Positions 1-64,000 of a stretch of 64,000 nucleotides of DNA are shown here, piece after piece. A program made the position numbers and the translations under genes. Within the stretch, counting starts at the first letter, position 1; each line of letters begins with the position of its first letter. The notes below the pieces were generated by a model. The model searched no databases, was not told the DNA's origin, and saw nothing but the letters and a program-made list of their open reading frames with translations. This DNA is from Bacteroidia bacterium. GTDB lineage: Bacteria > Bacteroidota > Bacteroidia > Flavobacteriales_D > Parvicellaceae. The stretch is from the NCBI GenBank assembly GCA_030426105.1, contig JAUHZI010000003.1:1-64000 (forward strand), written 5' to 3'.

Positions 1-1
1 A

Positions 2-1699
2 TTCTTTAAAGATGTTGAATCTCAATTGTATAAAATTCAATATCGTGTAATGTTGAGCCGTTACAGAGGGAAAACAGATTGTCCTGATTGTAAAGGTTCT
101 CGTTTACGCAAAGATGCTAATTATGTGAAAGTAGGTGGATATTCAATTACAGATATTGCTGCTTCCAGTATTGATGAGGCTAAGGTTATTATGCAAAATC
201 TAGATTTGGATGAGTATGATCAAACAATTGCAAAACAAATTCTCATTGAAATTAATTCTCGACTTGCTTTTTTGAGTGATGTAGGATTAGGATACTTATC
301 GTTAAGTAGAATGTCCAATACACTTTCTGGTGGAGAATCTCAACGCATTAATTTAGCAACTTCTTTGGGAAGTAGTTTGGTGGGATCAATGTATATTTTA
401 GATGAGCCTAGTATTGGTTTGCATCCTCGTGATACACTTCGTCTTTTGAAGGTACTAAAATCATTAAAAGCTTTAGGTAATACTGTTGTTATTGTTGAAC
501 ATGAGGAAGAAGTAATGAAAGCTGCTGATGAAATAATTGATATGGGACCAATGGCTGGTTCTTTTGGTGGAGAAGTAGTGTTTCAAGGGGATCACGAAGC
601 GCTAATCGATGGAGATAAAAGTTTGACAGCTAAATATTTAACCAATAAATTAAAAATACCTGTTCCAAAAGTTCGAAAAAAATGGAATAAAAGTATTGTT
701 GTTGAAGGAGCTGAAGAGAACAACTTAAAAAACATTACTGTTGAATTGCCGTTAGAATGTTTGACAGTTGTGACTGGTGTGAGTGGTAGTGGAAAATCGA
801 CATTGATTAAACAAATATTATACCCTGCATTGAAGAAAGTACATGGTGGTACCGCAGATAAAACAGGAGCATTCAAAGGGATAAGCGGAGATATCAAGGC
901 AATTACTGAGATTGAGTTTGTTGATCAAAATCCTATAGGAAAGAGTTCTCGGTCAAATCCAACGACATATGTCAAAGCATATGATGATATTCGAGCATTA
1001 TTTGCTCAGCAACAATTATCGAAAATTAATGGGTATCAACCCAAACATTTTAGTTTTAACGTTGAAGGAGGGCGTTGTGATGCATGTGAAGGGGAAGGTG
1101 TTATTACAGTTTCTATGCAGTTTATGGCTGATGTACATTTAGAGTGTGAAGTTTGTAATGGAAAACGTTTTAAAGAGGACATTTTAGAGGTTCGTTATAA
1201 TGGAAAAAATATTCATGATATCTTAACCATGACAGTGGATGATGCAATTGATTTTTTTGCACAAAACTTAGATCGATTAGAACAAAAGATTATTACTAAA
1301 ATTAAACCATTACAAGATGTAGGTCTAGGGTATGTACAATTAGGTCAATCGAGTAATACATTGAGTGGGGGAGAGGCGCAGCGTATTAAATTAGCATCTT
1401 TTTTATCGAAGAAGAATGTGAAAAATAAAACACTTTTTATTTTTGATGAACCAACTACTGGATTGCACTTTCATGATATTGATAAGCTGTTGACCGCGAT
1501 TTATTCCTTGATTGATTTAGGACATTCAGTAATGATTATTGAACACAATACAGAAGTGATCAAATGTGCAGATTGGGTTATTGATTTAGGTCCTGAAGGT
1601 GGAACTAATGGAGGAGACTTAGTTTTTTCGGGGACACCTGAAGATTTAGTCAAAGAGAAAAAATCTTATACAGGTCAATATTTAAAGGAGAAACTATAA
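2..1699 (+). CDS. uvrA: Excinuclease ABC subunit UvrA, C-terminal part (5' truncated by the window edge)
   Basis: Open frame runs to the window edge (FFKDVESQLYKIQYR...). Contains zinc-finger CxxC pairs (CPDCKGSRL, CDACEGEG...CEVCNGKR), two LSGGE(S/A)QRI ABC signatures, Walker A GVSGSGKST, and DEPS/DEPT Walker B motifs. Confidence 0.97.
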   Translation, partial: FFKDVESQLYKIQYRVMLSRYRGKTDCPDCKGSRLRKDANYVKVGGYSITDIAASSIDEAKVIMQNLDLDEYDQTIAKQILIEINSRLAFLSDVGLGYLSLSRMSNTLSGGESQRINLATSLGSSLVGSMYILDEPSIGLHPRDTLRLLKVLKSLKALGNTVVIVEHEEEVMKAADEIIDMGPMAGSFGGEVVFQGDHEALIDGDKSLTAKYLTNKLKIPVPKVRKKWNKSIVVEGAEENNLKNITVELPLECLTVVTGVSGSGKSTLIKQILYPALKKVHGGTADKTGAFKGISGDIKAITEIEFVDQNPIGKSSRSNPTTYVKAYDDIRALFAQQQLSKINGYQPKHFSFNVEGGRCDACEGEGVITVSMQFMADVHLECEVCNGKRFKEDILEVRYNGKNIHDILTMTVDDAIDFFAQNLDRLEQKIITKIKPLQDVGLGYVQLGQSSNTLSGGEAQRIKLASFLSKKNVKNKTLFIFDEPTTGLHFHDIDKLLTAIYSLIDLGHSVMIIEHNTEVIKCADWVIDLGPEGGTNGGDLVFSGTPEDLVKEKKSYTGQYLKEKL

Positions 1700-2578
1700 T
1701 TAGATTTCAAGATACTTGTCCAAAAGGCTTTTTACAGATTCAGAAGTTGATGCTTCACTAATTTTTTGACGTGTAGTTTCATCTAAGTTCTCTTGAATAG
1801 CTTTTTCTACTGTCAATAGAGGTTTTTCATCTGGTGGTTCAGGAAATATATTTTGCTCTTTAAATAACCTTCTAGTGACCGAAGCGACTTCATGCGCTCC
1901 ATTATAATTATGCTCTTGCTCTAATAAATAAGCTAATGCAATTAGTCCATAAGCATCCTTTGGTTCTTCTCCCTTAGGAGTTGCAAGTAAATAGTATTTT
2001 TGAATTAATGTTTTTGCTTCTGAATAGTTTCCTTTTGCGATAGAAACAAAAGATTTGTTAAAGTGGTCAATAGTATACATTCCAGTTGAACCTATTTTAT
2101 AACTGATATCCATGCTTTCATTATAAAAAGCTTCAGCTTTGTCCATATTTCCAATTAGACGCCACATCTCTGCGTTCATGTGTGCTCTATACATTAACCA
2201 TTTTTTATTGCCTGTAACCTCTGTTAAATTTACCAATTCGGCACTTAACTCAGCCAAACGTATGGTGTCCAGTTTTCGTTGTGCATTACGACATAATGAT
2301 GTTAGTGCCTGTCCTACCAAAGTATCGTTCTTTGTTGCTTGTCCTATGGCTAAAACTTCATTGGCGAGTTCAATGGATTTTTGATCATTTCCCTCTTTAA
2401 AAAGCTGATATGCTTGTTTTAACTTTTCTTGCGGATCGACTTCTGGTGCAGAATTAATTATTTCTGAAGCTTTTTTTGGTTCTTCTATTTCTTGTTGTTT
2501 TTCATTGGTAGTATTACACCTGATAAATAAGAGGACAGATAAGACGATAATAGTTGAAGTGAATTTTGCCATAACCAT
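1700..2578 (-). CDS. Putative lipoprotein with TPR-like helical repeats
   Basis: ORF 1700-2629. The internal start (MVMAKFTSTIIVLSVLLFIRCNTT) gives a signal peptide with a lipobox-like Cys. The longer N-terminus would overlap a terminator hairpin at 2624-2653. Confidence 0.6.
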   Translation of the reverse strand: MVMAKFTSTIIVLSVLLFIRCNTTNEKQQEIEEPKKASEIINSAPEVDPQEKLKQAYQLFKEGNDQKSIELANEVLAIGQATKNDTLVGQALTSLCRNAQRKLDTIRLAELSAELVNLTEVTGNKKWLMYRAHMNAEMWRLIGNMDKAEAFYNESMDISYKIGSTGMYTIDHFNKSFVSIAKGNYSEAKTLIQKYYLLATPKGEEPKDAYGLIALAYLLEQEHNYNGAHEVASVTRRLFKEQNIFPEPPDEKPLLTVEKAIQENLDETTRQKISEASTSESVKSLLDKYLEI

Positions 2579-2618
2579 TTGTTTTAAGCAAAGATAAAAC
2601 TCTTTTGTAATAGGATAA

Positions 2619-2653
2619 CAAAACGGCAAGAAACTGATGGATGTTTCTTGCCG
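2619..2653 (-). terminator. Rho-independent terminator for the beta-helix gene (minus strand)
   Basis: CGGCAAGAAAC (2624-2634) / GTTTCTTGCCG (2643-2653), 11-bp stem, 8-nt loop, followed on the minus strand by TTTTGTT. Confidence 0.75.
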
Positions 2654-2702
2654 CGATTATATTAAGGGGTATAGGGGTGTCTTTTTGTTGTTGGTAGCTA
2701 TA

Positions 2703-4124
2703 CTACTGTGGTTTTTGACAACCTTTACCATCCCAAGGTAATGAGCCTACAGGAATAGCTTCTTCTATCTCTAATTTTGGTAAAAAGATTTCTGCATCAA
2801 TACTTGTTCCTCCTGCTTGTAAGTTTAGGCCAAGCATACTGCGGAGTTGATTTGCGCCTGAATTACTGGCGTGGACAGAAGCATCAACTTCTTCTCTGGA
2901 GATTTCTTTTCTTGAACCATAGATATTTGCCCAACGTTCTGCCAGTGGAATTTTAATAAGCATAGCTTTGTTTCCTATACTATTCTGGTCTAAAACTGTA
3001 GACTCATCTAAAATATCATCTACTTTCATCATGTCGTTACGTTCTTTATAGTCGTATTTCGAGTTTCCTGTAAATAAGTTGTTGTTGAGGGTAATTTTTG
3101 CTCCTGGATTATAAACTCCTCCTTGATGACCGAATCCAAAGACATTGTTTTCTATAGTTGCAGTTAGATATTGATCGCATGCCAAAGCGTTTCCTCCATA
3201 AGACGCAATAGCATCATGTTTCCAATTAAACAGAGAAGTGTTGTGTTTCACAACAAAGTTAGGGACCAATTTAGGGTCTGAACCAGTATACCCTGATCGA
3301 ATGTGAATTCCATACCCCGTATTATTAATGCATAAGTTGTTTTGAATGATACCTTTGGCACCTTGGAAAATACGAACAGATAATGCTCCTTCCGTAGGAG
3401 CGGTGTTCATTATTACACAATTTTGGACCGCTACATTGGTAAACTTACTTGCTACAATCACTACTCCTCCAGATTCTGGACTAGGGTTTTGTCCCGAGTT
3501 AGGGCTTGCTTTTCTTCGAATTGCTAACCCTTTATTATGATGATATCGATTTCTAGGCCCATTATCAAAAACAATTCCGTCAACAATAATAGAACCACCA
3601 GTGGAAAGTTGACCATTACTTTCTCTTTGTTGGTCAGTACGGATGTATAATCTGGGTTGTGTGAGTTTCATGTATTCATTCGTTCCTGTAAAAATAGTTT
3701 GAGTTGTTCCCCATGGATCTCGTTTGGTAAACGTTTCATCATACCCGCCATATATTTTTACAGGAACATTAATTTCATCTGATCCTCTAGAACCTTTACT
3801 GTTGTATATCCCACCAGCAATATAGATGATGTCATTAGGTTTTAAATGATGAATGATGTTTCCTAAATCTTTTGCTGGTCTTTCTTTGGTCCCTAATTGT
3901 CCAGAGCCTTTTGTTTTGCTTACATACCACTCTCTTCCCTTATTGGCAAAATTGGTTGATGTATTAGAAGGAGAATTCGATTTTGAAGTTGTTTTGTTAT
4001 TGCTTGTGGTGGTAGGAACTTTAATTTTATCTTTTAATTTTCCAAAATTAACTTGTCCAAATACAGAAGATAGTGCAAAAGTCAAAAGTAAAAATACGGC
4101 TGATTTTTTTGTTGTTGTGTACAT
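2703..4124 (-). CDS. Secreted right-handed parallel beta-helix (DUF1565-like) protein
   Basis: Signal peptide. GREWYVSKTKGSGQLGTKERPAKDLGNIIHHLKPNDIIYIAGGIY matches the usual start of bacterial beta-helix proteins, followed by repeated V.N...N..G turns. Confidence 0.7.
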   Translation of the reverse strand: MYTTTKKSAVFLLLTFALSSVFGQVNFGKLKDKIKVPTTTSNNKTTSKSNSPSNTSTNFANKGREWYVSKTKGSGQLGTKERPAKDLGNIIHHLKPNDIIYIAGGIYNSKGSRGSDEINVPVKIYGGYDETFTKRDPWGTTQTIFTGTNEYMKLTQPRLYIRTDQQRESNGQLSTGGSIIVDGIVFDNGPRNRYHHNKGLAIRRKASPNSGQNPSPESGGVVIVASKFTNVAVQNCVIMNTAPTEGALSVRIFQGAKGIIQNNLCINNTGYGIHIRSGYTGSDPKLVPNFVVKHNTSLFNWKHDAIASYGGNALACDQYLTATIENNVFGFGHQGGVYNPGAKITLNNNLFTGNSKYDYKERNDMMKVDDILDESTVLDQNSIGNKAMLIKIPLAERWANIYGSRKEISREEVDASVHASNSGANQLRSMLGLNLQAGGTSIDAEIFLPKLEIEEAIPVGSLPWDGKGCQKPQ

Positions 4125-4240
4125 TGTTTTTGTTGTTAGTTGGTTTGTATCATTCTATAAAAAATGATGGCCAAAACTAACAGACAACAATGAATTTTAA
4201 CTCACCCAAATGGGTGAAATTAGTATGAATAAGGATGAAA

Positions 4241-5785
4241 TTAGTTGTTTTTCTGGGATTGTAGCAAGCTCCCTTTGACAGCAGCTTGTGTTCTGTTGTT
4301 GACATCTAATTTCACATATAAGTTATTGATATGCGACTTAATTGTGTTGACTGACAAGAATAGTTTGTCTGCAATTGCTTTGTTCGGAAGACCTAAAATA
4401 AGTAAGTCTAAAACCTCTTGTTCACGGTCAGATAGTTTTTCCTGTAATGCAAAATTAATTTTTTGAGTTGCGATTTTCGGACGCTTTTTATGCTCTTCAA
4501 GCTCTTCTTGTAGGACAACAAGGTCGTTCAAACGATTTTTGATTTCAGCTCTTAATAATTCTTCATTGGTTTTCGCTTTATTGCGAATTAAGGTTAAGAA
4601 AACAATGGAAGTAATTAAAGCTAAAATAATAACTCCAATCCAAAGTTTTTGAAGCGCCAGTGTTTTTGACTTTATTTTATTGTCTTTTTCTAAGAGCTCG
4701 TTTTGTAATAGAATTTTTTCATTTTGGATACTGTCTATCACATGCTTTTTATTGTATTCAAATTTGAATTCACTTTCAATTATTTTCTTTTTGTTTTGAA
4801 TGCTATTTAGAGAATCATCAAGTTGTTTGTATTGTTCTAAATAATAGAGTGCTTGGTTTGGACTGTTTTTAGCTTTATAAACAAGGTATAAAACTTTTGT
4901 AGCTTCCTTTTCTATGGCTTTAAACTTCCATTGTGTTGCTAATGCTAAAGATTCATTGGCATATTGATTCGCTGCTGTTAGCTGGTTTTGCTTTAAAAAG
5001 ATATGAGCAATTTTATATTGTGAAGTCGCTATGCCTTTACGATCTGATTTTTGCAATCTCAGCGATAAACTTTTTTGATAATAGGTTAACGCAGTCTTTA
5101 AATATTCTTGATCTTCATACAATGTTCCTAAGTTACTGTAGGTTGAAGCTAGACCAATAGAATCGTGAATGGATAAACGGATGTCTTCTGATCTTTTATA
5201 ATAATGTTCTGCTTGTTTCCAGTCTTTTAGATTACGATAAATCAAAGCGAGGTTATTGTAGTTAGATCCTAAGCTTTTAAACTGTTCATTCTTTTCATTG
5301 ATTGAGATGCACTGTTCATAGTAGTCTTTAGCTTGGTAGTAATTGTGTAATTCCAAATGTAAAGTCGCCAAATTGTTAAGTATTCTGGGATATTCACTTT
5401 CATATCCTTGTTCTTGAATAATTTTCAAGCACTTTAAATTCCAGTCGATGGCCTCGCTAAAGTTCCCTTTTTGGTGGTTGGTAAACGCTTTCCATCCATA
5501 ACCTTCTCCAATCCCGCCTATAAATTGATGTTCTAGCGAAAGTTGCAGTGCTGTATCAACATGTTGTTCGGCTATTTTGATGTCTTTATAAATCGATAAT
5601 CCAGCTAAATGATAATGCATCTCAACTTTTACTGTATCGTGTAAGCTTTTATTTAATTCTGCTTTTAGAGAATCTATTAAGTGTTGGTTCCCTTTTATTG
5701 AAAAACCGCAAAATAAAAGTGCTATCGTAAACAAGAACGATTGAAGATATGTTGGTTGATTTTGCATAGCGTTTGCAAAAATCAT
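4241..5785 (-). CDS. TPR-repeat transmembrane regulator with C-terminal LuxR-type HTH
   Basis: TPR repeats ([23 protein letters not shown]...), a TM segment ([20 protein letters not shown]), and C-terminal [51 protein letters not shown]. Confidence 0.88.
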
Positions 5786-5959
5786 GGTTTAATAATTAAC
5801 AACAAAATGTTTTAAGAGGAAAATAGAGTAAAGAAAATTAGAGTAAAGAAGATAGAAGAAAGAAAAGAGATGGCTTTATTACTACATTATGATATTATAT
5901 TATTATTACAATATTCTTTTAGGGGAGATTTACCAAATAATTTTTAATTATTTTCGTGC

Positions 5960-7159
5960 ATGGATAACCATACCAATCCAAAACAACAAATGTCACTACC
6001 AAAAGATTTAAAAGAAAATTTTTGTTTGATGCCTTGGGTGCATCTATACGTTGGGACTAATGGGAAAGCAAATGCATGTTGTAATACATCTATTACCTAT
6101 GGAAGTGTTCGAAATCAAGCAGTAGAAACGATTTGGAATGGAGATAAAATAAATCATTTTAGAAACCAATTATTAAAAGGAATAAAGGATAAACGTTGTT
6201 CAGTTTGCTACAACAAGGAAGCAGCTGGAAAAGCAAGTATTCGAACAGAAACTTTGGAAAGATTTAACGATTATATTCCGATTGCATTGGAGAATATTCG
6301 GCCGACTAAACCTGTTTATTTAGATATTCGTTACAGTAATGTGTGTAATTTAAAATGTCGAACCTGTTGGCATGGCGCAAGTTCAAGTTGGTTTGAAGAA
6401 GCTAAGGTGCTAAAGAATAACTTTGGAGATAAAGCAATTCTTAAAGCTACAACTGATAATGCCAAGTTAATAGAAGATATTGTAAATTACAGTGATGAGT
6501 TAGAAGAAGTTTATTTTGCAGGGGGTGAGCCTTTATTGATGGAAGAGCACTATGATTTTTTAGATTTATTAATCCAACAACAATCCTTTAATACTAGAAT
6601 TCGTTATAATACGAATTTGTCTCGACTTCAACTAAAAGATCGAGGGGTAATCGCTTATTGGAAGCAGTTAAAAAACATACACTTATCTATTAGTATTGAT
6701 GCAACAACTGATAGGGTTGAGGTCATTCGTAAAGGTTTAAAATGGGAGAAGTTACTTCAAAACATCCGAATAATCCAAGCTGAATGTCCACATGTAGTGA
6801 TTGAAATAGCACCAACTGTTAGTGCGTTAAATATTTTGCAACTATTCGATTTACACCGTTACTTCTTTGAACATAAATTGATTCAGTCAATCAATGCTAT
6901 CTATATCAATTTATTGGAGCGCCCTAATTATTATAATATTCAGGTTTTACCAATTGATAGGAAGTTAACAACTAAAAAAATGTTAGAAGAACATATCCTT
7001 TGGTTAAGAAAAAATAAAGCTCAAGAATCAGTAGTTGACGAATTAAAAGCTATTGAAAAATACCTTTTTGCTAAAGATGATGAGAAAGGGTATACACAGT
7101 TGCAGCAACAAACCGAGCGACTAAATGAAATGAGAAGCGATTCATTTTCAGTGTTTTAA
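5960..7159 (+). CDS. Twitch/SPASM-type radical SAM protein
   Basis: CNLKCRTC radical SAM motif, upstream Cys-rich segment (NFCLMPW...ACCNTS...CSVCYNKEA), and GGEPLL motif. Confidence 0.85.
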   Translation: MDNHTNPKQQMSLPKDLKENFCLMPWVHLYVGTNGKANACCNTSITYGSVRNQAVETIWNGDKINHFRNQLLKGIKDKRCSVCYNKEAAGKASIRTETLERFNDYIPIALENIRPTKPVYLDIRYSNVCNLKCRTCWHGASSSWFEEAKVLKNNFGDKAILKATTDNAKLIEDIVNYSDELEEVYFAGGEPLLMEEHYDFLDLLIQQQSFNTRIRYNTNLSRLQLKDRGVIAYWKQLKNIHLSISIDATTDRVEVIRKGLKWEKLLQNIRIIQAECPHVVIEIAPTVSALNILQLFDLHRYFFEHKLIQSINAIYINLLERPNYYNIQVLPIDRKLTTKKMLEEHILWLRKNKAQESVVDELKAIEKYLFAKDDEKGYTQLQQQTERLNEMRSDSFSVF

Positions 7160-7178
7160 CTTATTTTGTTAAATAAAT

Positions 7179-7208
7179 TTTGTGATTCAAAAAAATGGAA
7201 TACATTTG
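7179..7208 (+). promoter_or_regulatory. Bacteroidota sigma-A-type promoter for the glucosaminidase gene
   Basis: TTTG (7179-7182), 18-nt spacer, TACATTTG (7201-7208), matching TTTG-N~19-TAnnTTTG. Confidence 0.6.
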
Positions 7209-7227
7209 CACCCGCAATTTTTGAAAA

Positions 7228-7719
7228 ATGAAATTAACACAATCAAAAAAACAACGTATTTCTAATAATGCAATCGCGTATCGATTAGCAAAAAAGAAAT
7301 TGAAGCGCTTTACGAAGAAAATCGTAGGAGTTACAGCTTTGTTTATTGTCTTGAGTAGTTTTACATTCAGTAATCCATCGTCGGAAGATGATGCACTATT
7401 GACTGTCGAAAATTTAAGAGAGTTATTAATTGAAGAAGGTGTACAACATGCTGACATTGTTTTAAGACAAGCAATTCAAGAAACAGGATGGTTTAAGTGT
7501 ACGCATTGTTCGCTTAATAGAAATAATATTTTTGGATTTTATTATAAAAAGAAATACCTATCTTACGATAATTGGCAAGAGTGTGTACGTTATTATAAAC
7601 GTTGGCAAGATAGACATTATAAAGGTGGAGATTACTATGCTTTCTTAAAAAAAGTGGGGTTTGCAACTGATCCAATGTATGTCAAAAGGTTGAAAGCCAT
7701 TAAGATAGATTCGGAATAA
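7228..7719 (+). CDS. Small glucosaminidase-domain (LYZ2-like) protein
   Basis: VLRQAIQETGWFKC..C..NRNNIFGF..KKKYLSYDNWQECVRYYKRW...YYAFLKKVGFATDPMYVKRLKAI is the Bacteroidota glucosaminidase pattern, after one N-terminal hydrophobic segment. Confidence 0.8.
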   Translation: MKLTQSKKQRISNNAIAYRLAKKKLKRFTKKIVGVTALFIVLSSFTFSNPSSEDDALLTVENLRELLIEEGVQHADIVLRQAIQETGWFKCTHCSLNRNNIFGFYYKKKYLSYDNWQECVRYYKRWQDRHYKGGDYYAFLKKVGFATDPMYVKRLKAIKIDSE

Positions 7720-7777
7720 GTCCTTAACAGTAAGAATTACTGTCCTTTTCATAAATTCTAATTATATTTGCCTTGAT

Positions 7778-9025
7778 ATGATTAGAAGATTTATTTTAGT
7801 ATTAACCCCCTTATTGTTGAGTGTTTCATTGTTCTCTCAGGAGAATTTAAAGATAATGTATTATAACTTGTTGAAGTTCCCTGATGTACCAGCTAGAGCT
7901 GATACACTTAAGAATATCATTCAACATGTGGAGCCAGATATCTTTATTGTAAATGAATTGAGGAGTATTTATGGAGCAAACTTAATTATGACCCAAGCTT
8001 TAAATGTGGATGGAGTAAGTCATTATGCTCAAGCTGTTTTCCAAGATGCAAATGGAACAGATACGGATAACCATTTATATTATAATACAAATAAGATAGG
8101 TTTTGTTGAACAAACAAACATTAATGCTAGCCCTAGAGCGTTAAGTGAGTACAAGGTATATTATAAAGATCCTAATTTAGCGCAAACCAATGATACTACA
8201 TTTTTATATTTATATGCTTGTCATTTAAAAGCTGGGAATAATGGATCTTCATCTCCAACTGAAGCTCAACAACGCCATACAGCTGCTCAGGCATTAAAAA
8301 ACTTTTTAACCAATAATAACCGTACACGTAATGTTATTGTGGGAGGAGATTTTAATATGTATACAAGTTCTGAGTCAGCGTATACCGAATTGACAACAGG
8401 AGGAAATGTTAATTTGTTTGATCCTATTGGTCAAGCAGGGGCTTGGAATAATAATTATAACTACAGAGATGTGCATACCCAAAGTACAAGAGCTTCATCA
8501 GTAAGCAATCCTTATGCTGGAGGTTCTACTGGAGGAATGGACGATCGTTTTGATATTATTTTTGTTTCAAATGATATCTTAAACGGTTCTCAAGGAGCGA
8601 AATATGTTGCCAATTCATATGAAGCAGTAGGGCAAGATGGGGAGCATTATAATGGTTCAGTTAATGATGGATATAACTACGCTGTTCCTCAAGATGTGGC
8701 TAGTTCTTTATTTTATATGAGTGATCACTTGCCTGTATTAATGGAAGTGACTGTTGGTGGACCTGTGAGTGTTCAACAGCATGAAAATGTTATATCAGAG
8801 TTAGTTTTTGACGCTCCAAATAAGTTATTAAATGTTTATTTTGAACAAACATATGAAACACTTGATCTAAGTATAGTTGCATTGTCAGGAAAAGAAGTTG
8901 TAAATAAACAATTTAACGGAATTTCATCAATCTCTGAATATTTAGTTCATTTAACACCAGGGATGTACTTGGTAAATATTATAGCTGATGGAACGCCTGT
9001 TTCTGCAAAGATTATGGTATTCTAG
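7778..9025 (+). CDS. Secreted endonuclease/exonuclease/phosphatase-family protein with T9SS type A sorting domain
   Basis: Signal peptide, NVIVGGDFNMYTSSE and SDHLPVLMEV motifs, and a C-terminal T9SS-like tail (LSGKEVVNKQF...LTPGMYLVNIIADGTPVSAKIMVF). Confidence 0.85.
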   Translation: MIRRFILVLTPLLLSVSLFSQENLKIMYYNLLKFPDVPARADTLKNIIQHVEPDIFIVNELRSIYGANLIMTQALNVDGVSHYAQAVFQDANGTDTDNHLYYNTNKIGFVEQTNINASPRALSEYKVYYKDPNLAQTNDTTFLYLYACHLKAGNNGSSSPTEAQQRHTAAQALKNFLTNNNRTRNVIVGGDFNMYTSSESAYTELTTGGNVNLFDPIGQAGAWNNNYNYRDVHTQSTRASSVSNPYAGGSTGGMDDRFDIIFVSNDILNGSQGAKYVANSYEAVGQDGEHYNGSVNDGYNYAVPQDVASSLFYMSDHLPVLMEVTVGGPVSVQQHENVISELVFDAPNKLLNVYFEQTYETLDLSIVALSGKEVVNKQFNGISSISEYLVHLTPGMYLVNIIADGTPVSAKIMVF

Positions 9026-9050
9026 AATCATTCTTGTTACAATAAATAAT

Positions 9051-9084
9051 AAAAGCCCATTCTATTTTAATAGAATGGGCTTTT
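9051..9084. terminator. Bidirectional terminator between convergent genes
   Basis: AAAAGCCCATTCTATT (9051-9066) / AATAGAATGGGCTTTT (9069-9084), 16-bp perfect stem, between genes ending at 9025 (+) and 9102 (-). Confidence 0.85.
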
Positions 9085-9101
9085 ATTTTGGTGTAATTTG
9101 A

Positions 9102-9314
9102 TTATTTGCGTTCTTCTATTGGGCAAGTATTAATTCCGAATATTGAGTATAGGGGGCAAAGGCTAATAAAAGAAGTTCCGACAAAAATAAGGGTCAATAC
9201 AACAAGTATTATCCCCAAAGTTCCAGAGACAATGTTACCTAGATATAACCCTGCCATAATTAAGGCTAATATTAAACGAATTGTTCTATCAATTTTTCCC
9301 ATGTTCTTTTTCAT
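9102..9314 (-). CDS. DUF2892 (YgaP-like) small inner-membrane protein
   Basis: MKKNMGKIDRTIRLILALIMAGLYLGNIVSGTLGIILVVLTLIFVGTSFISLCPLYSIFGINTC is typical of the DUF2892 family. Confidence 0.85.
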   Translation of the reverse strand: MKKNMGKIDRTIRLILALIMAGLYLGNIVSGTLGIILVVLTLIFVGTSFISLCPLYSIFGINTCPIEERK

Positions 9315-9415
9315 AATAAATCTGATTAAGGTTTGTATACTACAAATATCAGGAAAGAATAAAGTAAGAATTGGTGATAATTGTCACAACACTGAAAATA
9401 ACTTAAGAGAAAGTA

Positions 9416-10317
9416 TTACTTAACCTTAGTCTTAATTTTCTTATAGAAGGAAATTGTCAAAAACATATAACTGTCTTTATCTGAAGGGTCACCTCTTTGT
9501 AACCCATGTCCAGTATTGTCTAGACCATCATTTTTGTTAGAAGGGTCTGCTAGATATGCAGCTACATCACCCTTAGAAGCTCTTATGATAGAATTGTTAT
9601 AATAATTAGTACTTACATCATCAATATAATAAAGCGATGAGTTAGTTCTAATTTTAGCCCCATATCTCGTCCTATAGATTTTCTAAAGCCAAATCCCATT
9701 GGAATTACAACAGTTGCTGGTTTGTACTTAGAAGGGCCTCCAGGAAGACCTTGTCCCTCTGTACCTAATTTTCTTAAGGCAACATTAGCACCGTTTGGTC
9801 CACGCCCCTTTGGATTATAGAAAACAATCCCAATTCCACCAACAGCATAAATGCCAATAGAACTACTTTTTAAACCTAATTTTTTCCCTGTTGAAGTTTT
9901 TACACCATAGATATTACCTATTTTCTCTTTCAGAAATTGGTATTCTCCAGTAAGACTTAATTCATATAAGTTAGAAACAAAATTTAGATTTCTATGACTT
10001 CGGTAGTATTCTTGAGTAAGCGCGTCATCTCCAGAAACTCGACCAAAATAAAAACTCGGCCTAATAGCAAATTTTTCAGCCAAATAATATTGATAGGTAA
10101 TATGAGCAGCATAGCGTGTCTTGACCCACTCCAAATCCCATACAAAATTAGATCCTATTCGGTCTCTACCTCCTAAATCTCCTAGGAAATTTGAGGCTCC
10201 AGCTCCTCCTATTAACTCCACTCTTTTAGTCCGCCATATATTACTATTGTAGAAGCCTTGCGCATGCAAAGTTCCTACAATAAGTAGAAGATAGAGCGAT
10301 GTTAAAATAGTTTTCAC
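9416..10317 (-). pseudogene. DUF6089-like outer-membrane beta-barrel gene split by a frameshift near 9620
   Basis: The listed ORF stops at 9613 (...GFGFRKSIGRDMGLKLELTHRFIILMM*). A neighbouring frame continues without stops to 9416 as YIDDVSTNYYNNSIIRASKGDVAAYLADPSNKNDGLDNTGHGLQRGDPSDKDSYMFLTISFYKKIKTKVK*, the expected C-terminus of such proteins. Confidence 0.8.
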
Positions 10318-10412
10318 CTAACAGTTAACTAGTTTTGAGGCAAATATATTGCTTAATTATGTTATTTTCAAGTCTGTTGAGGTAATCTATTTGACGAAGT
10401 TAATAAAAAAAC

Positions 10413-10443
10413 AAAGCCAATTTAAATGAATTAAATTGGCTTT
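10413..10443. terminator. Terminator downstream of secG
   Basis: AAAGCCAATTTA (10413-10424) / TAAATTGGCTTT (10432-10443), 12-bp stem flanked by A/T tracts. Confidence 0.75.
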
Positions 10444-10468
10444 ATAAAAAATAATATTAAATTAACTT

Positions 10469-10801
10469 TTAGTTAGACGGAGTATTTGTTGGAGCAGCAG
10501 GCAAAGTAGGAGTTGTTACTGTTGTAGTTGGTCCTCCACTTTCAATACCTGTTTTAACACTTCCTGCAGATGAAGATCCGCTATTTACAAACATAACAGA
10601 AACTAGACATAAAACTGCTATACCACCTGCTAAGTACCAAGTAACTTTTTCAATGGTTTCAGTAGATTGAGCAGCTCCTCCTAATTGATTTGTAACTCCA
10701 AAGCTTTGGTCTAATCCACCTCCTTTAGAGTTTTGAACCATAACCACTACAATTAACAATACACTTGCTAAAATTAAAACTACTGCGATTAAAATATCCA
10801 T
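10469..10801 (-). CDS. secG: Preprotein translocase subunit SecG
   Basis: 110 aa with two TM segments. LLIVVVMVQNSKGGGLDQSFG..NQLGGAAQSTETIEKVTWYLA is a SecG signature. Confidence 0.93.
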   Translation of the reverse strand: MDILIAVVLILASVLLIVVVMVQNSKGGGLDQSFGVTNQLGGAAQSTETIEKVTWYLAGGIAVLCLVSVMFVNSGSSSAGSVKTGIESGGPTTTVTTPTLPAAPTNTPSN

Positions 10802-10804
10802 ATC

Positions 10805-11713
10805 TTATTTATTATGTTGTTGTTTCTCTTTTAAAAATCTTATTCGGCTTGCAAAGAAAGTCTTTTTTTCTGGATTTTTCAAACTCAATTGCTGATAAAT
10901 TTCAATTGCTTTGTCAATTTGCCCTTGTTTTGCATAAATTGTAGCCAAAGTTTCCGTAACAAATTGATTATTGGCAACTAAACTCATCTTAGCCATATTG
11001 GCTGGAGAGAAGACTTCTTTTTTAGTTTTATCATTCTTGTTCCCAGAGTTTAAGAAGTCATCAATGATAGAACCTGTAGATTTTTGGGCTGGGGGTGGGG
11101 ACGTTGGTTTATCAAACCAACTTACAAAGGAACGTTCGGTTTCTTCTTCAGGATAAGTGACAGACTCTATAGTATTAGGTTGAGGTTCATCAAATTCATA
11201 TTCAGAAATATCCACTTGTATACTGGCATTTACTGCTTCGGTAAGAATGTTTTTTTCAAGTTCATCTATGACTTTAGCCTTTTCTTTCTCTTTCTCTTTC
11301 TCTTTCTCTTTCTCTTCGGAATCGTTAAGTATAACCGTTGGCTCTTTTTCAGTGATTGGATCAGAAGTGGTTGTAGAAACTGTTGTTTCTTCTGATGAGG
11401 TAGAATCGGTTATTGTTTTTTCTTTTGGTGAAGGCTTAAACGTTTCTTCTTGCTCAATAATTTGAGCTTGAAGTGCTGGCTGGAAGAGTAATTCATAAAC
11501 ACGTTTTCTGTCAGAGACAACCAAAGCGCATCTTTCCAATTGCTCTTCAAGTCGAATATCATTATGTAGGTGAAGGTATTTACAATAGATTAATTGTAAA
11601 AGACCACTGTAAGGATATTGTTGTACAAATTGTTCCAAAGCTTCTGAATTAGCTTGTTTCAATGCTTGTTCATCCTCTAAGTAATGGGCTATATTTTCAA
11701 TGTTAAATATCAT
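10805..11713 (-). CDS. TPR-containing protein with a low-complexity (KE)n segment
   Basis: Likely start MIFNIENIAHYLEDEQAL. C-terminal TPR-like ETLATIYAKQGQIDKAIEIYQQLSLKNPEKKTFFASRI. Lies in the usual secG-TPR-lptE order. The listed start at 11770 would extend far into lptE. Confidence 0.75.
   Translation of the reverse strand: MIFNIENIAHYLEDEQALKQANSEALEQFVQQYPYSGLLQLIYCKYLHLHNDIRLEEQLERCALVVSDRKRVYELLFQPALQAQIIEQEETFKPSPKEKTITDSTSSEETTVSTTTSDPITEKEPTVILNDSEEKEKEKEKEKEKAKVIDELEKNILTEAVNASIQVDISEYEFDEPQPNTIESVTYPEEETERSFVSWFDKPTSPPPAQKSTGSIIDDFLNSGNKNDKTKKEVFSPANMAKMSLVANNQFVTETLATIYAKQGQIDKAIEIYQQLSLKNPEKKTFFASRIRFLKEKQQHNK
11285..11314. repeat. Hexanucleotide microsatellite (TTTCTC)5 coding for (KE)n
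   Basis: Five perfect TTTCTC units after a partial TTTC. Encodes EKEKEKEKEKEK on the minus strand. Confidence 0.95.
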
Positions 11714-11717
11714 TTGT

Positions 11718-12251
11718 TTACCAGCTACCTCCAAATGCTTTATCGTAAATAGATTGAGTGATCTGTTCAATGACTTCTTCTTGTAAGCTTTCTTCTTCCG
11801 CAGAAAAATCTAATGAACTATCAAAATCTGTATAAAAACTAATTCGTTCGTTATCGATGATAGTACTGTCTTTGTTTTCAGGAGTAGTGTATGTACAGTT
11901 GGCTATAACAGTCATCGTAAATCGGTTTTGTGCTGCAGCTTCAGAATTTGCTTGAATACTAATAGGATTAACTTTATAGTCAATGATTTCTCCAGAGATT
12001 TTCCAATCAGCATTATCGGAAACTAAAGAAAGCTTAGTTTGTGATTGCATCAAATCTTTTAAACTTTCAGTTAACACATTACTGGTGTTAGCACTGGCTA
12101 AAGCAGAACGATTTTCGAAATAATCAACTTGTATAGTCTTTCCAGGGATTTCAGTCCCCCCTTTTCCTCCTGACTTAAACGAAAATTGAGGAATAGCACA
12201 GGCATTTAGTCCTATAACAAGCAATAAACTTATTTTAAAGATTAGTCTCAT
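11718..12251 (-). CDS. lptE: LPS assembly lipoprotein LptE
   Basis: Lipoprotein signal (LLLVIGLNAC). FSFKSGGKGGTEIPGKTIQVDYFENRSALA...SQTKLSLV...ADWKISGEIIDYKVNPISIQAN matches Bacteroidota LptE. Synteny with the sigma-54 regulator, miaB and secG. Confidence 0.88.
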   Translation of the reverse strand: MRLIFKISLLLVIGLNACAIPQFSFKSGGKGGTEIPGKTIQVDYFENRSALASANTSNVLTESLKDLMQSQTKLSLVSDNADWKISGEIIDYKVNPISIQANSEAAAQNRFTMTVIANCTYTTPENKDSTIIDNERISFYTDFDSSLDFSAEEESLQEEVIEQITQSIYDKAFGGSW

Positions 12252-13504
12252 TTCGTGATCTCGTATTCTTTAATTTTTCGATAAAGTGTTCGTTCTGAAA
12301 TACCCAATTCCTTAGCTGCATGTTTACGTTTCCCTTTATGCTTGGCAAGTGCCTTGATTATTAATTCCTTTTCTCTAGCCTCTAGCGATAATGATTCTTC
12401 AACTTCTACATGCTCCTGAATAGGTTCATGATAGTCGTCGTCGTATGTTGGAGTACGATCAATAGAAACGGGGTAGGTAATAGATGGACTCGCCGTAGGT
12501 ATAAGGTCGTTAGGATAGTTCGTTATATGTGCATCATCATTAATAGGCTCAAAATTGGTATTCCCTTTAAGGAGTTGTGCAACAGCCTTTTTGGTTTCTG
12601 CTAATTCTTTTTTGAGATCAACAATAATCTTTAAGATTAAATCTTGATCCATTTGTTGATTTCCTGAACTATTAGTATCAAACTGACTTCCCATTACACT
12701 AGGAAGGTTTTGTTCATGGTCTTTAGGAAGATATTTTAATAAAATTTCAGGCGTAATAAGGCGCTCTTTTTCAATAACAGAAATTTGTTCTGTTAAGTTT
12801 CTCAATTGTCTAATATTACCAGGCCATCTGTATCCATTTAAAACAGGAATAGCATCATCTGTTAAACGTATTGTTGGCATTCTATACTTATCTGCAAAAG
12901 TAGAGGCGAATTTCCTAAACAAAAGGTGAATATCTTCTCTACGCTCTCTTAAAGGAGGAAGAGTAATAGGAACAGTACTTAAACGATAAAATAAATCTTC
13001 TCTAAATTTATTGTTTTGAATTGCTAACCCAAGGTTTTCATTCGTCGCTGCAATAATTCGAACGTCTGTTTTTATGACCTTCGAAGAACCTACTTTAATG
13101 AATTCGCCTGTTTCTAAAACTCTTAGTAAACGTACTTGTGTTTGAAGTGGAAGCTCTCCTGTCTCATCTAAGAATATGGTTCCTCCATTCGCAACTTCGA
13201 AATATCCTTTCCTACTTCCTTGAGCACCAGTAAAAGCACCTTTTTCGTGTCCGAATAACTCAGAGTCAATAGTCCCTTCTGGTATTGCTCCACAGTTTAC
13301 AGCAATGTATTCATTATGCTTTCTAGCACTATAATGGTGGATGATTTGAGGTATAATTTCCTTACCAACTCCACTTTCTCCAGTAATTAAAACTGAAATA
13401 TCTGTAGGTGCAACCTGAAGGGCAACATCTAATGCTCTATTTAGACCAGGGGAATTACCAATGATTCCAAAACGTTGTTTAACTTGTTGTATAGTACTGT
13501 TCAT
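12248..13504 (-). CDS. Sigma-54 interacting transcriptional regulator (AAA+ with Fis-type HTH)
   Basis: GESGVGKE, GAFTGAQGSRKGYFEVANGGTIFLDETGELPL, YRWPGNIRQLRNLTEQ, and C-terminal HAAKELGISERTLYRKIKEY. Confidence 0.95.
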   Translation of the reverse strand: MNSTIQQVKQRFGIIGNSPGLNRALDVALQVAPTDISVLITGESGVGKEIIPQIIHHYSARKHNEYIAVNCGAIPEGTIDSELFGHEKGAFTGAQGSRKGYFEVANGGTIFLDETGELPLQTQVRLLRVLETGEFIKVGSSKVIKTDVRIIAATNENLGLAIQNNKFREDLFYRLSTVPITLPPLRERREDIHLLFRKFASTFADKYRMPTIRLTDDAIPVLNGYRWPGNIRQLRNLTEQISVIEKERLITPEILLKYLPKDHEQNLPSVMGSQFDTNSSGNQQMDQDLILKIIVDLKKELAETKKAVAQLLKGNTNFEPINDDAHITNYPNDLIPTASPSITYPVSIDRTPTYDDDYHEPIQEHVEVEESLSLEAREKELIIKALAKHKGKRKHAAKELGISERTLYRKIKEYEITK

Positions 13505-13516
13505 AGTTTTTCCGTT

Positions 13517-14935
13517 TTAGCTGACGATTTCACCAATTAATGTAGCTGAAGAACAATCTGTAATTTTCACATTAATATACTCTCCTTTACTAAGCCCTTC
13601 TTTAGGGAAAACAACATAAAAATTTTCAGAAGTTCTACCACTAAATTGCTCCTTATTTTTCTTAGGTTCTCCTTCTATAAGTACTTCAAATACTTTTCCA
13701 ACCTGTTTCTTGTTTTGTTCTAAAGCGTTGTTTCGATGAATAGTGACAACTTCATTTAGACGACGCTTTTTAACATCTATAGGAACATTGTCTTCAAACT
13801 TTCGTTCTGCTAGTGTCTTAGGACGTTCGGAGTAAAAATACATGTAGGCTAAGTTGAATTTAACTTGCTCAAATAGTTTTATAGTATCTTGATGATTTTC
13901 CTCAGTTTCATCACAGAACCCTGTTATAATATCTGTAGAAATTCCACAATCAGGAATGATTTCGAAAATTCGTTGAATACGATTTAAATACCACTCTACA
14001 GTATGGTTTCTGTTCATTTTTTTCAACATTTCATTACTCCCTGATTGAATAGGTAGATGAATGTAATTACAAATGTTTTTGTACTTGGCCATCATGTGTA
14101 AAACTTCATCAGTCATGTCTTTAGGATGAGAAGTAGAAAAACGTACTCGCAATTCAGGAGAGACTTTTGCAACCATTTCTAATAACTCTGCAAAGGAAGT
14201 TGTTGGAATAGCTGGGTTTTCGATTTCTCCTTTTTTATTAATGTTCCATCTATAACTGTCTACATTTTGACCTAATAGGGTAACTTCTTTATATCCATTC
14301 TCAACTAGTTCTCTTGCTTCAGCAACAATTGATAATGGGTTTCGACTTCTTTCTCGTCCTCTAGTAAAGGGAACTACACAGAAAGAACACATGTTATCAC
14401 ATCCTCTAGTAATAGATATAAAGGCTGTTACTCCATTTTCAGAAAGTCGAATAGGACTTATGTCTGCGTAAGTTTCTTCTCTAGACAAAAGAACATTTAC
14501 TGCTCGTTGTCCGCCTTGCACATTTTCTAATAGATTAGGTAAGTCACGATATGCATCTGGACCAACAACTAAGTCAACTAGTTTTTCTTCCTCAAGTAAA
14601 GAGTCTTTTAAACGCTCAGCCATACATCCTAGGACACCTATGACTAAACCAGGTTTCTGTCTTTTTTGTTTTTTAAATATGTGTAGACGCTGTCTAACAG
14701 TTTGCTCAGCTTTGTCCCTAATTGAACAAGTATTTACAAAAACCACATCGGCTTCCTCAAAATCTCGAGTTGTTGTATATCCTTCTTTCTTTAAAATGGA
14801 AGCCACTACCTCACTATCAGAGAAGTTCATGGCACAACCATAGCTCTCTAAATATAACTTCTTTGTGTCTTCATTGTCTGAACTCGCTAATAAAGTGGCT
14901 GTGCCCTGAAGCGATTCATCTATCTCTTTGCTCAT
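13517..14935 (-). CDS. miaB: tRNA-2-methylthio-N6-dimethylallyladenosine synthase
   Basis: [55 protein letters not shown], and C-terminal TRAM-like domain. Confidence 0.96.
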
Positions 14936-15140
14936 TTATCTCCAATCAATTTTAAAACTCAAAGGTAGTTATTATTCAAATACTGACAAAATGTCGTGAA
15001 GTATTTCAATGCCTTGTTATCATAACGTTTTATTGTAGTAGAAATTATATTTTTTAAATTAAGATTTGAACAATGCAATTTATTTTTATTCCTTTGCAGA
15101 TTGAAATTGCTTTAACTACATCACAAAAACTAGAATTAAT

Positions 15141-17624
15141 ATGGCGCAAAACTTAGTAATTGTCGAGTCTCCTGCTAAAGCCAAAACCATAGAAGGCTAC
15201 TTAGGAAAAGATTTTATTGTTAAATCTAGTTTCGGTCATGTTAGAGACCTAGCTAAGAAAGGAGAAGCGATAGATATTGAAAATAATTTCGCTCCTAATT
15301 ATGAGGTTTCGGATGATAAAAAGAAAGTTGTCGCTGAATTACGAAAATTATCTAAAGCAGCAGAAATTGTTTGGTTAGCGACGGATGAGGATCGTGAAGG
15401 AGAGGCAATTTCATGGCATTTACAGGAAACATTAAAGTTAAAAGAGGAAAAAGTTAAAAGAATAACTTTTAATGAGATTACTAAACAAGCAGTTCAAAAA
15501 GCTATAGCTAGCCCAAGAACCATTGATATTGATTTAGTTAATGCCCAACAAGCGAGAAGAATTCTCGATCGTATAGTTGGTTTTGAATTATCTCCAGTTT
15601 TGTGGAAAAAAGTTCGTCCATCTTTATCTGCAGGAAGAGTTCAGTCCGTAACAGTAAGAATAATTGCTGAGAGAGAACGAGAAATTGAAAGTTTTGAGTC
15701 TACTAGCTCTTATAAAGTAGTTGGAGATTTTCTTGCTGATGGTAAAATTTTTAAAGCTGAAATTGCGAAAAATTTTAAAACACAAGAAGAAGCTGAGGCT
15801 TTTGTGAATAAATGTGCAAATGCTACATTTACTGTCAATAATTTAGAAAAGAAGCCTGCAGTAAGAAAACCAGCGCCTCCTTTTACAACTTCTACCTTGC
15901 AGCAAGAGGCAAGTAGAAAATTAGGATATAATGTGGCTAGAACAATGAATCTAGCTCAACGTTTATACGAAGCTGGTTTGATAACCTACATGAGAACAGA
16001 TTCTTTAAACTTATCTGATTTTGCAGTTAAAAATGCCACTGAAGAGGTGGTTTCTGCATATGGAAATAACTATTCTAAAACACGAAAGTTTAAAACTAAC
16101 AAAGCTGGAGCTCAGGAAGCTCACGAAGCAATAAGACCAACTAATTTTGCAGTCCATAGTGCAGGAGCCGATGCACAGCAACAAAGGTTGTATCAGTTAA
16201 TTTGGAAAAGAACAATAGCCTCTCAAATGGCTGAAGCTGAATTAGAAAAAACAAAAATTACGATTGATGTTAGTGGAGCTGCTGAGCAATTTATTGCTAA
16301 TGGTGAAGTGATTAAGTTTGATGGTTTCTTGAAAGTTTATTTAGAAGGGACAGATGATGAAAATGATAATGAACAGAAAGGAATGTTACCTGCAGTAAAA
16401 GTAGGGGAGGCTTTATCTTCTAAAATAATCACTGCTACAGAGAGGTTTACTAGACCTCCAGCAAGATATACAGAGGCTTCATTAGTTAAGAAGTTAGAAG
16501 AGTTAGGAATAGGAAGACCATCAACATATGCACCAACAATTAGTACTATTCAAAAAAGAGGATATGTAGAACGAAAAGAAAAAGAGGGGAAAGAAAGAAG
16601 CTACACTCAATTTGTTTTAGAAAATGGTGATGTCACGAAGAAAGTGAAAAAGGAAGTTTACGGTGCTGATCGTAATAAGTTGATGCCTACAGATATTGGT
16701 TTTGTGGTTAATGACTTTTTGATAGAGCATTTTGGTAAAGTTTTGGACTATAATTTCACGGCTAATGTTGAAAAAGAGTTTGATGATATTGCTCAAGGTT
16801 TAATGGAGTGGACACAGATGTTAGAGAAATTTTATTCTCCATTCCATAAAAACATAGAACATACATTAGAACATTCTGATAGAGCTAGTGGAGAACGAAT
16901 TTTAGGAGTACACCCTGAATCAGGAAAACAGGTTAGTGTAAGAATAGGAAAATTTGGTCCTATGGCTCAAATAGGAAGTCAAGACGATGAGGAAAAACAA
17001 TATGCTAGTTTACAAGCTAATCAATCTTTGTCTAGTATTACCCTTGAAGAAGCCTTAGATCTCTTTCTGTTACCTAAAGATTTAGGAGATTATGAAGGAG
17101 AAGGAGTTACTGTTTCAAATGGTAGGTTTGGACCTTATGTGAAATACGGAAAAGCATATGTGTCTTTGCCAAAAGGGGAAAACCCATTAGATGTTGATCT
17201 TAGCCGAGCTATAGAATTAATTGTAGCAAAACAAAAAGCAGATGCACCAGTTGATGAATATGAAGGATTACCTGTACAGAAAGGTAAAGGACGCTTTGGG
17301 CCATTTATCAAGTGGAATGGAATGTTCATTAATGTAAATAAGAAATATGACTTTGATAATCTTTCTCACAATGATATTGTAGAATTGATTGAGACTAAGA
17401 AAAAGAAAGATATAGAGAAAGTCATTCATAATTGGGAGTCTGAAGGAATTAGAGTCGAAAAAGCAAGGTGGGGAAGGTTTAATATCATAAAAGGTAAGAC
17501 TAAGATTGAGATGCCTAAAACGACTGATGCTGTAAAATTAACTTTGGAACAGGTTAAGGCTATTATAGAAGAAAATGCTCCAAAGAAAAAAACAAGAAAG
17601 ACAACAGCAAAAAAGAAAAAATAA
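15141..17624 (+). CDS. topA: DNA topoisomerase I
   Basis: NLVIVESPAKAKTIEGYLG, ATDEDREGEAISWH, ITYMRTDS, followed by C-terminal repeat modules and a Lys-rich tail. Confidence 0.97.
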   Translation: MAQNLVIVESPAKAKTIEGYLGKDFIVKSSFGHVRDLAKKGEAIDIENNFAPNYEVSDDKKKVVAELRKLSKAAEIVWLATDEDREGEAISWHLQETLKLKEEKVKRITFNEITKQAVQKAIASPRTIDIDLVNAQQARRILDRIVGFELSPVLWKKVRPSLSAGRVQSVTVRIIAEREREIESFESTSSYKVVGDFLADGKIFKAEIAKNFKTQEEAEAFVNKCANATFTVNNLEKKPAVRKPAPPFTTSTLQQEASRKLGYNVARTMNLAQRLYEAGLITYMRTDSLNLSDFAVKNATEEVVSAYGNNYSKTRKFKTNKAGAQEAHEAIRPTNFAVHSAGADAQQQRLYQLIWKRTIASQMAEAELEKTKITIDVSGAAEQFIANGEVIKFDGFLKVYLEGTDDENDNEQKGMLPAVKVGEALSSKIITATERFTRPPARYTEASLVKKLEELGIGRPSTYAPTISTIQKRGYVERKEKEGKERSYTQFVLENGDVTKKVKKEVYGADRNKLMPTDIGFVVNDFLIEHFGKVLDYNFTANVEKEFDDIAQGLMEWTQMLEKFYSPFHKNIEHTLEHSDRASGERILGVHPESGKQVSVRIGKFGPMAQIGSQDDEEKQYASLQANQSLSSITLEEALDLFLLPKDLGDYEGEGVTVSNGRFGPYVKYGKAYVSLPKGENPLDVDLSRAIELIVAKQKADAPVDEYEGLPVQKGKGRFGPFIKWNGMFINVNKKYDFDNLSHNDIVELIETKKKKDIEKVIHNWESEGIRVEKARWGRFNIIKGKTKIEMPKTTDAVKLTLEQVKAIIEENAPKKKTRKTTAKKKK

Positions 17625-17680
17625 TTAAACTTTAGTTCGTCTTGCATAAGATGCGATACGAATTTCGCAAGAAATAAAAG

Positions 17681-18841
17681 ATGGATATTAGTATTTATTT
17701 TGAGGGGGTAATTCCTCCAGATGATTTTAAGAGAGGAACAATAGGGTCTTATACTGATTTTAATACTGAAAGTAACTTTCCTAATATTGAAGATGCTAAA
17801 GTAGCTATTGTTGGTGTTCAAGAAGATAGAGGAGGAGTACTTAATAAAGGATGCGCAAAATCGCCTGATGAGGTCCGTAGAGAGTTGTATCAGCTATATA
17901 TTCAAGGAGAGAACTTTCCAATTGTTGATTTAGGAAATATCAAAGCGGGAGCATCAAAAGAAGATACTTATTTTGCCTTGACTGAAGTTGTAGAACAATT
18001 GATAAAGAAAGATATATTTGTTATAATAATTGGAGGAAGCCAAGATTTAACCTATGCCAATTATAAAGCTTACGAAAAATTAGAACAGACAGTTAACCTT
18101 GCAGTTATTGATAATCAATTTGATATTGGAGAGGCAAATGAAGAAATATCAACAAAAGCCTTTTTAAATAAGATTATTCTACATCAACCTAACTATTTAT
18201 TTAATGCAAGCATCTTAGGTTATCAGACTTACTTTGTATCTCCTATTGATAAAAAATTAATGGAGGATTTGTATTTTGATATCTATCGTTTGGGAGAACT
18301 ACAATCAGATATTTCTAAAACAGAACCTATTGTTAGAAATGCTGATATGATTAGTGTCGATGTTTCAGCAATAAGAAGTTCTGATTTTAGAGCAAATAAA
18401 GCTGCCACTCCTAATGGCTTTTATGCAGAGCAAATATGTCAAATACTTAGGTATGCTGGAATGAGCGATAAACTAACAAGTATAGGACTATATGAATATA
18501 ATTCAACATTAGATGTAGAAAATGCAATGTCGTCACAATTGATGGGGCAGATGATTTGGTGCATTTTAGATGGATTTATCAATCGTAAAAAAGATTTTCC
18601 TGTTGGTTCTAAAAAAAGTTATACGAAATATAGAATTCATGTAGAGAATACAGAGCATGAATTGGTCTTTTATAAGAGTGATTTATCTGATAGGTGGTGG
18701 ATGGAGATTCCTTACCCTCCCCACGAAAGAGTTCGATTTGAAAGACACCATTTAGTTCCTTGTAACTATCAAGATTATATTGATGCTAGTCAACAACAGA
18801 TTCCTGATCTATGGTGGAAGACATACCAAAAATTACAATAA
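17681..18841 (+). CDS. Arginase / formimidoylglutamase family protein
   Basis: Ureohydrolase-like fold motifs (VQEDRGGVLNKGCAKSPDEVRRELYQL; IIIGGSQDLTYANYKAY; ADMISVDVSAIRSSDF) as in the Bacteroidota arginase-like family. The usual metal-ligand His residues look altered. Confidence 0.75.
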   Translation: MDISIYFEGVIPPDDFKRGTIGSYTDFNTESNFPNIEDAKVAIVGVQEDRGGVLNKGCAKSPDEVRRELYQLYIQGENFPIVDLGNIKAGASKEDTYFALTEVVEQLIKKDIFVIIIGGSQDLTYANYKAYEKLEQTVNLAVIDNQFDIGEANEEISTKAFLNKIILHQPNYLFNASILGYQTYFVSPIDKKLMEDLYFDIYRLGELQSDISKTEPIVRNADMISVDVSAIRSSDFRANKAATPNGFYAEQICQILRYAGMSDKLTSIGLYEYNSTLDVENAMSSQLMGQMIWCILDGFINRKKDFPVGSKKSYTKYRIHVENTEHELVFYKSDLSDRWWMEIPYPPHERVRFERHHLVPCNYQDYIDASQQQIPDLWWKTYQKLQ

Positions 18842-18872
18842 AAAAAAGCGCATTATTTAATGCGCTTTTTTT
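18841..18872. terminator. Bidirectional terminator
   Basis: AAAAAAAGCGCATTA / TAATGCGCTTTTTTT with a 2-nt loop, between convergent genes ending at 18841 (+) and 18875 (-). Confidence 0.85.
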
Positions 18873-18874
18873 AT

Positions 18875-20476
18875 TTAAAATTTAATACACCAGAGAACAG
18901 AAATATTGGTAGGTCTCGTTTCAGCTCCTCCATTATTTCCAGAATTAAATTGCGCAATGTCAACACTGTGCGTGTGATTACCACTACTTCCAGAGTTAAA
19001 TTGAGCAATATCTACACTATGTGTGTGGTTACCAGAAGAAGATGAGGTAAATGCAGGAATATTAACGCTATGAGCATGGCTTCCGTCAGTGGCAATAGTG
19101 TGTGTATGATTCAGTCTTGAGCATCCCATTGTTCCAAGAAAGTTTCCTACAGTACCATGTCCATTCCATGGATTTCCACAGGTAGTTGGGGCTACGCTTG
19201 TTTCATTTACTGTATTGCTCGATAAGTTATCGTCATATGGAATCCAAGCACCAGCATCAAATGTAGATACGCCTCCTGTTCTTCCACTATGGTTGTGTCC
19301 CCCATTTGTTGAAGTGTTTGTATTTGGTGGATCGATAGAGTGTGTGTGTGCTCCTGCAGAACTGGTATTTGTAGCAGGAGGGTTGATTGTATGTGTATGT
19401 GCTCCTGCAGAACTGGTGTTGGTAGCAGGAGGGTTTACAGTATGACTGTGCGCAATAATCTCACTACTCTGTTTTGTACCAACTGCGTCTCCTGTTGTTC
19501 CATCTCCTCTATCAGTTCTTGAAGCTGCATCGGGATCTACTCCAGTTCCATTATCAAAACCTCTTAAGAATTGTCCATTATAGTTAGGTAGGTTAAATGT
19601 TGTCGAGCCATCACCTGCCCCATACATCGTACCTATAAGTGAAAATAAGTTGTTGTAAGTTGTTCTGCTAACTGCTTGTCCATTGCAGACAAGATACCCT
19701 GATGGAGGTGTAGCTGTTGGAAATGCAAAAATAGCACCTACTGGAGTTTGAACTGAATAGACTAAAGGTGCTAAATCTGCGGTAATTGTACCACCTCCAT
19801 CTGAAATTTGTAGAACAGATCCTGATAAAGAAAAACTAGTGTTATATTCATTGGTAGGGTCACTATCATTGTCAGACAAGGCATTTAAGTTGGCAGTTAA
19901 GTCGTTACCATTTTCGTAGATGTGTAGTATTGTTCCGATGAGAACAACACTGTCCACGTCTGTGTCAATAGAATCTCTAAGGTTATTTATAAAATTATTG
20001 TTGTGTAGTAATGTATCTGCATTATTGTATAGAGTACTAACAATACTATCTGTAAAAGACTGGGAAAATAAAGTGTCTGAGTTGTTAACTAGGTAGTTAA
20101 TAGCACTATCTCGAATAGCCACTAAGTCAACAGAAGCATTTCCTCCATCTTCCAAGTAGGTTGTTAGAATGTAGTTGTTCAAAGTCAAACTATCAAGTTG
20201 TTGATCATCAGTGCCGCCATTATTTGTGCCAAGAAGATTTCCCAAATCACTTGATGTAATATATTTGACTATACCAGTGCTATTGTTTATTATAAGAAGA
20301 GATGTATCGCCTATGCTGTATGATTGTAAGCCATCAATTCTAAGCGGATTATCTCCATTATTAATAGGTGAAATATGTAATGAATGAGTAGGAGAAGCTT
20401 GGTTAATTCCTACATTTTGAGCATGCCCTAATGTGCTTAAGCAAAGGGCTAGTATTATAAGTTTTAATTGGTTCAT
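18875..20476 (-). CDS. Secreted tail-collar-domain protein with HxH repeats (paralog 1)
   Basis: Signal peptide, NVGINQASPTHSLHISPINNGD N-terminus, phage tail-collar segment (PVGAIFAFPTATPPSGYLVCNGQAVSRTTYNNLFSLIGTMYGAGDGSTTFNLPNYNGQFLRG), HxH repeats, and C-terminal RPTNISVLWCIKF. Confidence 0.85.
   Translation of the reverse strand: MNQLKLIILALCLSTLGHAQNVGINQASPTHSLHISPINNGDNPLRIDGLQSYSIGDTSLLIINNSTGIVKYITSSDLGNLLGTNNGGTDDQQLDSLTLNNYILTTYLEDGGNASVDLVAIRDSAINYLVNNSDTLFSQSFTDSIVSTLYNNADTLLHNNNFINNLRDSIDTDVDSVVLIGTILHIYENGNDLTANLNALSDNDSDPTNEYNTSFSLSGSVLQISDGGGTITADLAPLVYSVQTPVGAIFAFPTATPPSGYLVCNGQAVSRTTYNNLFSLIGTMYGAGDGSTTFNLPNYNGQFLRGFDNGTGVDPDAASRTDRGDGTTGDAVGTKQSSEIIAHSHTVNPPATNTSSAGAHTHTINPPATNTSSAGAHTHSIDPPNTNTSTNGGHNHSGRTGGVSTFDAGAWIPYDDNLSSNTVNETSVAPTTCGNPWNGHGTVGNFLGTMGCSRLNHTHTIATDGSHAHSVNIPAFTSSSSGNHTHSVDIAQFNSGSSGNHTHSVDIAQFNSGNNGGAETRPTNISVLWCIKF
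18945..19460 (-). repeat. Two arrays of HxH-containing ~15-17-aa repeats flanking a unique tip (paralog 1)
   Basis: N-terminal array HSHTVNPPATNTSSAGAHTHTINPPATNTSSAGAHTHSIDPPNTNTSTNGGHNH. C-terminal array NHTHTIATDGSHAHSVNIPAFTSSSSGNHTHSVDIAQFNSGSSGNHTHSVDIAQFNSG. Four HxH motifs on each side. Confidence 0.9.
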
Positions 20477-20487
20477 AGCTGTTGGGT

Positions 20488-22125
20488 TTAAAATTTAATA
20501 CACCATAGAACAGAAACATTTGTAGGTCTCGTTTCTGAACCACCGACATTTCCAGAGTTAAATTGAGCAATGTCTACACTGTGTGAATGGTTGCCACTAT
20601 TTCCAGAATTAAATTGGGCAATATTTACTGAATGTGAATGATTTCCACTATTTCCAGAATTGAATTGAGGGATATCAACTGAGTGTGAGTGGTTCCCCGC
20701 TGTAGCTGAATTGAATGCAGGTATGTTAACCGTATGAGTATGATTTCCCGCATTTGCTGTAGTTCCAGACCTTCCAACTCCTCCCCAAGTAGAAGGGTTC
20801 GTTCCATAAGCATACCCGGTTCCGTTGTTGCCAACATTTGTTCCTGTGTTTAGAAAACCATTTCCATTTAAGGCCCCATGATTATGGTTACCATTGGTAG
20901 ATGTGCTTGTATTGGGAGGGTCAACTGTATGGTTGTGGTTTCCAGTTGTGTTTGTGTTAGTAGCGGGAGGGTTTACTGTGTGAGTATGTGCTCCATTTGT
21001 ACTTGTCGTAGTATTAGGTGGGTCAACAGTATGTGTATGCGCTCCATCAGTACTTGTGTTTGTTGCAGGAGGGTTAACAGTATGGCTATGTGCAAGTATT
21101 TCATTACTTTGTTTTGTCCCAACAGCATCTCCTGTAGTTCCATCTCCTCTATCTGTTCTTGAAGCTGCATCTGGGTCAACACCAGAGCTATTATCAATAC
21201 CTCTTAAAAATTGACCATTATAGTTGGGTAAATTGAATGTTGTAGACCCATCACCAGGACCATACATCGTACCTATAGCAGCGAAAAGGTCTGAATAAGT
21301 GCTTCTACTTACTGCGCTACCATCGCAAGCTAAATAGCCACTTGGAGCAGATGCTCCTGCAAAAGCAGTTACTGAACCTGCTGGGATAGCATTTGCAACA
21401 GCTGTATTGATAATAGGTGTTAAATCAACAGTGATACTTCCTCCAGCATCTGTAATGCTTAAGATGTTTCCACTTAAAGAAGCGTTTGTATTGTGCTCAT
21501 TAGTTGGGTCATTATCATTGTCAGATAAAGAGCTTAAATCAGCGGTAAGGTCATTTCCGTTCTCATAAACATGAAGTATTGTACCATTTAATGTTATACT
21601 ATCTACATCGGTATCAATAGAATCTCTTAAATTATTAATGAAATTACTGTTGTATAAGAGTGTATCAGCATTGTTGTATAAGGTACTAATAATACTGTCA
21701 GTAAATGACTGAGAGAATAAGGTGTCAGAATTACTGATTAAGTAATTTACAGCACTATCACGTATAGCAGTTAAATCCACAGAAGCGTTCCCTCCATCTT
21801 CTAAGTAAGTTGTAAGAATATAGTTGTTTAAAATTAAACTATCAAGTTGTTGGTCATCAGTTCCTAGGCCAGAACCATTACTAATTAAGTTAACAAAATC
21901 ACTTGAAGTAATATACTTTACCACTCCAGTAGAGTTATTGATAATTAAAAGTGAAGTATCTCCAATGTTGTAGGACTGTAAACCTTCTATTCGGATAGGG
22001 TCATCTCCATTGTTGATTGGGGAAATATGTAAAGAATGAGTAGGGGAAGGTTGGTTAATCCCTACATTTTGTGCCGTTAACTTGATGGCAATCAGGCATA
22101 ACAAAGAAAGTATAAATCTATTCAT
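20488..22125 (-). CDS. Secreted tail-collar-domain protein with HxH repeats (paralog 2)
   Basis: Same architecture as 18875-20476, with near-identical N-terminal and collar regions. Signal peptide MNRFILSLLCLIAIKLTAQ, C-terminal RPTNVSVLWCIKF. Confidence 0.85.
   Translation of the reverse strand: MNRFILSLLCLIAIKLTAQNVGINQPSPTHSLHISPINNGDDPIRIEGLQSYNIGDTSLLIINNSTGVVKYITSSDFVNLISNGSGLGTDDQQLDSLILNNYILTTYLEDGGNASVDLTAIRDSAVNYLISNSDTLFSQSFTDSIISTLYNNADTLLYNSNFINNLRDSIDTDVDSITLNGTILHVYENGNDLTADLSSLSDNDNDPTNEHNTNASLSGNILSITDAGGSITVDLTPIINTAVANAIPAGSVTAFAGASAPSGYLACDGSAVSRSTYSDLFAAIGTMYGPGDGSTTFNLPNYNGQFLRGIDNSSGVDPDAASRTDRGDGTTGDAVGTKQSNEILAHSHTVNPPATNTSTDGAHTHTVDPPNTTTSTNGAHTHTVNPPATNTNTTGNHNHTVDPPNTSTSTNGNHNHGALNGNGFLNTGTNVGNNGTGYAYGTNPSTWGGVGRSGTTANAGNHTHTVNIPAFNSATAGNHSHSVDIPQFNSGNSGNHSHSVNIAQFNSGNSGNHSHSVDIAQFNSGNVGGSETRPTNVSVLWCIKF
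20560..21100 (-). repeat. Two arrays of HxH-containing repeats flanking a unique tip (paralog 2)
   Basis: Five HxH motifs (HSH, HTH, HTH, HNH, HNH) before and four (HTH, HSH, HSH, HSH) after the tip GALNGNGFLNTGTNVGNNGTGYAYGTNPSTWGGVGRSGTTANAGN. Confidence 0.9.
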
Positions 22126-22183
22126 AACAAAACAAAAATATACTATTTAAATTTGAAAATCCAGTCTTTATTGATAAACGCTT

Positions 22184-23890
22184 TTATTGTTTTGTAAAAG
22201 GATAATCTTTTACAGTCTTATTCCCTCTTTCATCTGTAACAATAATTCTGAGGTTGTGTGCTCCTTTTGATAGTTTATTATATTCATTAAAGTGAAGCGT
22301 AAGTGTACCTCGTTTAGGAATATAATTAGCCAGTTTAAAATTCTTATCGATGTATATTTTATATGATTTTATGCCACTCAGGTTATCACTGATTTTAAAT
22401 TGAATGTTGTTTTGTGTTGTGATAATTTTATTTTTATTAATGTTTACAGGAGTAATAACTGGAGCTGTACTATCTACTTTTACTGTATAGTTACCAAAAT
22501 CTCTTACTTTTGTTTCTACCCATCCATCTTTAAAAGTTCCCCCTTTAGCAAAAGCTTTTCTTTTGTCATCACTTATTTTTACGACAACAGCTTTATCTTC
22601 TTTGTCTTTAGAAATTCCCTGAGTTTTTATTTTCATAACAAAATATTTTTGAAGCGGAATTTCACTATTGCCAAACTTGTGAAGAGGAGCTGAAGAGTAT
22701 AGTGTCTTGTCTGTGCTGTAGTTAATCTGAGTATTTTGGTAAAGTGTCTTGTCTTCTAGTTTTGCTACAAAACCATCTTCTTCCAAGGAAAAAGGTTGGG
22801 TGGCTGTTGCATTTTCTTTAGTTGTAGGTTGGGCAATTGATCGACTAGTTGATTTTACCTTGAATTGCAAAGTAGAGGTATTACCATAAGTGTCTTTGAT
22901 CGTATATTTTAATTGATGCGTAGTATCTTTAGTAAAATTGAGTATACCATTATTATTTAAATTAGAATAAATTTCAAGGTCATTGTTTGCGGTTTTAAAT
23001 GATTTGTGAAAGCTTCTTCTCCTCTTGTGATATTCATAATAGTCTTTATGGGCATTGATATACCTGTTGGTTGAAAAATCTAATTTCTCCATAGTTTGTT
23101 GATAAACTTTTTGACCATCTAATTCTAGTTCGATGGTATAAATACCACATTTGTTTCGAGCGGCATTTAACCTGTCTATGGTATGTACACCAAAACCAAT
23201 AGCTCCATTTAATGTAATTGTCGGGTTGTCTTTGAGTGTATAAGTCCCGTTGCTTCCAGTTGTGGTAAATACTTTCTCTGAAAATCGGTTGTTTACAGAA
23301 CCATTGATTGGATAAACTTTGATGTTAAAAATATCAGGTTTAACATTGTCTTTGATATCAAAATTGAATAACAATGGGTTAACAGGGAATTCAGATACTG
23401 TTTCTCTAATTTCAAAATGTAAATGAGGGGCTGAAGAACTTCCTGTATTCCCTGAGTAGGCTATGATTTCACCTTTTTTTACAGGTAGGTCATTAGGAGT
23501 AAGCTGGATATCTAATGTCTCAGTTTCTTGCTCAAATTGTTTTTTGCGTAAAAACTGTTCGACCTTTTTGGGGAAATTTCTTAAGTGAGCGTAAACAGAA
23601 GTGTAGCCATTAGGATGGGTAACATAAATAGCTTTTCCATATCCCCAATGAGAAATATTTATTCTAGAAACATACCCTGAGTCAATGGCGTAAATACGAT
23701 ACCCCTCTTTGTGATTGGTTTTAATATCTAGACCTGTATGAAAGTGGTTAGAACGCAATTCTGCAAAATTACCAGCAAGAACTAAAGGTATATTTAATGG
23801 AGCTCTAAAATCAGTCTCTTCATAGGCTACTTGTCCAAATAAAGAGCCTAAGGCTAAGAGGTTGATTATGAATAGGTATAATAAGCGCAT
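22184..23890 (-). CDS. M23 family metallopeptidase
   Basis: LRSNHFHTGLDIKTNHKEGYRIYAIDSGYVSRINISHWGYGKAIYVTHPNGYTSVYAHL...GNTGSSSAPHLHFEIRE contains the HxxxD and HxH zinc motifs. Confidence 0.92.
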   Translation of the reverse strand: MRLLYLFIINLLALGSLFGQVAYEETDFRAPLNIPLVLAGNFAELRSNHFHTGLDIKTNHKEGYRIYAIDSGYVSRINISHWGYGKAIYVTHPNGYTSVYAHLRNFPKKVEQFLRKKQFEQETETLDIQLTPNDLPVKKGEIIAYSGNTGSSSAPHLHFEIRETVSEFPVNPLLFNFDIKDNVKPDIFNIKVYPINGSVNNRFSEKVFTTTGSNGTYTLKDNPTITLNGAIGFGVHTIDRLNAARNKCGIYTIELELDGQKVYQQTMEKLDFSTNRYINAHKDYYEYHKRRRSFHKSFKTANNDLEIYSNLNNNGILNFTKDTTHQLKYTIKDTYGNTSTLQFKVKSTSRSIAQPTTKENATATQPFSLEEDGFVAKLEDKTLYQNTQINYSTDKTLYSSAPLHKFGNSEIPLQKYFVMKIKTQGISKDKEDKAVVVKISDDKRKAFAKGGTFKDGWVETKVRDFGNYTVKVDSTAPVITPVNINKNKIITTQNNIQFKISDNLSGIKSYKIYIDKNFKLANYIPKRGTLTLHFNEYNKLSKGAHNLRIIVTDERGNKTVKDYPFTKQ

Positions 23891-23995
23891 GTTTGACTAT
23901 TTTTTAGAATGCTAAAACTATACTAAAATATGTTTTAGGTAATAATTATTTTAAATAGATACAAACACAATGCCGTTAAGATAATTATCTATTCA

Positions 23996-24763
23996 TTACT
24001 GTCCCATCATATGCATTTCTTGTTTCTTTTTATCTTCTGGGCTTAATCCATTATCAGGACAAGCATCTCTACCTCGTTTTCTCAGGAAAGCAAAACGAAC
24101 AGAAAAGATAACAGGCTTATATCTACTGCTAAAAATTCCGTATGTAGATTTCCCGTTTTCCCATTCCAAACCATTTAAAATAGGAACTTCAATGCTAGGA
24201 ATTATAAACAAATTGTTTTTAGCTTTAATTCCATAACCTATTTTATAATGTAAAGAGAATAAAAGATTGTTAGTATTTTCGTTACCAGAACCATTAGCGT
24301 TATCATATTTTTCTGAGAATTTATAATCTAAATTGACTCCCAAACTATTTTGAATAAAGGTGTAATCACTTAATTGAATAATGTTATTCAAATTAAAGTT
24401 TCCTAGAATAAAGTTTTGTTTAAAAATAGACTTTAAATCATTGTATTTTTCAGCGCCACTCAATCTTTTGTAAGCTAAACTATAATCAAGGTAATTGAAG
24501 AAGTTCCCACCTTCATAGAAAATTTGAAAACGACCTACTTCTCCATATACAGCCAGTCGTCCATTAGGATTAATGTCTCTTTTATCATCTTTGGGAACCC
24601 AAGAAGGTGTATAAGTAAGTCCTGGGGCAAATAACCATCCCCCCATGCGGTAGGATCTGTATTCGATAAGATCTTTCTTACGTCTTCCAAAGATATCTTG
24701 AGAGTATCCAGAGCTTATTATAAAAAAAGAAAGGAGTAATATGAATACTTGAGATTTGTTCAT
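23996..24763 (-). CDS. Exported protein of unknown function, probably outer membrane
   Basis: Signal peptide (FILLLSFFIISSGYSQD) and alternating beta-strand pattern. Start overlaps the kmo stop (TAATG). Confidence 0.55.
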   Translation of the reverse strand: MNKSQVFILLLSFFIISSGYSQDIFGRRKKDLIEYRSYRMGGWLFAPGLTYTPSWVPKDDKRDINPNGRLAVYGEVGRFQIFYEGGNFFNYLDYSLAYKRLSGAEKYNDLKSIFKQNFILGNFNLNNIIQLSDYTFIQNSLGVNLDYKFSEKYDNANGSGNENTNNLLFSLHYKIGYGIKAKNNLFIIPSIEVPILNGLEWENGKSTYGIFSSRYKPVIFSVRFAFLRKRGRDACPDNGLSPEDKKKQEMHMMGQ

Positions 24764-26115
24764 TATTCAGGTTTGTTATCTAATTTTTCTAAAATGATTT
24801 GTTCTATTTCTTCACTATCCCATTTTTCTTCAATCCCAGGAAGGGAGATAATATCTTTCATAATAGCTTCTTGTTGCATTCCAACTTTCCAAGCTTCAGA
24901 GTATCTAATGTCACTAAACGTAACTTGGCTATAGAGTGGCATCCATTTTTCAGGGTGTCTTTCAAAGATGCGTGCTTCAATTTTCTTTTGCAATAAGAAT
25001 TTTGGATCTGCTACATAGTCACGCATAACATAGTAGTTGTGTAGAGATAAGTCTTGAATCGCATCACCGTCAGGTTTTCTTAATTTTTCATAACTCTTAA
25101 ATATGGTTTCCCAATTATGATTATGTTCTTCCATTAAAGAATTTAGAACGAAACAATCTTCAAAACCAGAGTTCATACCTTGTCCATAGAAAGGAACTGT
25201 AGCATGGGCAGCATCGCCAATCAGAGCAGTTGTACCATTTGACCATGGAAAGCATCTGATAATAGCTAAGCCTGAAAGTGGGTGTTTATGCCAATCTTCC
25301 AATAAGTTAGGCATAATGTCATAAAAGTCTGGAAAAGTTGTTTTAAAGAATTCTATAACTTTTTCATCAGTATCTAAGGATTCGAAAGCATTTTTGTCCC
25401 CCTCATAAGGCATAAATAAAGTGCAAGTAAAAGAACCATCATCGTTAGGAAGAGCGATTAACATAAAGCGTCCTCTCGGCCAAATGTGTAAAGCATTTTT
25501 ATCAAGTTTATAACTACCATCTTCATTTGCAGGTAACAATAGCTCTTTATAACCATCTTCAATATAATTTTGACTATAGTTAAATCTAGGGAGCTTTTGT
25601 AAACCAGCATACCTAACTTTGGAGAATGCACCGTCTGCACCAAAAATTAACTTAGAATGTATCGTTTGTTGTTGCTTAGTTTTAGTATTCTCAAATGTAA
25701 TGATGCCATTATGAGTATCTAAATCAATACATTTTTCATTGTAAAAAATTTCGGCTCCTTTTTGAGTGGCTATTTCAACCATCTTTTTATTTAAGTCTCC
25801 TCTAGAAACAGAATAGATAGCTTGATTTTCCTTACCATAAGGTTGGAAGGTCAATTCGCCCTCTAAGCTATGCATTATTCTTCCAGACATAGGGATGGCA
25901 ATAGGCTTTATTTGTTGATCTATTTCAGCATTTTTTAAAGCATTCCAACCTCGGTCAGATAAGGCTAGGTTAATTGATTTTCCCGCCTTTATCTCAGCCT
26001 TTCTAATGTCAGAACGACTTTCGTAGATGCGAACTTTATATCCAGCGTTAACTAGGTAAACAGCCCACAATGAGCCAACTAAGCCAGCTCCTATTATTGT
26101 TACTTCCTTTTCCAT
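24763..26115 (-). CDS. kmo: Kynurenine 3-monooxygenase
   Basis: FAD-binding GAGLVGSLWAVYL, KAGKSINLALSDRGWNAL, GDAAHATVPFYGQGMNSGFEDC. Adjacent to kynureninase. Confidence 0.93.
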   Translation of the reverse strand: MEKEVTIIGAGLVGSLWAVYLVNAGYKVRIYESRSDIRKAEIKAGKSINLALSDRGWNALKNAEIDQQIKPIAIPMSGRIMHSLEGELTFQPYGKENQAIYSVSRGDLNKKMVEIATQKGAEIFYNEKCIDLDTHNGIITFENTKTKQQQTIHSKLIFGADGAFSKVRYAGLQKLPRFNYSQNYIEDGYKELLLPANEDGSYKLDKNALHIWPRGRFMLIALPNDDGSFTCTLFMPYEGDKNAFESLDTDEKVIEFFKTTFPDFYDIMPNLLEDWHKHPLSGLAIIRCFPWSNGTTALIGDAAHATVPFYGQGMNSGFEDCFVLNSLMEEHNHNWETIFKSYEKLRKPDGDAIQDLSLHNYYVMRDYVADPKFLLQKKIEARIFERHPEKWMPLYSQVTFSDIRYSEAWKVGMQQEAIMKDIISLPGIEEKWDSEEIEQIILEKLDNKPE

Positions 26116-26270
26116 TTATCTCTATATTTTGTGTCAAAATACGTGCTACCTTTAGGTTTTGATGATTTTTTAGAATATGCAACCATTAATCGCCATAATA
26201 CAAGGCCAAGTATAAGAATAACGAAAGCCTGTAATGTTAATTGCGTAATATGTGTAGTTGTTAATCCCAT
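26100..26270 (-). CDS. Small single-pass membrane protein (56 aa) between kynU and kmo
   Basis: Below the 60-aa ORF-track cutoff. Reverse strand reads MGLTTTHITQLTLQAFVILILGLVLWRLMVAYSKKSSKPKGSTYFDTKYRDKWKRK*. Overlaps the kmo start by 16 nt and starts 4 nt after the kynU stop. Confidence 0.65.
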   Translation of the reverse strand: MGLTTTHITQLTLQAFVILILGLVLWRLMVAYSKKSSKPKGSTYFDTKYRDKWKRK

Positions 26271-26274
26271 TTTT

Positions 26275-27549
26275 TTATTTTAGTGCTCCTTCAAGAATTT
26301 GTCCGAAGCGATAGACATCTTCATAATTATTGTACAGAGGTGCTGGGGCAATTCTAATAACATTAGGCTCTCTCCAATCAGCAACAACGCCTTCTTTAGA
26401 GATGTAGTTGAACAATTCTTTTCCTTTCCCATGTGCTAAAATAGAAAGTTGAGCACCTCTTTTAAGAGGGTTTTTAGGTGTAATAATTTCAAAGTCTACA
26501 TTTTCGTATCTATTTGAAATGTCATTAATAATGAATTCTAGATACCCAGTCAGTTGATCTCTTTTTTCTATTAATGCGTCCATTCCCACTTCATCGAATA
26601 TAGATAAGGATGCATTATGTATGGCCATAGCTATTACAGGAGCATTACTTAATTGCCATGATTCTGCAGTTGGTATGGGTTGAAATTCATCGGCCATCAG
26701 AAAACGTTCTTCCTTATTGTGTCCCCACCACCCAGCAAGACGTACTAATTCTTCATCTTTAACATGTTTTTCATTAATGTATAGGCCACTTACACCTCCA
26801 GGACTAGAGTTGAGGTATTTGTATGAGCACCACGTTGCAAAATCAACATCCCAAGCATTTAATTCCAGTTTAATATTTCCAGCAGCATGTGCTAAGTCAA
26901 AACCAACTTTTGCACCAACTTGATGTCCAGCTTTTGTTATGCTTTTCATATCAAAAACTTGACCGCTATAATAATTTACTCCACCAATCATTACCATTGC
27001 AAGCTCATCTCCAACCTCTTTGATTGTTGAAATAATATCTTCCTCTCGTATCAGGTGTTCTCCTGTTCTAGGACCAACTTCTACGATTACATCTTCAGGT
27101 TTGAACCCATGAAGTTTAGCTTGGGACTGTAAGGCATATTGATCACTAGGAAATGCTTTTTTTTCGCAAATAATTTTATTTCTTTTTCCATTAGGGCGAT
27201 AGAATGAAACCATAAGTAAATGCAAATTTGTTGTCAAGCTATGGGTAACTACAACTTCTCTTGGATGAGCTCCAACTAATCGAGCTGTTTTCTCAGTTAA
27301 AATTTCATGATAAGAAACCCAAGGGTTTTGCGCTTCAAAATGACCTTCAACACCCCATTTTCCCCAATCATCTAGTTCCGTATTTATAGCATCCCTAACA
27401 GATTTAGGTTGAAGCCCTAGGGAATTTCCTGTAAAATAAACAACAGGTTTGGAGGTAAATGAAGGAAAGATAAACTCTTTTCTATATTTTTGAAGAGGAT
27501 CCTTAATGTCCAATTCTTTTGCAAAATCTAATGAATTAGTATATTTCAT
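26275..27549 (-). CDS. kynU: Kynureninase
   Basis: YFTGNSLGLQPKSV, GVEGHFEAQNPWVSYHE, GFDLAHAAGNIKLELNAWDVDFATWCSYKYLNSSPGGVSGLYI (PLP lysine region). Confidence 0.95.
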   Translation of the reverse strand: MKYTNSLDFAKELDIKDPLQKYRKEFIFPSFTSKPVVYFTGNSLGLQPKSVRDAINTELDDWGKWGVEGHFEAQNPWVSYHEILTEKTARLVGAHPREVVVTHSLTTNLHLLMVSFYRPNGKRNKIICEKKAFPSDQYALQSQAKLHGFKPEDVIVEVGPRTGEHLIREEDIISTIKEVGDELAMVMIGGVNYYSGQVFDMKSITKAGHQVGAKVGFDLAHAAGNIKLELNAWDVDFATWCSYKYLNSSPGGVSGLYINEKHVKDEELVRLAGWWGHNKEERFLMADEFQPIPTAESWQLSNAPVIAMAIHNASLSIFDEVGMDALIEKRDQLTGYLEFIINDISNRYENVDFEIITPKNPLKRGAQLSILAHGKGKELFNYISKEGVVADWREPNVIRIAPAPLYNNYEDVYRFGQILEGALK

Positions 27550-27630
27550 GTGTGTGTTTTTGTTGTACTTTTACTGTCAACATGAAATGTTTAGCTGAGT
27601 ATTTTGAAGCGGACTAAGTACTCATTTCAT
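27543..27630. promoter_or_regulatory. Three ATTTCATGT-type sites around the kynU start (candidate operator)
   Basis: ATTTCATGT at 27543-27551 (covers the kynU start), inverted ACATGAAAT at 27578-27586, ATTTCATGT at 27622-27630. Two direct copies extend to ATTTCATGTGT. Confidence 0.35.
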
Positions 27631-27693
27631 GTGTAGCAGTTGTCACTCTCACAAATATAAGAGAATATATTTATTAAAGTAAGGAGTATAGCA

Positions 27694-28458
27694 TTGAATC
27701 TAATAAACCAAAATATAATGGAAAAAGCATTGAAGTTATGTGTTGACTTGGAAAAAGATTCATTGTCAAAAATAGCTTTTGTTAAGATAAAAAAAACAGC
27801 ATTTGTAAATAGTTTAAGAAAACTAATTCTAACAAAAGGGGAGGCATTATATCAATCAAAGAACACATGTGGAATTGCGGCTTCTTTATATGTTTTAGCA
27901 CAATATGACTTAATTGGGCTCGTTGAATTTTCAATTAGTTTATACAAAGAGGGGATAGGAACTTTTAACGGTTATCAAATAACAAAAGAGGATAATGTTA
28001 AAGTATGGGCTGCAACAATTAAACCTAGTGATAGTTTTAATGGAGTAAGTTTGGTTTTGATTGGATCAATGCGTTTTAAAGAAAATAATAGTTTAAGATT
28101 TGAAAAAGGAACATTAGATGGGATGACTTGGCCTTTTGAAGTCAGAACTATACTTAGATTGATGACTGGTAGAAAAGTTATGAGCTCATTTTTTGGGAGC
28201 TGGGGACTGAAAAGGCTTGGGGAGAAACTGGAAAAAGGACATGGAGTTATTTTGTTGTATCGAACCATAAGTTGGAAAAAAAAGAAACAATTGTTTAGTG
28301 ATCCATGGCATTATATTGTTCTAAAAGAGATTAATTATACTAATAAGAAAAATATTTTGATAACTTATTGGGATTATGGAAGTATAAAAAAGATAAATAT
28401 TACAAAGTGGCAATTTTACAAAGGTGTTGTTAAAACTTTTGTTTTGTCGCATTATTAA
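27694..28458 (+). CDS. Predicted papain-like cysteine protease-fold protein
   Basis: YQSKNTCGIAASLYVLAQYD (Gln/Cys), DPWHYIVLKEINY (His), ILITYWDYG (acid) in the Cys-His-Asp order. Start may be TTG 27694 or ATG 27718. Confidence 0.5.
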   Translation: MNLINQNIMEKALKLCVDLEKDSLSKIAFVKIKKTAFVNSLRKLILTKGEALYQSKNTCGIAASLYVLAQYDLIGLVEFSISLYKEGIGTFNGYQITKEDNVKVWAATIKPSDSFNGVSLVLIGSMRFKENNSLRFEKGTLDGMTWPFEVRTILRLMTGRKVMSSFFGSWGLKRLGEKLEKGHGVILLYRTISWKKKKQLFSDPWHYIVLKEINYTNKKNILITYWDYGSIKKINITKWQFYKGVVKTFVLSHY

Positions 28459-28510
28459 TGTTATTTTTGAAGATGAGCAACTCTTGAAGATGCTTTAACG
28501 TCAAGTATAT

Positions 28511-31500
28511 ATGATAAAAAAGTGCGTGTTAATCTTATTTACTTTTCTCGCTGTTTATGCAAATGGACAAGGAGAAGGTAATAATTGGTATTTTGGAAGT
28601 TACGCTGGTTTAAACTTTTCAACAGATCCCCCAACAGTATTAAATGATGGGAGGTTAACTACTAGTGAAGGTTCAGCTACAGTTAGTGGTAAAGACGGAA
28701 CATTGGTTTTTTACACTGATGGATCAAGTGTTTGGGGGGCTAACCATGCTTTAATGCCAAATGGGACGGGGCTTTTTGGAAGCCCAAGTTCTACCCAGTC
28801 AGCAGTTATATGTCCTAAACCAGGGACTTATAACTATAGTTTGCAACGTTACGATGGTTATTATATTGTTACTATAGCAGTAACAGGAGGACCAGGTGGT
28901 ATTCGTTTTACTGAAGTAGATATGACTCTAAACGGAGGTCTAGGTGATGTTGTAACAAGTAATAAGAATGTTCACTTATTTGGTACTACAACAATAGAAG
29001 GAGCCAATGTGGCTAAACATGCAAACGGATGTGATTTTTGGATTATAGGAAAAGAAGTTGGAAATACTAATATGAGAGCTTATCATGTTAGTTCTTCAGG
29101 AGTGAATTTGACTCCTGTTATCAGTAATTCTGTTTCTGCTGGAGTTGTTTCAACAGGGTCAATTAAAGTGTCTCCTAATAGTAAATTAGTTTGTGTTGTA
29201 AATGGGGCTTCTCCAAATATTGAAGTATTTGATTTTAACAATGCTACAGGAGCTTTGACAACAAAGTTTACACAGACATTAGGGGGGAATTCATATAGTT
29301 CGGAGTTTTCTCCTAATAACGAAGTACTTTATTTTACTGGTTTAAATAATCCTAATATCTATCAATACGATTTATTGGCTCCCAATCAAGCAGCATTTTC
29401 AGCTTCACAAACTGTTATTGGAACAACAGCTAATACTGTTGGATATCGAATGTGTGGGTTACAATTAGCTCCAAATGGAAGAATCTATGCCGCTCTTCAC
29501 GGGCAAACTCGATTAGGTTTGATCAATAATCCTAATATCTTAGGTGTTGGATGTAATTATAATGATAATGGAATTTCTATTGCTGGAGTAAATTCATTTA
29601 GTGGGACAAATATGAGCTCTGTGTTAGGGTTGCCAGCATTTCCTGCATTTTTTGTCACTGAGCCAGTTCGTATAAAATCATCTTACTTGTGTTATAACGA
29701 TGTCACAGAATTTGAACTATCTGATACTACGGATATGTTAAATGTAAATTGGTTTTGGGGACCTACAGGTTCTGCTTTACCTACAACTCCTAATTCAACA
29801 AATTGGGAACCAACTATTCAATATGTTACTCCTGGTGAGTATGAGGTAATGGCTGTTGCAAGTTACCCTTGTTTTACAGATACAATTATTGATACAATTT
29901 CAATTACTGCTGTAGCTGCTGTTGATTTAGGCCATGATACTGTTCTTTGTGATGGAGCATCTATAATGCTAGATGCTGGAGCTGGATATGATTATTATAA
30001 TTGGCATAATGGAGATGATACTCAAAGTTTTACTGCAGATACTACTGGTCAGTATATTGTTAAAGTTTCTAATATAGGAGATAATCTTGTTGAAAATGGA
30101 GATTTTGAGGATGGAAATATCGGTTTTTCAAGTCAATATAATTATTTTACAACTGGGGTTCAACAAGGTGGTTATACTTTTGTAAACGTGGCAACTCAGT
30201 GGGGAGCGAACTGTACAGACCATACTTCTGGAAGTGGGAATATGATGCTCGTAGATGCTGCATGTGGTACTAATGGTATCGCAGGCGGGTCAGATTTATG
30301 GTGTCAAACAATAGATGTATCTCCTAATACAGATTATATCTTTTCAGCTTGGGCAACTAATGCTAACTCTACTCCTTCAACTGCTAATATTGGTTTTTTT
30401 ATAAATGGAGTACAAATAGGAAGTACAATTCAAACAACAGCAACTCCATGTGATTGGCAAGAATTGAACCAGATGTGGAATTCAGGTGCAAATACTTCAG
30501 TTGATATCTGTATTAGAGAGTTAACAATGGTTTGTGGTGGTGCTGATTTTGCCATCGATGATATTTTCTTTGCTCCTTTATGTAGTACGATAGATACCAT
30601 AAATGTTGTTGTGGGAGAAATTCCAGTAGCAAATTTTAGTTTAATAGATAGTTGCGAATATATACAGGTCGATTATACTGATTTAAGTACAATTTCAGCC
30701 CCAGAAACGATAACAAATTGGAGTTGGGATATCGATGACGATGGAACAGAGGATTATACATTGCAAGACCCAAGTCATGTGTTTCCTGCAGGAAGCTATA
30801 CCACAAGATTAACAGTCACAACAGCTTTAGGTTGTACTAAAGATACTACGATGCCTGTAGTTATTTATCCTAAACCTACAGCTAACTTTACCTTTACCTC
30901 TGAATGTTTATATGATTCTTTATCTTTTGTTGATGCATCTAGTGTGCTTGGAGGTGATGTAATTGTTTCCTATGGATGGAATTTTGGAGAAACGATGATA
31001 CCTCCATTGCAAGCAACGACTAGCAACCCTTTTTACACTTACACTACAGCAGGATCGTATACTGTATCAGAAATTGTAGCAACAGCTAATGGGTGCTTAG
31101 ATACTATTTCGAAATTAGTTGAGGTATATGAAGTGCCTGTAGCTGGTTTTACTACATCAGATGTGTGTCAAGATGTTTCTGCCGTATTTACAGATCAATC
31201 GAGTATAAATAATGGAACAATTATAGGTTGGAATTGGGATTTTGGAGACTTAAATTTTGGATCAAATCAAAATGAGACACATGGATATTTTTCTGAGGGA
31301 ACTTATCCTATTGAATTAATTGTTACATCTGCTGATAACTGTAGAGATACAGCAATAGGAAGTGTGACCATTCATCCAATGCCACAAGTCGCTTTCTCTA
31401 TGCAAAATGAATGTTTAGAAGAACCAATAACGTTTACTGATAATAGTATTATTAATCTTCCAGGAGCTATTACAACATATGTATGGGATTTTGGAGATAT

Positions 31501-32659
31501 GTCAACACCGTCTAATGTTCAGAACCCTAATTATACGTATCAAAATCCAGGGACTTATGATGTGACATTAATCGCTATCTCTAACGAGAACTGTTCTAGT
31601 AATTTACAACAAAGTGTTACAGTTCATCCATTACCACAAGTGAGTTTTGTTGCCTCAGAAGTATGTGTTAACGAGCCACCAACAGTTTTCACAAATACAT
31701 CTGTTATTTCAAGTGGATCAAATGTTTCTTATAACTGGAGTTTTGGAAATGCAGGAGGGGCAACATCGACGCAAGAGAATCCTGTTCTAAATTATGGCGT
31801 TCATGGAGATTACATTGTTGTACTAGAAGTAGAGTCTGATATGGGATGTACTAGTTTAAGCTCAGATACGATTAAAGTAAAGCACAAGCCAACAGCTATT
31901 TTCACGCAAGATACAACAGGAGGTTGTGCACCTATATGCGTTAATTTTGCTAGCCAATCGGAAGATAGTACGGGTATTTCTGCCTGGAATTGGTCTTTTG
32001 AAAGTGGTTATGGAGAAGGAAGTAATAAGTATGAAGGATATTGTTATGATAATGCAGGGACTTATGATGTGAACTTGATTGTAACTAATACAGAAGGGTG
32101 TAAAGACACTGCAGAAGCCCCAGGCTTAATTACAACGTTTGATTATCCAATAGCAGAATTCACTTTAACACCAGACAATACACCAGTAACAGAATCAGAA
32201 ATTACTTTTGTAAATACGAGTACCGATGCTGTGACTTGGATGTGGGATTTTGATGATGGAATGCTAGATAGCGTAGATTTTGATCCTGTTCATGTTTATG
32301 CAGATACAGGAAGTTACTTGGTGGAGTTAACAGTGTATAATGCAACAGGGTGCTCGAATACAGCTTATCGTCAAGTTATCATAGTTCCAATTGAAAATGT
32401 TTTTGTGCCAACAGCTTTCTCCCCAAATGGAGATGGAGAAAATGATGTGTTGTATGTTAGGGGGTACCTCAATGGGGTTTATTTCACCGTGTATGATCGA
32501 TGGGGGAAGAAGGTATTTGAATCAAATGATGAGTCAATAGGATGGGATGGTACAATAAATGGAAAACCAGCTAACGAAGGTGTTTATATGTGGTATTTAC
32601 AGACTGCTATAAATGGAGAGGGAAAAAGGTTTAAAGGAGATGTTTCGTTGATGCGTTAA
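28511..32659 (+). CDS. Large PKD-repeat adhesin-like protein with T9SS type B (gliding motility-associated) C-terminal domain
   Basis: Signal peptide, beta-propeller-like N-terminus, multiple PKD repeats (WNWDFGD.., YVWDFGD..), and C-terminal FVPTAFSPNGDGENDVLYVRGY...VYDRWGKKVFESND..GWDGTINGKPANEGVYMWYLQ. Confidence 0.93.
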   Translation: MIKKCVLILFTFLAVYANGQGEGNNWYFGSYAGLNFSTDPPTVLNDGRLTTSEGSATVSGKDGTLVFYTDGSSVWGANHALMPNGTGLFGSPSSTQSAVICPKPGTYNYSLQRYDGYYIVTIAVTGGPGGIRFTEVDMTLNGGLGDVVTSNKNVHLFGTTTIEGANVAKHANGCDFWIIGKEVGNTNMRAYHVSSSGVNLTPVISNSVSAGVVSTGSIKVSPNSKLVCVVNGASPNIEVFDFNNATGALTTKFTQTLGGNSYSSEFSPNNEVLYFTGLNNPNIYQYDLLAPNQAAFSASQTVIGTTANTVGYRMCGLQLAPNGRIYAALHGQTRLGLINNPNILGVGCNYNDNGISIAGVNSFSGTNMSSVLGLPAFPAFFVTEPVRIKSSYLCYNDVTEFELSDTTDMLNVNWFWGPTGSALPTTPNSTNWEPTIQYVTPGEYEVMAVASYPCFTDTIIDTISITAVAAVDLGHDTVLCDGASIMLDAGAGYDYYNWHNGDDTQSFTADTTGQYIVKVSNIGDNLVENGDFEDGNIGFSSQYNYFTTGVQQGGYTFVNVATQWGANCTDHTSGSGNMMLVDAACGTNGIAGGSDLWCQTIDVSPNTDYIFSAWATNANSTPSTANIGFFINGVQIGSTIQTTATPCDWQELNQMWNSGANTSVDICIRELTMVCGGADFAIDDIFFAPLCSTIDTINVVVGEIPVANFSLIDSCEYIQVDYTDLSTISAPETITNWSWDIDDDGTEDYTLQDPSHVFPAGSYTTRLTVTTALGCTKDTTMPVVIYPKPTANFTFTSECLYDSLSFVDASSVLGGDVIVSYGWNFGETMIPPLQATTSNPFYTYTTAGSYTVSEIVATANGCLDTISKLVEVYEVPVAGFTTSDVCQDVSAVFTDQSSINNGTIIGWNWDFGDLNFGSNQNETHGYFSEGTYPIELIVTSADNCRDTAIGSVTIHPMPQVAFSMQNECLEEPITFTDNSIINLPGAITTYVWDFGDMSTPSNVQNPNYTYQNPGTYDVTLIAISNENCSSNLQQSVTVHPLPQVSFVASEVCVNEPPTVFTNTSVISSGSNVSYNWSFGNAGGATSTQENPVLNYGVHGDYIVVLEVESDMGCTSLSSDTIKVKHKPTAIFTQDTTGGCAPICVNFASQSEDSTGISAWNWSFESGYGEGSNKYEGYCYDNAGTYDVNLIVTNTEGCKDTAEAPGLITTFDYPIAEFTLTPDNTPVTESEITFVNTSTDAVTWMWDFDDGMLDSVDFDPVHVYADTGSYLVELTVYNATGCSNTAYRQVIIVPIENVFVPTAFSPNGDGENDVLYVRGYLNGVYFTVYDRWGKKVFESNDESIGWDGTINGKPANEGVYMWYLQTAINGEGKRFKGDVSLMR

Positions 32660-32660
32660 T

Positions 32661-33692
32661 ATGATAAATATGAAAAAATACTATTATATAATTTGCTTTA
32701 TAGTAATTGGGAGTTATGGTTTTGGTCAAGATATACATTTCTCACAATTTGATGTTAATGTAACTTCTCTAAACCCTGCTTATGCAGGAGTCTTACAAAA
32801 AGATTTTAGAGTAGCTAATAACTACAAAAATCAGTGGGGGAGTGTTGGTTTGCCTTATACAACATTTTCAGTTGCTTATGATATGAATGTCTTGAAGCAA
32901 AAGCCATTCAAAAAAGGATTAAGTGATATTGGAGTTGGTTTGAGTTTTTCTCAAGATAAAGCTGGGACTTCTAAATGGTCACAAAATCAATTGAATTTAT
33001 CGATTTCAGCAATTCAAGAAGTTGGTAGAGATACTAAAATGTCTTTAGGTCTTCAAGGGAGTTATGCACAAAATAGTGTTATGGTTGATGAATTGTCTTG
33101 GGATAACCAATTTGTAAACCATGAATATAATTCGACAATGCCTTCTAGAGAAACTTTTGCAAATTCAGCAAAAGCTTATATTGACTTGTCAGGTGGGGTT
33201 TTGGTAGAAAGTCGAATTCAGGAGGATCAAATATTCACAGGAGGGATAGCTTATTTTCATGTAAATAAGCCAAATTATACATTATTTTCTGGTGATCGAT
33301 TACCATCTAAGTTGGTAGTGCATGCGTCATATGAAACACCAATTGGAAATTCACTTTCAATGAGAAGGATTGTGCCCAAATTTATGTACGTAAGACAGGC
33401 TCAACATAATGAAGTGCTATTAGGTGCGTTGTATAGAAGTGTTATGAAAGAGTCTTCTTCACACACAACTTTTGCAGATGAATCATATATTGACTTTGGA
33501 GCATATTATCGTGTTAATGATGCGTTAATAGTTGTAGCAGCGGTTGATTTTAGAAACTTTAGGTTTGGATTAAGTTATGATACAAATGTTTCTAGGTTTA
33601 AATCTGCAACAAGATCAAGAGGAGGTATCGAAGTCTCGTTAACATATAAAGGATTCCTAGCTGATAATAGAACTAAATTAAGAAAAAGTTAA
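32661..33692 (+). CDS. PorP/SprF family type IX secretion membrane protein
   Basis: GQDIHFSQFDVNVTSLNPAYAGVLQKDFRVANNYKNQWGSVGLPYTTFSVAYD is a typical PorP/SprF N-terminus. Confidence 0.93.
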   Translation: MINMKKYYYIICFIVIGSYGFGQDIHFSQFDVNVTSLNPAYAGVLQKDFRVANNYKNQWGSVGLPYTTFSVAYDMNVLKQKPFKKGLSDIGVGLSFSQDKAGTSKWSQNQLNLSISAIQEVGRDTKMSLGLQGSYAQNSVMVDELSWDNQFVNHEYNSTMPSRETFANSAKAYIDLSGGVLVESRIQEDQIFTGGIAYFHVNKPNYTLFSGDRLPSKLVVHASYETPIGNSLSMRRIVPKFMYVRQAQHNEVLLGALYRSVMKESSSHTTFADESYIDFGAYYRVNDALIVVAAVDFRNFRFGLSYDTNVSRFKSATRSRGGIEVSLTYKGFLADNRTKLRKS

Positions 33693-33777
33693 TTTTTTTA
33701 TGGAAAATTGAATTAAGGTGTATCTATATAAATGAACGGCGTTTAAAGACAAAAAAGAATCATTTAAAATTATAGAT

Positions 33778-34509
33778 ATGAAAACAATTCAAAAAATATT
33801 ATTAGGAGTATTGCTACTATTCGGAGTAGGAGCTTATGCTCAGAACAACACAGGAGAAATTCAAGGGAAAGTCTTTGAGGCAGAGACAGGAGATCCATTA
33901 GCTTTTGCTAATGTGTATGTAAAGGTAGGAGAACAATTAGTAGGTTCAACAACAGATTTCGATGGAAAATTTACATTAAAACCTTTAAAACCTGGAATTT
34001 ATAATGTTACAATTTCTTTTGTTGGAATGACAAATGCTGAAATATCAGGAGTGGAAGTTAAACCAGAAAAAATAAGCTTTATAAAAGATTGCCACTTAAA
34101 AAATAGTAGTTTATTCCCAGATGTGGTTATTGAAACTTGGGCAACTCCAATTATCGATAAAGGAAACCCTTCTATTCAAAGTATAGGAATGAAACAAATT
34201 CAACAGAGTCCATTGATGAGAAGTCCAGTTGAATTAATTAGTGTAACAGTACCAGGTGTAACAGTGAATAATGATGGAGGGGTAAATATTAGAGGGGCAA
34301 GAACAGGTGATGTAGGATACTATATTGATGGCGTAAAGTCAACTAGTTTATCAGGAATACCAGGTAGAGCAATAGGTAACATGTCAGTGTATACAGGAGG
34401 TGTTCCTGCTCAATATGGAGATGTAACAGGAGGAGTGATTATTGTCGAAACGGTTAGTTACTTCGATTTATATAATGCACACAAAGCTAAACAACAACAG
34501 AATCAATAA
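33778..34509 (+). CDS. Carboxypeptidase-regulatory-like plus TonB plug domain protein with no beta-barrel
   Basis: GEIQGKVFEAETGDPLAFANVYVKVGEQLVGSTTDFDGKFTLKPLKPGIYNV, then plug-like NNDGGVNIRGARTGDVGYYIDGVK..SIGNMSVYTGGVPAQYGDVTGGVIIVET; ends at 243 aa. Confidence 0.85.
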   Translation: MKTIQKILLGVLLLFGVGAYAQNNTGEIQGKVFEAETGDPLAFANVYVKVGEQLVGSTTDFDGKFTLKPLKPGIYNVTISFVGMTNAEISGVEVKPEKISFIKDCHLKNSSLFPDVVIETWATPIIDKGNPSIQSIGMKQIQQSPLMRSPVELISVTVPGVTVNNDGGVNIRGARTGDVGYYIDGVKSTSLSGIPGRAIGNMSVYTGGVPAQYGDVTGGVIIVETVSYFDLYNAHKAKQQQNQ

Positions 34510-34515
34510 ACTTTA

Positions 34516-35103
34516 TTGTTTTTAAGAAGAAAACATATCGAAACACTGTCTGATGAGGCAATTATTGTTGAATATCAAAAGAAACACAATAATAAATATA
34601 TCGGAGTACTATATGAAAGATATTATCATATAGTCTTCGGTGTATGTTTAAAATATCTTAAATCATCCGAAGATAGTGAAGATGCTGTAGTCGTAATTTT
34701 TGAACAGCTTATAGAGAAATTGAAGCAAGCAGAGGTGTCAAATTTTGGAGGGTGGTTATACAGTGTTTCTAAAAATTATTGTTTACAGCAATTGAGAAAG
34801 AAGAGCTACCATACTGTTGATTATTCAGAGTTTGAAGAGATTTTGAAAAGCGAAGAAGGCATCGTCTTTCAAAAAGAAAATGAAGAAGAAATGTATCAGT
34901 TAATGGAGCAAAAAATAGAAGAATTAAAAGAAGAACAACGTATCTGCTTACAATTATTCTATTTACAAAAAAATAGTTATGCTGAAGTCACTTCATTAAC
35001 AGGCTTTGAATTGAATAAAGTCAAAAGCTATATCCAAAACGGGAAAAGGAAGTTGGGACTATTGTTAAAAAACGATTATCATAAATTAATAGGGCAAGAG
35101 TAA
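34516..35103 (+). CDS. RNA polymerase sigma-70 (ECF-like) factor
   Basis: YERYYHIVFGVCLKYLKSSEDSEDAVVVIFEQLIEKL...FGGWLYSVSKNYCLQQLRKK...EEQRICLQLFYLQKNSYAEVTSLTGFELNKVKSYIQNGKRKL. Start is a TTG. Confidence 0.88.
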   Translation: MFLRRKHIETLSDEAIIVEYQKKHNNKYIGVLYERYYHIVFGVCLKYLKSSEDSEDAVVVIFEQLIEKLKQAEVSNFGGWLYSVSKNYCLQQLRKKSYHTVDYSEFEEILKSEEGIVFQKENEEEMYQLMEQKIEELKEEQRICLQLFYLQKNSYAEVTSLTGFELNKVKSYIQNGKRKLGLLLKNDYHKLIGQE

Positions 35104-36227
35104 TGAAAAAAGAAAATCAAATATTGTCCAATAAACAGCTGTTTAAGGATTATTTGGATGGCAAACTATCCAGAGAAGAACAAGTTGTTCTTGAGCGTGA
35201 ATTGAACAAAAATCCATTTTATAAAGATGCTCTAGATGGCTATAAACAAAAACCTGAAGCTTTTAGTCAACTTCAAAGTCTTTCAGGAAAACAAAGCCAA
35301 TTTACAACAACTAACTCAGTATATAAATGGGGGATGCTCTTGTTACTTTTAGTTGGAGTTTGTTCTATTGTATATATCTTCTATCCAAGACAAGAGGATG
35401 CTCTTATTGTTCTGAATGATATTGCTGAATTACCGAAACCTGAATCAGATGTTGAAAATAAAGTTAAGGCTCCTGTTCCTATCTTAGAGTTGTCTGACAG
35501 TGTAATCGAAATTTCAGAGTTAAAAGATGATGAAGAGCAAGTAGATTATAATAGAGTTGCTCAAGAGCAGGAAAATAAACAGACGATATCAAATGTAATT
35601 GTTGACTCGGTAGAGAATATTGTTCAATTAGAGAAAGTTGAGCGTCCAAAATTAAGTGAAATTAAAACTGAAAAATCAGTAGATGTTTCAACAGAGTCTG
35701 TTCCTTTGATATCCTTAAATGGTTTGATTAGTGTTAACTATTCAAAGATTCAATCTAGTTATACAATCGAAAAAAACACATTCGTGCTAACTGGTACACC
35801 AGCAAGCATGGAGAATGATGGGTATACTACAAATGAGCCTTCTCATGAATTGGTTGTGAAAAAAGTAGCATATCATACCTATTTAAAAGATATACAATTT
35901 TATTTTAGAAAAAATAAGTTTAAAAAGGCACTTAAGGGGTACAAAGAGATTTTGAAACAACACCCATCCGACTTGAATGCTCATTTTTATTCTGCACTGT
36001 GTTATTATAATATAAATCAATCGGAAAAAGCTTTGGAGCATTTAAAGGTTGTAAATGAGCATCAATATGATACATTTCGTCAAGAAGGTGAGTGGTATTC
36101 TGTATTGGCTTTGCTTGATTTAAATAGGTTAGAAGAAGCAAAAAGTGAACTTCAAAAGGTGATTAATCGAAATGACTTTTATTATAATCAAGCGATAAAA
36201 TTAGAGCAGGAGTTAAGAGGTCAATAA
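35103..36227 (+). CDS. Membrane-anchored anti-sigma-like protein with C-terminal TPR
   Basis: Overlaps the sigma stop codon (TAATG). One TM segment (WGMLLLLLVGVCSIVYIFY), C-terminal TPR-like repeats (ALKGYKEILKQHPSDLNAHFYSALCYYNINQSEKALEHL). Confidence 0.7.
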   Translation: MKKENQILSNKQLFKDYLDGKLSREEQVVLERELNKNPFYKDALDGYKQKPEAFSQLQSLSGKQSQFTTTNSVYKWGMLLLLLVGVCSIVYIFYPRQEDALIVLNDIAELPKPESDVENKVKAPVPILELSDSVIEISELKDDEEQVDYNRVAQEQENKQTISNVIVDSVENIVQLEKVERPKLSEIKTEKSVDVSTESVPLISLNGLISVNYSKIQSSYTIEKNTFVLTGTPASMENDGYTTNEPSHELVVKKVAYHTYLKDIQFYFRKNKFKKALKGYKEILKQHPSDLNAHFYSALCYYNINQSEKALEHLKVVNEHQYDTFRQEGEWYSVLALLDLNRLEEAKSELQKVINRNDFYYNQAIKLEQELRGQ

Positions 36228-36268
36228 TAATTTATTATCTTGGAATAGAATTTTAAAAACTATAAGCC

Positions 36269-36988
36269 ATGCTCCCAATTCAAGATTTATCCAAAATCAT
36301 CTTTATTGACATAGAAACAGTTCCTGTTGTCTATAATTATCAAGAACTTGATGATAGAGGGCAAGAGTTATGGGGTAAGAAGACAAGATTTCTTCAAGAT
36401 AGAGAAGAAAAAACAGCAGAGGAAATCTACGAAAGAGCTGGAATTTATTCCGAATTTGCCAAAGTAGCATGTATCTCAATAGGGTTAATTATTCAAAAAG
36501 GTGGAGAGCAACAGATTCGTTTAAAGTCTTTTGCTCATGAAGATGAGAAACAATTATTACAGGAGTTTATCGATTTAATTAATTCAAAGTTTAATTCATT
36601 TGAATACCTATTATGTGCGCATAATGGAAAAGAGTTTGATTATCCATTCTTGGCTAGAAGGATACTTATTAATGGGTTAAAGTTGCCGAATATTTTAAAT
36701 ACAGCAGGTAAGAAACCATGGGAAGTAAAACACCTAGATACTATGGAGTTGTGGAAGTTTGGGGATTATAAACATTATACATCACTAGAATTATTGACTT
36801 ATGTTTTTAATATTCCTACACCAAAAGACGATATTGATGGTAGTCAAGTAGCACAAGTATTTTATGAGGAGAAGGATCTTGATCGAATAATAATCTACTG
36901 TGAAAAAGATGTGATTGCTACAATTCAGCTATTTCTAAAGTATCAAGGCTTACCTTTAATTGATTCTGACTTTATAATCAGTACTTAA
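36269..36988 (+). CDS. Predicted PolB-like 3'-5' exonuclease
   Basis: IIFIDIETVPVVYNYQELDDRGQELWGKK; LCAHNGKEFDYPFLARRILING; ILNTAGKKPWEVKHLDTMELWKFGDYK; YCEKDVIATIQLF (DEDD exonuclease motifs). Confidence 0.85.
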   Translation: MLPIQDLSKIIFIDIETVPVVYNYQELDDRGQELWGKKTRFLQDREEKTAEEIYERAGIYSEFAKVACISIGLIIQKGGEQQIRLKSFAHEDEKQLLQEFIDLINSKFNSFEYLLCAHNGKEFDYPFLARRILINGLKLPNILNTAGKKPWEVKHLDTMELWKFGDYKHYTSLELLTYVFNIPTPKDDIDGSQVAQVFYEEKDLDRIIIYCEKDVIATIQLFLKYQGLPLIDSDFIIST

Positions 36989-36989
36989 C

Positions 36990-38525
36990 CTAATAATCTG
37001 TATAGCTGTTCCATAGTTGGGTTTTAAGTCCAACATTGAAAAACAAATCGGTCACATTCTTATATGGCGTATTTTCATTTCTGATTGTAAGAGCAGCAAA
37101 AGCGTTTAAGTTGATAGCATCAATTAAACGGTATTCAACTTTTATTTTATTAAGGAAAATACGGTGTTGTTCTCCTTGAAGTATCTCATGACCATATTCG
37201 CCATCTCTTGTTTTGTAACTCAAAAATATATTTCCTCCATTATTGGTGTTTGTTGAATCCCCTCCATAACTAATAAAGTTAGCCTGTTGACTAAATATCC
37301 ATCTATTATGTTTATAAGATAGTTGTTGAACAGTTTCTTTAAAATTTGCTCCAAGTGGATGTGCTAGTGATTGACCTAGGTGTCCATAATTCAATGTAGA
37401 AGTTATATGAGAATAAGTGAAAGGACGAGCGATATTGCGCTCAATTAAAAAAGATAGTTTAGGGTTATTGAATAATTGATAGTTTTTATACCCTAATTGT
37501 ATTGCGTATTTATTTCCCCACCAGTTTTGATTGCTACGAAGCTCTGCTAATAAGAATTCATCCAATAATAATTGACCATATATAATGTGTTGTTTTTTGA
37601 TTTGACCTTTTAAACTGATACCTAAAATGGAATTGTCATTAGAGCCTTGAGCGTATTCTACAGGCCTATAAAATATAACTGGGTTTATATAATTAACATC
37701 AAAACCTCTGTTTATAAGCGTGTCTTGTCCAGCCCAGATAACAGTTTCAAATAGTCCGAAGTTTAATCCCTCAATAATGTTCCAACTTAAATGATGTGAA
37801 GCGCTAAATTTATTTTGACTCATACCAGTTGTTATATCAGAGTGCCATGAATACAAATTCGTGTATTTTACGTTCCAAAAAGTACTTTCTATTCTTAAGA
37901 AAGGATAAGAACTAGCATTATCAGAAAGTAAAAAAGAACGATATCCATCTCCCCAAAAATGGTTCCCTTTACCGAGTAAAAAACTGAAGAAACGATTTGG
38001 AGTATAATTTAGATGTCCTTGTATATCATGAATGCCATTGCTTTGAGATGGTATCAAACCAAATCTTCCTATAGATGGTAAAACTGTATTCGAGAAAAGA
38101 GAAGTATCGATATATGTGGGCTGTTCAGAAACAAAGTATTTATAGTTAATTTCAGTCGTAAGTTTATTGGATGGGCTATATTGAATAAGAGCTCCTGTTG
38201 CAGTTGTATAATTGATAGAACTGTTGGTTAAATTGATTCCGAATTGGCTAACTCCAATAGGAGATATAAAATAGTTAGATTGATTATTTCGGAACTTACT
38301 TTTTAATATGTCCAAAGAATTCTTAGTTGTTGTACTGTCAACAAATGTAGAATTTGTTTGGTTCAAATTGTAGGGCTGAATTGAAGTGTGGAAATTTTTA
38401 GTTTGGTATATTTTATTGGAATACCGATTGGTTATTCCATTGTATATCGGTAAAATTTCCTGCTGTCCATAAATAGATAAAGACGTTAGTACAGAGGCTA
38501 ATGCTATATAAATGATTAGCTTCAT
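36990..38525 (-). CDS. Wzi-like capsule-assembly outer-membrane protein (paralog A)
   Basis: FFSFLLGKGNHFWGDGYRSFLLSDNASSYPFLRIESTFWNVKYTNLY; AHPLGANFKE; beta-barrel pattern; next to polysaccharide genes. Confidence 0.75.
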   Translation of the reverse strand: MKLIIYIALASVLTSLSIYGQQEILPIYNGITNRYSNKIYQTKNFHTSIQPYNLNQTNSTFVDSTTTKNSLDILKSKFRNNQSNYFISPIGVSQFGINLTNSSINYTTATGALIQYSPSNKLTTEINYKYFVSEQPTYIDTSLFSNTVLPSIGRFGLIPSQSNGIHDIQGHLNYTPNRFFSFLLGKGNHFWGDGYRSFLLSDNASSYPFLRIESTFWNVKYTNLYSWHSDITTGMSQNKFSASHHLSWNIIEGLNFGLFETVIWAGQDTLINRGFDVNYINPVIFYRPVEYAQGSNDNSILGISLKGQIKKQHIIYGQLLLDEFLLAELRSNQNWWGNKYAIQLGYKNYQLFNNPKLSFLIERNIARPFTYSHITSTLNYGHLGQSLAHPLGANFKETVQQLSYKHNRWIFSQQANFISYGGDSTNTNNGGNIFLSYKTRDGEYGHEILQGEQHRIFLNKIKVEYRLIDAINLNAFAALTIRNENTPYKNVTDLFFNVGLKTQLWNSYTDY

Positions 38526-39595
38526 TGTTTTTTTATTTTAGCTAATAACATTGGCACAAGAGAGATACTAAGTGCAACAATAACCAAAACAAATAAGTTT
38601 AATGTGGCATTAGGAATACGAACAAGTACAACAAATAGAATAATCGCTATATTATAAATGTATAATGTAATAACAGTCTTACTATGGTTAAAGCCAATGG
38701 CGATGAACTTGTGGTGGATGTGGTTCTTATCCGCTGTAAATGGAGAAATACCTTTAAACGCTCTTAATGTGAAAGCTCTAATAGTGTCAGCTAATGGGTA
38801 TACAAGTATACCTATAACAAGTATAGGTAAATTAATATCATGAATAAAGTCAGGTAATTTTGAAGGTGGAAGATTAATAGTGTTAAAAACTAAAATGCTA
38901 ATAATCGCTCCTATGGTCAGAGACCCTGAATCCCCCATAAAGATTCTAGCAGGAGAAAAATTAAAAACTAAAAAACCTAATAGGGCACCAGATAATACAA
39001 AGCTTAGTAAAGCTAATGGAATATTACTAGATAGCGCAAAAAGGAGTCCGAAAGAAATAGAAGAAATCAATCCTATTCCTCCAGCTAAGCCATCTAGTCC
39101 ATCTATTAAATTATAAGCATTAACAATAACAATATAGGTGAAAATAGAAATAATATAGCTTTGCCATAGCTCTAATTCTTGTATCCCAAAAATATTGTGC
39201 ATACTTCCAATACGAATATCAGCCATAATTACTATAATGAAACCAACTATAAAGTGTGCGGCTAACTTTTTCATTGGAGCAGTTCCAATAATATCGTCTT
39301 TTACTCCAACAAAGAATAGTAATACTAGAGAGGCAACAACTGTTTTAAAATTTACAAGAGAATTCTCTATGTATGAAAATTCATCAGGGAACCATAAAGA
39401 GTAAGAGAAAATAATAGCGCCAAATATTGTTATCCCTCCAATGGTAGGAACGCTTCTTGTGTGTAGTTTTCTTTCTTCGCTGGGTTCATCAACTAGGTGT
39501 TTCAACTTGGCTACTTTAATCAAAGATGGGGTCGCCAAAAGAACAACAAAAAATGCTGTTAAAAAACCTAGCCACAATATGTGTTCTCCTACCAT
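38522..39595 (-). CDS. MraY/WecA/TagO-family undecaprenyl-phosphate glycosyl-1-phosphate transferase
   Basis: HTRSVPTIGGITIFGAIIFSY, GVKDDIIGTAPMKKLAAHF, NAYNLIDGLDGLAGGIGLISS, IFMGDSGSLTIGAI, DKNHIHHKFIAIGFNH. Confidence 0.93.
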   Translation of the reverse strand: MVGEHILWLGFLTAFFVVLLATPSLIKVAKLKHLVDEPSEERKLHTRSVPTIGGITIFGAIIFSYSLWFPDEFSYIENSLVNFKTVVASLVLLFFVGVKDDIIGTAPMKKLAAHFIVGFIIVIMADIRIGSMHNIFGIQELELWQSYIISIFTYIVIVNAYNLIDGLDGLAGGIGLISSISFGLLFALSSNIPLALLSFVLSGALLGFLVFNFSPARIFMGDSGSLTIGAIISILVFNTINLPPSKLPDFIHDINLPILVIGILVYPLADTIRAFTLRAFKGISPFTADKNHIHHKFIAIGFNHSKTVITLYIYNIAIILFVVLVRIPNATLNLFVLVIVALSISLVPMLLAKIKKQ

Positions 39596-39668
39596 GTAGT
39601 TTTAATTAAGATGAATAAACAAAAATAAGGCTTTTTAATTGATAATGGTAATTCATTTGCTATTCTCC

Positions 39669-41282
39669 TTAGATATCATGATAAAAGTTGACTAAAGTAG
39701 TTCTAAAGCCTATGGTCCAAAAAGATTCAAATTTATTAATGGATAGCTGGTTGTTTGATGAACTAAACTGCTGATTCCTGTAGCTATAATTACCAAAGAG
39801 TTGCATGTTTGTCTTTCTGTTAAATAAATAACTCACTTCAATAGATGAAAAAGAAACCTTACTAAGGTATTCTACAGTTTCAGATGTTAACGCATCAGTG
39901 GGGATAAGAGGAGAGGAGGAAATGCCAGTTAAAGAATTGCTTTTTTGAGTGTAAAAAATAAGTTTTCCTGTAGTTTGCCATCTGCCATTTTCAAGGTGTC
40001 CCATTAAGAGAAACTCACTGAAGTTAGCTCCAATAGGATGGGCAAGTTCTTGGTTGGTGTGGGTATATGATTGTAAAATGTTTTCATTTGGCATAGCGTA
40101 AGCATATGGTGAAACAGAATTATATTCAAGTTGAATCCAGCTGTTTAGGCTATTGAAGCAATTGAACCATTTCCCTCCAAGTTGAAAGCCGTTTTTTTGA
40201 GCGCCATCAATCATTAGTTGTCCATAAAGCATTAATGAATTTTTTAATTGATAATTAATATTAAGACCTAAAAGGGAGTTGTTTTTATTTGTTAATCCAT
40301 TTACAGCAGTATTTACACCAATTATAGGAAGGTAAAAATGTGGAGTCAAAGGTTTTTTTCCAATGGAATCAACATAATTTTCATAAATAACACCTTCAAA
40401 TATTCCTAGTTGTAATTTTTTGATAGGAGAAAAAGAAAGGTAGCGGAAAGAGGCTCCTTTTCTTTTAAATAAAGCTTCGGCAGAATTTGTAGCAGGCAGT
40501 CTTGTTAAGCTTTGTATCCAGCTGTTAATACTTCTGTATTGTAATTTGTTTTTAAAAAATTGAGTGGTTATTCCTAAATAAGGAGCTGGGCTAGCATTAT
40601 CAGAAAGTAATAATGATCGGTAGCCATTACCTATAAAATGTTTGCCTTGACCAAATTGTAGGTTGATGTTCTTATTTGGAGAGTAACTGATGTAGCCACT
40701 TGACATTGCAGCATCGTGTCCAGTGTTTTTAAAAGGCTTAGATCGACCAATTCCAATAGCAGTTGTTTTTATGTTTGCAATGCTATCGAGGTAACTAGGG
40801 TAAAAAAATTGATTTTCATAAACACGTGTCTCAAACGAGAACTTTTTAGTGATGTCTCCAGCTACTCGTACACCTCTAGTGTTCCCAGATATTTTATATA
40901 GCGAATCATTTGTAGAGGTTCTTCCATAAGAGAAGTTAAACAAAGGATCAGCAACTAATTTAAAATCATCCTCTTCTATAAGTAATAAGTTTTTTTGAAA
41001 CAGTTTTTCTGTAATAGCATAATAATATTTTCCAGTATCATTATATATTTTATTGCTATACACTTGAGGAGTGAATGTTTCGATGTATGGCTTAGCACTA
41101 TTATGAAACAATTGTATACTATCTTGCCTGCTTGTGAAAACATTGTATTCAAGCTGTTGAGAAAGTTGATGGTTTAAAGGTAGATTTTGATGTTGAGCAA
41201 ACAAAAAAATAGAAAGTATGCTAAAATAAAAGGTTGTGACAACCTTCTCAATTATAGACGATATTTCAAGTTTTTTTTTCAA
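39669..41282 (-). CDS. Wzi-like capsule-assembly outer-membrane protein (paralog B)
   Basis: NINLQFGQGKHFIGNGYRSLLLSDNASPAPYLGITTQFFKNKLQYRS shares the core motif with 36990-38525; also AHPIGANFSE. Confidence 0.75.
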   Translation of the reverse strand: MKKKLEISSIIEKVVTTFYFSILSIFLFAQHQNLPLNHQLSQQLEYNVFTSRQDSIQLFHNSAKPYIETFTPQVYSNKIYNDTGKYYYAITEKLFQKNLLLIEEDDFKLVADPLFNFSYGRTSTNDSLYKISGNTRGVRVAGDITKKFSFETRVYENQFFYPSYLDSIANIKTTAIGIGRSKPFKNTGHDAAMSSGYISYSPNKNINLQFGQGKHFIGNGYRSLLLSDNASPAPYLGITTQFFKNKLQYRSINSWIQSLTRLPATNSAEALFKRKGASFRYLSFSPIKKLQLGIFEGVIYENYVDSIGKKPLTPHFYLPIIGVNTAVNGLTNKNNSLLGLNINYQLKNSLMLYGQLMIDGAQKNGFQLGGKWFNCFNSLNSWIQLEYNSVSPYAYAMPNENILQSYTHTNQELAHPIGANFSEFLLMGHLENGRWQTTGKLIFYTQKSNSLTGISSSPLIPTDALTSETVEYLSKVSFSSIEVSYLFNRKTNMQLFGNYSYRNQQFSSSNNQLSINKFESFWTIGFRTTLVNFYHDI

Positions 41283-41288
41283 GTTATA

Positions 41289-42221
41289 TTAGAACACTTT
41301 TTTTTCAAGAACATCTTGATAAACTTGGCGAATTCCTTCTTCTAAGCCGATTCGATGTTTCCAACCTAATTGGTGTAAAAGAGAAAGGTCTAATAGCTTT
41401 CTAGGAGTACCATCAGGCTTAGAGGTATCAAAAGTTAATTCACCTTCGAAGTTAACCACTTTTTGTACCGTCATAGCTAAATTTTTTATACTAATATCTT
41501 CCCCACAACCAATGTTTGATAAGTCAGGAGGAGTGGGATGAAGCATTAAAAATAGACAGGCTTCAGCAAGATCATCTACATGAAGAAACTCTCTTTTTGG
41601 AGATCCAGTACCCCAAATTTCAACACTTTCTCTATTGTTAATTTTAGCTTCATGGAATTTACGAATCAAAGCAGGCAATACATGAGAGTTTTCTAAATCA
41701 TAGTTGTCGTTTGGTCCATATAAATTTGTTGGCATTGCCGAGAAAAAATCACAGCCATATTGACTTTTATATGTCTCACAAAGTTTGATCCCTGCAATCT
41801 TAGCTATGGCATATGGTTCATTCGTTGGTTCTAAAGGGCCTGTTAACAAATATTCTTCTTTTAGAGGTTGTGGAGCCATTTTAGGGTAAATACAAGAAGA
41901 ACCTAGAAATAACAATCGTGTTACATTGTTTAAGTATGCGTTATGGATGATGTTGGTTTCTATCATTAAATTGTCATACAAAAATTCAGCCCTATAACAA
42001 TTATTAGCATGAATACCACCTACTTTAGCGGCTGCAAGAAATACAAATTCAGGCTTTTCTGAATTAAAGAAAGAATTAACAGCTTGTTGGTTTCTTAAGT
42101 CTAATTCTTGAGATGTTTTTGTAATAATATTATGGTATCCATTAACTTTTAGAGTTCTTACCAATGCTGATCCAACCATTCCTCGGTGACCAGCCACATA
42201 GATTTTGCTGTTTTTTTGCAT
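41289..42221 (-). CDS. fcl: GDP-L-fucose synthase
   Basis: [90 protein letters not shown]. Confidence 0.95.
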
Positions 42222-42334
42222 TTGAGCCCAATTTTCAAGACAAGTATAACAAATGTAAGCATATCAATTTAAAATAAGTCGATATACTTTATGGAATTGT
42301 ATTAGGGGATAAGGGAAGTTTTTTGAGAGAAAGT

Positions 42335-43756
42335 TTAGTATTGTTCCCAGCTTTGGTGTTTTAGCTCTTCTCCATCTATACCAGAAGAACGTTTTTTTAA
42401 TGTTCTTTGCCAATTTAGATCTTTATTTTCTCCAGGTATGTCGCTATGTAATAATAGGTATTCATTGCCAATCATGTTAGGCGAATAAAAAATACAGGTT
42501 TTATTGTTGAATTTACCTGCTTTATAATAATGCCATACTTGATATGGGTATGAATGATTAGTGTTGGGTTGGTCGTTTATGCTGTTGGGCATTCCATATT
42601 GTAAGTATATTCTTCCACGATCTGTTTCATATCCTTTATTATTTCTAGAGCCAAATTCCCTGTGAACATATTTTACTTTTTTTTGGTAAGCAGCCCAAGC
42701 TTTGACTGGAGTCTCTGAGTTTTTGCGTTTCCAAAATTGGAAAATGAACTCTCTTTTCATTTGCTCAGTCAAGTCGTCTAGTTGATTCTGAATAGTGTTT
42801 CTTTCAAGTTCGCTGGCAATAGGAGATAGGGTTTTGATGTAGTAGTTTAAAGAATCTTTAGGTAAATTATCAGCAAAAGTATTGATATATTCTTGTTTGT
42901 TTAAGTCTTTTATTTGAACACTTGAATTGAGATTCAAACGTTGAAAACGTTGTTTTTTTTCTGCTAAAACTTCATTGTTTTTATCCCTAACTTGAATTAC
43001 AATATTATAGTTTCCTGTAGGAAGTAGTTCAATATCCCACATTTTTAATAGTGGTTGAACTGCTGTTGATGTGTAACGTTTGATTTTATTAAAATTCCCT
43101 ATAGTTTTTTGATTGTCATAATTTTCGATATATTGATGTATGATATATTTTCCGTTACTATCAAGTAGTTGCAGGGTATTATATACTTCAGTGTAATAGG
43201 CAACTTTTTTAAAATCATTACCTAAAAACTCTCCAACCATTGGGATTATATTATAACCAGATTTAGTCAAAGCATTTTGTGTATTAGCTTTAGCGTAGCT
43301 TTCAATGAGTTCTATGTCTGAAATTGTAATTTGATTTTTGGGGTAGTTAATTTCAATGTCTTGTTCGATGGTTAAAGGTATCATTGCTGATGTAAGCAGG
43401 TCCTCAATGATAATTTCAAGTGTATAATTTTTGTTGTTGTCTACATAAAAACGTTGTTGATCAATTAAGTCATCAAGGATAATATTACTGGAAGTATCAA
43501 TGTTTTTTAAAGTGTATTTTTTATAATCGACAATTGTAGTATCTTGTTTGAGTAGTTGAGTGATTTGGATGTTATATTGGACTCCGTCAAAAGGTTCTTT
43601 TCTAAAAGCTATACTGTTGGCATAGATTTTTATATAGTTTTCTATATAAGGTTGGGTTGGAGAGTCAAAACGTTTTACTGTAAGTGTAGCATCTACTTGA
43701 CTATTCACAGCTATAAGTGATAAACAAGTTAATATAAAAATGAATAATTTATTCAT
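42335..43756 (-). CDS. GWxTD domain-containing protein
   Basis: VKYVHREFGSRNNKGYETDRGRIYLQYGMPNSI...YPYQVWHYYKAGKFNNKTCIFYSPN is the GWxTD-type C-terminal region. Confidence 0.8.
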   Translation of the reverse strand: MNKLFIFILTCLSLIAVNSQVDATLTVKRFDSPTQPYIENYIKIYANSIAFRKEPFDGVQYNIQITQLLKQDTTIVDYKKYTLKNIDTSSNIILDDLIDQQRFYVDNNKNYTLEIIIEDLLTSAMIPLTIEQDIEINYPKNQITISDIELIESYAKANTQNALTKSGYNIIPMVGEFLGNDFKKVAYYTEVYNTLQLLDSNGKYIIHQYIENYDNQKTIGNFNKIKRYTSTAVQPLLKMWDIELLPTGNYNIVIQVRDKNNEVLAEKKQRFQRLNLNSSVQIKDLNKQEYINTFADNLPKDSLNYYIKTLSPIASELERNTIQNQLDDLTEQMKREFIFQFWKRKNSETPVKAWAAYQKKVKYVHREFGSRNNKGYETDRGRIYLQYGMPNSINDQPNTNHSYPYQVWHYYKAGKFNNKTCIFYSPNMIGNEYLLLHSDIPGENKDLNWQRTLKKRSSGIDGEELKHQSWEQY

Positions 43757-43893
43757 ATAGAATCAAATATAAAGTACAAAAATAAGTTTATTTTTATATC
43801 ACTGTACAATTATTTAGCCAAAGGTCAATTAAAGGCTAGAATTGGTATATATTTTGTTCTGGTCCTTTGAGGATTAGATTTAAGTGTAATAAG

Positions 43894-44556
43894 ATGAAGA
43901 AAAAATGGGGGATTTATATCGTTTTTTTATTGGGGATACAAGTCGCTTCAGCTCAATTCCAAGATGATTCATTATCTTACTTTTTAGATGGGGTAGATGT
44001 TGTAGCAGATGACTCTGCATATCAGAGAAAATATAGTCGGACTAAATATTTTGTGAAAGAAATATATGTGTATTCGGTTTTAGCTGCAGCTATGTTTAAT
44101 GAAGTAGAAGATACTTTAAAGCTGATGACCTCTGAAAAGAAAAAGAAAAAATATATAAAGAAAGCTTACAAGGATTTGAAAAAGGAATTTGGTTATGAAA
44201 TTAGCCAAATGACAATAACTAGAGGTCATTTCTTGATGAAAATTTTGCATAAAGAAACTGGGATGACTGCTTATGAGATAGTTGAGAAATATAGAGGGAA
44301 AGTAAAGGCAAAATCGTGGGAAACAATATTAAAGTTGAATAATACGACTTTAAAGAAATATTACTCTCCAGAAATTGAAGATGTTGTGTTAGATAGGGTG
44401 CTCAGTGAAATAGAGTCAGGGAAGATCATTCCTAAAGCACGACCTCCTGTAACAGAAAGGGGACGAAAAGCAGCAAGAAAACGTAAAAAAGAAAAGCGAA
44501 AAAAGCTTAGAGCCAAGAAGAAGTTAATCCGTAAACAAAAACGAAAAAAAAGTTAA
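43894..44556 (+). CDS. DUF4294 family protein
   Basis: Likely start MKKKWGIY. YVKEIYVYSVLAAAMFNEVEDTLKLMTSEKKKKKYIKKAYKDLKKEFGYEISQMTITRGHFLMKILHKETGMTAYEIVEKYRGKVKAKSW; very Lys/Arg-rich C-terminus. Confidence 0.8.
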   Translation: MKKKWGIYIVFLLGIQVASAQFQDDSLSYFLDGVDVVADDSAYQRKYSRTKYFVKEIYVYSVLAAAMFNEVEDTLKLMTSEKKKKKYIKKAYKDLKKEFGYEISQMTITRGHFLMKILHKETGMTAYEIVEKYRGKVKAKSWETILKLNNTTLKKYYSPEIEDVVLDRVLSEIESGKIIPKARPPVTERGRKAARKRKKEKRKKLRAKKKLIRKQKRKKS

Positions 44557-45323
44557 TTTTTCGGAATGATGCAAACTGGTATTGGTTGCATTTTGTGTTG
44601 ATTCGCTCGGTTAAGTTTTTGGTAGATTGATAAAACCTCTTTTTCTCTTTCTGATAATGTACTAGTGTTGTTTTTTTCGATATAATCCATCGCCCATTCT
44701 AGTTCAGGGTATGTAGCTCCGATTTGATCTTCATCACTTCTGTCATCGTCCCAAAGCCCATCGGTAGGTTTAGCAATTTGGATACTTTCTACAATCTTTA
44801 ATTCTTTTGCAAGTTCGAAAACTTCTGTTTTAGTTAGGTCAGCTATTGGGGATAGATCTACTCCTCCGTCTCCGTATTTAGTGAAAAAACCAACCCCAAA
44901 GTCTTCTATTTTATTCCCTGTTCCAGCAACAAGGTAACCATGATGACCAGCATAAGCATATAAGGTGGTCATTCTTAAACGAGCTCTAACGTTAGCCATT
45001 GTTAAATGGTCCTGAATGTCATTAGGAAGGTCTTTGCTGATTTGTTGGAAAGTAGCTGTTAAATCAGTAGTGTAGGAACTAATAAAATCAAAATTCTCCT
45101 TCAGCCATGCAATGTGTTCATTGCTTCTATCAAATTGAGCTGGCGGTTGTAAAATAGGCATATTTAGGACAATAATTTTTTTGCCAGTTAATGCACAAAG
45201 TGTTGATGTTACAGCAGAATCAATACCGCCAGAAACACCGATTACAAACCCTTTAATGTTGGCTTTGTTGGCATAATCGTTTAGCCAGTTTACGATGAAA
45301 TCAATTTTTGCTTTAGCAGTCAT
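44553..45323 (-). CDS. nadE: NAD(+) synthase, NH3-dependent type
   Basis: GFVIGVSGGIDSAVTSTLCA, AGTGNKIEDFGVGFFTKYGDGGVDLSPIADLTKTEV. Confidence 0.94.
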   Translation of the reverse strand: MTAKAKIDFIVNWLNDYANKANIKGFVIGVSGGIDSAVTSTLCALTGKKIIVLNMPILQPPAQFDRSNEHIAWLKENFDFISSYTTDLTATFQQISKDLPNDIQDHLTMANVRARLRMTTLYAYAGHHGYLVAGTGNKIEDFGVGFFTKYGDGGVDLSPIADLTKTEVFELAKELKIVESIQIAKPTDGLWDDDRSDEDQIGATYPELEWAMDYIEKNNTSTLSEREKEVLSIYQKLNRANQHKMQPIPVCIIPKN

Positions 45324-45343
45324 TTGTTGTTATTAGTGATAAA

Positions 45344-45370
45344 AAAAGCCTGAATAAAGTTCAGGCTTTT
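45344..45370 (-). terminator. Terminator between the beta-barrel gene and nadE
   Basis: AAAAGCCTGAA / TTCAGGCTTTT, 11-bp stem, 5-nt loop, flanking A/T tracts. Confidence 0.75.
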
Positions 45371-45388
45371 AATTTTTTTTGAAATATT

Positions 45389-46201
45389 TTAGAATAGAAC
45401 ACCTACAGTTAATGCTACACTACCAGGTATTGCTTTTTGTTTAATTTCTTTAAATCCTGTATCTGTCGTGTAATCTTTTACTCCTAAATACTTGTCGTCA
45501 CCATCTAAAGCGTTAGAGAAGAAGTAATTGTAGGTAAGGTCAAAAAATAAGGCTGTAGATCCAGAAACAGTATATTCTGCTCCTCCACCAATAATTAACC
45601 CTGTTCTAGCAAAAGAAGCTCCAGAATTAAGGTCTAAGTCACTATTCGTTGTTGTTGCATTTAAAAGTTGAACATTATCTTCTACAGTAGCTTTCGTTTT
45701 AATACCTAAGTTTAACCCGAAAGTCCCGTAATAAGTAAAGTAACCAATTTCTTTAGTTTTCATCTTTAATGCAATTGGAATGGTTACATAGTTTATTTTA
45801 TACTTTCTGTCCTTTAGCCAAAATGCTGTATTTGTTGAATCTAAAAGATTGGTCGTGTTAAAATCTTGGAATTCCTCATCTTTGTTTAGTATATAATATA
45901 CTGAGTCTTTAGAAGAGGCTTCAAAAAATCCAATTTTACCATAAGATGTCTGAAGTCCAACCCCAGTTACTAGAGATGCAGTTTTATTAAGTCGGTATTC
46001 TAATTGAGCTCCCCATCCATATCCTAGGCTACTCCCGTTGCTGACAAACTTTTTTTGGTTTTCTGGCTTCATCCAATCAATTGAAAGATTTCCTTTTAAA
46101 CCAAATCTAAAATTCTTAACATTATTTTCGTTATTGTCTAGTTGAGCAAAAGAAAGGTTTCCAATTAAATAAGCAATGCTTAGTAATAATATCTTTTTCA
46201 T
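45389..46201 (-). CDS. Outer membrane beta-barrel (porin-family-like) protein
   Basis: Signal peptide, FRFGLKGNLSIDWMKPEN...LGYGWGAQLEYRLNKTASLVTGVGLQTSYG, alternating strand pattern. Confidence 0.75.
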   Translation of the reverse strand: MKKILLLSIAYLIGNLSFAQLDNNENNVKNFRFGLKGNLSIDWMKPENQKKFVSNGSSLGYGWGAQLEYRLNKTASLVTGVGLQTSYGKIGFFEASSKDSVYYILNKDEEFQDFNTTNLLDSTNTAFWLKDRKYKINYVTIPIALKMKTKEIGYFTYYGTFGLNLGIKTKATVEDNVQLLNATTTNSDLDLNSGASFARTGLIIGGGAEYTVSGSTALFFDLTYNYFFSNALDGDDKYLGVKDYTTDTGFKEIKQKAIPGSVALTVGVLF

Positions 46202-46294
46202 AGTTTTAAATAATAAAAGTATTTAGCTAAAATAGTTTTTAGTTGGTTGCAAATCTAATAAAATTTTATCTTTAACACTTTTAAAACATCTTTT

Positions 46295-47320
46295 TTGAAT
46301 ATGCATAGGAAAGTACAGCTAGTTTTAGTCGTTTTTATCACGCTGGGTTTTATGGGGTGTAACTCTGATCCTTTGAATGTTGATATTTCAGGAATTCACA
46401 CAGATTTAGAATGTCATAGAATGGAAAGGGAACTGTTTCAGAATGGAATCACAGATATTGACGGATTGAATAGACAGTTGCTAGGGAAGTATGGGTTTTT
46501 ATATGAGTCATTTATTGCGAAAATGATTGTTGAAGGCTCTGCCTATGATCCTGCTATAGGGGTAAGATTAAGCAAGTTCAGACAAGATACAATTATAAGG
46601 AGTGTTTATAGAGATATTGAAATAACATTCAAAGATTTCGATGTGTATGAAAAAGAGTTTGAAAAAGCATTTTCTTATTATCGCTATTATTTCCCAGATA
46701 GTACTTTACCAAATTTAGTTACATTCTATTCAAATTTTAATGCGAAGATTTTTCCAATGGAGAATACATTAGCTATTGGATTGGATATGTATTTAGGGCC
46801 AGAAAATGATAAGGTTAAGCAAATTCCAACAGATATTCTTCCTCAATTCATTAAAGATGATATGGATGAGAAGTATTTGGTAGCGGATGGAATGAAGTAT
46901 TGGCTGTTGAATCGTTTTTATGATGAAAGAATAGGTGAAGATTTTGTTTCAAAAATAATTGAATTAGGTAAAATAATGTATTTGTTAGATGCTGTTTTGC
47001 CAGGTCTATCCGATGATATTAAAATTAACTATACGCCAGAAGAATTAATGTGGGTTCAAGCCAACGAAAATAAAATTTGGGAGACACTAGTAGATGAGGA
47101 GGTCTTGTATACCAAGAATCCGATGACTATCAATCAATATATTGTTGATGGGCCTTTTACTAAAGGGTTACCAAATGAATCTCCTTCAAAAGTTGGAGTT
47201 TGGGTAGGTTGGCAAATAGTAAGGGATTATGTTGAAGAAAATAATGTAGATGTTTTATCTTTGCTGAAAGAAAAGAATAGTTTAAAAATATTAAGATCAT
47301 ATAAGCACGGAAATCGATGA
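46295..47320 (+). CDS. gldB: Gliding motility lipoprotein GldB
   Basis: Lipobox (FMGC), FDVYEKEFEKAFSYYRYYFPDSTLPNLVTFYSNFNAKIFPMENTLAIGLDMYLG; immediately upstream of gldC. Confidence 0.9.
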   Translation: MNMHRKVQLVLVVFITLGFMGCNSDPLNVDISGIHTDLECHRMERELFQNGITDIDGLNRQLLGKYGFLYESFIAKMIVEGSAYDPAIGVRLSKFRQDTIIRSVYRDIEITFKDFDVYEKEFEKAFSYYRYYFPDSTLPNLVTFYSNFNAKIFPMENTLAIGLDMYLGPENDKVKQIPTDILPQFIKDDMDEKYLVADGMKYWLLNRFYDERIGEDFVSKIIELGKIMYLLDAVLPGLSDDIKINYTPEELMWVQANENKIWETLVDEEVLYTKNPMTINQYIVDGPFTKGLPNESPSKVGVWVGWQIVRDYVEENNVDVLSLLKEKNSLKILRSYKHGNR

Positions 47321-47673
47321 GTAAAAAAACAAGTGAAATAAATTTAAAAGTTGACTTAGATGTCAATAATGTTCCAGAAAAAATTGTCTGGACAGCTAGT
47401 GATGCTTCAGAGGAGGTAAAGAAAGCCAAGGCTTTTTTATTATCTGTATGGGATGAAAATGAAAAAAATACATTGAGGATGGATTTATGGACAAAAGAAA
47501 TGTCTGTTGAGGAAATGAATAAGTTTTTCTTTCAAACTTACATCACAATGGCGGATACATTTCAAAGAGCCACAAGTGAAGATGGTATAGGAGAAGCTAT
47601 GAGAGATTTTGCAGAGTTTTTTGGTGAAAAAATGGGAGTTATTAAGCCATCAGGTAAGTTTGATGCTCCTTAA
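47317..47673 (+). CDS. gldC: Gliding motility protein GldC
   Basis: SEINLKVDLDVNNVPEKIVWTASDASEEVKKAKAFLLSVWDENEKNTLRMDLWTKEMSVEEMNKFFFQT. Overlaps gldB by 4 nt. Confidence 0.93.
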   Translation: MSKKTSEINLKVDLDVNNVPEKIVWTASDASEEVKKAKAFLLSVWDENEKNTLRMDLWTKEMSVEEMNKFFFQTYITMADTFQRATSEDGIGEAMRDFAEFFGEKMGVIKPSGKFDAP

Positions 47674-47723
47674 AAGTTATTAACAATTCTTTGTGATGTA
47701 CACATAGAAAACTTATTTAATTT

Positions 47724-47754
47724 TTTGAATACTAATAAAAAATATATACTTTAG
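47724..47754 (+). promoter_or_regulatory. Candidate Bacteroidota promoter for sprF/gldKLMN
   Basis: TTTG (47724-47727), 19-nt spacer, TACTTTAG (47747-47754), one mismatch to TAnnTTTG. Confidence 0.4.
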
Positions 47755-47816
47755 CGAACTTGTAGTTTAGTAGTAAAATTGCATTTTTAATTTAACTGAT
47801 TAATTATCAGAAGTTT

Positions 47817-48770
47817 ATGAAAAAAATAATTACAGCGTTATCTGTTTTCGTTACTGCATTGGCAGGAACAGCTCAACAAGATTATCAATTTACACACTAT
47901 ATGTTTGATAATCTATCATTCAACCCTGGTTACGCAGGAATTACAAATTCTATTTGTGGAACTGTTATGGGGAGACAACAGTGGGCAGGTTTTGAAGGAA
48001 GCCCAACTACTGGATTGGTGAATATTCATGCTCCTGTTAAATTATTAAGAGGAGGATTAGGGCTTACTTATTTAAATGATCAGTTAGGTTTTGAAAGAAA
48101 TAATATTGCCAGATTATCTTATTCTTACCACTTGGGAGGTATAGGTCCAGGTATCTTAGGAATAGGAGTTTCAGGAGGAATTGTACAGAAAAGCATAGGA
48201 GCAACATGGGTAACACCAGACGGGACTCCAGCATCTTCAGATCCAACAATTAATACAGGTGGAGTTTTAGGTAATACTTCTAATATTAGCGAGCTGGTTT
48301 CTGATTTTAATATAGGTGCATTCTATTATGCTCCAAATATGTATTTTGGATTGTCAGCAACGCACATTGGTCAAGCAGAAATGTTAGATTTGAATGTTCA
48401 AAATGTACACCACTACTGGTTAACTGCTGGATACACGCATGAATTTAATCCTACCTTAAAATTAAGACCAAACGTCTTAGTAAAGTCAGATGTAGCTTCA
48501 ACACAAATAGATTTGAATGTTAATGTTTTATACAAGAACATGGTATGGGGTGGTCTTACGTACAGATTAGGTGATGCTATCGCACCAATGTTAGGATATC
48601 AACATAAATTTTCAGAAAATGCAACCTTACGAGCAGGTTATTCGTATGGTATTACAACTTCACAGATTAAGAATTATAGTAGTGGTACTCATGATTTCAT
48701 GTTAAACTTCTGCTTTAATTTAGAAAAACCAACCATCTTACAGAAATCAAAAAACCCAAGATTCTTATAA
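47817..48770 (+). CDS. PorP/SprF family type IX secretion membrane protein
   Basis: QQDYQFTHYMFDNLSFNPGYAGITNSICGTVMGRQQWAGFEGSPTTGLVNIHAPV; directly upstream of gldK. Confidence 0.93.
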   Translation: MKKIITALSVFVTALAGTAQQDYQFTHYMFDNLSFNPGYAGITNSICGTVMGRQQWAGFEGSPTTGLVNIHAPVKLLRGGLGLTYLNDQLGFERNNIARLSYSYHLGGIGPGILGIGVSGGIVQKSIGATWVTPDGTPASSDPTINTGGVLGNTSNISELVSDFNIGAFYYAPNMYFGLSATHIGQAEMLDLNVQNVHHYWLTAGYTHEFNPTLKLRPNVLVKSDVASTQIDLNVNVLYKNMVWGGLTYRLGDAIAPMLGYQHKFSENATLRAGYSYGITTSQIKNYSSGTHDFMLNFCFNLEKPTILQKSKNPRFL

Positions 48771-48888
48771 AAAAATAAGATTATTGTAACTTTATTTGTC
48801 AAGCTACGTTAACAGCTACTCAAAACATTAATTTATTAACATTTTGAAGTTGAAAACGAAGTGAGACTAAATTAACAAAAGAGGTAAT

Positions 48889-50364
48889 ATGAAAAAATTA
48901 TTGTATTTCGCAGTCATCGCAGTAACACTTGTTAGTTGTGGGAGTGGAAGCAGAGGAGAATTAGTTGGTGTTCTAGGTAGAGAAACATGGTACCATAATG
49001 ATCCTTATGGAATGTTGTACATTCCTGCTGGTAGTTACGAAATGGGACAAAGTGATGAAGATGTTCCTTTTGTACATTATACTAGAACAAAAACCGTTTC
49101 GGTTGCTGCTTTCTATATGGATCAAATGGAAATTGATAATAACGAATACCGTCAGTTTGTGTATTGGGTAAGAGATTCTATCGCAAGGAGAATTTTAGGT
49201 CAAGAGGATGAAACAACTTGGTTAGTTCCAACATTGGATGACGAGTTAGAGGAGAAAGATGCAGAAGATTGGAATTTGAACTGGAGAGAAAGTTTAGATT
49301 TTGAAAAGTATGCAGAGAATGAGCAGTTCCCATTATTAGCAGAATTGTTTTTGCCAGAAAATGAACGTTTTTATAACCGTTTAGAATTAGATGTAAGAAA
49401 GTTAAAGTTTGAATATTACTGGATTGACTTAAAAGAGGCAGCTGTTAAAGGTCGTCCAAAAGTTAAAAAGCTTTCAAATGCTGAATATGAAGATGATACA
49501 GAACATCGTAAGGATATGAATAATCCTGATCAGCCTTTTCCATATGAACCAGGGATCAAAAGAGGTCAAGATTTAGATTTAGGTTATAGAAATAGTAAAG
49601 GACAAAATAATGCAATTAGAGGGCATGAAGATCGTTCTAAGTTTATTATACACGAAATTATTAATGTTTATCCTGATACATTATGTTGGGTAAGAGATTT
49701 TACATATAGTTATAATGAACCTCAAACCAATATGTATTTTTGGCACCCAGCTTATGATGGTTATCCAGTAGTTGGTGTAACTTGGCAACAAGCAAATGCT
49801 TTTGGAGTGTGGAGAACCCAATTAATGAATAGTTATAGAAAAGCAAACTGGGAGTCTTATGTTCAAGATTTTAGATTACCAACGGAAGCAGAATGGGAAT
49901 ATGCATCTAGAGGAGGATTAGATGGAAGTCCATACCCTTGGGGTGGTCCATATATTAGAAACTCTAGTGGATGTTTCTTAGGGAACTTTAAACCTATGAG
50001 AGGTAGGTATATGGAAGATGGTGGTTTCCATACAGTTAGAACAGATAGGTACCATCCTAACGATTATGGATTATACTGTATGGCAGGTAACGTTGCTGAG
50101 TGGTGTAGTACTGCATATGATGAGTCAGCTTATGAGTTCTCTCATGATTTGAATCCAGAATATAAGTACCATGCATTAGACCATGATCCACCTTCTATGA
50201 AAAGAAAGGTAATTAGAGGAGGTTCTTGGAAAGATATTGGTTATTTCTTGCAAACAGGTTCTAGAACTTATGAATATCAAGATAGCGCAAAATCATATAT
50301 AGGATTTAGAAATGTGATGTCGTATTTAGGAAGAGGTGGAGCTAATAAAGAGGGAGACCAATAA
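48889..50364 (+). CDS. gldK: Gliding motility / T9SS lipoprotein GldK (FGE-sulfatase fold)
   Basis: Lipobox (TLVSCG), GMLYIPAGSYEMGQSDEDVP, RLPTEAEWEYASRGG, CMAGNVAEWCSTAYDES, VIRGGSWKD. Confidence 0.96.
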   Translation: MKKLLYFAVIAVTLVSCGSGSRGELVGVLGRETWYHNDPYGMLYIPAGSYEMGQSDEDVPFVHYTRTKTVSVAAFYMDQMEIDNNEYRQFVYWVRDSIARRILGQEDETTWLVPTLDDELEEKDAEDWNLNWRESLDFEKYAENEQFPLLAELFLPENERFYNRLELDVRKLKFEYYWIDLKEAAVKGRPKVKKLSNAEYEDDTEHRKDMNNPDQPFPYEPGIKRGQDLDLGYRNSKGQNNAIRGHEDRSKFIIHEIINVYPDTLCWVRDFTYSYNEPQTNMYFWHPAYDGYPVVGVTWQQANAFGVWRTQLMNSYRKANWESYVQDFRLPTEAEWEYASRGGLDGSPYPWGGPYIRNSSGCFLGNFKPMRGRYMEDGGFHTVRTDRYHPNDYGLYCMAGNVAEWCSTAYDESAYEFSHDLNPEYKYHALDHDPPSMKRKVIRGGSWKDIGYFLQTGSRTYEYQDSAKSYIGFRNVMSYLGRGGANKEGDQ

Positions 50365-50412
50365 TCAATTAATAAGAAATAATATAAAGTCAAACAAATA
50401 AAACAAGGAAAA

Positions 50413-51258
50413 ATGAGTGGAAGTAGTTTTTTTGAAAGTAGAAAGTTTAAAACAGTAATGAAATTCGTTTACGGATGGGGAGGAGCTGTTGTAATTGTAG
50501 GAGCACTATTTAAAATTCTTCACATCCCTGGTCCCATGCTTACTATTGGACTGTTAGTGGAGGCAGGAATATTCGTGTTATCTGCATTTGAACCATTACA
50601 TGAAGATCCAGATTGGACACTTGTTTATCCTGAATTAGCTTTAGGTCATGCAGATGGAGAGCATGCTTTACCAGTAGCTGAAGAAGAGGAAGTGATGGAA
50701 GCTATCGAAGAAAGCGTTGAAGATAATGGATCTGTTGTTGAGCAATTAGATGGTATGTTAGCAGAAGCTAAGATAGAACCAGAATTAATCGCTAGTTTAG
50801 GAGATGGATTAAGAAACTTAAGCACAAGTGCTAACCAGTTAGGAAGTATTTCAGATGCATCTGCTGCTACTGAAGAGTTTGTAGGAAATATTAAATCTGC
50901 GTCTTCAAGAGTAGGTAAATTATCTGATGCATATGAAGAAGCTGCAACTTCATTAATGGGATTAACTTCTACAGAAGAAGAAGGAGCTAACTTTGGTGAA
51001 GCAATGCAAAAAGTTTCTGGAAACTTATCTGCATTAAACAATGTATATGAAATGCAATTAAAAGGAGCTTCTGAACACTTAGAGACTACTGAGAAAATGT
51101 ATGGTGGTATCAATGAATTGATGACTAACTTACATGCATCATTAGATGATACTAAGAAATATAAAGAAACTATGGCTGAGTTAAGTAAAAACTTAACAGA
51201 GTTGAACTCAGTTTATGGAAATATGTTATCTGCTATGAGTGGTGGTAATAGAGCTTAA
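50413..51258 (+). CDS. gldL: T9SS inner-membrane motor protein GldL
   Basis: KFVYGWGGAVVIVGALFKILHIPGPMLTIGLLVEAGIFVLSAFEP; between gldK and gldM. Confidence 0.96.
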   Translation: MSGSSFFESRKFKTVMKFVYGWGGAVVIVGALFKILHIPGPMLTIGLLVEAGIFVLSAFEPLHEDPDWTLVYPELALGHADGEHALPVAEEEEVMEAIEESVEDNGSVVEQLDGMLAEAKIEPELIASLGDGLRNLSTSANQLGSISDASAATEEFVGNIKSASSRVGKLSDAYEEAATSLMGLTSTEEEGANFGEAMQKVSGNLSALNNVYEMQLKGASEHLETTEKMYGGINELMTNLHASLDDTKKYKETMAELSKNLTELNSVYGNMLSAMSGGNRA

Positions 51259-51328
51259 TACCAATTAGATTGTTATTAATTCAAAATTCAATTTTAAGAA
51301 AGTATTAACCTATTAAAAAACTAAAATT

Positions 51329-53116
51329 ATGGGAGGAGGAAAAGAAACCCCTAGACAGAAACTTATTGGTCTGATGTACCTAGTATTGATGGCCCTATTA
51401 GCGATGAACGTATCTAAGTCTATTCTTAGTGCATTCTTAACAATTAATGAAAAGTTTGAGCATGCAGCTGAGTTGACAAGTGGTACTACTGCTGGAATGA
51501 TGGCCAAGATAGACAATAAGTTGACGGAGATGAAGTCAACGAAGGCTGCAAAAGAAGATATTAAACAGGTAGAGCTTATTCAGGCTAAAGCAAATGAAAT
51601 AAGAGAATTAGCTAAAAGTACATCTAATTTCTATGTTTCAGAAGCTGGAAGTATGATTAATGTATGTGATCCACTTGTTCCTGTTCCTTTTTATGAAGAG
51701 GATGAAGCAGGGTATCTAAAGTTAATGAACATGGATACTATATCTAAGAAAGATGATTACGATACAGCTCCACACCTTTTCATGAAAGAAGGTACTTTAG
51801 AGCCTAATGAAAGAGGTGCTGCTATTGAATCTAGATTGTTTAGCTTTAGAGATAGTCTTATTCAAATGACTGCTAAATTTGAAGAAGAGAAAGGTGGTAA
51901 AATTCAAAAGTACTTTATCGACCCTACAAAAATTAAAAGACCTCATGATGACCATCATGGTGTAGAAGAGTATGAAAAAAGTGTTGAAGAAGCTTTAGCT
52001 ACTGTACACGTTGAAGATAGAGCAAGAATTAAAAGAATTATTGATTTACTTACAGTACCTGAAGTGGTTCATAACCACCATAAAGAGTATCCATGGGTTG
52101 CATATCAATTCGATCACGCTGTAATTGTAGCTGCTGCAACAATTTTTACATCTTTGAAGAATGATGTGAAAATGGCTGAAGCTATTGCTATAGAATGTGT
52201 ATCAGGTAGAGTTTCTGCTCCTACATTTAAGTTCAACAAAATTGAACCTTTAGCATTTTCAAGCACAAGTTATATTAACCAAGGAGATTCTTTAGGACTA
52301 AAAGTAATGATTGCTGCTTATGACTCTACTGAAAAAATGGAGTTAAAGTATTGGATTGATGATACTACAAGAGCAGAAGGTAACATGAAAGAGTTTAAAG
52401 GTCAAGCTGGAGCATCTTTAGCTTTAAGTGGAGGAGTTGGAGAACATAATGTAGTAGGTTCTATTGCTGTAAAAGAAAAAGGTGTAAAGAAATGGAAACC
52501 TTGGAAGTTTAAGTATAGTGTGGGAGCTCCTAATGGTGCTGTTGCTAATGCTGAAATGAACGTTTTATATAGAGGATGGGATAATAAAATAGAAGTATCT
52601 GCTTCTGGTTATGATCCATCTACAGTTAATGTATCTGCTTCTTCAGGAGTGAAAATTTCTAAAGGTAAAAATGGATATATAGCAAAAGTATCTGGTAGTG
52701 CGAAAAAAGCTACATTAAGTATTACAGCTAAAGATAAAAATGGAAAATCTGTGAAAATTGCAGATAAAGAATTTAGAATTTTTGCTTTGCCTACTCCAAA
52801 ACCATACTTTGGAGGACAAACATTTGATAAAGGAACGATGAAGAAAGCTAAAGCAGCTAATTCAAGTATCGTAAAAGCTTTAATTGGAGATAGTCCATTA
52901 GATGTATCTTATACTGTTAAGAGCTTTAAAATATCAGGTGTAAAAAATGGTAAGAGTTTTGATATGGTATCTAAGAGTAATAAGTTAACTGGACAAATGA
53001 AAAACTATGTTAAGAGTTTAGGAAAAGGTTCGAAACTTATTATTACAGATGTAGTAGCTCAAGGACCAGGAGGGAAACCTAAGAAAATTGGTTCTCTTGT
53101 TTTTAAAATGATATAA
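51329..53116 (+). CDS. gldM: T9SS protein GldM
   Basis: MGGGKETPRQKLIGLMYLVLMALLAMNVSKSILSAFLTINEKFE and periplasmic GldM domains. Confidence 0.97.
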   Translation: MGGGKETPRQKLIGLMYLVLMALLAMNVSKSILSAFLTINEKFEHAAELTSGTTAGMMAKIDNKLTEMKSTKAAKEDIKQVELIQAKANEIRELAKSTSNFYVSEAGSMINVCDPLVPVPFYEEDEAGYLKLMNMDTISKKDDYDTAPHLFMKEGTLEPNERGAAIESRLFSFRDSLIQMTAKFEEEKGGKIQKYFIDPTKIKRPHDDHHGVEEYEKSVEEALATVHVEDRARIKRIIDLLTVPEVVHNHHKEYPWVAYQFDHAVIVAAATIFTSLKNDVKMAEAIAIECVSGRVSAPTFKFNKIEPLAFSSTSYINQGDSLGLKVMIAAYDSTEKMELKYWIDDTTRAEGNMKEFKGQAGASLALSGGVGEHNVVGSIAVKEKGVKKWKPWKFKYSVGAPNGAVANAEMNVLYRGWDNKIEVSASGYDPSTVNVSASSGVKISKGKNGYIAKVSGSAKKATLSITAKDKNGKSVKIADKEFRIFALPTPKPYFGGQTFDKGTMKKAKAANSSIVKALIGDSPLDVSYTVKSFKISGVKNGKSFDMVSKSNKLTGQMKNYVKSLGKGSKLIITDVVAQGPGGKPKKIGSLVFKMI

Positions 53117-53131
53117 TAAAAATTAGGAATT

Positions 53132-54085
53132 ATGTTAAGAAATTGTATTAAAATATCCGCCTTACTAGCTGTGCTAACCACACAGGGAGTTTTATTTAAT
53201 ACTGGAATTGCTCAGCAAGTTTTGCCAAGTTCTGGTGTAACTGTAGAGTCCAATGTTTTAGATGGGGTATATGTACAAGAGCATATTCCAACAAAACGAG
53301 TAATACAATATGCTTCATTAAGAGAAGCTGATGTATTATGGTCTAAACGTATATGGAGAACACTTGATTTGCGTGAGAAGATGAATCACCCTTTGTTTTA
53401 TCCATTAGAGCCTTTGTCAGATAGACGTTCACTTTGGGATGTAATCCGTTATGGAGTTCTTGAAGAAGGAGCAATGACAATTTATGACTTAAATGGATTT
53501 GAAATGGATGATCAATTCAAATATCCAGTTAAACCTAAAAACGGAAACGCTCAAGATCCTGAATTTCAAAAAAGGTTAATGAGTTTCTTTGGTTCTGAAT
53601 CTGAAATCGAAAAGATGGATGAGAATGATGAACCAATGTATGACGAATTAGGAGACCCTATTTTAGAAACGGTAGTTTCTGAGTATAAGGCAAGAGATAT
53701 TATACGTTATGAGTTGAAAGAGGATTGGTTTTTCGATAAACAACGTTCAGTAATGGATGTTAGAATAATTGGAATTTCACCTTTAGTATATGACTATGAC
53801 CCTTCAGGAGATGTAAAAGCCGTGAAAAACTTATTTTGGCTATACTTTCCTGAATGTCGTTACACTTTCCAAAACTTCTTTGTGTATAATGGAGATAATG
53901 ACGCTATGAGAATGTCTTTCGATGATTTATTCTGGAAGAGAAGATTTTCGTCATATATTCATAAAGAAAGTAATGTGTTTGATAGAACAATTGGTCAACC
54001 ATATGATGGTGTTGACGCTTTATTAGAATCTGAGAGAATCAAAAAAGAAATGTTCTTAATTGAACATGATGTTTGGAATCTTTAA
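53132..54085 (+). CDS. gldN: T9SS protein GldN
   Basis: IPTKRVIQYASLREADVLWSKRIWRTLDLREKMNHPLFYP...SLWDVIRYGV...DVRIIGISPLVYDYD; follows gldM. Confidence 0.96.
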   Translation: MLRNCIKISALLAVLTTQGVLFNTGIAQQVLPSSGVTVESNVLDGVYVQEHIPTKRVIQYASLREADVLWSKRIWRTLDLREKMNHPLFYPLEPLSDRRSLWDVIRYGVLEEGAMTIYDLNGFEMDDQFKYPVKPKNGNAQDPEFQKRLMSFFGSESEIEKMDENDEPMYDELGDPILETVVSEYKARDIIRYELKEDWFFDKQRSVMDVRIIGISPLVYDYDPSGDVKAVKNLFWLYFPECRYTFQNFFVYNGDNDAMRMSFDDLFWKRRFSSYIHKESNVFDRTIGQPYDGVDALLESERIKKEMFLIEHDVWNL

Positions 54086-54106
54086 GATTACTTTATATTA
54101 TTTTTT

Positions 54107-54135
54107 AAAGCTCACTAGCAATAGTGAGCTTTTTT
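54107..54135 (+). terminator. Terminator after gldN
   Basis: AAAGCTCACTA (54107-54117) / TAGTGAGCTTT (54122-54132), 4-nt loop GCAA, then a T-rich tail. Confidence 0.85.
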
Positions 54136-54177
54136 GTTTTTATTGCTATTTTTGCAACTCAATTTTAATAATTAAAT

Positions 54178-56103
54178 ATGATTTCAGTTAATAAATTATC
54201 GCTTTTTCTTGGGGGAAAAGAATTGTATAAAGATGTCTCTTTCCGAATAACAAAGGTCGATAAAATTGGGCTTTCGGGTAAAAATGGAGCTGGCAAGTCA
54301 ACAATGCTAAAACTGTTAACTGGATATCATAAACCTACTGAAGGAAGTGTTTCTATTGCCAAAGACTTAAAGCTATGCTATTTACCTCAAGAATTGTTTA
54401 CTGATTCTTTAAAACCAATTATAGAGGAAGTCAAAACAGCTAACTCTGAAATAGAGGAAATAACTAATCGTCTAGAAGAAATTAATTTAGAGTTAGAAAC
54501 AAGGACAGATTATGAGTCTGACTCCTTTTTAGCTTTGCTTGATGAATTAGCTGAGCTTAATGATGCATATAATATGCGTGGTGGGAATGATGTAGCAGAG
54601 CAGTCAGAAATTATATTGAAAGGTCTTGGTTTTTCTGATACAGATTTAAACCGTCCAATGAATGAATTTAGTGGAGGATGGCAAATGCGTGTAGAGTTGG
54701 CTAAATTGTTAGTCCAAATGCCAGATGTTCTATTATTAGATGAGCCTACAAACCATTTAGATATTGAGTCGATAGATTGGCTAGAAAATTATTTGAAACG
54801 TTATCCAGGTGCTGTTTTATTAATTTCTCACGATAAACAGTTTTTAGATAATATAACCAACCGAACACTTGAGATTAACAGTGGTAAAGTATACGATTAT
54901 AATTGTAACTATTCGACTTATTTAGTTAGAAGGGAAGAAGAGAGAACATTGCAATTAGCTGCAATGAAGAATCAACAAAAAGAAATAGAACATAAGCAAA
55001 AGTTAATTGATAAATATAGAGCAAAAGCTAATAAAGCTGCATTTGCACAAAGTTTAATTAAGCAGATTGATAAAATGGAAATCATAGAGGTTGACGAAAC
55101 TGATGCTTCTAGTTTAAGGTTTAGATTTCCTGACCCTTCTCCTTCAGGGAAATTAGTTGCTGAAATTGAAGGTGCTTCAAAAGCTTTTTCTGAAAAAATA
55201 ATCTTTGAAGGATTAACTTTTAATATCGCAAAAGGAGAAAAAATCGCATTAATAGGAAAAAATGGTGTTGGTAAGTCTACTTTTATTAAGATGATGGTTA
55301 ATCAAACCAATTATGAAGGAGATATAAAACTAGGTCATAATGTAAAAATTGGATACTTTGCACAGGATGAAGCAACAAAACTAAATCCAGATAAGACAAT
55401 TTTTGAAACAATTGATGATGTTGCAACTGGTGAGGTCAGAAAAAGGATTCGAGAGATTTTAGGTTCTTTTTTATTTCAAGGAGATGATATTGATAAAAAA
55501 GTTAAGGTACTTTCTGGAGGAGAAAAAACAAGGTTGGCTTTATGTAAACTACTACTAGAACCATATAATTTTCTTATTCTAGATGAGCCGACGAATCATC
55601 TAGATATAATTTCAAAAGAAGTCTTAAAAAACGCATTATTAGAATATAGTGGGACACTATTGTTAGTATCTCACGATAGGGACTTCTTAGATGGCTTAAG
55701 TGATCGTTTATATTATATTAAAGACAACAATATCAGTATCTATTTCGAATCAGTTAAAGAGCGCCTAACAAAAGTTGCAAAAGAGAATGCTGATAAAGGA
55801 ATTAGTAAGCCTAAAAAGTCAAAGAAAGAAAAAACTGTTGATGAACAAGATGCTAAAAAGCTCAACGGTAAGCTCAACAAAACGAATTCTCAAATATCTA
55901 ATGTAGAAAAGAAGATAAATGCATTAGAATCAAAAATTGAAGAAAAGGAAAAAGAAATAAATACATTTGATTTTACATCTCATGAAAATAGTCCGCTTTT
56001 TGAAGAGCTAGAAGCATTAAAGGAACAATTAAATTCTGAGATGACACATTGGGAGGATTTAGAAGAGCAGAAAGAAGAAATAGTGAATCTATTGAATCAA
56101 TAA
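54178..56103 (+). CDS. ABC-F family ATP-binding cassette protein
   Basis: Two ABC domains (GKNGAGKST...FSGGWQMRVELAKLL; GKNGVGKST...LSGGEKTRLALCKLL), linker, and C-terminal coiled coil. No TM domain. Confidence 0.93.
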   Translation: MISVNKLSLFLGGKELYKDVSFRITKVDKIGLSGKNGAGKSTMLKLLTGYHKPTEGSVSIAKDLKLCYLPQELFTDSLKPIIEEVKTANSEIEEITNRLEEINLELETRTDYESDSFLALLDELAELNDAYNMRGGNDVAEQSEIILKGLGFSDTDLNRPMNEFSGGWQMRVELAKLLVQMPDVLLLDEPTNHLDIESIDWLENYLKRYPGAVLLISHDKQFLDNITNRTLEINSGKVYDYNCNYSTYLVRREEERTLQLAAMKNQQKEIEHKQKLIDKYRAKANKAAFAQSLIKQIDKMEIIEVDETDASSLRFRFPDPSPSGKLVAEIEGASKAFSEKIIFEGLTFNIAKGEKIALIGKNGVGKSTFIKMMVNQTNYEGDIKLGHNVKIGYFAQDEATKLNPDKTIFETIDDVATGEVRKRIREILGSFLFQGDDIDKKVKVLSGGEKTRLALCKLLLEPYNFLILDEPTNHLDIISKEVLKNALLEYSGTLLLVSHDRDFLDGLSDRLYYIKDNNISIYFESVKERLTKVAKENADKGISKPKKSKKEKTVDEQDAKKLNGKLNKTNSQISNVEKKINALESKIEEKEKEINTFDFTSHENSPLFEELEALKEQLNSEMTHWEDLEEQKEEIVNLLNQ

Positions 56104-56120
56104 TGTAACTATAGGGAGAC

Positions 56121-56151
56121 AGCTACGTACTATTTTTGGTGCTACGTAGCT
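56121..56151 (+). promoter_or_regulatory. Hairpin overlapping the non-ATG start of the gldN paralog
   Basis: AGCTACGTA (56121-56129) / TACGTAGCT (56143-56151), 9-bp perfect stem, 13-nt loop carrying TTG (56136) and most of GTG (56139). Confidence 0.55.
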
Positions 56152-57053
56152 TAATATTTCTATTTTATTTATCGAATGTTCCATTGAGCTTTTCTCAATG
56201 TGGAGGCTTTGTTGATGGAGATGTTTTAGATGGGATATATCTTCAAGAAAATATTCCTACTAAGCGAGTAATTCAGTATGCTAGTTTAAGAGAAGCCGAT
56301 GTAATATGGTCAAAACGTATTTGGAGAACAATTGACTTAAGAGAGAAGTTGAATCATCCGTTGTTTTATCCTCTAGAACCTCTATCTGATCGATCTTCGT
56401 TGTGGGATGTTATCAAGTGTGGTATTTTAAACGAAAGTTCGATCACCATATATGATGTTAATGGGTTTGAACAAGATGACCAGTTTAAATATCCAGTCCG
56501 ACCAGAAAATGGAAATTTCAACAATGCTATATATCAAAAAAAATTACTCAGTTATTTAGGCTCAGAAACAGAAATTGAAAAAATAGATGAAAATGATAAT
56601 GTGATGTATGATGATATGGGCGATCCAATACTAGAAGTTATTGTTGAGCAGTACACTGCAAGAGATATTGTCCGTTATGAGTTAAAAGAAGATTGGTTTT
56701 TCGATAAACAACGTTCAGTAATGGATGTTAGGATAATTGGTCTATCTCCACTTGTATATGATTACGACCCATCAGGAGACGTAAAGGGATTGAAGAATTT
56801 GTTTTGGCTATATTATCCAGAGTGTCGTTATCTTTTCCAAAATGCTTTTGTGTATAATCCTAAAAATGACGCTATGCGAATGTCATTTGACGATTTGTTT
56901 ATGAAAAGAAGATTTTCTTCATATATTCACAAAGAAAGTAATGTGTTTGATAGGGCGATAGCTCAACCTCATGATGGAGTAGATGCCTTATTAGAATCTG
57001 AGCGGATAAAAAAACAAATGTTTATTATAGAACATGACTTGTGGAGTTTTTAA
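56136..57053 (+). CDS. gldO: GldN paralog (GldO-like)
   Basis: Most residues identical to GldN along the aligned length (VLDGIYLQENIPTKRVIQYASLREADVIWSKRIWRTIDLREKLNHPLFYPLEPL...). Own signal peptide. No in-frame ATG start available. Confidence 0.85.
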   Translation: MVLRSLIFLFYLSNVPLSFSQCGGFVDGDVLDGIYLQENIPTKRVIQYASLREADVIWSKRIWRTIDLREKLNHPLFYPLEPLSDRSSLWDVIKCGILNESSITIYDVNGFEQDDQFKYPVRPENGNFNNAIYQKKLLSYLGSETEIEKIDENDNVMYDDMGDPILEVIVEQYTARDIVRYELKEDWFFDKQRSVMDVRIIGLSPLVYDYDPSGDVKGLKNLFWLYYPECRYLFQNAFVYNPKNDAMRMSFDDLFMKRRFSSYIHKESNVFDRAIAQPHDGVDALLESERIKKQMFIIEHDLWSF

Positions 57054-57165
57054 ATAACATCAAAGAGGTGTTTTAGTACTTTTTTGTTAATAAACTTATT
57101 GAACTATAATCTTTTTTCCTGCTCCGTTTTTTTAACTTTGATAACAGTTAAAATTAAAAGAAACT

Positions 57166-57612
57166 ATGTTAAAAGTTGGAGATAAAGCCCCTGATTTTGT
57201 AAGCGTTGATGAAAATGGAGAAGAAATTAAGTTGTCTGATTATTCTGGACAAAAACTAATTTTATATTTCTATCCTAAGGATAGTACTCCTGGTTGTACA
57301 CTTGAGGCTCAAAATTTAAGAGATAATTATGAATTATTAAAGAGCAAAGGATATGAGGTTGTAGGTGTCAGCGCTGATAGTCAGAAGCGACATCAAAACT
57401 TTATAGCTAAACAATGTTTGCCATTCAAGTTAATTGCTGATGAAGAGAAGGTGGTTATTAATGCTTATGAGTGCTGGGGACCCAAAAAGTTTATGGGAAG
57501 GGAGTTTGAGGGAATCTACCGAAAAACATTTGTAATTGAGAATGGAGTTATTATTAAACTGATAGAAAAAGTAAAAACAAAAGCACATACAGAACAAATT
57601 TTAGAAGATTAA
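57166..57612 (+). CDS. bcp: Thioredoxin-dependent thiol peroxidase (Bcp)
   Basis: KLILYFYPKDSTPGCTLEAQNLRDNYELLKSKGYEVVGVSADSQKRHQNFI. Confidence 0.94.
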   Translation: MLKVGDKAPDFVSVDENGEEIKLSDYSGQKLILYFYPKDSTPGCTLEAQNLRDNYELLKSKGYEVVGVSADSQKRHQNFIAKQCLPFKLIADEEKVVINAYECWGPKKFMGREFEGIYRKTFVIENGVIIKLIEKVKTKAHTEQILED

Positions 57613-57675
57613 TTTTAGAACGTAAAAAAAATACGTTGTAAGGTTGTACTTTTGAGTAAACAAAACAAAAAAACA

Positions 57676-58686
57676 ATGGCAAAGAAAGCAGATACATTAG
57701 ATAATAATAAATTAAAAGCATTACAAGCTACTTTAGATAGGTTAGATAAGAGCTATGGTAAAGGTGCTGTAATGCGCATGGGAGACCGAACTACGGAAGA
57801 AATGGAGGTAATTTCTAGTGGTTCAATTACATTAAATAGAGCATTAGGAGTTCAGGGGTTTCCTAAAGGAAGAATTATCGAAATTTATGGACCTGAATCA
57901 TCAGGTAAAACGACATTAGCTATTCACGCAATTGCAGAAGCTCAAAAACAAGGAGGGATTGCAGCAATAGTTGATGCTGAACATGCATTCGATCCTTATT
58001 ACGCTAAAGCATTAGGTGTAGATGTAGACAACCTATTGATTTCTCAACCAGATAATGGAGAGCAAGCATTAGAAATCGCAGATAATTTAATTCGTTCTGG
58101 AGCTATTGACATCTTAATTGTAGATTCTGTTGCAGCTTTAACTCCTAAGGCAGAGATAGAAGGAGAAATGGGCGATAGCCAAATGGGATTACAAGCACGT
58201 TTGATGTCTAAAGCTTTAAGAAAATTAACAGCATCTATTAATAAGGCTAATACTTGTTGTATTTTTATCAATCAATTAAGGGAGAAAATAGGGGTAATGT
58301 TTGGTAATCCTGAAACAACAACAGGGGGAAATGCTTTAAAGTTTTACGCTTCTATCCGTGTTGATATTAGACGTAGCAGCCAATTAAAAAGTGGGGATCA
58401 AGTAATCGGAAATAAAACAAGAGTTAAAGTTGTTAAAAATAAGGTTGCTCCACCATTCCAAACTGCTGAGTTTGAGATTATGTATGGGAAAGGGATTTCT
58501 AAGGTTGGTGAAATTATCGATTTAGGTGTAGAGTTTGAAATCGTTAAAAAGAGCGGATCTTGGTATAGCTATGGTGACGTTAAGCTAGGACAAGGTAAAG
58601 ACTCTGTTAAAGAATTGCTAGAAGATAACCTTGAGTTATTAGAGGAGTTAGAAGAAAAAGTAGTTGAAGCTTTGAAAGGGAATTAA
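57676..58686 (+). CDS. recA: Recombinase RecA
   Basis: [69 protein letters not shown]. Likely start is ATG 57676; the upstream TTG (57652) overlaps a TACTTTTG -7 element (57647-57654). Confidence 0.97.
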
Positions 58687-58711
58687 ACAACTAACTTTCT
58701 ATATTATAATG

Positions 58712-58743
58712 AAAGGGCGACATTCTATAAAATGTCGCCCTTT
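58712..58743. terminator. Bidirectional terminator after recA
   Basis: AAAGGGCGACATT / AATGTCGCCCTTT, 13-bp stem, 6-nt loop, between convergent genes. Confidence 0.88.
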
Positions 58744-58747
58744 TTAA

Positions 58748-59833
58748 TTATTCAATGTCAAATTGTATATAACTGTTTTTAGCTATAACTCTAATTTTTG
58801 GAGGTGTTTCCTTAGTATTGTTTTTCGAAAAAGTGCCTTCATATTGATGAATGTGATCAAATAAATTATCCGCTTTTAAGTGATTTCCAGATGAAGGTAT
58901 GATAAATGCTTCTCCTTTTTCTAATTGAACGAAATAATCAAAAGATACATCCTGACTAAAGTTAAGCTCAATATCAGTATTTTGTCCATTTAAGGTAACC
59001 TCAGTAAAGGAACTATTTAGCATATCGACATCCAAACTTCCATGCTTTATATTTCCTTTTACCAATGTATTGAGCTCTTCAATTTCTATATTGGAGAAAG
59101 AAGCATTAATTTGCACACTATTCGCCTTTTCTATTTCTACCTCGTCTGAAACTGATTTTATCAAAACCCTATTTGCTTTTTCTATTTCTATTTCAGTAGA
59201 AGCGCAATCAAAATCAACATGATCAACTTCATCAATTCTAACTTTTGAAAAACGGGCATATATATCGCCTTTTTCAATTTTTTTTGCCTTTAACTTCCCG
59301 TATTTTAGTTTTATGGATTTTAATTTAGAAACAGTTCTAAGGTTAATGTCACCATGTGAGACATTTAGTTTCATTTTACCCTTAAAATTCCCAAAGGAAA
59401 CATTTCCATATTTATTATTGATATCAACAGAAATATAATCTGGAGTTTTTATTATATAATCAACTTTAACAGACTGCTCTCCAAATAGCTTTAGTACATC
59501 ATTCTTAAATCCTTTTCCTATATCGTTCCATTCAGTTGATACACCTAAAAAGTCATTGAAAGAGTTAAAGTCAATATCGATATTCCCCAATATAGTAGAT
59601 AAACGATCAAGATTTGATGTTTCAACTTTAATAGATACTTCAACAGAAACACTGTCTTTCTCCCAGTTTTCTACTTTGATATTCCCATGTTTATTTTCAA
59701 TTTCAAGTTCGAAATCTTTACTTGATTTTACAACTTTTTTAATTGTTTTGGAATCTTCAAAATATTCTTTGGTATTGGCTAACAAATTAGCTACAACAAA
59801 GAAATTAATAATAAATAGTATAGCTCGTGTCAT
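58748..59833 (-). CDS. Exported DUF4097-like beta-solenoid protein
   Basis: Signal peptide, FELEIENKHGNIKVENWEKDSVSVEVSIKVE, repeated strand-turn units (VEIEKANSVQINASFSNIEIEELNT). Confidence 0.65.
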   Translation of the reverse strand: MTRAILFIINFFVVANLLANTKEYFEDSKTIKKVVKSSKDFELEIENKHGNIKVENWEKDSVSVEVSIKVETSNLDRLSTILGNIDIDFNSFNDFLGVSTEWNDIGKGFKNDVLKLFGEQSVKVDYIIKTPDYISVDINNKYGNVSFGNFKGKMKLNVSHGDINLRTVSKLKSIKLKYGKLKAKKIEKGDIYARFSKVRIDEVDHVDFDCASTEIEIEKANRVLIKSVSDEVEIEKANSVQINASFSNIEIEELNTLVKGNIKHGSLDVDMLNSSFTEVTLNGQNTDIELNFSQDVSFDYFVQLEKGEAFIIPSSGNHLKADNLFDHIHQYEGTFSKNNTKETPPKIRVIAKNSYIQFDIE

Positions 59834-60410
59834 TTTGCTCTTTTTTAGATGATTTACTTTCTACAGTGTTGATGTTGTTTAAGACCGTTTCTAAGAGGTC
59901 TAATTTTAATTGATAATTCATAATCATTTCTTCAATAATTAATTGATCATCTACGCCTGTTCCTAATTCTTGTTTTAAGTTGTTAAACTCTTCATCAAGA
60001 AGCATAAGTTCTTCTTTGATTTCTTCAGAGTATCCCAATTGAGATATTTGTTGTTGTTTATGTGAAACTTGTTGTATATAGTAACTCTCTACTTCTGCCA
60101 TTTCTTGTGAAACAGAAGAAAACGTAAACTCATTATTAGCATTATGCTCTTGTGTCTCAACAATATTGTTGTCTAGCTTATTTTCAGGAGTAAACTGAAA
60201 ATAGATGAGACTACCTAATCCAATCAAAATAGTTGCAGCTGCAGCAATGTTCAAAATAAAACTCCAGTTGATTACTTTTCCTGATTTTGGTTTTTCTAAA
60301 CTTTGCTTTTCATTAGATAGCGAAGAAAAATCCAGGCTAGGAGGAGTAGCAGTATCAAATGCATCTCTATTTGCTTCAATAAAATCTTTTAATTGATCTT
60401 TTTCTTTCAT
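59805..60410 (-). CDS. Anti-sigma-like membrane protein
   Basis: Directly downstream of the sigma gene with 4-nt overlap. One TM segment (WSFILNIAAAATILIGLGSLIYF) and cytoplasmic N-terminal domain. Confidence 0.6.
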   Translation of the reverse strand: MKEKDQLKDFIEANRDAFDTATPPSLDFSSLSNEKQSLEKPKSGKVINWSFILNIAAAATILIGLGSLIYFQFTPENKLDNNIVETQEHNANNEFTFSSVSQEMAEVESYYIQQVSHKQQQISQLGYSEEIKEELMLLDEEFNNLKQELGTGVDDQLIIEEMIMNYQLKLDLLETVLNNINTVESKSSKKEQNDTSYTIYY

Positions 60411-60952
60411 AGTACAGCTGTGTTTAAAAGTTCTCTTAGTTTCTTTTTACCTCTAACATATTGTGTTCTTGATGTAGACTCACTAATGCCTAGTTCTAAT
60501 GCAATTTCTTTATGACTGTATCCTTCAAATAGATATAAGGAAATAATTAAACGATATCCATTAGGTAAATTATTTAATTGATCAGAAATATCAGCAATTT
60601 TAAGTTCTATATTATTCCATTGATTTTCCTCTTCTTCAATATTTAAGTTGTCTACAGAAACCTCAGACCACTGAAGTTTTTTCTTTTTGAGGCTATTTAA
60701 AGATTTATTAATTGCAATACGCTTTATCCAGCCAAAAAGAGAAGATTCGTTTCTGAAATTTTCTATGTTTTTAAAAGCACTAATAAAAGTCTCTTGCAGA
60801 ATATCTTCAGCTTCTTCTCTATGATTTACAATTCTGATGATAGAATTAAATACGCCCTTAGCACAACCATAATAAATTTGATTATAGGCATACTGACTCC
60901 CTGATTTACAATCTTCGATCAATTCGGGAGTTATGTTAACAAAGGAATTCAC
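60407..60952 (-). CDS. ECF-type RNA polymerase sigma-70 factor
   Basis: HREEAEDILQETFISAFKNIENFRNESSLFGWIKRIAINKSLNSLKKKK; LPNGYRLIISLYLFEGYSHKEIALELGISESTSRTQYVRGKKKLRELL. Confidence 0.95.
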   Translation of the reverse strand: MNSFVNITPELIEDCKSGSQYAYNQIYYGCAKGVFNSIIRIVNHREEAEDILQETFISAFKNIENFRNESSLFGWIKRIAINKSLNSLKKKKLQWSEVSVDNLNIEEEENQWNNIELKIADISDQLNNLPNGYRLIISLYLFEGYSHKEIALELGISESTSRTQYVRGKKKLRELLNTAVL

Positions 60953-60970
60953 TGAATACTTTCAAAATGT

Positions 60971-61594
60971 TTAGAACCAACCTAGTTTGAGTCCTGCATT
61001 AATTGTCCAACCATTTAGAGGATAACTTTCTGTATTTGCTAAATTAATAACATCTGTAAATTGATAGCCTATTCCTCCAGCAAATCTTAAATTTTTAAAT
61101 AGATTCACCTCAGCTTTTACACCTGGTTCTATAAAACCAAACACATCATAATTAGCAGTGTTAGCATCCCAATCAAAATCATCTTGATAAAAACGGTATC
61201 TATTAATTGATGCAGCTCCTATTCCCATTTCGATAGGTAATGTGAAGTGAATCACTGAGTTGCTTAGAAAAACAGGTTCTAATTTTAATCCTCCAGCTCC
61301 ATATTCAAAGAAATAACTGTAGTTATAATTATCGATATAATCACTTTGTACATCGTTATACATCCCATATCCAAACAAACCTACATTCAACTTGTGGTTA
61401 AATACTAAAGATAATTCTCCGCCAGCCAATAAACCAATTTGATTATTTAGCGTAATAGCTTTATGATTAAGAGCAATGTATGCTCTTATGCTTTTCTTAC
61501 GGCTACCAAAAAGGGTTTGTTGTTCATTTACTAAGTCCTGTGCTGTAATTCCTATACTAAGGAATAAAATAGCGATTATTAATAATTGTTTCAT
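60971..61594 (-). CDS. Exported beta-barrel-like protein
   Basis: Likely start MKQLLIIAILFLSIGITAQD. Ends with a strand-rich ...GWTINAGLKLGWF. Confidence 0.65.
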   Translation of the reverse strand: MKQLLIIAILFLSIGITAQDLVNEQQTLFGSRKKSIRAYIALNHKAITLNNQIGLLAGGELSLVFNHKLNVGLFGYGMYNDVQSDYIDNYNYSYFFEYGAGGLKLEPVFLSNSVIHFTLPIEMGIGAASINRYRFYQDDFDWDANTANYDVFGFIEPGVKAEVNLFKNLRFAGGIGYQFTDVINLANTESYPLNGWTINAGLKLGWF

Positions 61595-61601
61595 GGTGTT
61601 T

Positions 61602-62306
61602 TTAGTTTTTATGAATAATATTTCCACTCCCTGTAACAGATGTTGTAACTGATGGAGGGTTTCCGTAGTAATAAATATTACCAGAACCAGTAAGTGATGC
61701 AACTAAGCTAACTCCAGTTTTTAAGGTAATATTTCCACTTCCACTAAGTTGTACAGTTGCATGATTAGAATAAAAATGTTTACCACCTACGTTTCCACTA
61801 CCTTTAACTTCTATGTGTTGAGTATGGCTACTTCCTGTAGAATTAATATTTCCTGATCCTGAAAGCATGAGATTATAATTTGTCAAAGTAGCATTAATAT
61901 TTACATCGCCAGAACCTATCAATGCTAAATCAAAACTGGTACAGTTAATTTGGTCACCATTAAAATTTCCACTTCCTTCAACTCTAACAGTATTGATACT
62001 ATCATTGGAGACATAGACTCTTATTCTTTTAGTGTTTAAGATATCGTTGTTAGCTTCATAAATTACAAGTTTATTATTTACAATATCCGTTTTGATGTAA
62101 TCTATGAGATGTTCTCCAGCTTCAATCTTCAACGATTGGGTCGAATCTTGAGTATAAAAAACATCAATGTTATCAACTAATTCAATGGCATTAAAATTAC
62201 CAATAGTTCTATTTTCTGTAGTAATACTCCCAGAAGATTCTCTTTTGATTTTTGAACAGCTAGCTACAAGTAAAGTAGTAGATATTATAAAAACTATTTT
62301 TTTCAT
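61602..62306 (-). CDS. Head GIN domain-containing lipoprotein (DUF2807)
   Basis: Lipobox (LLVASCS). Repeated (S/T)GSGN(I/V) turns: VEGSGNFNG, LIGSGDVN, LSGSGNINS, VKGSGNVGG, LSGSGNITL, LTGSGNIYY, VTGSGNIIH. Confidence 0.85.
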   Translation of the reverse strand: MKKIVFIISTTLLVASCSKIKRESSGSITTENRTIGNFNAIELVDNIDVFYTQDSTQSLKIEAGEHLIDYIKTDIVNNKLVIYEANNDILNTKRIRVYVSNDSINTVRVEGSGNFNGDQINCTSFDLALIGSGDVNINATLTNYNLMLSGSGNINSTGSSHTQHIEVKGSGNVGGKHFYSNHATVQLSGSGNITLKTGVSLVASLTGSGNIYYYGNPPSVTTSVTGSGNIIHKN

Positions 62307-62361
62307 CGTTTTGGTTTATTAATTTTGATTTCTTGTTATTAGTAGACAATGAAAAAATTAA

Positions 62362-62964
62362 ATGTTGCATAAAGTCGAAAAAAAAATGAAAATAAATTTA
62401 AATGCTGAATATTGGAATAATAGATATATTGAAAAAACTCATCGCTGGGATATTGGCTATCCAGCTCCAGCAATTACAAATTATTTTGATAAAATAGAAG
62501 ATAAGGAAGTTCGCATACTAATTCCAGGTTGCGGTAGTGCCTATGAAGGAGAGTACCTGTTTAATAAGGGATTTAAGAACATCACATTACTCGATTTAGC
62601 TGAAGAAACAAAAAATAGTTTTTTAAACCGTGTTCCAAACTTTGAGAACTTTCATATAGGGGGATTTTTTGAATATAAAGGCAAGTTTGATTATATCATT
62701 GAGCAAACATTTTTTTGTGCACTGAACCCAAACTTAAGAAATGAATATGTGTTAAAAATGAAGGAGTTACTGAAGGAAAAAGGAAAGCTCGTAGGTTTAA
62801 TGTTCCATGATGAACTCTATAAGGAACACCCACCTTTTGGAGGGTTTAAAGAAGATTATTTAAAACTATTTAGGCCTCATTTTTCTTCAATAAATATGGA
62901 GATTACACAAGATTCAATAAAAGAAAGATTAGGAAGGGAGTTGTTTATAGAGATAGGGCATTAG
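62362..62964 (+). CDS. TPMT-family SAM-dependent methyltransferase
   Basis: YWNNRYIEKTHRWDIGYPAPAI, RILIPGCGSAYEGEYL, FDYIIEQTFFCALNPNLRNEYVLKM. Likely start is the internal MKINLNAEYW. Confidence 0.82.
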   Translation: MLHKVEKKMKINLNAEYWNNRYIEKTHRWDIGYPAPAITNYFDKIEDKEVRILIPGCGSAYEGEYLFNKGFKNITLLDLAEETKNSFLNRVPNFENFHIGGFFEYKGKFDYIIEQTFFCALNPNLRNEYVLKMKELLKEKGKLVGLMFHDELYKEHPPFGGFKEDYLKLFRPHFSSINMEITQDSIKERLGRELFIEIGH

Positions 62965-62969
62965 TTTTC

Positions 62970-64000
62970 CTATCTCATTAACATAAAGCTACCTTGCTTT
63001 TCGATTTCTGAATCATCATTATCGATTGCTTTAAGAGTGTAGTAGTACGTTCCGTTAGGATGTTTTTTTCCTGAAATACTTCTACCATCCCACCCTCCAA
63101 CTGGAGCATCCCATTGGTAAATGATTTGCCCCCATCTGTTGTAGATGAAGCATTCAAAAGTTTTAATCTTTTCACCTCTGAATGAGAATATATCATTGAT
63201 GCCATCTCCATTAGGTGTAAATACATTAGGAAAGATAATGTCTCTAGCTCCAATTTGTACATAAACAGTATCATAGGCTATACATCCTTCATTGTCTGTA
63301 AGCTTGATATAGGCTGTATAATTTCCTCTTAATGTGTAATTGTGTGTAAAGGCACTGTCTGTTGAATAATTATTATCTCCTAATGTCCATTCTACAGTTC
63401 CTGGATCTCCTACCCAAGAAAAATTAACAGGTAATACAGGTTCTCCTATAATCGTATCAACTGGTGAGTTTGATGATAAAATAGAAACATTAGCCGTTAA
63501 ATCTTCTGAGATAAAAACACTATCAATAGCTGTACAACCATTATAATTATTGGTTACAGTAAGATAATAGTAGCCTCCTAACCCAATTGTAGGAGTAGTT
63601 GTGGTTGCATTATTTATAATCTGTCCATCAACTGTAGTCCACATATAACTATAATTCCCAGAAGATGATAAATTACCGTTTAACACTATTTCTGGAATCA
63701 AACAAGTAACGATAGAGTCGACCCCTGCTGAACTTGTAGGAACAATAGTGTCAATCCCAATGGTAACAGAATCAATCGAAGAACAATTATTTATCGTGTT
63801 TAAAACAGTTATAAAATAGGTTCCAATAGCATCTACAGATGGTGTTTGTGATGTTCCTCCTGAAACAATGTTTCCATCAGAAGTAGCCCATGAATACGTG
63901 TATTGATTTCCAGTAGAAGAGTTTTCTCCCATAAGGTTAATCATAGGGTAACTACATGTTAGAAGTGTATCAATTCCAGCATTGGCGTTTGGAGCTAAAG
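62970..64000 (-). CDS. T9SS type B sorting-domain protein (5' part beyond window)
   Basis: Frame stays open to 64000. C-terminal IIFPNVFTPNGDGINDIFSFRGEKIKTFECFIYNRWGQIIYQWDAPVGGWDGRSISGKKHPNGTYYYTLKA; repeated Ig/PKD-like domains upstream. Confidence 0.92.
   Translation of the reverse strand, partial: LAPNANAGIDTLLTCSYPMINLMGENSSTGNQYTYSWATSDGNIVSGGTSQTPSVDAIGTYFITVLNTINNCSSIDSVTIGIDTIVPTSSAGVDSIVTCLIPEIVLNGNLSSSGNYSYMWTTVDGQIINNATTTTPTIGLGGYYYLTVTNNYNGCTAIDSVFISEDLTANVSILSSNSPVDTIIGEPVLPVNFSWVGDPGTVEWTLGDNNYSTDSAFTHNYTLRGNYTAYIKLTDNEGCIAYDTVYVQIGARDIIFPNVFTPNGDGINDIFSFRGEKIKTFECFIYNRWGQIIYQWDAPVGGWDGRSISGKKHPNGTYYYTLKAIDNDDSEIEKQGSFMLMR

What the first reader, a model, noticed from the sequence alone, without database searches (positions are those of the whole stretch)
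18875..22125. Two secreted phage-collar/HxH-repeat proteins: predicted metal-threaded trimeric needle outside any phage
Seen: both proteins have a signal peptide, a Bacteroidota-type NVGINQ.SPTHSLHIS N-terminus, a tail-collar domain, an array of HxH repeats (4 or 5), a unique segment, a second HxH array (4), and a phage-fibre-like ending (ETRPTN.SVLWCIKF). Established: in the T4 long tail fibre gp37 tip, each chain of the trimer runs down and back up a thin needle, and HxH motifs from the three chains coordinate a row of iron ions. The collar domain lies next to that needle. Inference: the two arrays here are the down and up strands of such a needle, so these would be exported, host-owned, metal-stabilised spikes or adhesins. 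Nothing else of a phage or contractile injection system is visible in the window.
Basis: partly seen in the sequence, partly recalled or inferred. Interest (0 to 1): 0.85.

Follow-up and report, generated by a model that had tools for sequence, protein, structure and literature searches.

The report
Exported bacterial copies of phage needle
A Bacteroidota bacterium carries, next to ordinary household genes, two exported proteins built like the metal-pinned needle at the tip of phage T4's tail fibre, with exchangeable needle points that suggest a bacterial sticking or recognition fibre rather than a virus part.

Summary
Two tandem genes (18875-20476 and 20488-22125, minus strand) encode signal-peptide proteins with a phage Collar domain, two arrays of HxH on a strict 17-residue period, a unique segment between them, and a gp37/gp12-like ending. 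Sequence profile and HHalign comparisons place them with the T4 gp37 needle (2XGF). The hairpin idea passes a new test. In 57 of 59 non-redundant relatives the first array has exactly one HxH more than the second (15 of 15 Bacteroidota genes; 23 of 25 genes fetched after the rule was seen). Unequal spacings in the two arrays are mostly mirror images, as expected of staggered antiparallel arms of one needle. The genes sit in a conserved housekeeping neighbourhood, are under strong purifying selection, and have needle relatives in six other sampled genomes of the genus. No Caudo_TAP (gp38-type chaperone) or Terminase_6N hit was found in eight genomes. The Bacteroidota proteins carry signal peptides; phage relatives essentially do not. 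Needle points are swapped between otherwise unrelated copies while stems stay conserved. Best reading: a host-owned exported recognition fibre. Metal binding, trimerisation, surface display and ligand are untested. New variant of a known kind.

The parts
18878..20476 (-). Needle protein 1, 533 aa (stop codon 18875-18877)
20420..20476 (-). Signal peptide of protein 1 (MNQLKLIILALCLSTLGHA|Q), by eye and hydropathy
19568..19738 (-). Phage tail Collar domain PF07484 of protein 1
   Evidence: E 1.4e-22
19289..19450 (-). Down arm of protein 1: 4 HxH, period 17 (aa 343-396)
19079..19288 (-). Tip of protein 1, 70 aa (397-466), with an extra HxH 10 residues before the up arm and two Cys
18926..19078 (-). 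Up arm of protein 1: 3 HxH, period 17 (aa 467-517)
18878..18925 (-). C-terminal segment that closes the collar in gp37/gp12 (AETRPTNISVLWCIKF)
   Evidence: AF2 pLDDT about 90 for the equivalent strand of protein 2
20491..22125 (-). Needle protein 2, 545 aa (stop codon 20488-20490)
22072..22125 (-). Signal peptide of protein 2 (MNRFILSLLCLIAIKLTA|Q), by eye and hydropathy of its orthologue
21208..21378 (-). Phage tail Collar domain PF07484 of protein 2
   Evidence: E 1.6e-22; AF2 pLDDT mostly above 90
20878..21090 (-). Down arm of protein 2: 5 HxH, period 17 (aa 346-416)
20743..20877 (-). Tip of protein 2, 45 aa (417-461); swapped against its syntenic orthologue
   Evidence: 29% identical to orthologue L006, 84% to non-orthologous L026
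20539..20742 (-). Up arm of protein 2: 4 HxH, period 17 (aa 462-529)
20491..20538 (-). C-terminal collar-closing segment of protein 2
18841..18872 (-). Terminator-like hairpin just downstream of the gene pair; the number found does not exceed shuffles, so position is the only argument

Best explanation
The pair encodes Sec-exported, host-owned fibres whose distal end is a T4 gp37-type needle. The collar domain is the base. From it each chain runs out along a down arm of n+1 HxH, makes a 40-70 residue tip, and returns along an up arm of n HxH, and its last 16 residues close the collar again. By analogy with gp37, three chains would wind into one needle, and the HxH of the two arms, staggered, would stack metal ions on the axis: up to 9 sites in protein 2, up to 8 in protein 1 (7 in the stem, 1 in the tip), up to 11 in the paralogue on contig C63. 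The stem is a rigid, conserved support. The tip is the recognition element and is exchanged as a cassette between gene copies, probably by recombination in the repeated stem DNA. The most likely role is binding a surface: prey, host, partner cell or glycan. Shown here: architecture, homology, count and mirror rules, signal peptide, non-phage location, selection, tip exchange. Inferred: trimer, metals, extracellular display, adhesion.
For: Homology to the T4 gp37 C-terminus: HHalign probability 98.65, E 4.8e-16 over collar and needle; profile search hits 2XGF at E 2.8e-9 and T4 gp12 1OCY at 7.8e-15; Foldseek of the collar-needle model hits 8KEC (E 4e-5) and 2XGF (E 3e-3). In T4 the needle is an insertion into the collar with 50-residue down and up stems and seven irons (PMC6957217), the same order as here. 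n+1/n rule in 57/59 relatives below 70% identity, 15/15 Bacteroidota, 23/25 hold-out, permutation p at the floor of 5e-5; intervals of the two arms correlate at 0.97 when mirrored, and in 11 proteins with unequal spacings the mirrored mismatch is 21 against 45 in parallel order. Export: 12 of 14 complete Bacteroidota relatives pass a crude signal-peptide filter; protein 1 and its orthologue fail only on charge placement. Of the phage and proteobacterial relatives only L306/L307, which share one phage-type start, pass. Not phage: same gene pair between topA/formimidoylglutamase and M23/kynurenine genes in G002, which lacks sheath and baseplate-J hits; no Terminase_6N or Caudo_TAP in eight genomes. 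dN/dS 0.02-0.08 in stems and base of the two window genes against G002. Tip exchange: protein 2 against orthologue L006 is 93/86/80/29/88% identical in N-term/collar/down/tip/up; against L026 it is 17% and 22% in N-term and collar but 84% in the tip; L024/L026 are 96% identical N-terminally with unrelated tips and 4/4 against 3/3 full repeats. L007/L008 tip dS 0.09 against 1.2-1.5 in collar and down arm.
Against: AF2 monomer models are low confidence in the needle (pLDDT about 40-65), so strand pairing and inward histidines are not shown. No metal measurement. No outer-membrane export signal was recognised (no T9SS CTD, no lipobox), so the proteins might stay periplasmic. No ligand is known. 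HHalign and HMMER scores on Gly/His/Thr-rich repeats are partly compositional, although the collar alone is significant. T4 itself has 3 down and 4 up HxH and so does not follow the n+1/n count.
Confidence: 0.72

Rival explanations
1. They are tail fibres of a cryptic prophage, tailocin or extracellular contractile injection system.
For: Collar plus HxH needle is typical of phage fibres. The own genome has an unlinked contractile injection system on contig C13 (CIS_tube E 5e-53). The solved Bacteroidota relative by fold, Bizionia C24 (6OV6), is attributed to a temperate phage.
Against: Signal peptide (phage parts assemble in the cytoplasm); housekeeping synteny in G002; G001-G005 and G007 have no sheath or baseplate-J hit while several carry many copies; no Terminase_6N or Caudo_TAP hit; no Collar gene on C13.
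Confidence: 0.07
2. The HxH arrays are a metal store or metal buffer (exported His-rich protein); the needle shape is incidental.
For: Many histidines in an exported protein; phage HxH fibres have been proposed as marine iron ligands (PMC11705849).
Against: The strict count and mirror rules, fixed collar closure and variable non-His tip point to a shape constraint, not to capacity.
Confidence: 0.1
3. A periplasmic or secreted protein with the gp37 fold that has lost receptor binding, for example a structural linker.
For: No outer-membrane export signal recognised; localisation unknown.
Against: Wholesale tip replacement with conserved stems and bases suggests that tip identity matters.
Confidence: 0.11

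Closest known systems
Phage T4 long tail fibre gp37 receptor-binding tip (PDB 2XGF)
   Same: Collar, needle inserted into the collar, HxH on both arms, distal tip loop, collar-closing C-terminus; detectable sequence homology
   Different: gp37 is cytoplasmic and virion-borne, folded with gp38/gp57A; irregular HxH spacing with 3 down and 4 up; here signal peptide, regular 17-residue repeats, n+1/n counts, no gp38-type chaperone family found
Cyanophage A-1(L) tail fibre (PDB 8KEC)
   Same: Closest solved sequence by phmmer and Foldseek over collar and part of the needle
   Different: Phage fibre; second array not aligned
Bizionia argentinensis C24 (PDB 6OV6)
   Same: Bacteroidota protein with a T4 tip-like needle; best, though not significant, Foldseek hit of the short-needle model (E 9e-3)
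   Different: Attributed to a temperate phage; no sequence match to this family
12-residue-period phage and prophage collar fibres (e.g. loci L056, L123, L305)
   Same: Same collar, same n+1/n and mirrored-interval rules, same ending
   Different: No signal peptide, mostly 12-residue repeats, on viral contigs or proteobacterial genomes
T4 short tail fibre gp12 (PDB 1OCY)
   Same: Collar domain and ETRP.N closing strand
   Different: No long regular HxH arrays

Membership tests
Phage tail Collar domain family (PF07484) | Match above the curated cut-off | tested here: met
   79.9 and 79.6 bits against cut-off 24
T4 gp37-type needle | Sequence homology to the gp37 collar plus needle | tested here: met
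   HHalign E 4.8e-16; 2XGF E 2.8e-9
T4 gp37-type needle | Needle is an insertion in the collar; chain goes out and returns; equal arm lengths | tested here: met
   Sequence order as in T4; arms of matched length and mirrored spacing. By comparative sequence evidence, not by structure
T4 gp37-type needle | HxH coordinate axial metal ions in a trimer | not testable with these tools
   No trimer prediction and no metal assay available; monomer models inconclusive
T4 gp37-type needle | Confident predicted fold of the needle | tested here: inconclusive
   Collar pLDDT above 90, needle about 40-60; weak hits to 6OV6 and 2XGF
T4 gp37-type needle | Dedicated folding chaperone (gp38 / Caudo_TAP) | tested here: not met
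   No PF02413 hit in eight genomes of the genus; gp57A not searched
Tail fibre of a phage, tailocin or CIS | Encoded with structural phage/CIS genes, no signal peptide | tested here: not met
   Housekeeping synteny, signal peptide, no linked phage genes
T9SS-secreted surface protein | C-terminal sorting domain (Por_Secre_tail / CHU_C) | tested here: not met
   No such domain in either protein, although the genome has 130 Por_Secre_tail matches
Adhesin | Surface display and ligand binding | not testable with these tools
   Only indirect: tip exchange

The most novel reading that the evidence does not exclude
Bacteria have taken over the phage gp37 needle as a Sec-exported, chromosomal repertoire of recognition fibres. 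Conserved metal-pinned stems carry interchangeable tip cassettes swapped by recombination within the repeats, with both arms gaining or losing repeats in concert, and the needle folds outside the cytoplasm without the phage chaperones.
Probability: 0.5. Interest if true: 0.82.

Novelty: new variant of a known kind. Interest (0 to 1): 0.7.

Why it matters
It would show a phage receptor-binding device turned into a cellular, exported fibre family that changes its points by swapping cassettes, as phages do to change host. The n+1/n and mirrored-spacing rules give a sequence-only way to recognise such needles and to predict the number of metal sites, and they raise a testable question: how a metal-threaded needle loads metal and folds after Sec export. 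I found no description of secreted needles of this type in the open-access papers searched; most subscription literature, including the C24 structure paper, was not held.

Tried and rejected
AF2 monomer prediction of the protein 2 C-terminus and of the shortest relative (n=2): collar good in the first, needle too poor in both to read pairing. The Foldseek hit to Bizionia C24 is not significant and was kept only as a lead. NCBIfam gave nothing for the two proteins. Prophage/tailocin/CIS origin rejected (see rivals). Tip sequences against 50,697 phage records: no match for the protein 2 tip and only E 0.4 for the protein 1 tip. Plasmid origin: only partial matches to the collar region. Whether the HxH rings are evenly interleaved could not be settled: in T4 the residue arithmetic gives a staggered, uneven order. 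I considered calling the family general to Bacteroidota and rejected it: only 11 of 399 genomes sampled across the phylum match at E 1e-15, mostly at the collar.

Full report
What is there. The two ORFs are intact, tandem and separated by 11 bases. Each has a signal peptide, a Bacteroidota NVGINQ N-terminus, a variable base region, a Collar domain (PF07484, E about 1e-22), HxH arrays with an exact 17-residue period, a unique segment, a second HxH array and an ETRPTN.SVLWCIKF ending. The named PHROGs hits are all tail fibre or collar families. HxH counts are 8 and 9 against about 0.86 in shuffles.

Relation to gp37. T4 gp37 residues 811-881 and 1010-1026 form the collar (D10), and the needle is inserted between them with stems 882-931 and 960-1009, a tip 932-959 and seven irons (PMC6957217). 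The proteins here have the same order. An HHalign comparison of the family with the gp37 C-terminus gives probability 98.65 and E 4.8e-16. A profile search of the PDB finds 1OCY, 8KEC and 2XGF. Foldseek of a partly confident model finds the same structures.

A test of the hairpin. If the two arrays are the two arms of one needle, their lengths must be coupled. In every complete gene of this genus the down arm has n+1 HxH and the up arm n, with n from 2 to 5, leaving out the extra tip HxH of the protein 1 tip type. Among 59 non-redundant relatives (below 70% identity over the last 200 residues), 57 obey, against a shuffled mean of 14 and maximum of 27. Loci fetched after the rule was noticed obey in 23 of 25 cases, and the Bacteroidota set in 15 of 15. 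Where spacing is uneven it is mostly mirrored, for example 12,12,14,12 against 12,12,14,12 counted from the collar in L305, 12,14 in L317 and 17,17,16 in L044. Mirrored intervals correlate at 0.97. This is what a staggered antiparallel hairpin predicts. Shuffling does not remove relatedness, so the p value is only indicative; the diversity of periods (12, 15-18, 17) argues against simple inheritance. T4 itself, with irregular spacing and 3/4 counts, is an exception, as are L259 and L265.

Host ownership. In G002 (95% complete) orthologues of both genes sit between topA/formimidoylglutamase and the M23 peptidase and kynurenine genes, as in the window. Eight genomes of the genus give no Terminase_6N and no Caudo_TAP hit. 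Sheath and baseplate-J hits occur only in G000 (unlinked, contig C13, a contractile injection system) and G006 (baseplate-J only). All eight genomes have at least one match to the query and most have several, while 29 other genomes of the family have none at E 1e-10. G007 shows only a collar-region match, so needles are shown in seven genomes. Of 399 genomes across the phylum only 11 match at E 1e-15, mostly at the collar. Further needle genes come from Saprospiraceae, Psychroserpens and other Flavobacteriales contigs. Among complete proteins, the 17-residue Bacteroidota type has signal peptides, whereas phage and proteobacterial relatives do not, apart from one borderline phage-type start (L306/L307). 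The signal-peptide test is a crude hydropathy filter; protein 1 and its orthologue miss it only on charge placement and look like typical signal peptides by eye.

Selection and tip exchange. Between the window genes and G002, dN/dS is 0.02-0.08 in base and stems (dS is near saturation in places). Tips behave differently. Protein 2 and its syntenic orthologue are 93% identical N-terminally but 29% in the tip. Protein 2 and L026 are 17% and 22% identical in N-terminus and collar but 84% in the tip. L024 and L026 are 96% identical N-terminally with unrelated tips and 4/4 against 3/3 full repeats. L007 and L008 have tip dS 0.09 with 1.2-1.5 in collar and down arm. So tips move as cassettes and arm lengths change in concert. 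The third needle gene of the genome, on contig C63, has 6/5 HxH and lies among other exported NVGIG proteins with different C-terminal domains and T9SS-sorted proteins. A fourth Collar gene on C280 has no needle.

Mechanism. Best supported: an exported fibre with a rigid gp37-type needle presenting an exchangeable recognition tip. Shown: architecture, homology, coupling of arms, export signal, non-phage setting, selection, tip exchange. Inferred: trimer, metals, outer-surface display, binding. No outer-membrane export signal is recognised (no T9SS CTD although the genome uses T9SS). Folding would have to occur after Sec export without a gp38-type chaperone (gp57A was not searched).

Limits. 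AF2 monomer models are poor in the needle, and no multimer tool was available. Related loci were capped at the best 80 per scan, and degenerate HxH are missed by the pattern. The genome is an 86% complete assembly with 6% contamination. The C24 structure paper (Pellizza 2020) was not held; it is cited through PMC11821841.

Noticed in passing
own genome contig C13, locus L200:9270-19719: A contractile injection system (CIS_tube, sheath, spike, baseplate J, plus uncharacterised 912-aa and 1706-aa proteins), unlinked to the needle genes and without a Collar gene.
   Followed up: partly
own genome contig C63, locus L201:1460-14397: Cluster of exported proteins sharing the NVGIG-type N-terminus and a repeat shaft but with different C-terminal heads (Fib_succ_major-like, an unknown 791-aa protein, the 6/5 needle), next to T9SS-sorted proteins: a possible modular fibre locus.
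   Followed up: partly
own genome contig C280, locus L001:217-2004: Exported Collar protein with a short head in place of the needle (no HxH) and the same collar-closing end.
   Followed up: no
L062, L070, L080, L081, L091 (Saccharospirillaceae MAG CANMOZ): Five similar fibre genes with 6/5 HxH at a 12-residue period and no signal peptide on separate contigs of one genome; perhaps several prophage or particle loci.
   Followed up: no
L273: A viral fibre with the same extra HxH 10 residues before the up arm as protein 1, so this tip-ring feature occurs in phages too.
   Followed up: no
window 27694-28458 +: Conserved 254-aa protein of unknown family with a TTG start, also present in G002 beside kynureninase; no NCBIfam match.
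   Followed up: partly
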